From: a virus
DNA: 22,775 nt
IMG/VR virus record: IMGVR_UViG_3300036985_001830
Location: 1-22,775 of that record
Reading direction: 5' to 3' (one strand)
Shown: piece after piece, positions 1 to 22,775 of the stretch
Numbering within the stretch: the first letter of the stretch is position 1
Layout of the letters: each line of letters starts with the position of its first letter
The notes under the pieces: model-generated
What the model was told of the DNA's origin: nothing
The model's input: the letters and a program-made list of their open reading frames with translations, nothing else
Databases searched by the model: none
Translations under genes and position numbers: made by a program

Positions 1-1
1 A

Positions 2-493
2 GCAAAGCCTGTGGCGCAAGCGGCGCGAAAAAAGGAAAAGTATGTAGCTGTCAACGAAACCCAAGTCATGGTCGATGTGGTCAAACACCTCACCGAGTTC
101 TTTAGGCTTCAGGAGCAGTTGGCGGCCCACATAAGGGAAGAGGAAGAAAAATCCAAGACCGTCTACGATCCCAACCAAAACCACATGGAAGCCGCGCTGA
201 AGCGGGTCATGGCGTTGGATCAGATGGCTGAATTGGAAGTAACAATCAGAGAAACAATGGTGTACCAAAGCCCACCTGAGATGGGGGCGCTGTACAGCAA
301 GGTGTTCAAGATGCGCGACACCATCAAGAAGGAACAAGAAGGAGCCAGAAAAGACCAAGAGGCAAAAGAGAGGTACAAGGCATGGCGACGGCGGGAAGCA
401 AAAAGACAATTCCTGCTCAAAGAAGCGTATCTGGGGGGAACGGCGGTTCTAATCCTGTACATCTGGATGTGGTTTCTGTTCATCAAGAAATAG
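2..493 (+). CDS. Coiled-coil protein with C-terminal membrane anchor (5' partial)
   Basis: Unrecognised protein. The reading frame is open from the first in-frame codon of the window. The first possible start is a GTG at 11, but no ribosome binding site precedes it, so the true start probably lies upstream of the window. From GTG 11 it reads 160 residues. Most are charged and helical (Glu/Lys/Arg-rich, coiled-coil-like), and the last ~20 residues form one hydrophobic segment (GTAVLILYIWMWFLFIKK) ending in Lys-Lys. This suggests a tail-anchored membrane protein with a cytoplasmic coiled coil. It lies just before membrane and lysis genes, so a role in the envelope is possible, but the function is unknown. 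Confidence 0.6.
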   Translation, partial: AKPVAQAARKKEKYVAVNETQVMVDVVKHLTEFFRLQEQLAAHIREEEEKSKTVYDPNQNHMEAALKRVMALDQMAELEVTIRETMVYQSPPEMGALYSKVFKMRDTIKKEQEGARKDQEAKERYKAWRRREAKRQFLLKEAYLGGTAVLILYIWMWFLFIKK

Positions 494-504
494 GAGAGGA
501 AATC

Positions 505-750
505 ATGGGCTGGGTCGCCTGCTGTGTGCTGATTGCTTTGCTTCTGCCGATGGGCGCTATGCTGTATTTGGACATCTTGGAGGCCAAGCATGAGGTTAAG
601 CAGCAGATGGAAAAGGTTGAGAAATTAAGACGGCAGATTGAAAGGGAACGACGTGACAAAAAGCCTGATTCTTTTAGCGACAATCCTGTTTTTGACAGGG
701 TGCGAAGACCGCTATCGTTACCCGTGCCAAAACCCAACAAACTGGAGTAA
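505..750 (+). CDS. Small protein: N-terminal TM segment plus coiled coil
   Basis: An 81-residue protein. ATG 505 is chosen because AGGAGAGGA at 492-500 precedes it at good distance; an upstream in-frame start at 382 would overlap the previous gene by over 100 nt. Residues 2-24 are hydrophobic (GWVACCVLIALLLPMGAMLYL). They are followed by a charged helical stretch of about 35 residues, likely coiled coil, and a basic, proline-containing tail (RRPLSLPVPKPNKLE). An N-terminal anchor with a coiled coil is the topology of inner-membrane spanins. The next gene, a lipoprotein, overlaps its 3' end in another frame. Function not known from sequence; the spanin idea is inference. Confidence 0.7.
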   Translation: MGWVACCVLIALLLPMGAMLYLDILEAKHEVKQQMEKVEKLRRQIERERRDKKPDSFSDNPVFDRVRRPLSLPVPKPNKLE

Positions 751-832
751 CACCGAATGCAAGCCGCCAATCTGCACCGCCACTGGCACTTGCCCTGAAA
801 TGCTTGTTAAACCTGAACAGGAGAAGAAGTGA
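653..832 (+). CDS. Cysteine-rich phage lipoprotein
   Basis: A 59-residue protein starting at GTG 653, with AAAGGGAA at 641-648 as ribosome binding site; a TTG at 638 is less likely. Residues 4-16 form a signal sequence ending in the lipobox LTGC, so Cys17 should be lipidated and the mature protein anchored to the outer or inner membrane. The mature part (EDRYRYPCQNP..., then ECKPPIC and GTCPEM) has five further cysteines. Lipoproteins of this type are familiar from environmental phages, as far as I recall, but have no assigned function. It overlaps the preceding TM/coiled-coil gene by 98 nt in a different frame and overlaps the next start by one base (TGATG). Confidence 0.75.
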   Translation: MTKSLILLATILFLTGCEDRYRYPCQNPTNWSNTECKPPICTATGTCPEMLVKPEQEKK

Positions 833-1134
833 TGGCTACAGTAATTAAAAATGTCAGCAATCGCCTTACCGCCGAAGAGATCGAGGTGCGCGTCTGGGCT
901 TTTGTCATCATTGTTCTGGTGATGATCCTGTTTGGGTCAGTTGCAGCATTCCTGTACTCAGTCACCTACGTCACCCAACCAATGGCTGGTATGGCTCCCA
1001 TCGACAAGGTTTACACGCAACAGATCAGCACCATCATGGTGTTCATCACTGGCGTCTTAGGCGGCGTTGCTGGCCGCTCTGGCATCAAGGCTGTAGCCAA
1101 CGCCGTAGCCAACGCTGAGGCCAACGATGCGTGA
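832..1134 (+). CDS. Two-TM protein, holin candidate
   Basis: A 100-residue protein. ATG 832 follows AGGAG at 819-823; GTG 829 just upstream is possible but less well spaced. Residues ~20-47 (VWAFVIIVLVMILFGSVAAFLYSVTYV) and ~65-85 (ISTIMVFITGVLGGVAGRSG) are two hydrophobic helices, and the C-terminus is Ala/Asn-rich and hydrophilic. Size, two membrane spans and position directly before Rz/Rz1 and the endolysin fit a class II-like holin that would release the peptidase. I do not recognise a holin family motif, so the assignment rests on topology and context. Its stop overlaps the start of the Rz gene by 8 nt. Confidence 0.65.
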   Translation: MATVIKNVSNRLTAEEIEVRVWAFVIIVLVMILFGSVAAFLYSVTYVTQPMAGMAPIDKVYTQQISTIMVFITGVLGGVAGRSGIKAVANAVANAEANDA

Positions 1135-1576
1135 CCTGCTGTCTGGCCTGCTGGCGCTACTGATCGCCTTCGGCGGCGGGTATTTCTACGGCAAATATGT
1201 CGAGAAGGAAGCCCAGCAGGTTGAAGTTGACCGCCTGAACACCGAAGCCCGAGCCAAAGAAGCCGCCCTGACAACCGCTGTAACCACCACCGCTGATGCA
1301 CTGAGGAAGACCAATGAAAAAGCCAAACTTGCCACGAAGCAGCGCGATGCTGCTATTGACTCTGGCGCTCTCAGGTTGCGCGTCAAAACGACCTGCCCCG
1401 TACCAGCCGCCACAGATACCGCAGTTGCCAGCGGAGATAGTGGAGGAGCGCCATCAGCCGAGCTTGACCGAGAGACTGCTAAAGCTCTTGTCGCCATAGC
1501 AGAGGAAGGCGACCGCGCCATCACCAAACTGAACGCCTGCATTACCTTGTACAACAACGCTAGGAGCGCCCAATGA
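1127..1576 (+). CDS. Rz: Rz-like inner-membrane spanin
   Basis: A 149-residue protein with an N-terminal anchor (residues 4-22, LLSGLLALLIAFGGGYFYG) and a long Ala/Lys/Glu-rich helical periplasmic part. Its C-terminal section (...KTTCPVPA..., GGAPSAELDRETAKAL, then a helix ending ACITLYNNAR) is typical of the phage Rz family. Rz proteins pair with the outer-membrane lipoprotein Rz1 across the periplasm and fuse the two membranes in the last step of lysis. The Rz1 gene is fully nested inside this one at 1314-1499. The stop overlaps the endolysin start as ATGA, so the lysis genes are probably translationally coupled. Confidence 0.9.
   Translation: MRDLLSGLLALLIAFGGGYFYGKYVEKEAQQVEVDRLNTEARAKEAALTTAVTTTADALRKTNEKAKLATKQRDAAIDSGALRLRVKTTCPVPAATDTAVASGDSGGAPSAELDRETAKALVAIAEEGDRAITKLNACITLYNNARSAQ
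1314..1499 (+). CDS. Rz1: Rz1-like outer-membrane spanin lipoprotein, nested in Rz
   Basis: A 61-residue protein encoded entirely inside the Rz gene in another frame. The start ATG 1314 follows GAGGAAGACCA. A basic N-terminus and a hydrophobic stretch lead to the lipobox LSGC, with lipidated Cys22. The short mature part is proline-rich (RPAPYQPPQIPQLPAE), as expected of Rz1 o-spanins. The fully embedded arrangement is the same as lambda Rz/Rz1. The combination of nesting, lipobox and proline content makes this call firm even though the ORF is short. Confidence 0.9.
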   Translation: MKKPNLPRSSAMLLLTLALSGCASKRPAPYQPPQIPQLPAEIVEERHQPSLTERLLKLLSP

Positions 1577-2001
1577 ACCTCACACCATCGTTCACCCTTG
1601 ATGAGCTGACCCACACCGACCACCGTGAGTTTGACAACGTGCCCAACGAAGATGAATTGGCCAATCTGTACCGGTTGGCTAACTTCCTTGAACAAATCAA
1701 AGCGCTGTTGGGCGGCAAACCGATCCTTGTGAATTCTGCGTTTCGCTCTGCGGAAGTTAACCGTGCAGTGGGTAGTTCGGACAAATCACAGCATCGACGT
1801 GGCTGCGCCTGCGATTTTCGTGTGCCTGGCATGACGCCAGATGAGGTGGTGAGCGCCATCGTCAGCTCTGACCTGCCCTACGACCAAGTGATCCGCGAGT
1901 TTGATCGTTGGACGCATGTGTCAATCCCCAACACCGAAGACAGCAAGCCACGCAACATGGCGCTGATCATCGACAAGCAAGGCACCCGCGCTTATTTGTA
2001 A
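1573..2001 (+). CDS. Endolysin, peptidase M15 family
   Basis: A 142-residue zinc peptidase of the M15 type (Peptidase_M15_3-like), predicted to cut peptide cross-links of peptidoglycan. The conserved core is visible: the LVNSAFRS strand (residues 52-59), the zinc motif SQHRRGCACDF with H74 and D81 (H-x6-D), and WTHVSI with H115. There is no signal peptide, so release should need the holin. It ends the + strand lysis block and converges with the - strand operon; its last 10 bases overlap the 3' end of the opposing gene at 1992-2114. Confidence 0.9.
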   Translation: MNLTPSFTLDELTHTDHREFDNVPNEDELANLYRLANFLEQIKALLGGKPILVNSAFRSAEVNRAVGSSDKSQHRRGCACDFRVPGMTPDEVVSAIVSSDLPYDQVIREFDRWTHVSIPNTEDSKPRNMALIIDKQGTRAYL

Positions 2002-2114
2002 ACCGGCACGACCTCGCCACCGAAGTTGCGTTGAACTTCTTTGGCGGGGCCTTCTGTCCAGAAGAACTTCGGTTCGTGGTTGTGTTTAGTCCAAACATAT
2101 CCGAATATTTTCAT
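1992..2114 (-). CDS. Small hypothetical phage protein (40 aa)
   Basis: A 40-residue ORF, last gene of the first - strand operon. It begins MKIFGYVWTKHNHEPKFFW and ends GGEVVPVYK. It starts at ATG 2114, overlapping the preceding stop as ATGA, with GAGG about 11 nt upstream. Composition (aromatic, charged, no low complexity) and the coupling pattern argue that it is real despite its size. Its end overlaps the convergent endolysin gene by 10 nt. Function unknown. Confidence 0.6.
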   Translation of the reverse strand: MKIFGYVWTKHNHEPKFFWTEGPAKEVQRNFGGEVVPVYK

Positions 2115-2248
2115 TTGTTCTCGGCCTCAAGTTCGCGCAAATCCATCGCCACATCGGCGACGCCGTGCCAGTCGCACCGCGCAATCATCACGTGGAGGTA
2201 CTCGATCAAAATTGCGCGTTGTGTTTCGTAGTCACTGTAGTCAGTCAT
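2111..2248 (-). CDS. Small acidic hypothetical phage protein (45 aa)
   Basis: A 45-residue protein starting at ATG 2248, with AGGAG six bases upstream; longer in-frame starts are disfavoured because they overlap the preceding gene deeply. The C-terminal half contains DWHGVADVAMDLREL, a pattern I have seen in small unannotated phage proteins. It is probably a single helical hairpin. It is coupled at both ends by ATGA overlaps. Function unknown. Confidence 0.65.
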   Translation of the reverse strand: MTDYSDYETQRAILIEYLHVMIARCDWHGVADVAMDLRELEAENK

Positions 2249-2436
2249 TTTAGGCTCCTGATGTAAATTGCAAAACTGTGAAGGGTGTCGTGGCCAAAGT
2301 TTTCCATCTTTAAAATGGCCTGCGCTATCTCTTCGATAACTTGGTCGCGGTAGGGGTTCAGCGCCACTCTTACTGATTCTTTGCGCCACTTACTCTGACG
2401 CTCGATTTCGTTGAACGCTTCATCTTCAAGATCCAT
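2245..2436 (-). CDS. Small hypothetical phage protein (63 aa)
   Basis: A 63-residue protein (MDLEDEAFNEIERQSKWRKE...) with helical, mixed-charge composition and no recognised domain. ATG 2436 follows GGGAG at suitable distance, and both ends overlap neighbours by a few bases. Function unknown. It is part of the run of small genes behind the helicase gene. Confidence 0.65.
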   Translation of the reverse strand: MDLEDEAFNEIERQSKWRKESVRVALNPYRDQVIEEIAQAILKMENFGHDTLHSFAIYIRSLK

Positions 2437-2575
2437 TGTTCAGCTCCCTGTACGCCTTGATGGCGTCTTTCAAGTCTTGCTCCAACTGCTGGATGCGCTC
2501 GTCTTGTTCCAACAGCTTCTCGTCGGCTTCCTTGGCAAACTTTACCAAGTTCTCACGGCTCCACGTGTCAAACAC
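2426..2575 (-). CDS. Small coiled-coil hypothetical protein (49 aa)
   Basis: A 49-residue ORF starting at GTG 2575, with a strong AGGAG seven bases upstream (CCAGGAGAAGAAAAGTG on the - strand). The sequence begins MFDTWSRENLVKFAKEADEK and continues as a charged amphipathic helix with heptad-like Leu/Ile (LLEQDERIQQLEQDLKDAI), probably a coiled coil. It overlaps the genes on both sides. The GTG start and short length make it easy to miss. Function unknown. Confidence 0.65.
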   Translation of the reverse strand: MFDTWSRENLVKFAKEADEKLLEQDERIQQLEQDLKDAIKAYRELNNGS

Positions 2576-2720
2576 TTTTCTTCTCCTGGATGCTCTTGGT
2601 TAACTGCTGGCGCAACCACTTGGGCCCACCCAGTTTCTTCCACTCTTCGTAGTGCGCTGGAATCAAGCGCACTCCAATGTTCTTGGCCACGCTTGTCAGT
2701 TCACTTTTTGGTCTTGGCAT
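2568..2720 (-). CDS. Small hypothetical phage protein, MPRPKSELT type (50 aa)
   Basis: A 50-residue protein starting at ATG 2720 (GAGAAG upstream), beginning MPRPKSELTSVAKNIGVRL and containing KLGGPKWLRQQL. The N-terminal MPRPKSELT and the later GxxWLR pattern recur in small phage proteins in my memory. A strand followed by two helices could resemble a ribbon-helix-helix DNA-binding fold, but this is only inference. The start lies within the end of the preceding zinc-finger-like gene. Confidence 0.65.
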   Translation of the reverse strand: MPRPKSELTSVAKNIGVRLIPAHYEEWKKLGGPKWLRQQLTKSIQEKKSV

Positions 2721-2854
2721 GGGTGCTTCTCTGCAATTGTTCGGGTTAGAAATATAAAGTTGCACTGCGTACAGCGCCACACAAAGCCTTGGGCGACGAC
2801 TGTTTCCCCGCGCCCACGCAACCGGCCAAAGAACGTTTTGATCGCCTCAAGCAT
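2696..2854 (-). CDS. Small zinc-finger-like protein (52 aa)
   Basis: A 52-residue ORF at ATG 2854, preceded by GGGAGG. A basic N-terminus (KTFFGRLRGRG) is followed by VWRCTQCNFIFLTRTIAEKHPC. The spacing C-x2-C-x12-H-x2-C looks like a single C2HC zinc site. A basic arm with one zinc knuckle suggests nucleic-acid binding. It overlaps the next gene by 25 nt in another frame. Function unknown; the zinc site is read from residues only. Confidence 0.65.
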   Translation of the reverse strand: MLEAIKTFFGRLRGRGETVVAQGFVWRCTQCNFIFLTRTIAEKHPCQDQKVN

Positions 2855-3044
2855 TGCGCGCCTCCCAACGTCTGCACATCTCTCTCACGGTCTTGCTCTT
2901 TTTCTTGCGCTCGCAGATTTCGCTGGTCTGCGCTCTCTTTGCTTTGGCCTGCATTTGAGCAGGCGTCAGGGGCGGGTCGGGCAACAAGCCCGCCACACCC
3001 AACCAACCGCACACAGCAGCGACAAGTAAACGGTCAAATATCAT
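2847..3044 (-). CDS. Small protein with N-terminal hydrophobic segment (65 aa)
   Basis: A 65-residue protein. Residues 2-21 (IFDRLLVAAVCGWLGVAGLL) form a hydrophobic segment that could be a signal anchor. It is followed by a Pro-rich turn (PDPPLTPAQ) and a strongly basic, two-cysteine tail (EICERKKKSKTVREMCRRWE). ATG 3044 overlaps the preceding stop as ATGA. Possibly a small inner-membrane or exported protein; function unknown. Confidence 0.6.
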   Translation of the reverse strand: MIFDRLLVAAVCGWLGVAGLLPDPPLTPAQMQAKAKRAQTSEICERKKKSKTVREMCRRWEARNA

Positions 3045-3232
3045 GGTCGTCTGGCCTCTTGTAAAAGTTCAATACGCTCTCTGGACGCCCGCAGCATGGT
3101 GTAGCGTTGGTGCAGACGCTCCAGCACCACCACACGCTTGGCGTTGGTTCGCTCATGGGTCAGCATGTCCAACACCTTCTGCTCGTCAAAGGTCTTGAGT
3201 TCACTGTTTAGTTTTCGCCAAGTGATTTGCAA
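3041..3232 (-). CDS. Small helical hypothetical protein, TTG start (63 aa)
   Basis: A 63-residue helical protein (MQITWRKLNSELKTFDEQKV...). The start is TTG 3232, supported by GGAGG six bases upstream inside the end of the previous gene; no ATG or GTG fits better in this frame. It is rich in Arg/Glu/Leu and probably forms a helical hairpin or coiled coil. Function unknown. Confidence 0.6.
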   Translation of the reverse strand: MQITWRKLNSELKTFDEQKVLDMLTHERTNAKRVVVLERLHQRYTMLRASRERIELLQEARRP

Positions 3233-3365
3233 TTTTGTCCTCCAGTTGTTTAATCATGTTCATGTTCTTGCTCAACTTGCGCCAAGCGGCGTTGAAGTCA
3301 CGCTGGTAAATCTTGCGGATAGACTTCTCCGCCTTAAGCTGGGTCTTCCATTTAAGTAATCTCAT
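3201..3365 (-). CDS. Small basic hypothetical protein (54 aa)
   Basis: A 54-residue, strongly basic ORF (MRLLKWKTQLKAEKSIRKIY...) starting at ATG 3365 with GAGGAG five bases upstream. The start overlaps the helicase stop as ATGA. It has many Lys/Arg and two Trp, is helical throughout, and could bind nucleic acid or the helicase encoded just upstream, but this is inference. Confidence 0.6.
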   Translation of the reverse strand: MRLLKWKTQLKAEKSIRKIYQRDFNAAWRKLSKNMNMIKQLEDKIANHLAKTKQ

Positions 3366-4684
3366 TTCAACTCCTCCATTGCAATATCCGACACCGCGCG
3401 CTTGTCATGTAGCGCGCCCCAAATCTTTTCGTCAATAGTCTTGTTGGTCATCATCACGTAGACCCAGACGTCGTGGCGCTGGCCCGATCGGCGCAGACGC
3501 CCGACGGTCTGCTCGTACAGTTCCAACGACCAAGGCAGGGACAAGAAAACAATTCGACAGCCGCCGAACTGGAGGTTGAGCCCGTGTCCTGCGGATTTCG
3601 GATGCACCAGTAAAAGCTCGACTTGCCCGTCGTTCCAACGTTGAATGGCGTCTTTGTCGTCAAGGGTGACCGCGTGTTTGTAGCGGCGCTTGAGCTCAGC
3701 AAGCTCTTCTTGGTATTGGTAGACGATGATGGTGTTGGCGTGTTGGTTTTCATCAAGTAACTCTTCAAGTCGGTCAAATTTGTGCGCGCTGAACCAGATC
3801 GGCGTCTGCGTAGAATCGAACTTGCCAGGCACGTCAGAAGCCGTCCTGCGTGTGTCGTAAACGAACCCGCTGGCCATCTGCTGCAACTTGCCGGTCACAA
3901 CCCCCGCATTGATCGCAGTCACGTCCAGCGCTTGAAAGTCTTTCTTCATCTTCTCGTACGGCTCACGGTCGTACAGGTCGCACCGCACCTCGACCACGTG
4001 CATGGGCGGCAGCTTGTCCTTGTACTCACCTGGCTCCAAGACGTAGGTCGCTGGCTTGATGCGTTGCATGACCTGCCCCAGCGCGCCAACACGTGGTGCC
4101 CACTCACCGAAGTCTTTATTCACTAGGACAAAATACTGCTGCATAAACGCGCCTTTGGAGCGGCCAAGCAGGTTCTGGTCAACGATCTTGCACTGGCCAA
4201 AGACGTCCTCCAAGCCGTTGCTGGTGAATGAGCCGGTCAAGCCCCAGCGAATGGTCATGGGCTCCAGCACCTTTAGCAACGCTTTAAAACGTGTGCCGCT
4301 GGGGTTCTTCAAGCGCGTCAGCTCGTCAAACACGATGGCGTCAAAGTCCAGCGCCTGCTCGGCCAGCCATTGGATGTTGTCGTAGTTGCTGACCACAATC
4401 TGCGCCTTGGAGCGCAGTGCTGCTGTGCGTTGCTTAGGTGTGCCCACAGCCACGGCCACCGGCACATCAGGGGCCCACTTGGGCTGTTCGACTGGCCACA
4501 CGTCGGTACAGACGCGCTTGGGTGCGAGGACAAGAAACCGCTTGACCACGCCGTTGGCCAGCATGTCTTGCATGGCCGTCAAAGTGATGGCTGTCTTGCC
4601 CGCGCCAACAGGTGCCAAGATCATGGCCCGATTGCGCTCGTACAAGAAGTCAGCCGCTTCATCTTGGTAGGGTCTAAGTTCCAT
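3362..4684 (-). CDS. SNF2-like superfamily 2 DNA helicase
   Basis: A 440-residue SF2 ATPase. The short start at ATG 4684 (MELRPYQDEAADFL) is chosen because the Q-motif-like LRPYQ sits where the family begins and the longer version would overlap the methyltransferase gene by 98 nt. Visible motifs are Walker A APVGAGKT (residues 24-31), motif II IVFDELTRLKN with D120/E121, motif III LTGSFTSN (149-156), motif V SAGHGLNLQ and motif VI QTVGRLRRSGQRHDVW near the C-terminus. Phage SNF2-like helicases are thought to act in recombination or replication restart. No ribosome binding site is visible, so an 11-nt overlap with the upstream gene may drive translation by coupling. Confidence 0.9.
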   Translation of the reverse strand: MELRPYQDEAADFLYERNRAMILAPVGAGKTAITLTAMQDMLANGVVKRFLVLAPKRVCTDVWPVEQPKWAPDVPVAVAVGTPKQRTAALRSKAQIVVSNYDNIQWLAEQALDFDAIVFDELTRLKNPSGTRFKALLKVLEPMTIRWGLTGSFTSNGLEDVFGQCKIVDQNLLGRSKGAFMQQYFVLVNKDFGEWAPRVGALGQVMQRIKPATYVLEPGEYKDKLPPMHVVEVRCDLYDREPYEKMKKDFQALDVTAINAGVVTGKLQQMASGFVYDTRRTASDVPGKFDSTQTPIWFSAHKFDRLEELLDENQHANTIIVYQYQEELAELKRRYKHAVTLDDKDAIQRWNDGQVELLLVHPKSAGHGLNLQFGGCRIVFLSLPWSLELYEQTVGRLRRSGQRHDVWVYVMMTNKTIDEKIWGALHDKRAVSDIAMEELK

Positions 4685-5273
4685 ACGCGCTTTTAAAAAT
4701 GTGCAAACCAAGATCAGCGTCAACGCAGTTACGCAACGCCTGGCGCTTGTTTGGTATCTTGCTGGCGGCAACTACTTCGTGGCCGTCAAAGTCAGAAATC
4801 TTGTTCTTGTGGCGGATGTCGGCTTTTTCAAATCTGCGTGGGGGCACGTCAAAGTTTGACCAAAAAAGATGACGTTGCATTTCAAACGTAGGCTTGACCA
4901 ACGGCTCGTAATACGGCTTGACGTTTTCAATGACCCACTTGCCTTTGGCGTAGTGCTGCAAAAACACTATCTGCGCGTACAACGTCATGTCAGGCATGAT
5001 GGGCGCAAAGCCTTTGCCGATCACACCTACGTTGTGACGGTATTGACCGTGGCTTGGGCAAGGTGGGCTGGCCCATATAAAGTCAAACTCAGCGTAATGC
5101 GCCTCTAAATACGCAACAGCGTCGCCAACCACAACCGTGTCTTGCGGATATAGCTGTGCGTACACTTTGGCGATCTCGGGCGAATATTCAACAGCCGTCA
5201 CTTCACACCCCCCCCATAGGCGGCGGTTACCGCCAATGCCCGCGTAAAGGTTAAGTACTTTTAATCCACTCAT
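4674..5273 (-). CDS. Minimal DNA cytosine-C5 methyltransferase
   Basis: A 199-residue enzyme of the C5-cytosine methyltransferase type. Motif I LNLYAGIGGNRRLW (residues 7-20) binds S-adenosylmethionine, motif IV SPPCPSH holds the catalytic Cys72, and motif VI is ENV at 116-118. A motif IX/X-like tail follows (KRQALRNCVDADLG, about 176-189). Only about 60 residues separate motif VI from the tail, so the usual large target-recognition domain is missing. Bacterial members usually exceed 300 residues, whereas short forms occur in phages. Its probable role is modifying phage DNA against host restriction. No cognate restriction gene is seen. It overlaps the VRR-NUC gene by 23 nt. Confidence 0.85.
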   Translation of the reverse strand: MSGLKVLNLYAGIGGNRRLWGGCEVTAVEYSPEIAKVYAQLYPQDTVVVGDAVAYLEAHYAEFDFIWASPPCPSHGQYRHNVGVIGKGFAPIMPDMTLYAQIVFLQHYAKGKWVIENVKPYYEPLVKPTFEMQRHLFWSNFDVPPRRFEKADIRHKNKISDFDGHEVVAASKIPNKRQALRNCVDADLGLHIFKSAYGT

Positions 5274-5523
5274 CAATCTGTTCCTTTGTCCACAAACATG
5301 CGTATCGTTGGTTGAGGTTTACAACCTCATCCGCAAACATCTTCTGCAACACCGACAGCCGACCACCCTTGGTTTTCAACTCAACAAACCAAGTACTGCC
5401 ATCTGGCAAACATGCAATCCTGTCGGCCACGCCTTTGCGCCCTGGGGACGTGAACTTGTACGTCTTGCCACCAATGCGCTCAACAGCCCAGATGAAGTGA
5501 TTTTCAACTATTTTTTCTTTCAT
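5251..5523 (-). CDS. VRR-NUC domain nuclease
   Basis: A 90-residue single-domain nuclease of the VRR-NUC family (PD-(D/E)xK fold). The family core reads SPGRKGVADRIACLPDG...WFVELKTKGG, with candidate catalytic residues D34, E48 and K50 and the later Gln60. Stand-alone VRR-NUC proteins of about 90-110 residues are common in phages and are thought to be structure-specific (Holliday-junction-like) nucleases. It is the first gene of the - strand operon and lies upstream of an SNF2-like helicase, a frequent partner of this domain. No clear ribosome binding site precedes ATG 5523. Confidence 0.88.
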   Translation of the reverse strand: MKEKIVENHFIWAVERIGGKTYKFTSPGRKGVADRIACLPDGSTWFVELKTKGGRLSVLQKMFADEVVNLNQRYACLWTKEQIDEWIKST

Positions 5524-5533
5524 GTCAAAAAGT

Positions 5534-5563
5534 TTAGCACAAATAAATTTTCTGTGTTATAGT
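5534..5563 (+). promoter_or_regulatory. Putative promoter in the divergent intergenic region
   Basis: The 69 bp between the two divergent start codons are AT-rich. On the + strand TTAGCA (5534-5539) and TATAGT (5558-5563) are 18 bp apart, a moderate sigma70-like match in front of the replication genes. The overlapping - strand hexamer TATAAC (revcomp of 5556-5561) could serve the opposite operon, but I find no good -35 for it. The call rests on position and partial consensus. Confidence 0.4.
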
Positions 5564-5592
5564 TCAGTCTCAATCAACTAAAGGAGATTCAA

Positions 5593-5751
5593 ATGAAGTT
5601 AACGATGACACAAACCGAAGCAGAAAAAATCTTGTTGGAGTGGGCGCAAACCAAGTTTCCCAATGAGTTCAATACAGTAGAGCTTGACAGCTACAGTTAC
5701 AGCAAAACATTCACCTTCACTAAAGAGGAAATTAAAGATGAATCACAGTAG
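5593..5751 (+). CDS. Small hypothetical protein leading the replication operon (52 aa)
   Basis: A 52-residue ORF with an excellent ribosome binding site AAGGAG (5581-5586) seven bases before ATG 5593. It starts MKLTMTQTEAEKILLEWA, is acidic, and ends in DESQ. Its 3' end overlaps the nuclease start by 14 nt in another frame. It is the first gene after the divergent promoter. Function unknown. Confidence 0.65.
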   Translation: MKLTMTQTEAEKILLEWAQTKFPNEFNTVELDSYSYSKTFTFTKEEIKDESQ

Positions 5752-6865
5752 CATCGTCGGCGGCTCAACCGCCAAGCGCGTCATCAACTGCCCAGGCTCA
5801 GTGGCCTTGGTGCAGAAGATGCCACCACAGCCCAGCAGCAAATACGCCGATGAGGGCACACTGTTGCACAACGTTATCGCTGAGGTTGTAATGAGTGATG
5901 ACGCGCCTGAGCACTACCTCGGCACCAAGTACAACGACATCACATTGACCCAAGAATTGATCGACGACAAGCTCAAAGTCGCCTTGGCCGCGCTTGACGT
6001 TATCGACCCAAACAAGGAGATGGAAATTGAAGCTGAAACACGTGTTGGTTTTGGTGACTTGTTGCCTGGCGTCTTTGGCAGTACAGATCTCATTGGTCGG
6101 ATTAGGAATAAAGCTGTCGTCTTGGATTGGAAGTTTGGTGATGGCGTCGCAGTAGACGCAGAAGAAAATCCCCAACTGATGTTCTACGCCGCTGCGGCCA
6201 TGCGTACTGAACAATCCAAGTGGGCATTTGAAGGTGTTGATGAGATCGAGATGATCATCGTCCAGCCGCCTCAAATCAAGCGTTGGACAACCACGCCAGC
6301 GCGTATTGCTCAGTTTGAACGTGACTTGGTAAGTGCCGTCAAGCAGGCCGAAAAGCCTGACGCTTTGATCAAGACGGGTGACCACTGCCGCTGGTGCACA
6401 GCCAAGCCCATCTGCCCTCAAATGACTGGCGCTGTTGACCGTGCCTTGCAGACCAAGATCGACGACTTGGACGCGCCCATGATCAGCGCGTATCTTAAAA
6501 ATGCTGATATGCTGGAGCAATGGATCAGCGACTTGCGCGCTTTGGCGTTGCAAATGCTCGACTCTGGAGCCAAGCTCCCTGACTACAAGCTGGTGGCCAA
6601 ACGCGCCATCCGCCAATGGACTGACGAAGACAAGGCCAAGGTCGCCCTGTTCGCGTTCGGTCTGACAGAATCTGAGGTGATGGAGATGTCTGTGATCTCT
6701 CCGGCCAAGGCTGAGAAGGCGCTCAAAAAGCGCAAGATTGCCCTGCCGGATGATCTGGTCGTCGCCGTCAGCTCAGGTACAACACTGGCAAGCGCGGATG
6801 ACCCGCGCCCAGAAGTGTTGCAAATCGGGAAGCAACTTACCGCTGCCCTTTCTAAACTTCAATAA
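5738..6865 (+). CDS. DUF2800-type nuclease (RecB/Cas4-like PD-(D/E)xK)
   Basis: A 375-residue protein. ATG 5738 follows GAGGAAA; an in-frame start at 5684 lies within the preceding ORF and has no site. The nuclease core shows GSTDLIG with D117 and VLDWK with D130/K132, the D-xn-D-x-K signature, followed by NPQLMFYA, a QxxxY-type motif. One Cys near the N-terminus (C18, INCPGS) and three near residue 220 (C217, C220, C226; CRWCTAKPIC) match the layout of Cas4/AddB-type iron-sulfur nucleases. This places it with the phage DUF2800 family, likely an exonuclease for recombination or replication. The iron-sulfur site is inferred. Confidence 0.85.
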   Translation: MNHSSIVGGSTAKRVINCPGSVALVQKMPPQPSSKYADEGTLLHNVIAEVVMSDDAPEHYLGTKYNDITLTQELIDDKLKVALAALDVIDPNKEMEIEAETRVGFGDLLPGVFGSTDLIGRIRNKAVVLDWKFGDGVAVDAEENPQLMFYAAAAMRTEQSKWAFEGVDEIEMIIVQPPQIKRWTTTPARIAQFERDLVSAVKQAEKPDALIKTGDHCRWCTAKPICPQMTGAVDRALQTKIDDLDAPMISAYLKNADMLEQWISDLRALALQMLDSGAKLPDYKLVAKRAIRQWTDEDKAKVALFAFGLTESEVMEMSVISPAKAEKALKKRKIALPDDLVVAVSSGTTLASADDPRPEVLQIGKQLTAALSKLQ

Positions 6866-6873
6866 GGAAAATC

Positions 6874-7506
6874 ATGTCCAATCTAGTAGCGTTCTCTCAA
6901 GCTGGCTTGCCAGCAGTCTCCACCCTGTCCACCGCTTTGCGTTCAATCCAATCCGATGTCGGCCCAGCTGGTACGGTCATCCTGAAAATGGACAAGACCG
7001 GCCACTGGGTCTTCGGTGCAGACCAGACCGAAGTGGAAGACGACTCCACATGGGCGGTCAATCCCTTCTCGTTTGTCCACGGCTTTATCGCTTGGGGTGA
7101 CGGTGAGGTGTTGGCCGAAAAGATGGCCAGCGTCAGCCAGCCATTGCCTGAACTCGACGAAGCGCCCCCAGGTGCCAAGAAGGGTTGGGAAACTCAAGTG
7201 GGCTTGTCTTTGAAGTGCATCAGCGGCGAAGACAAGGGCATGGAAGCTCGGTACACCACCACGTCAGTGGGCGGTAAAAAATCAGTTCAAACCTTGGCCA
7301 TCGCCTTGGCTGAACAGGTTGAGAAAGACCAGACCAAGCCCGTGGCCATCGTGCGCCTGAAGAAGGATCACTACAGCCACAAGTCCTACGGCAAGATCTA
7401 CACGCCCGTGTTCGAGATCATCGACTGGGTGAGCATGGATGGCGAACCTGAAGTTGTTGCGGAAGCACCCGCTGCACCAGCAGGTCGTCGTCGCCGGTCT
7501 GCCTGA
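6874..7506 (+). CDS. Conserved replication-module protein of unknown function
   Basis: A 210-residue protein starting at ATG 6874 after AAGGAAA. It contains KMDKTGHWVFGADQ, WAVNPFSFVHGFIAWGDGEV and a beta-rich second half ending IYTPVFEIIDWV, then an Ala/Pro linker and a basic tail (GRRRRSA). A gene of this kind between a DUF2800 nuclease and a polymerase is a recurring phage arrangement. An OB-fold single-strand binding role is plausible by position and beta-rich appearance, but no motif proves it, and the tail is basic instead of the acidic tail usual in SSBs. Its stop overlaps the polymerase start by one base. Confidence 0.75.
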   Translation: MSNLVAFSQAGLPAVSTLSTALRSIQSDVGPAGTVILKMDKTGHWVFGADQTEVEDDSTWAVNPFSFVHGFIAWGDGEVLAEKMASVSQPLPELDEAPPGAKKGWETQVGLSLKCISGEDKGMEARYTTTSVGGKKSVQTLAIALAEQVEKDQTKPVAIVRLKKDHYSHKSYGKIYTPVFEIIDWVSMDGEPEVVAEAPAAPAGRRRRSA

Positions 7507-9431
7507 TGACTCTTTGGGTTGACTTTGAAACCCGTAGCGCCTGCGACCTAAAAGCCGCAGGCGTTTACAACTACGCGCAAGACAACTCAACGTGTGTTTT
7601 ATGTATGTCCTACGCCTTTGACGATGATGACGTCCAGACGTGGCTACCATCGCAACCGTTTCCCGAAGCAGTACGTACCCACACCGGCATGATCTACGCC
7701 CACAACGCGGCGTTTGAACGCCTGATTTTTTGGTACGTGTTGGGCATTAACTTTGAGCTTGAGCAGTTTGTCTGCACCGCAGCACAAGCCCGCGCCAACT
7801 GCGCGCCTGGCTCGCTGGAAGACGTTGGCCGCTTTGCTGGCGCGTCCATGAAGAAAGACCACCGTGGTGCCCAGTTGATCCGCCTGCTGTCAATCCCACA
7901 GGCTGACGGCACCTTCCGCGAAGACCCTGCGCTCATGGCCGAGATGGTGGCCTATTGCGAACAGGACGTGCGCGCCATGCGGTCGATCAGCAAGGCCCTG
8001 CGCCCCCTTAGTGCTGACGAGCTGGCCGACTACCACGTCAACGAGCGCATCAACGACCGTGGCGTGTTGGTGGACGTGCCCTTGTGCAACGCCGCCGTCA
8101 AGTTCGCCAGCGACGAGCTGATTGAGATTGAGCAGATCGTGGCCGAGGTGACCGAAGGAGCCATTACCAGCGTCAGGTCACCTAAGATGCGCCAGTGGGT
8201 CATTGACCGCGTGGGGCCACAGGCCCTGAAGCTGATGTGGTCTGGTGAGAAATATTCGATTGACAAGACTGTGCGGGCCAACTTGCTCGCTATGGAGAAC
8301 CCAGATGAGATACCGCCCGCTGTTGCCGAGGTCATCCAATGCGCGGACGACCTATGGGCGTCTTCGGTTGCTAAGTTCAGCCGCCTTGCAAGCCTCGCAG
8401 ACGTCGAGGATCAGCGGGTCAGGGGAGCTTTCGTGTTTGCTGGAGGATCTGCGACAGGCCGAGCTTCAAGCTACGGAGCCCAAGTTCACAATTTCACTCG
8501 CAAGTGCGCCGAGTCGCCCGAAGACGTTAGAACTGCAATGGTCAGAGGCCATTCAATTGTTCCTAAATTTGGAAAGCGCGTTACTGATGTCCTCAAAGGA
8601 ATGCTCAGGCCCGCACTGATACCGGCTAAGGGTAAGCACCTAGTCGTGGCCGACTGGTCGTCCATTGAAGCCCGCGCCAATCCGTGGCTGTCCAACTGCC
8701 CAGCAGGCGAGCGCAAGCTGGCCATCTTTGCCAAGGGCGAGGACGTCTACAAGGTCAACGCCTCGGCCACCTTTGGCGTGGCCGTGGACGCGGTAGACGA
8801 TCATCAGCGCCAGATCGGCAAGGTTCAAGAGCTGGCCTGCGGCTTTGCCGGTGGCGTGGGTGCCTTTGCGGCCATGGGCCGTGTGTACGGCGTACACCTG
8901 CCCGAGTCCGACGCCAAGCGCATGGTGGACGCGTGGCGTAGGGCAAACCCTTGGTCGGTACCTTATTGGCAGAGCCTAGAAGAAGCCTACACCCGCGCCA
9001 TGAGAAACAAAGGCCACGGCTTCAGCGTGGGTCGGGTTACCTATATGTTCGACGGCCAGCACCTTTGGTACGCTCTACCCTCTGGGCGTGTGCTGTGCTA
9101 CCCGTTTGCCAAGCTGGAGCCCGATGGCGTGACCTACGCCAAGGCGGCGTGGAAGCCAGCGGCAGACGCAAAAGAATGGCCCCGTGCAAGGCTTTGGAAG
9201 GGCTTGGCATGTGAGAATATCACCCAAGCCACCGCCAACGATCTGCTGCGCCACTCACTGCGCCAGCTTGATGACGTGGTCTTGCACGTCCATGACGAGA
9301 TAGTGTTGGAAACCGATCGGCCAGAGGAAATGGCCGCTCGACTGAAAGAAGTGATGTGTACGCCACCCGCGTGGGCTGAGGGTTTGCCCTTAGACGCCGA
9401 GGTGGCGATCATGTCTAGATATGGCAAATAA
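7506..9431 (+). CDS. Family A DNA polymerase with 3'-5' exonuclease
   Basis: A 641-residue replicative polymerase. Exonuclease motifs: VDFETRS (D6, E8), HNAAFERL and YCEQDVRAM. Polymerase motif A is VVADWSSIEAR with Asp383, motif B is RQIGKVQELACGF with R435 and K439, and motif C is VLHVHDEIVLE with Asp597/Glu598. There is no 5' nuclease domain, as usual for phage PolA. Aligning R754/K758 of E. coli Pol I puts Leu443 at the F762 position and a Phe at the Y766 position. It is coupled to the upstream gene by TGATG. A hairpin with a - strand T-tract follows directly after the stop. Confidence 0.95.
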   Translation: MTLWVDFETRSACDLKAAGVYNYAQDNSTCVLCMSYAFDDDDVQTWLPSQPFPEAVRTHTGMIYAHNAAFERLIFWYVLGINFELEQFVCTAAQARANCAPGSLEDVGRFAGASMKKDHRGAQLIRLLSIPQADGTFREDPALMAEMVAYCEQDVRAMRSISKALRPLSADELADYHVNERINDRGVLVDVPLCNAAVKFASDELIEIEQIVAEVTEGAITSVRSPKMRQWVIDRVGPQALKLMWSGEKYSIDKTVRANLLAMENPDEIPPAVAEVIQCADDLWASSVAKFSRLASLADVEDQRVRGAFVFAGGSATGRASSYGAQVHNFTRKCAESPEDVRTAMVRGHSIVPKFGKRVTDVLKGMLRPALIPAKGKHLVVADWSSIEARANPWLSNCPAGERKLAIFAKGEDVYKVNASATFGVAVDAVDDHQRQIGKVQELACGFAGGVGAFAAMGRVYGVHLPESDAKRMVDAWRRANPWSVPYWQSLEEAYTRAMRNKGHGFSVGRVTYMFDGQHLWYALPSGRVLCYPFAKLEPDGVTYAKAAWKPAADAKEWPRARLWKGLACENITQATANDLLRHSLRQLDDVVLHVHDEIVLETDRPEEMAARLKEVMCTPPAWAEGLPLDAEVAIMSRYGK

Positions 9432-9433
9432 AA

Positions 9434-9453
9434 AGCCCGCTGGCAGGCGGGCT
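9434..9453 (-). terminator. Rho-independent terminator facing the - strand
   Basis: AGCCCGC (9434-9440) and GCGGGCT (9447-9453) form a perfect 7-bp stem with a 6-base loop. On the - strand the stem is followed by TTTTTATTT, the classic terminator tail. On the + strand it is followed by CAAAAGGAG, which has no T-tract and holds the next ribosome binding site. It would therefore stop transcripts running leftwards through the replication genes. Confidence 0.7.
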
Positions 9454-9468
9454 CAAAAGGAGATCTAA

Positions 9469-11733
9469 GTGGAATTTCTGGACTTTATCACAAAACTCGC
9501 CCCTGAAGGCGAGACGGCTCTGATTGTGCGTCAAAAACCACAATTGAAGGACGGCGAGATCCAACTACACGCCGACGGCGCGGTCAAGTGCACATGGCCA
9601 GCGTGGTTGCCCGACGCAAGCCGGATCAAGGCTGGCCAAGCGTGGTACGGCAACACCGCTTCGTTCATCATCGACCGCTTTATGGATGGCCGCGTGTCAG
9701 CGTCAGCCGCCAATTGCGAGTACATCTTGGTGATGATGCTGGACGACATCGGCACCAAGTCCAAGACGCCACCGCTGGAGCCCACGTGGATCATGGAAAC
9801 GTCCGAGGGCTCCTACCAGTGGGGCTACGCCTTCGTTGACCAGCCCACCAAGGCCGAGTTCAGCGCAGCCATTAAAGCTATTGCAGACGCGGGCTACACC
9901 GACCCTGGGGCTTGCAACCCCGTCCGCAACTTCCGCTTGCCTGGCTCGGTCAACCTGAAGCCTGGCCGCGACAGCTTTGAAGCCCGCTTGGTCGAGTTCC
10001 ACCCCGAGCGCGAGTACACCTTGACCGACATCTGCGCCACGCTTGGCGTCACACCAGTCGAGCCCGACTCCCTTACCCTGCGCCCGATCCGCCTGTCCGA
10101 CGATGGTGCGGATGACGTCATGGCGTGGCTCTCCCAGCAGGGCCTGCTGCTGTCCCGCCCCAACGGCGAGGGCTGGGCGGGCGTCATCTGCCCCAACAGC
10201 GCCGAGCACACCGACGGCAACCCCGAGGGCCGGTACATGCCCGCCAACCGTGCCTACTGTTGCCTGCATTCGCATTGCGTGGACTTCGACTCCCGTCTGT
10301 TCCTACAGTGGGTGGCCGACAACGACGGCCCAGCGCACACCCCTGGGCTTCGCGAGGAACTGCTGGCGCAGGCCATGGACTCGGCCCTGTCCAAGCTCAC
10401 GCCTACAGTCGAGTACCCCAACGAAGCCGCGCGCATCATCGCCGAGGTCGAGCGCAAAGAGCTTGGCAGGGTTGAGAAGTCCGAGTGGTGGAACCGCTTT
10501 GCGTACATCCAAGACGATGACGCCTACTTCGACATGCAAGACCGGCGCGAGCTGACGCGGGGCACCTTCAACGCCTTGTTCCGCCATATCGACTGCAAGT
10601 CCATCCACAACAGCAAACGCAAGGTCGAGGCGTCCATATCGTTTGACGAAAACAGGCAGGCCAAAGGGGCCAAAGCCCTGACCGGCATCACCTACGCAGC
10701 AGGCGCGTCCATCTTGGTGGCCCGCGACGGCTTGGCCTACGGCAACCGCTGGCGCGACGCCCGCCCAGCACCCAAGGCCGGTGACGTCAGCCCGTGGCTG
10801 GCGCACGTCGAGCGCATGGTGCCCGAGCCCTTCGAGCGTGAGCACCTGCTGAACGCCCTGGCCCACAAGGTGCAATTCCCCGCCCATAAGATCAACCACG
10901 CCATCCTCATGGGCGGCAACCATGGCAGCGGCAAAGACACCCTCTTCGCCCCCTTCTTCTGGGCGATCGGTGGCGAGGCCAAGGCCAACTGCTCACTGGT
11001 CAAAAACGAAGACCTTAACTCCCAGTGGGGCTACGCCCTCGAGTGTGAAGTGATGGAAATCGCCGAGCTACGCCAAGCAGAGGCCAAGGATCGGCGCGCG
11101 CTTGAAAACACCCTCAAGCCCATCATTGCAGCGCCCCCTGAGCTTCTCATGGTCAACCGCAAGGGCTTGCACCCGTACATGGCCCTGAACCGCGTGTTTG
11201 TCATTGCATTCTCCAATGAGCGCGTGGCCATCTCGCTCCCCTCAGAAGATCGCCGGTGGTTTGTCCTGTGGTGCGCCGCCTCTAAGCTACCCGAAGCGCA
11301 GGCCATCTCGATTTGGAACTGGTACCAGCACCGCGCAGGCTTTGAGGCCGTCGCCCATTACCTGCACACCCGCGACGTGTCCGATTGGAACCCCTCAGCG
11401 CCGCCCCCCATGACTGAGGCCAAAGCCATCATGGTCGAGCACGGCATGAGCACCGCCGAGTCTTTCCTAGTTGACCAGATGACGCGCCGCGTGGGTGAAT
11501 TCTCCCGTGGGGCCATTGCGTCGCCCTTCCACGCCGTTTGCGACCGCTTGCAGGGCCTGGCCCCTGCTGGGGTCAAGATAGTGCAGGCAGCTCTATTGCA
11601 TGCCCTTAAAGAGGCCGGATGGATCGACATGGGCCGCATGGCGTCGCGCCTGCATGGCACAAAGAAGCATATATTTTGCGCTCCTGAGCTGGCCAAGGCC
11701 ACCAAGTCAGAATTGCGCGATATGGTCGAGTAA
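9469..11733 (+). CDS. Primase-helicase fusion (AEP-like primase, SF3 helicase)
   Basis: A 754-residue protein starting at GTG 9469 with AAGGAGAT upstream. The N-terminal part resembles archaeo-eukaryotic/RepB-type primases: YILVMMLDDIG with D92/D93 and RNFRLPGSVNLKP at 154-164. A zinc-like cluster follows (C241, H247, C264/C265, H267/H269, C270). The C-terminal half carries a superfamily 3 helicase of the DUF5906 type with Walker A GGNHGSGKDT (482-491) and a later NRVFVIAFSNE sensor-like segment. It should unwind DNA and make primers for the polymerase encoded directly upstream. The last ~130 residues look like a winged-helix tail. Confidence 0.88.
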   Translation: MEFLDFITKLAPEGETALIVRQKPQLKDGEIQLHADGAVKCTWPAWLPDASRIKAGQAWYGNTASFIIDRFMDGRVSASAANCEYILVMMLDDIGTKSKTPPLEPTWIMETSEGSYQWGYAFVDQPTKAEFSAAIKAIADAGYTDPGACNPVRNFRLPGSVNLKPGRDSFEARLVEFHPEREYTLTDICATLGVTPVEPDSLTLRPIRLSDDGADDVMAWLSQQGLLLSRPNGEGWAGVICPNSAEHTDGNPEGRYMPANRAYCCLHSHCVDFDSRLFLQWVADNDGPAHTPGLREELLAQAMDSALSKLTPTVEYPNEAARIIAEVERKELGRVEKSEWWNRFAYIQDDDAYFDMQDRRELTRGTFNALFRHIDCKSIHNSKRKVEASISFDENRQAKGAKALTGITYAAGASILVARDGLAYGNRWRDARPAPKAGDVSPWLAHVERMVPEPFEREHLLNALAHKVQFPAHKINHAILMGGNHGSGKDTLFAPFFWAIGGEAKANCSLVKNEDLNSQWGYALECEVMEIAELRQAEAKDRRALENTLKPIIAAPPELLMVNRKGLHPYMALNRVFVIAFSNERVAISLPSEDRRWFVLWCAASKLPEAQAISIWNWYQHRAGFEAVAHYLHTRDVSDWNPSAPPPMTEAKAIMVEHGMSTAESFLVDQMTRRVGEFSRGAIASPFHAVCDRLQGLAPAGVKIVQAALLHALKEAGWIDMGRMASRLHGTKKHIFCAPELAKATKSELRDMVE

Positions 11734-11739
11734 AGAAAA

Positions 11740-11760
11740 AGCCCCGCACTAGGCGGGGCT
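11740..11760 (-). terminator. Rho-independent terminator facing the - strand
   Basis: AGCCCCGC (11740-11747) and GCGGGGCT (11753-11760) form a perfect 8-bp stem with loop ACTAG. On the - strand it is followed by TTTTTCTTT, so it terminates the leftward small-gene operon. On the + strand the following bases are GTAAGGTTTT, a weak tail, so it may also slow transcription leaving the primase-helicase gene. Confidence 0.8.
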
Positions 11761-11778
11761 GTAAGGTTTTGGCAACTG

Positions 11779-11838
11779 CTATAAACCCAGCAGCACGGCA
11801 AGTATAGCGGCCAGAATGGCCGCGATGATCACCGCCAT
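11779..11838 (-). CDS. Possible mini membrane peptide (19 aa)
   Basis: A 19-codon ORF reading MAVIIAAILAAILAVLLGL, a single hydrophobic helix. ATG 11838 lies inside the end of the preceding gene, with GGTGGA upstream. It is the last possible gene before the terminator. The strongly non-random hydrophobic content and coupled position support it, but at this length chance cannot be excluded. Confidence 0.3.
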   Translation of the reverse strand: MAVIIAAILAAILAVLLGL

Positions 11839-12053
11839 GCGTCCACCAGTGGCGCGGCATCGTATACGGCAGCCGGTGCGGCCACGGTAAACAGGCCCGC
11901 GCCGCGCTTGATGCGCCCCCATGCATCTTTTCGGTTTTGATTGACCAGCTCGCCGCGTTTCACGGCCCCGTAAACTTGGTCACGGGTAAACCCTTCGGCC
12001 TCGAGCTCGTGCATGGTGCGCGGCAGCGCGCAGAATTCCGCAAGGTTAGACAT
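11829..12053 (-). CDS. Small protein with possible helix-turn-helix (74 aa)
   Basis: A 74-residue protein starting at ATG 12053, with GGAGG upstream inside the preceding gene. The segment TMHELEAEGFTRDQVYGAVKRGELVNQN has the look of a winged-helix or helix-turn-helix unit, and WGRIKRGAGLFTV could be the wing. It may be a small regulator. The C-terminus is Ala-rich. The DNA-binding reading is by pattern only. Confidence 0.6.
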   Translation of the reverse strand: MSNLAEFCALPRTMHELEAEGFTRDQVYGAVKRGELVNQNRKDAWGRIKRGAGLFTVAAPAAVYDAAPLVDAWR

Positions 12054-12255
12054 ATTGCATGGCCTCCGCTTTGCAGGCTTCAACCTCGGCATCGGTCAAG
12101 CCCTGCGCCCAGTGCTCGGCCATGTCCGCGCATTCTTGCGCCCGCGCAGCGTCCGGCGCCGTGAGGGCCAGAATCAGGGCACGGGTGACCAGCTCGGCGG
12201 GCGTGGGCGGTGGTGTCCACGGGGCCAGCGCTTGAGCAAATATTGGATTAATCAT
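12046..12255 (-). CDS. Small Ala-rich hypothetical phage protein (69 aa)
   Basis: A 69-residue acidic, helical protein beginning MINPIFAQALAPWTPPPTP and ending in an Ala/Glu-rich helix (DAEVEACKAEAMQYV). ATG 12255 is preceded by GGGAG. It looks like a three-helix protein of a kind seen in phages without assigned role. It overlaps both neighbours by 8 nt. Confidence 0.65.
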   Translation of the reverse strand: MINPIFAQALAPWTPPPTPAELVTRALILALTAPDAARAQECADMAEHWAQGLTDAEVEACKAEAMQYV

Positions 12256-12418
12256 TGGCCATCTCCCGCAGCTCGTTCAATTCATCGCGCAGCTCGTCGT
12301 TTTCAGCCACCGCCTGCCCCAGCGCGCGCTGTAGCGCGTCAATTCTGGCCAGCAGCTCGGCGGTTTTGGTGTCGCCCGCAGCATATGCGGCCCGTTCTTG
12401 TTCGTCGATTGTTTTCAT
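12248..12418 (-). CDS. Small coiled-coil protein (56 aa)
   Basis: A 56-residue ORF starting at ATG 12418 with GGGAG six bases upstream. After MKTIDEQERAAYAAGDTKT it is a continuous heptad-like helix (AELLARIDALQRALGQAVAE...), predicted as a parallel coiled coil. It is strongly acidic at its end. It overlaps both neighbours. Function unknown. Confidence 0.65.
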   Translation of the reverse strand: MKTIDEQERAAYAAGDTKTAELLARIDALQRALGQAVAENDELRDELNELREMAND

Positions 12419-12597
12419 TCAAAGCTCCCTATAAAATTAATTGCATCCTCTTTGCGCGCAAAATCCGCCACCCAAACGGCCAGCCCGTCGGCGTCGCGCT
12501 CATAAACTGACCACTGGTCGGCTTCGCTTTCGTCGCATTTTTCCCAGCCGCCCTCCGCGCGCATAGTGGGCGTCAACTCGTATTTAAATTCATTCAT
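12415..12597 (-). CDS. Small acidic hypothetical protein (60 aa)
   Basis: A 60-residue acidic protein (MNEFKYELTPTMRAEGGWEK...) with three Trp and a probable beta-beta-alpha layout (QWSVYERDADGLAVWVADF, then KEDAINFIGSF). ATG 12597 has GGAG nine bases upstream. Its layout resembles the 51-residue and 68-residue products of the same operon. Small, acidic and soluble, it could act on a host protein; that is inference. Confidence 0.65.
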   Translation of the reverse strand: MNEFKYELTPTMRAEGGWEKCDESEADQWSVYERDADGLAVWVADFARKEDAINFIGSFE

Positions 12598-12683
12598 GGT
12601 TTCATCTCCAAAAAATAAATCACAAAGGGCAGCGCGATAAAAAACGCAAAGCCCACGGCGTCAAAAAACTGTCGAATAGTCAT
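12594..12683 (-). CDS. Possible single-TM mini protein (29 aa)
   Basis: A 29-residue ORF reading MTIRQFFDAVGFAFFIALPF..., one hydrophobic aromatic helix flanked by charges. It is linked by ATGA overlaps at both ends, which supports it as a real coupled gene, although the ribosome binding site (GGGGG four bases upstream) is poor. It may be a small inner-membrane protein. Function unknown. Confidence 0.45.
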   Translation of the reverse strand: MTIRQFFDAVGFAFFIALPFVIYFLEMKP

Positions 12684-12835
12684 AAAACCCCCAAAAAATG
12701 TCCATCATCATCAAAAACCGCGACGTAGAACCCGCGCGGGCATGCTTGCACGTCATACCGCCACGCGTCGCGATCCTGTAGCGTCAATTCATCAGCCAGC
12801 GCCTGCGCGGCGGCTTTGCTTTTATAGTAGGTCAT
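12680..12835 (-). CDS. Small hypothetical protein (51 aa)
   Basis: A 51-residue ORF starting at ATG 12835, GAGAGGG upstream. It begins MTYYKSKAAAQALADELTLQ, then RDAWRYDVQACPRGFYVAVFDDDG. An N-terminal helix followed by a beta hairpin suggests a compact alpha/beta fold. It is coupled by ATGA on both sides. Function unknown. Confidence 0.6.
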   Translation of the reverse strand: MTYYKSKAAAQALADELTLQDRDAWRYDVQACPRGFYVAVFDDDGHFLGVL

Positions 12836-13023
12836 GACGTGACCCTCTCATGCAGCGCCTGCGCGGCGGCGTGGTGCCCCAGCATGTCGCGCAAAATGGC
12901 GTGGCGTGGCCCACGGTGGGCCCGTGCCCGCGCGCTGGGTTTGAGTCGCCCGTAAGTGGCGCGGATAACGTCGCGTGGCGTGGCCCATACGGGCAGATTT
13001 AATCGCAGATATGTGCTAAACAT
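12832..13023 (-). CDS. Small basic hypothetical protein (63 aa)
   Basis: A 63-residue, His/Arg-rich protein starting at ATG 13023 after AAAGGG; the longer in-frame start at 13074 would run into the upstream gene. It reads MFSTYLRLNLPVWATPRDVI..., then a basic middle (RLKPSARARAHRGPRHAI) and a helical end. It might bind nucleic acid. Function unknown. Confidence 0.6.
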   Translation of the reverse strand: MFSTYLRLNLPVWATPRDVIRATYGRLKPSARARAHRGPRHAILRDMLGHHAAAQALHERVTS

Positions 13024-13034
13024 GGTCAACCCTT

Positions 13035-13289
13035 TCAGATAGTGCAGCAGCCGCAGCATGGTGCATCTATGCACCGGCCCGCTTTGTTGCGAAAATACTC
13101 TGCGCCGCCGATTATTAAAACGTCGCTTTGATACGGCCGCACGGCCACCGGCGGCGTGTAATCGTAATCCTCATCCGTATGCCACGCCGTACGGGTGACG
13201 GTGTCGAAAATAATCTCATCGCCTGGGCGGATCGACGCGCCGGTGTGGGCGTCGCGCCCGTGGTATTTTGCAAGCATTCGTTTTTGCAT
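13035..13289 (-). CDS. Hypothetical protein with Cys-rich tail (84 aa)
   Basis: An 84-residue protein starting at ATG 13289 with GGGGA upstream; the longer frame to 13553 runs against the upstream gene in another frame. The N-terminal half (AKYHGRDAHTGASIRPGDEI) looks like a small beta-barrel of the kind with an I-x-x-G-D turn. The C-terminus ends in CIDAPCCGCCTI, five cysteines in ten residues, suggesting metal binding. Function unknown. Confidence 0.6.
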   Translation of the reverse strand: MQKRMLAKYHGRDAHTGASIRPGDEIIFDTVTRTAWHTDEDYDYTPPVAVRPYQSDVLIIGGAEYFRNKAGRCIDAPCCGCCTI

Positions 13290-13299
13290 GGTTTTCCCC

Positions 13300-13596
13300 T
13301 TAAATATATTGGCAGTCAGGGCAGCGCGGCCAGCCGTCGCTACTGTCCCATTGATCGCGCGGCGTGGTGCAGCCACAATCGCACGTCGTGGCCAGTGGAT
13401 CCCCTTTTTTGTCAAATTTGATCGACGTGTCGGCCGTGTCGTAATACGTGCGAAGCTTGCACGTGTTGCACCACATGCCGTATGCGCCACGCGGGAAACC
13501 ATAAAACAAGGGTTTTTCATGGCCGATCGGCGCGTCGCAGTGAAAACAATCAACGGCGGCGTGTGTGTCGAATTTCGGAAATATATTGTTTTGCAT
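13300..13596 (-). CDS. Multi-zinc-ribbon hypothetical protein (98 aa)
   Basis: A 98-residue protein starting at ATG 13596 with AAGGGGA upstream. Cysteine pairs occur in series: CFHC near residue 17, CNTC near 43, CDCGC near 75 and CPDC near 93. This suggests two zinc ribbons built from CxxC knuckles. Such proteins often bind nucleic acids or act as adaptors. No family is recognised. Confidence 0.65.
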   Translation of the reverse strand: MQNNIFPKFDTHAAVDCFHCDAPIGHEKPLFYGFPRGAYGMWCNTCKLRTYYDTADTSIKFDKKGDPLATTCDCGCTTPRDQWDSSDGWPRCPDCQYI

Positions 13597-13606
13597 GTCG
13601 ATCCCC

Positions 13607-14269
13607 TTATGCCGTGGCCAGCTTGATGTCAATTACACGTTTTTTGGTGCCGTGGGCCGGAAAACCGACAATGGCCGAGCGCTGGCGCTGGCAAAGCTGG
13701 CACGTCGCGCATGACACATCGTCGCGCTGGGTTGCTGGGCAGATAACCACGGCGCGGCCCGCTGGCGTGGTGGTGTTTTGGGTTTGTGTGCTGGGCAGCA
13801 CTACCACCACGGGGCCCGCGTTTTGGCTGGCCAGATAATCGGCGTCGTTTAAATCATTGGCCGATAGATTGACAGTGAAGCCCCATTGATTGGCGTGGCG
13901 GATCCAATCAATTGACGCGGCGTCGCGGTGGTGTGAATACGTGAAGCCACGGCGGCCAGTATTCGCGGCCACCAATTGGCCCAATTTGACCGCGTCAACC
14001 GTGCCACCGGCCACGGGCAGATCGCCCGCTTGATTGTGACGCCACAATTGACCGGCGGGCATGGCCGCGACTGTGTCGCAGAATTGACCCCATGACGTGC
14101 CACGGGTGCCGTTCGACACGGCCGCCCAGTGAAGCGCCAGCGGGCCGCTGGCCGCATAGCATTCGCTTTTCATTTTGCAATCGCTGGGGCAACTGGCGCG
14201 CTCGGTGGTTGATACGGGAATCGGGCCGGTTTTAGCGTTAGCGCTTTTAAGTGTTAAATGGACATTCAT
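13607..14269 (-). CDS. Cysteine-cluster phage protein, DUF7227/Gp88-like
   Basis: A 220-residue protein, the largest of this operon, starting at ATG 14269 (GAGGTGG upstream). It begins with LKSANAKTGPIPVSTTERAS and then a first Cys group C27-x3-C31-x5-C37 (CPSDCKMKSECYA). A second group includes C177 and C187-x2-C190-x2-C193 near the C-terminus. In between are LWRHNQAGDLP, GFTYSHH and VNLSANDLNDAD. I recall such proteins in phages and mycobacteria under DUF7227 or Gp88-type names, with a possible metal or iron-sulfur centre; the name is from memory and uncertain. Catalytic function unknown. It overlaps the upstream gene by ATGA. Confidence 0.7.
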   Translation of the reverse strand: MNVHLTLKSANAKTGPIPVSTTERASCPSDCKMKSECYAASGPLALHWAAVSNGTRGTSWGQFCDTVAAMPAGQLWRHNQAGDLPVAGGTVDAVKLGQLVAANTGRRGFTYSHHRDAASIDWIRHANQWGFTVNLSANDLNDADYLASQNAGPVVVVLPSTQTQNTTTPAGRAVVICPATQRDDVSCATCQLCQRQRSAIVGFPAHGTKKRVIDIKLATA

Positions 14270-14472
14270 GCTGCCACCTCTTCAATTTTGTAATCTTCGG
14301 CGCTGAAGTCTTCCAAGTAACCGAGCTGGACGGCGTGGGCTTGCTCGGCCAAAAAATCGGCCAGCTCGGCCTGCGCGGCTTCGCGGGTATCGAATAGCAC
14401 GGGCTCGCCGTCATCCGCCCAAATATTGATCCAGCCCGCGCACAATGTATAGGTTTGAATTTCGAATTTCAT
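14266..14472 (-). CDS. Small acidic hypothetical protein (68 aa)
   Basis: A 68-residue acidic protein (pattern MKFEIQTYTLCAGWINIWAD, then FDTREAAQAELADFL). ATG 14472 is preceded by AGGAAAG. It has a two-strand/one-helix layout with a Thr-Arg-Glu-Ala helix start. This beta-beta-alpha form, with a stretch meaning roughly 'display value, then helix', recurs in small phage proteins of unknown role. Confidence 0.65.
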   Translation of the reverse strand: MKFEIQTYTLCAGWINIWADDGEPVLFDTREAAQAELADFLAEQAHAVQLGYLEDFSAEDYKIEEVAA

Positions 14473-14502
14473 GGTTTACTTTCCTGTATTTGATTGGACT
14501 AT

Positions 14503-14523
14503 GCGCGGCCGGTGTGGCCGCGC
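14503..14523 (-). other. GC-rich hairpin between first two genes of the - strand operon
   Basis: GCGCGGCC (14503-14510) and GGCCGCGC (14516-14523) form a perfect 8-bp stem with a 5-base loop in the only sizeable gap (61 bp) of this operon. There is no T-tract on either strand, so it is probably not a simple intrinsic terminator. It may be an RNA processing or stability element, or a pause site that sets the ratio of the first gene to the rest. Confidence 0.45.
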
Positions 14524-14533
14524 GGGATTGAAT

Positions 14534-14701
14534 TTAAGCGCGCGTCGCGTTGACACTGTCCATGTATTCGAATGCATACCGGCGCGCCATTTGCAATGTT
14601 GACACCATGTCGCGAATGTATACGCGGAAGCCTTGAGGGTCGCGCACGGTGACGGTGTAATGGCCAGCGCGTGATTTTGTGATGTTGATTTTGTGATTCA
14701 T
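14534..14701 (-). CDS. Small basic hypothetical protein, first gene of the operon (55 aa)
   Basis: A 55-residue protein starting at ATG 14701 (weak GAAAG site). It reads MNHKINITKSRAGHYTVTVR, DPQGFRVYIRDMVSTLQMAR and an aromatic end. It has a beta-hairpin then helix layout, like a small DNA- or RNA-binding domain. It is the first gene downstream of a strong promoter, so it should be made early and abundantly. Function unknown. Confidence 0.6.
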   Translation of the reverse strand: MNHKINITKSRAGHYTVTVRDPQGFRVYIRDMVSTLQMARRYAFEYMDSVNATRA

Positions 14702-14751
14702 GATGTACTTTCTTTGGTTTGTTGCCGGTGCAATATCGCGCCGGTGAAGAT

Positions 14752-14780
14752 AATGTAAGGTTTTCCCTTGCAATTGTCAA
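14752..14780 (-). promoter_or_regulatory. Near-consensus sigma70 promoter for the - strand operon
   Basis: On the - strand a perfect -35 TTGACA (revcomp of 14775-14780) and a -10 TACATT (revcomp of 14752-14757) are separated by 17 bp. The first start codon lies about 50 bp downstream. This is the best sigma70-type promoter in the window and suggests that host RNA polymerase transcribes the small-gene operon, probably early. Confidence 0.75.
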
Positions 14781-14791
14781 CAACTATTTTA

Positions 14792-14806
14792 TAGGGACAA
14801 ACCCTA
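14792..14806. promoter_or_regulatory. Possible operator dyad upstream of the -35 box
   Basis: TAGGG-ACAAA-CCCTA is a perfect inverted repeat with 5-bp arms, 12 bp upstream of the -35 box of the - strand promoter. Size and location suit an activator or repressor site. Arms are short, so chance is possible. Confidence 0.35.
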
Positions 14807-14901
14807 ATGTGGTGTGGGCGGTATTGTCGCGGCGTGGGCGGTGGCGTGGGCTTCAAATTGCCCACGGGAAAGCGCTGCAAATACTGGGCTTTTGGGGCTT
14901 T

Positions 14902-15028
14902 GTGGGTAATATTGTCATTGTTTTCTGTTGGATCTAAGAAAGATTTATATGTAATACTATATAGTTACACAGTAGGATGAGACACGCCGTTTGGCCAGCG
15001 ACTGAAACCGCATGACAATATTGCCTAC
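14902..15028. repeat. Inverted repeat pair with 17-bp arms
   Basis: Arm 14902-14918 (GTGGGTAATATTGTCAT) matches the reverse complement of 15012-15028 (ATGACAATATTGCCTAC) at 15 of 17 positions, including 11 in a row. A weaker third copy of the first arm is at 14814-14828. Each arm contains the iteron-like ATTGCCYAC core. The spacer holds the palindrome ACTATATAGT at 14956-14965. Confidence 0.7.
14956..14965. promoter_or_regulatory. AT-rich palindrome ACTATATAGT
   Basis: A perfect 10-bp palindrome with further partial symmetry outside (GTAA on the left, TTAC on the right). It lies in the AT-rich centre between the two arms of the large inverted repeat. It could be a protein-binding dyad or an easily melted element. 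Confidence 0.35.
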
Positions 15029-15037
15029 ATTGCCTAC
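15020..15037 (+). repeat. Iteron-like tandem pair, copy 1
   Basis: Two perfect tandem copies of ATTGCCTAC (15020-15028 and 15029-15037), followed by ATTATTG. First of three such pairs before the terminase gene. Confidence 0.75.
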
Positions 15038-15044
15038 ATTATTG

Positions 15045-15124
15045 TTTTGATAAGTGTCCAGGCCATGGCCACATGGCCACGCGCCACCCTGTTGCATAGC
15101 ATTTTGATAACTATTCCAAGCCAT
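15045..15124 (+). repeat. Degenerate direct repeat with TTTTGATAA
   Basis: TTTTGATAA at 15045-15053 and 15102-15110, each followed by a TCCA and GCCAT at equal distances (15057-15066 and 15115-15124, about 57-58 bp apart). The unit links iteron pairs 1 and 2, so the whole block looks like a duplicated module. Confidence 0.55.
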
Positions 15125-15140
15125 TGCCTACATTGCCCAC
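15123..15140 (+). repeat. Iteron-like tandem pair, copy 2
   Basis: ATTGCCTAC (15123-15131) directly followed by ATTGCCCAC (15132-15140), one base different from pair 1 and about 103 bp downstream of it. Confidence 0.7.
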
Positions 15141-15151
15141 AGTAAGAAAGC

Positions 15152-15184
15152 TGTAAGGTTTGTAAGCTGTAAGGATTCTGTAAG
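15152..15184 (+). repeat. Four TGTAAG short repeats
   Basis: TGTAAG begins at 15152, 15161, 15168 and 15179, with CTGTAAGG as an extended form of three of the copies. Spacing is irregular (9, 7 and 11 bp). The cluster directly abuts the G-rich tract. Confidence 0.55.
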
Positions 15185-15207
15185 GGTTTGAGGGGGAGGG
15201 GGTAGGG
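15184..15207 (+). other. G-quadruplex motif
   Basis: G-runs of 3, 5, 5 and 3 separated by loops TTTGA, A and TA, a canonical G3N1-7 pattern on the + strand, with another G4 run at 15218-15221. It lies about 70-90 bp before the terminase start. Confidence 0.6.
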
Positions 15208-15265
15208 CCGACGGCCAGGGGTCAACGGTGACGGAGGGATCGCAAACAATTTTTTATTTTTAAAT

Positions 15266-15283
15266 ATTGCCCACATGACCTAC
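15266..15283 (+). repeat. Iteron-like tandem pair, copy 3 (degenerate), at the terminase start
   Basis: ATTGCCCAC (15266-15274) followed by ATGACCTAC (15275-15283). The second unit differs from the consensus at two positions and contains the ATG of the small terminase gene, so the repeat array reaches into the coding region. Confidence 0.5.
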
Positions 15284-15739
15284 AATTCGCGCATGTTTCA
15301 AAGTCTTCCATTTGAGCCGCGCAAGGTTGTTGCAACCGAAGCGCGGTTAAACCGAATCTACGAAGCCGCCAAGCTCGGCCTCAAAGGCGACGCATTGGCC
15401 CTGGCTTCCGGCATGTTGCCCACCGAGTACCGGCAACTGTGCGAGCTTGACCCAATGGCGGACATGGCCGCGCTTAAAGGCAAAGCCGACGGCGAACTGG
15501 AGATGTCGGTGTGCTTGCACAAAGCAGCCAAGGAAGGCGACGCCAAGGCGGCGCTGGCGATCCTCCAGCACTCACACGGCTGGGTGGCCAAGCAGTCCAT
15601 CAGCATAGATGTTGATCAGCGCATCTCGATCACTGGCGCGCTAAGAGAAGCCGAGTCGCGCGTCATTGACGTCATTGCCAACGAGCCCAGTCCTAAATTG
15701 AAACAAGAGGCACATGCAGAACACTATCTACAGCGCTGA
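15275..15739 (+). CDS. Terminase small subunit (likely)
   Basis: A 154-residue protein (or 148 if started at ATG 15293; no ribosome binding site decides between them). An N-terminal helical region (ARLNRIYEAAKLGLKGDALALASGM) looks like a helix-turn-helix DNA-recognition unit, followed by helices (ELEMSVCLHKAAKEGDAKAALAIL) and a short beta segment (SISIDVDQRISIT). This layout and the direct overlap with the large terminase gene are typical of small terminase subunits, which bind the packaging site. The repeats just upstream could be its target. Confidence 0.75.
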   Translation: MTYNSRMFQSLPFEPRKVVATEARLNRIYEAAKLGLKGDALALASGMLPTEYRQLCELDPMADMAALKGKADGELEMSVCLHKAAKEGDAKAALAILQHSHGWVAKQSISIDVDQRISITGALREAESRVIDVIANEPSPKLKQEAHAEHYLQR

Positions 15740-17237
15740 AGACGAACAGGAACTGATGGCTAGGCTTTGGAGTCCGGCCATCAAGGACAACCCGCTGGCG
15801 TTTGTGATGTTTGCATTCCCCTGGGGCGTCAAGGGTACGCCACTGGAGCATTTCCAAGGGCCGCGCAAATGGCAACGCGAAGTGCTGCTGGACATCGCTG
15901 AGCACATTAAGATCAACCAGAACAAGCTGGATTTTGGCGTACTGCAAGAAGCCATCTCGTCTGGCCGTGGTATTGGCAAGTCGGCGTTGGTCAGTTGGAT
16001 CACGATTTGGATGGCGGCGACCAGGATTGGCTCGACGACCATCATCTCGGCCAACTCGGAGTCCCAGCTCAGAAGTATCACATGGGCCGAGATCACAAAA
16101 TGGCTGGCCATGGCCATCAACAGCCACTGGTTTGAGGTGTCAGCCACCCGCGTGATGCCCGCCAAGTGGCTGACTGAGCTGGTCGAGCGGGACTTGAAGA
16201 AGGGCACACGCTACTGGGGCGTCGAAGGGCGGCTATGGTCGGCGGAAAACCCCGACGCGTACGCTGGTGTGCACAACTTCGACGGTGTTTTGGTCATTTT
16301 TGACGAAGCAAGCGGCATAGACGACTCAATTTGGGCGGTTACTGGCGGTTTTTTCACAGAAAATACCCCAAATCGCTTCTGGATGGCGTTTTCCAACCCT
16401 CGCCGCAACACGGGGTACTTCTACGAAGCGTTTAACAGTAAACGTGACTTCTGGAAAACCCGCGTGGTAGACGCCCGCACGGTCGAGGGCACCGACAAAG
16501 CGGTGTACCAGCGCATCATCGACGAATATGGGCCGGATTCAGCCCAAGCGCACGTCGAGGTGTACGGTATGTTTCCCAACGCGGGGGATGATCAGTTCAT
16601 CGGGGCGGATCTGGTGGACGACGCCATGAAACGGACAAAGTACCAAGACCAATCAGCACCCATCATCATCGGCGTAGACCCCGCACGGTTTGGAGCGGAC
16701 GCAACCGTCATCGCGGTGCGGCAGGGACGGGACATCGTGAAGATCATGCGGCACAGGGGCGACGACACCATGACGGTGGTGGGGCATGTAATTGAAGCGA
16801 TTGAAGAGTACAAGCCGACGTTGGTCGTGATCGACGAAGGTGGGCTGGGCGCTGGGATTGTGGACAGGCTGAAAGAGCAACGGTACAAGATCAAAGGTGT
16901 AAACTTTGGTAACAAGTCCAGTCACCCTGTGATGTATGGAAACAAGCGGGCAGAGATGTGGGGCAAGATGCGCGAGTGGCTGAAAAGCGCCGCCATTCCT
17001 AACGATCGGTTCTTAAAGACTGATTTAATTTCGCCTATGATGAAACCTGATTCACGTGGAACAATTTTCTTGGAAAGCAAGAAAGACATGAAGTCACGTG
17101 GGCTGGCGTCACCTGACGCGGCAGACGCGATTGCTGTTACATTTGCGTTTCCTGTAGCACATCGGGAGTACACTGAAGCCACACGCAAGGTATACTCGGG
17201 CCAACGTGCTGTAGCAACTGGATGGATGGGGAGTTAA
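15714..17237 (+). CDS. Terminase large subunit
   Basis: A 507-residue packaging ATPase and nuclease. Walker A is SGRGIGKS (residues 83-90), Walker B is VLVIFDEA with D197/E198, followed by a coupling-like segment (MAFSNPRR). The RNase H-like nuclease has acidic residues at D322 (GVDPARFGAD), D374 (VVIDEGG) and D468/D471 (SPDAADAI). Both domains are complete. It overlaps the small subunit gene by 26 nt. It cuts concatemeric DNA and pumps it into the prohead through the portal encoded downstream. Confidence 0.95.
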   Translation: MQNTIYSAEDEQELMARLWSPAIKDNPLAFVMFAFPWGVKGTPLEHFQGPRKWQREVLLDIAEHIKINQNKLDFGVLQEAISSGRGIGKSALVSWITIWMAATRIGSTTIISANSESQLRSITWAEITKWLAMAINSHWFEVSATRVMPAKWLTELVERDLKKGTRYWGVEGRLWSAENPDAYAGVHNFDGVLVIFDEASGIDDSIWAVTGGFFTENTPNRFWMAFSNPRRNTGYFYEAFNSKRDFWKTRVVDARTVEGTDKAVYQRIIDEYGPDSAQAHVEVYGMFPNAGDDQFIGADLVDDAMKRTKYQDQSAPIIIGVDPARFGADATVIAVRQGRDIVKIMRHRGDDTMTVVGHVIEAIEEYKPTLVVIDEGGLGAGIVDRLKEQRYKIKGVNFGNKSSHPVMYGNKRAEMWGKMREWLKSAAIPNDRFLKTDLISPMMKPDSRGTIFLESKKDMKSRGLASPDAADAIAVTFAFPVAHREYTEATRKVYSGQRAVATGWMGS

Positions 17238-17390
17238 ATGGCAACTAAACCTGGACTTTACGCTAACATTCACGCAAAGCGCGAGCGCATTAAAGAAGGC
17301 TCGGGCGAAAAAATGCGAAAGCCTGGCACTGCTGGCGCGCCCACGGCCAAGGCGTTCAAAGAGTCAGCTAAAACTGCGAAGAAAAAATAA
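17238..17390 (+). CDS. Small basic protein, DUF6321-like (50 aa)
   Basis: A 50-residue, Lys-rich ORF with GGGGAG five bases before ATG 17238. It begins MATKPGLYANIHAKRERIKE and continues with GSGEKMRKPGTAGAPTAKAF. The LYANIHAKR...GSGEKMRKPG pattern recurs between terminase and portal genes of phages, and I recall the name DUF6321 for it. It is probably a small virion or assembly protein that can bind DNA. Its stop overlaps the portal start (TAATG). Confidence 0.75.
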   Translation: MATKPGLYANIHAKRERIKEGSGEKMRKPGTAGAPTAKAFKESAKTAKKK

Positions 17391-19555
17391 TGGATTACAC
17401 AGGCATTGCCGCAGCAGGTGCTGTGGCCAACGGCGGCAAGCAAAAAAGCTCAGAGTCTAATGTCTTGGCGACTGCCCGCGCGCGTTTGAACATGGCGATT
17501 GCTGCTTTGTCTGAAAGTCGTGAAGATGAGATTGACGACCTGAAGTTCTACGCAGGTTCGCCCGACAACCACTGGCAATGGCCTGCTGACGTACTGGCCA
17601 CACGTGGCGCGGTGCAGGGGCAAACAATTAACGCCAGACCGTGTTTGACGGTCAACAAACTTCCTCAGCACGTAAGGCAGGTCACCAATGACCAAAGGCA
17701 AAACCGCCCAAGTGGCAAAGTTATTCCAGCCGACGACCACGCAGACATTGAAGTTGCAGAAATCTTCAATGGAATGGTCAGACACATTGAATACATCAGC
17801 GACGCCGATGTCGCTTACGACACGGCCTGTGAAAACCAAGTCTCCTACGGCGAAGGTTACATCCGCATCCTGACCGAGTACTGCGACGAGAACACATTTG
17901 ATCAAGACATCAAGATTGGCCGCGTACGCAACAGCTTCTCGGTCTACATGGATCCAACCATTCAAGACCCAACAGGCGCAGACGCCAAGTGGTGCTTCGT
18001 TACTGAAGACATCACCAAAGCTGACTACGAGCGGATGTACCCCGACTCTGCGCCCATCACCACCTTGCAAACACTGGGTGTGGGCGACCAGAATTTGAGC
18101 CAGTGGCTCACTGAAGACACCATCCGCGTGGCCGATTACTACTATCTGGACTACGACCGCGCGACGCTCAACTTGTACCCAGGGAACGTGACCGCTTTTG
18201 AAAACACACCCGAAGACAAACAACTGAAAGCAATTTATGGCAAACCTAAAAGAAGTCGTGAGTCGGATCGTGTCAAGATTAAATACTGCAAGATCAACGG
18301 CTATGAAATTCTTGAAGAACGCGATTGGGCGGGGAAATACATCCCAGTAGTCCGCATCGTCGGCAATGAATTTGAAGTCGATGGTCGCCTGTATGTGTCG
18401 GGCTTGGTGCGTAACGCCAAGGACGCCCAGCGCATGTACAACTACTGGGTGAGCCAAGAAGCAGAGATGCTGGCATTGGCCCCCAAAGCGCCGTTTATTG
18501 GTTACGGTGGCCAGTTTGAAGGGTACGAGAATCAGTGGAAAACGGCCAACACCAACAACTGGCCGTATCTGGAGGTCAATCCAGACGTCACAGACGGCTC
18601 TGGCAATATGTTGCCGCTGCCAGCCCGTGCACAGCCTCCAATGGCCTCCAGCGGGCTGTTGCAAGCCAAAGCTGGCGCGTCTGAGGACATCAAGTCGTCT
18701 ACTGGCCAATACAACGCATCTTTGGGCATGGGCTCAAACGAACGCTCAGGAAAAGCAATTCTTGCGCGTCAACGTGAAGGCGACGTAGGTACATACCACT
18801 ATGGCGACAATTTGGCCCGTGGTGTGCGTCACATTGTGCGTCAGTTGGTGGACTTGATCCCCAAGATTTACGACACACAGCGTGTGGCCCGCATCATTGG
18901 CTTGGACGGCGAAACTAAGATGGTCAAAATTGACCCAGCTCAGGAAGAGCCGGTCAAGAAAATCATGCAAGACGACATCGTGATCGACAAGATTTACAAC
19001 CCCAACGTCGGCAAGTACGACGTGGTGGTGGCCACCGGCCCAGGGTACGCGACCAAGCGTCAAGAAGCCTTGGAAGCCATGGCCCAGTTGCTGCAAGGCA
19101 ACCCAAGCTTGTGGGCTGTGGCTGGCGACTTGTTTGTCAAGAACATGGACTGGCCAGGTGCTCAAGAGATGGCCAAGCGGTTTGCCAAGACCATCGACCC
19201 CAAACTCATGGAAGACGGTGACAAGCAGCCCGAGTTGCAAGCTGCCGAGCAACAAATGCAGGCTATGGGTCAAGAGTTGGATCAACTGCATGAAATGCTT
19301 AAAAACGTCGGCAAGTCGATTGAAGCGCAAGATATGCAACGCAAAGATTTTGAAGCTGAAGTCAAGATGTATGAGGCCGAAACCAAGCGAATTGCTGCGG
19401 TGCAAGCAGGCATGACTGAGCAACAAATTCAAGATATTGCTATGGGCGTAGTCGCTGCGGCAATGGAATCGCAAAGCATGATGAACCAGATGCCTGAAAT
19501 GCGCGAAGAACCAATGCAAGAAGAAATGATGCCACCACAAGGAATGCCCCAATGA
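17390..19555 (+). CDS. Portal protein, P22 type
   Basis: A 721-residue protein with the features of P22-like portals: an N-terminal helical and alpha/beta section (SREDEIDDLKFYAGS, NARPCLTVNKLPQHVRQVTN, DQRQNRP), a central segment with SGKAILARQREGD, and a long C-terminal Gln/Glu/Met-rich helical tail (from ~590), the likely barrel region. It forms the dodecameric DNA channel at one capsid vertex, binds the terminase during packaging and later the tail. Start coupled to the upstream gene; no ribosome binding site of its own is obvious. P22-type portals suggest a podovirus-like particle. Confidence 0.9.
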   Translation: MDYTGIAAAGAVANGGKQKSSESNVLATARARLNMAIAALSESREDEIDDLKFYAGSPDNHWQWPADVLATRGAVQGQTINARPCLTVNKLPQHVRQVTNDQRQNRPSGKVIPADDHADIEVAEIFNGMVRHIEYISDADVAYDTACENQVSYGEGYIRILTEYCDENTFDQDIKIGRVRNSFSVYMDPTIQDPTGADAKWCFVTEDITKADYERMYPDSAPITTLQTLGVGDQNLSQWLTEDTIRVADYYYLDYDRATLNLYPGNVTAFENTPEDKQLKAIYGKPKRSRESDRVKIKYCKINGYEILEERDWAGKYIPVVRIVGNEFEVDGRLYVSGLVRNAKDAQRMYNYWVSQEAEMLALAPKAPFIGYGGQFEGYENQWKTANTNNWPYLEVNPDVTDGSGNMLPLPARAQPPMASSGLLQAKAGASEDIKSSTGQYNASLGMGSNERSGKAILARQREGDVGTYHYGDNLARGVRHIVRQLVDLIPKIYDTQRVARIIGLDGETKMVKIDPAQEEPVKKIMQDDIVIDKIYNPNVGKYDVVVATGPGYATKRQEALEAMAQLLQGNPSLWAVAGDLFVKNMDWPGAQEMAKRFAKTIDPKLMEDGDKQPELQAAEQQMQAMGQELDQLHEMLKNVGKSIEAQDMQRKDFEAEVKMYEAETKRIAAVQAGMTEQQIQDIAMGVVAAAMESQSMMNQMPEMREEPMQEEMMPPQGMPQ

Positions 19556-19914
19556 AAGCTGCTGATTTTTTAGGCTTGTTGTTTTTGGCAAGAGATGTAG
19601 CGCACAGTGTGCATTTGAACACCCGTAGCTTTAGCAAACACAAAGCGCTCAATATTTTCTACGACCGCATTGTTGGCGCGGCTGACGATTTTGCCGAAAC
19701 CTACCAAGGCCGTCATGGATTAATTGGCCCCATTACGCTACATTCCGCTAAAAAGACGTCCAACATCATTGAATTCTTGGAAGACTCACTTAAGCAGATT
19801 GAAGAAGGCAGATACGAAATTTGCGACAAAACTGATACTGCGCTGCAACAACTTATCGACAACATTGTTGAGATTTATTTGCGTACGCTCTACAAACTCA
19901 AATACTTAGCATGA
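19552..19914 (+). CDS. Dps/ferritin-like protein, DUF5856-type
   Basis: A 120-residue all-helical protein. Without gaps, residues H18, H30, D45 and E49 match the spacing of E. coli Dps ferroxidase residues H51, H63, D78 and E82; Leu33, Phe36 and Ala48 also match, while N34 stands at the D67 position. A C-terminal helix (DTALQQLIDNIVEIYLRTLY) resembles the last Dps helix. Phage proteins of this kind may carry the name DUF5856 (from memory). A four-helix bundle and iron or DNA binding are therefore inferred, not proven. It lies between portal and fibre-like genes and overlaps both by ATGA. Confidence 0.7.
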   Translation: MKAADFLGLLFLARDVAHSVHLNTRSFSKHKALNIFYDRIVGAADDFAETYQGRHGLIGPITLHSAKKTSNIIEFLEDSLKQIEEGRYEICDKTDTALQQLIDNIVEIYLRTLYKLKYLA

Positions 19915-21539
19915 CAGTCTCAGTCACACACTCTACGCCTGCGGACGGCTCGTTTAGCGCGGCTGGCGCAACGGCTTGGGATGCTACGCACACGCTAACT
20001 GGTGTGGGTACGATGGCTGAGCAAGACGCCAACAATGTGGCTATCACTGGCGGCTCTATCACCGGCGTTACTGGCTTGGGAACAGTCACAAGTGTTGCGG
20101 CAACTGCTGGAACTGGTATCAGTGTTACAGGTAGCCCAATTACAACTAGTGGAACATTAGTTATTACTAACACTGCACCAGATCAGACTGTTGCGTTGAC
20201 CCAAGGCGGTACAACAACAATTACTGGCACTTACCCTAACTTCACCATTTCCTCTGCTGATCAGTTTCAAGGAACAGTTACTTCTGTAGGTGGCACAGGC
20301 ACGGTCAGCGGATTAACCTTGTCAGGTACGGTTACAGGTTCGGGAAACTTAACCCTTGGCGGCGCAATCACTGGATTTGCAACAAGTGGGGCAAATACAG
20401 ACATTACCTCTGTGGCGCTGACTACAGGCACAATATCCACGATTCCAACCAACAACACAGACATTGTTAACAAGCAGTACGCTGACGCAATTGCATCTGG
20501 CATTCACTTTCATGAAGCAGTGGCATTGGCAACTACTGCGGCTCTGCCAGCCAACACCTACAACAATGGAACATCTGGCGTAGGGGCAACACTTACGGCA
20601 ACCGCCAATGGCGCTTTGTCTGTGGACTCAACACTGACTGTTGTTGCAGAGCGAATACTGGTAAAAAATGAAGCTACTGGCGCAAATAACGGCGTGTACG
20701 TTGTCACACAAGTTGGTAGTGCTGGAACACCGTACATTCTGACCCGAGCAACTGATTTCAATACTGTTGGCACTGGAGTTAACCAGATTGATGAGGGAGA
20801 CTTCTTTCTTGTCACTAGCGGAACGGCTAACGTAAACACAGCTTGGGTGCAACAGACCCCTCCACCAATAACGATTGGCACAACAGCACTTGTTTTTCAG
20901 CAGTTTGCCGCACCAATTACCTATACAGCGGGTACAGGGTTAAATGAATCGCCAAGCTTCACATTTAATATTGCTAACACAGGAACGGCTGGCACATATG
21001 GCTCGGCATCGCAAATACCAGTCTTTACAACAAACGCTCAAGGACAAGTTACCTCAGTAACAAACACCCCTATTGCTGTTTTTACCCCAACTATTGATAG
21101 GCTAACGTCAACACAACAATCAACCACCACTGCTTTAGCTGATGTCACGCAATTGGTTGAGGCTTTGGTAGCAAACGCCACATACAGCATTAATTGCTTT
21201 GTAACATTCCAAAGTGCGGCGACTACCACTGGTTTAAACCTTGGATTTACCTCTCCAACAGGGTGTGTTTGCTCGGTTGAAGTGGTTGTTCCAGTCACCA
21301 CTACGGCGGCGGCTTCTCAGTTAAGAAAAATTTTCCCGAATGCAGCGGACATTAATACAGGTAACGTATTGGGAACTGGTGTGACTGCCATCAACACCAA
21401 TCAAACAGCAAGGATTTCAGGAATCATTACCAATGGCGCAAATGCTGGTAATTTCCAAGTCAGGTTTGCTACCGAGGTTGCTGCGTCTGCGGTAACCTTG
21501 CAAACCTCAAGTGTGATGGTTTTGGAGCGATTGGTTTAG
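19911..21539 (+). CDS. Repeat-rich fibre-like structural protein
   Basis: A 542-residue protein very rich in Thr, Gly, Ser, Ala and Val, with almost no charged residues in the first third. The N-terminal part carries repeats of the type GTVTSV...GTG (near 57-70 and 125-150), including GTVSGLTLSGTVTGSGNLTL, a motif common in phage tail proteins. NTDIVNKQYADAIASGIHFH (~180-200) resembles fibre domains that precede a trimeric stalk, followed by a domain with VAERILVKNEATGANNGVYV. A beta-helical host-recognition or head fibre is likely. Its DNA is visibly more AT-rich than the neighbouring genes, a hint of separate origin. Confidence 0.75.
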   Translation: MTVSVTHSTPADGSFSAAGATAWDATHTLTGVGTMAEQDANNVAITGGSITGVTGLGTVTSVAATAGTGISVTGSPITTSGTLVITNTAPDQTVALTQGGTTTITGTYPNFTISSADQFQGTVTSVGGTGTVSGLTLSGTVTGSGNLTLGGAITGFATSGANTDITSVALTTGTISTIPTNNTDIVNKQYADAIASGIHFHEAVALATTAALPANTYNNGTSGVGATLTATANGALSVDSTLTVVAERILVKNEATGANNGVYVVTQVGSAGTPYILTRATDFNTVGTGVNQIDEGDFFLVTSGTANVNTAWVQQTPPPITIGTTALVFQQFAAPITYTAGTGLNESPSFTFNIANTGTAGTYGSASQIPVFTTNAQGQVTSVTNTPIAVFTPTIDRLTSTQQSTTTALADVTQLVEALVANATYSINCFVTFQSAATTTGLNLGFTSPTGCVCSVEVVVPVTTTAAASQLRKIFPNAADINTGNVLGTGVTAINTNQTARISGIITNGANAGNFQVRFATEVAASAVTLQTSSVMVLERLV

Positions 21540-21541
21540 GT

Positions 21542-21658
21542 ATGAATGATTTCTACAACGGCGCTTTCTTTTCAGGCAGTTTCTTTTCTGCTATTATCAA
21601 CACCATTGAGCAGACTTTGGTCAAACTTCGGTCATTCACCGAAAGAAGGAGATTTTGA
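21542..21658 (+). CDS. Small aromatic phage protein (38 aa)
   Basis: A 38-residue ORF, MNDFYNGAFFSGSFFSAIIN..., rich in Phe and Gly. Short ORFs with this FYxGxFFxGxFF pattern are frequent next to phage fibre genes in my memory. ATG 21542 has only a weak TAGG upstream. Its 3' end contains the strong ribosome binding site (AAGGAG) and a small hairpin (21627-21643) for the next gene. Function unknown. Confidence 0.5.
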   Translation: MNDFYNGAFFSGSFFSAIINTIEQTLVKLRSFTERRRF

Positions 21659-21964
21659 ATGGCAATTAACCTAAAGGCAATTACCTCTGTAATGGGGTAT
21701 CAGCAGATCACAAGTCTTAGCTCAGCCACTAAATTAACAGTACCTGCCAGAAATTTGACTGGTTTGGTAGGTACCCCTCGCATTGCGATCATCACCCCAG
21801 AAACCCAAACTGTGCGCTGGCGTGATGACGGCGTAGCACCTACCGCGTCTGTCGGTATGCCTTTGGCAGCAGGTGTTACTTTGCAATACGACGGCGACTT
21901 GTCTCAGATTCAATTTATTGAGCAAACCGCAGGCGCAAAGTTAAACGTTACTTACTACGCTTAA
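21659..21964 (+). CDS. Small virion protein, possible decoration protein
   Basis: A 101-residue beta-rich protein with AAGGAGAT before ATG 21659. The segment TVRWRDDGVAPTASVGMPLAAGV, then LQYDGDLSQIQFIEQTAGAK and VTYY, is a pattern I know from small proteins in phage structural modules. It may be a capsid decoration or adaptor protein made in large amounts, judging by the strong ribosome binding site. The role is inference. Confidence 0.7.
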   Translation: MAINLKAITSVMGYQQITSLSSATKLTVPARNLTGLVGTPRIAIITPETQTVRWRDDGVAPTASVGMPLAAGVTLQYDGDLSQIQFIEQTAGAKLNVTYYA

Positions 21965-21975
21965 AGGATTAAATC

Positions 21976-22473
21976 ATGGACTTTCATGGTGATGGCGGTT
22001 CTATGAACCACACTAATCTGATTGAGTACATTCAGAAACAACTGCCTGCGGACTTGACCACTTTGGTTAATCTGCAAAAAGAATTGGCTGAACGCCAAGG
22101 TGCAATGTCTGCGGTTCAAAATGCGTTGGCTGACCGTGAAACAGCCGCGCAAGAGTTGGCCACAGCCAAAGAACAAGCCGCTGCCTTGGTGGCCGCTGCC
22201 AAAGACAAAAACGACAAAGCCAAAATCAAGCTTGACGAATTGACTGCCCGTGAAGCCGAGTTGGCTGACCAGGTTAAAACGTTCAACGCAGATAGCGTTT
22301 CCCGTGAAACCGCACTGGCTGTTCGTGAATCCACATCCGATACCCGTGAGCTGCAACAGCGTGAGAACCAAGCCCGCTTGGATGCTGTTCAAGCCAAGTT
22401 GACTGCTGACCAAGCTTTGCTTGACTCTCGCGTTAAAGATTTCCAAGCCAAAGTTGCCGCATTGACGGCATAA
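21976..22473 (+). CDS. Long coiled-coil protein of the head module
   Basis: A 165-residue protein with AAAGGA before ATG 21976 (a second ATG at 22003 has no site). From about residue 20 to the end it is a nearly continuous Ala/Glu/Lys/Gln-rich helix, a strong coiled coil with few aromatic residues. It precedes the scaffold gene. It could be a scaffold partner or an internal virion protein; no family is recognised. Confidence 0.7.
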   Translation: MDFHGDGGSMNHTNLIEYIQKQLPADLTTLVNLQKELAERQGAMSAVQNALADRETAAQELATAKEQAAALVAAAKDKNDKAKIKLDELTAREAELADQVKTFNADSVSRETALAVRESTSDTRELQQRENQARLDAVQAKLTADQALLDSRVKDFQAKVAALTA

Positions 22474-22488
22474 TGGCCAAAACCCGTA

Positions 22489-22505
22489 CTGGTGAGGTTC
22501 ACCAG
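22489..22505 (+). other. Small hairpin before the scaffold gene
   Basis: CTGGTGA-GGT-TCACCAG forms a perfect 7-bp stem in the 51-bp gap between the coiled-coil gene and the scaffold gene, 19 bp before ATG 22525. No T-tract follows. It may affect translation or stability of the scaffold mRNA. A 19-codon ORF (22473-22532) also crosses this gap but has no other support. Confidence 0.35.
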
Positions 22506-22524
22506 GGAATCATTGAGATTCAAA

Positions 22525-22775
22525 ATGACTGAAGAAGTCCAACAACCCTTAGCGGAAGTAGACTCCGCGCTAGCTCCAGAAGTGACGGCCACTCCTGAGA
22601 CAAACATAATTGCGCCGGAAGTCGCTGAAGAAGCAAAAGAGCCATCGAAGGTTTTTACCCAAGAAGAGCTTGATGCAGCAATTGGCAAACGACTTGCAAG
22701 AGAACAACGTAAGTGGGAAAGAGAGCAGTCTCAACGTCAGGCGGAAGCCCAAACGCTAAGAGCGCCAGCCGAAAT
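22525..22775 (+). CDS. Phage scaffolding protein (3' partial)
   Basis: 83 codons are visible before the window ends. An acidic, Pro/Ala-rich, probably disordered start (MTEEVQQPLAEVDSALAPEV) is followed by KVFTQEELDAAIGKRLAREQ and a charged helix (RKWEREQSQRQAEAQ). The F(T/S)QEELDA...IGKRLAREQRKW pattern is typical of podovirus-type scaffold proteins that guide capsid assembly and are then removed. The major capsid gene is expected just downstream, outside the window. Confidence 0.8.
   Translation, partial: MTEEVQQPLAEVDSALAPEVTATPETNIIAPEVAEEAKEPSKVFTQEELDAAIGKRLAREQRKWEREQSQRQAEAQTLRAPAE

Follow-up and report, generated by a model that had tools for sequence, protein, structure and literature searches.

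The alpha protein of satellite phage P4, in which primase and helicase are fused, acts as an initiator and binds short iterons at ori/crr. PICI/SaPI replicons are described as combining a Pri-Rep initiator with an iteron origin (Ubeda 2007, as cited in PMC7581432), and in PICI origins an AT-rich region is flanked by two iteron sets (PMC6092414). The C-terminal domain of the Primase_Cterm helicase Cch2 of SCCmec binds direct repeats in the adjacent intergenic region (PMC7581432). In the PLE satellites of Vibrio cholerae, the DNA-binding domain of RepA and the origin covary by modular swapping, as has been tested experimentally (PMC8263062). Here we describe a phage locus with an arrangement like that of PICI origins, which is probably a replication origin read by the C-terminal domain of the phage's own primase-helicase.

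The window that we analysed, a 22.8-kb viral contig (22,775 nucleotides), is from a podovirus according to its gene content. Its genes include DNA polymerase A (7506-9431), an exonuclease, a SNF2-type helicase and a P22-like portal protein (17390-19555). A primase-helicase of 754 residues (9469-11733, plus strand) combines a DUF5906/D5-like SF3 helicase with an AEP-like N-terminus, and is the proposed iteron-reading initiator. Further along, a 590-bp gap (14703-15292), identified from the ORF table and syntenic with the gap that precedes the small terminase (TerS) in relatives, separates a leftward gene block, whose first gene has its ATG at 14702, from a rightward terminase operon. This operon contains TerS (15293-15739, plus strand), assigned by position and relatives, and the large terminase TerL (15714-17237, plus strand; PHROG phrog_2, E 5.8e-40). 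The gene in the same position in OR003940 carries a TerS annotation. The TerS ORF of the window opens at 15275, where its first ATG falls within the last iteron described below. Because the homologues align from residue 7, TerS probably starts at the ATG at 15293, and the gap therefore extends to 15292. The TACAAT located 6 bp upstream of this ATG points to a likely leaderless TerS mRNA. Searches for terminator-like hairpins in the gap and for Rfam matches to structured RNAs anywhere in the window found none.

To place the gap among related phages we used a TerL scan, which yielded 80 loci with TerL identities of 86-95%, and primase scans, which yielded many more. The pre-TerS gap was kept in about 160 distinct relatives, where it has up to three parts: an iteron/AT-rich module on the left, often a palindrome array, and a polypurine element with a T tract. 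An earlier, sequence-only reading had called the segment non-coding, and this holds because the segment changes fast and has no conserved ORF in the relatives.

The six forward copies of ATTGCCYAC that this reading had reported are present, at 14857, 15020, 15029, 15123, 15132 and 15266. Dinucleotide shuffles of the gap contain 0.03 copies and none of 2000 shuffles reached six, while the rest of the 22.8-kb window contains no copy. Two of the three proposed tandem pairs are perfect 9-bp repeats (15020/15029 and 15123/15132), which were absent from all shuffles; in the third (15266/15275) the second copy is the degenerate ATGACCTAC. Inverted iterons of the degenerate form GTGGGC(G/T), three in number and located at 14814, 14834 and 14846 (14814-14852, minus strand), had been missed. 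The proposed inverted copy at 14902 is GTGGGTAAT (14902-14910, minus strand), which is indeed inverted but has one mismatch to the reverse complement, and which belongs to a 23-nt inverted repeat (14896-14918 / 15012-15034).

These sites are arranged around an AT-rich stretch (14907-14981), our proposed unwinding element, with GTGGGTAAT at its left edge. AT content is 72% across 14917-14981, the 60-mer from 14907 has one of the lowest GC contents of any 60-mer in the window, and the AT-rich core is also found in relatives. To its left lie the degenerate inverted iterons (14814-14910) and an isolated forward iteron, ATTGCCCAC (14857-14865, plus strand), and to its right the direct pairs (15020-15140), namely ATTGCCTAC-ATTGCCTAC (15020-15037, plus strand) and ATTGCCTAC-ATTGCCCAC (15123-15140, plus strand). 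Relatives have the same layout. The duplication of TTTTGATAA 57 bp apart was confirmed (15045-15053 and 15102-15110, plus strand), and this element is found directly 3' of the iteron pair in close relatives too. So were the four TGTAAG repeats (15152, 15161, 15168 and 15179; 15152-15184, plus strand), which occupy the place of a palindrome array in many relatives. The last iteron pair, ATTGCCCAC-ATGACCTAC (15266-15283, plus strand), overlaps a promoter-like site of TerS.

This rightward site, TTTAAA-16-TACAAT (15259-15286, plus strand), and a leftward one, TTGACA-17-TACATT (14780-14752, minus strand), are matches to the promoter consensus only; the leftward motif (ttgtcaa / gtaag) was found again in many relatives. 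Promoter-like sites that point both ways, one of them overlapped by iterons, could mean that the repeats are regulator operators of two divergent operons and that the gap holds no origin. We consider this unlikely, since the two repeat sets flank an AT-rich stretch and the repeat sequence is tracked by the replicative primase-helicase and by none of the other proteins tested, as detailed below. Autoregulation by the initiator is compatible with an origin in the gap.

While the arrangement of the iterons is conserved across relatives, their sequence is not. The types found include ATTGCCYAC, TTGTCCAC, TGTCCAT, TGACCCAC, TGACCCAA, TGACTCAC, AGCCAAC and others. Other parts of the locus vary as well. 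Arrays with at least three copies of the 20-bp palindrome AAGTTAGTGNNCACTAACTT were found in 47 of 163 gaps and are absent from the window, where the TGTAAG repeats take their place; in relatives (L013, L011, L022, L024, L042, L048 and others) these palindromes sit between the iterons and the polypurine element. The L300 gap has a long tandem GGTCGGC run in that position. The final 480 bp of L117 contain gap-like sequence (CCCCCTCCCCCC..) that is inverted and follows shortly after the primase gene, either a rearrangement or a chimeric contig. Insertions separate TerS and TerL in L004, L008, L015, L030 and L032, and a homing endonuclease gene immediately precedes TerS in MW202483 (L083, 10712-11158).

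Since the repeat sequence varies between phages, the protein that reads it can be sought by covariation. Repeat profiles were derived automatically from gap 7-mers, superseding a first manual sorting into types. We reasoned that near-identical copies of a repeat-binding protein should not face different repeats. Among 108 phages, primase residues 700-754 followed repeat type with a Mantel r of 0.60, which remained 0.60 in a partial test on TerL, and none of 200 permutations scored as high. The corresponding values were 0.14 for TerL, 0.12 for primase residues 1-75 and 0.12 for TerS (partial 0.007). For pairs at least 98% identical, the median profile cosine was 0.83 for primase 700-754 versus 0.19 for TerS. 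The primases of L004 and L022, phages with different repeats, are 96% identical overall and least so, at 84%, in the window of residues 701-750; in this window those of L004 and L032, phages with the same repeats, are 98% identical.

In several phages, small terminases bind repeated sites close to their own gene. The sequence-only reading had offered this as one of two roles for the repeats, which would then be pac or cosB-like sites at which TerS starts packaging. The repeats do adjoin terS directly, and the conserved polypurine element and T tract adjoin the repeats. However, near-identical TerS proteins accompany different repeats in L040/L044, L035/L042 and L065/L076, which led us to reject TerS as the reader; relatives that keep the terminase without the repeats had been named by the sequence-only reading itself as a ground for refutation. 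L040 and L044 have TerS 99.3% identical, with ATTGCCTAC pairs in the former and TTGTCCAC-type sites in the latter. L065 and L076 share 99% identity in TerS and 98% in polA, whereas primase residues 500-754 are only 52-65% identical and the iterons differ. A pac or cosB site would be expected to be conserved or to covary with TerS, and the repeat sequence does neither: in addition to the negligible partial correlation, the best TerS column carries 0.18 bit for base 3 of the repeat. Contig ends are scattered, with no accumulation at any single base. Packaging from the repeats is therefore highly improbable, and the other role that had been proposed, an origin, is the one favoured by the layout and by the covariation with the primase-helicase tail.

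Other candidate readers were rejected as well. Pairs with 95-99% identical polymerase, nucleotidyltransferase or exonuclease have different repeats, and none of the columns of these proteins exceeds 0.28 bit for base 3; the comparison covered these proteins, TerS, TerL and the primase-helicase rather than each small regulator gene in the stretch from primase to TerS. For DnaA, PF08299 was found in only 1 of 22 relatives. Sites resembling TTATCCACA occur in some relatives, and MW202483 encodes a DnaA-type HTH protein. Certain TTGTCCAC-type gaps (L068, L077, L298) hold DnaA-box-like TTATCCAC sites too, which could recruit host DnaA.

The primase region that covaries with the repeats maps to a compact predicted domain. 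AlphaFold2 folds the C-terminal 95 residues (codons 660-754, 11446-11730, plus strand) into a helix-strand-helix-helix-strand-wing-strand topology with a pLDDT of 95, and we interpret these residues as a winged-helix DNA-binding domain. Its third helix is conserved. A fold search with the domain alone gave weak winged-helix matches (best Z 6.7), so it is chiefly the predicted topology that supports this label. The full-length model is of moderate quality (mean pLDDT 66). At the N-terminus it is similar to an AEP primase (Z 9.4), and the helicase half resembles the NrS-1 CTR (Z 20.9), SaPI5 Rep (Z 16.2), ASFV PrimPol and pox D5.

We then scanned every column of six proteins for correspondence with individual bases of the repeat core, numbered T1 G2 C3 C4 Y5 A6 C7. 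The best predictor of base 3 was primase residue 730 (11656-11658, plus strand), with 0.91 of 1.00 bit; the best column outside the primase reached 0.28 bit and the best TerS/TerL column 0.19. Base 7 was best predicted by primase residue 727 (11647-11649, plus strand), with 0.70 of 0.70 bit, compared to 0.51 bit for the best column outside the primase and 0.31 for the best in TerS/TerL. Both residues are in the predicted wing tip (residues 725-732, 11641-11664, plus strand). D or E at residue 730 corresponds to T at base 3 and any other residue to C, a rule with which 106 of the 108 phages agree. It has no opposite independent switch, with p-values of 0.002 over about 10 pairs on a tree of primase residues 1-640 and of 6e-5 over about 15 pairs on the TerL tree, both uncorrected for the choice of column. 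Residue 725 (K/A) was also considered for base 3, but fails in the GACYCAC group and performs less well than residue 730. At residue 727, R goes with C at base 7 (92/92), S with T (4/4) and G with A (11/11). Because this involves just three changes on the tree, the base-7 rule is without independent statistical support.

As the columns had been chosen by a scan, we tested a fresh held-out set. Here 51 of 53 and 45 of 47 predictions were correct, mostly in the default (common) class. T at base 3 was predicted six times and scored correct four times; the misses were L305 and L307, of which L305 does contain a ATTGTCCACA copy. The one prediction of A at base 7 was correct (L300). An exception of a different kind is the L253-L293 group, whose members have an identical C-terminal domain, yet carry either ATGACCCACA or TGCCAACA repeats. 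This suggests that residues 727 and 730 do not determine bases 1, 2 and 5, or that another protein contributes; these bases may be read loosely or by something else. As ATGACCCACA and TGCCAACA agree at bases 3 and 7, the rule for those bases stands.

Adjacent to the iterons, but outside the iteron system, is the strongly conserved polypurine/G-rich element GAGGGGGAGGGGGTAGGGCC...ACGGTGACGGAGGG..CAAACAA with its T tract (15190-15262, plus strand), a candidate packaging or promoter-control site. A motif search matched it in 252 of 269 loci, some through the A/T-tract motif alone, and it is kept even at TerS identities of about 60%. No relative of the window's primase was found in DSL-LC05, and its repeats are unrelated (TGACCCACTGGG), in line with the primase-helicase as their reader, but its polypurine element is recognisable. 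The divergence of this element correlates with TerL (r 0.64) and TerS (0.60) more than with the primase tail (0.39), which would fit a separate cis element that travels with the terminase genes. Lambda cos is also located just before terS. Packaging may thus start here, at a cos or pac, in which case the gap would serve both as origin and as packaging locus. Such a role is compatible with an origin at the iterons, and we put it forward tentatively. Linkage to terS alone would yield the same correlation, however, and control of a late promoter is an equally possible function of 15190-15262. We also looked for a cos cut in metagenome contig ends, but the upstream ends near the element are spread over about 350 bp without a single-base pile-up. 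Moreover, both annotated relatives have circular records, which together with the P22-like TerL and portal fit headful packaging.

Taken together, we infer that, most probably, the gap is a replication origin and the primase-helicase binds the iterons there through its C-terminal winged-helix domain. In the mechanism that we propose, wing residue 727 would set iteron base 7 and residue 730 base 3. The primase-helicase would assemble on the inverted iterons and on the direct pairs, melt the AT-rich stretch between them and load itself, after which the primase and the phage DNA polymerase A would begin replication. GC skew, which the sequence-only reading had proposed as a check, gave no support, as there is no clean switch at the gap within the window.

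More speculatively, the window may represent a widespread lineage of freshwater podoviruses with PICI-type origins, in which a few wing residues write origin specificity and specificity switches at a high rate next to near-identical neighbour genes, selected for replication exclusivity. Switching would proceed by domain swaps and point changes, and exclusivity could act against co-infecting relatives, satellites or origin-cutting nucleases (compare Odn and PLE). With few wing residues writing specificity, the origin sequence would be predictable from the protein sequence. If the main reading of an origin read by the primase-helicase holds, the natural variation offers a protein-to-origin code that can be read for a replicative helicase that loads itself, with more than 10 independent switches, and a PICI-like self-loading helicase/origin arrangement is present in ordinary phages of a large lineage. 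An annotation guess of pac/cos is then replaced by an origin assignment that is specific and falsifiable and that may be extended to uncultured relatives.

Of the known systems, the P4 alpha protein is similar as an initiator with fused primase and helicase, but no second repeat cluster was seen in the window. NrS-1, a primase-polymerase-helicase, provides the closest solved structure for the helicase half, with a weak sequence match (E 0.0019), but identity is about 17% and our phage retains a separate DNA polymerase A. Cch2 is part of a mobile cassette with a separate primase-polymerase, 5-nt iterons and a putative origin. As in PLE, the predicted DNA-binding domain of the proposed initiator covaries with the putative origin by modular swapping while the remaining protein stays; PLE, however, has a RepA_N-type initiator and three semi-palindromic iterons of about 30 bp. 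The PICI/SaPI systems share the D5/SF3 primase-helicase, supported here by DUF5906 and the structure matches, short iterons with a C-terminal domain as their proposed reader, an AT-rich stretch between two iteron sets, and repeats that are distinct between elements. They differ in that the window is from a P22-like podovirus, which encodes a DNA polymerase A of its own, rather than from a satellite, and in that binding of the iterons is inferred here. PICI/SaPI-type origins lie directly 3' of the helicase gene, while the origin proposed here is beside terS, some 3-3.5 kb away, as the helicase gene ends at 11733, the iterons begin at 14814 and several ORFs lie between. Because of this difference in position, we suggest that the locus works like a PICI origin but is not a member of that group.
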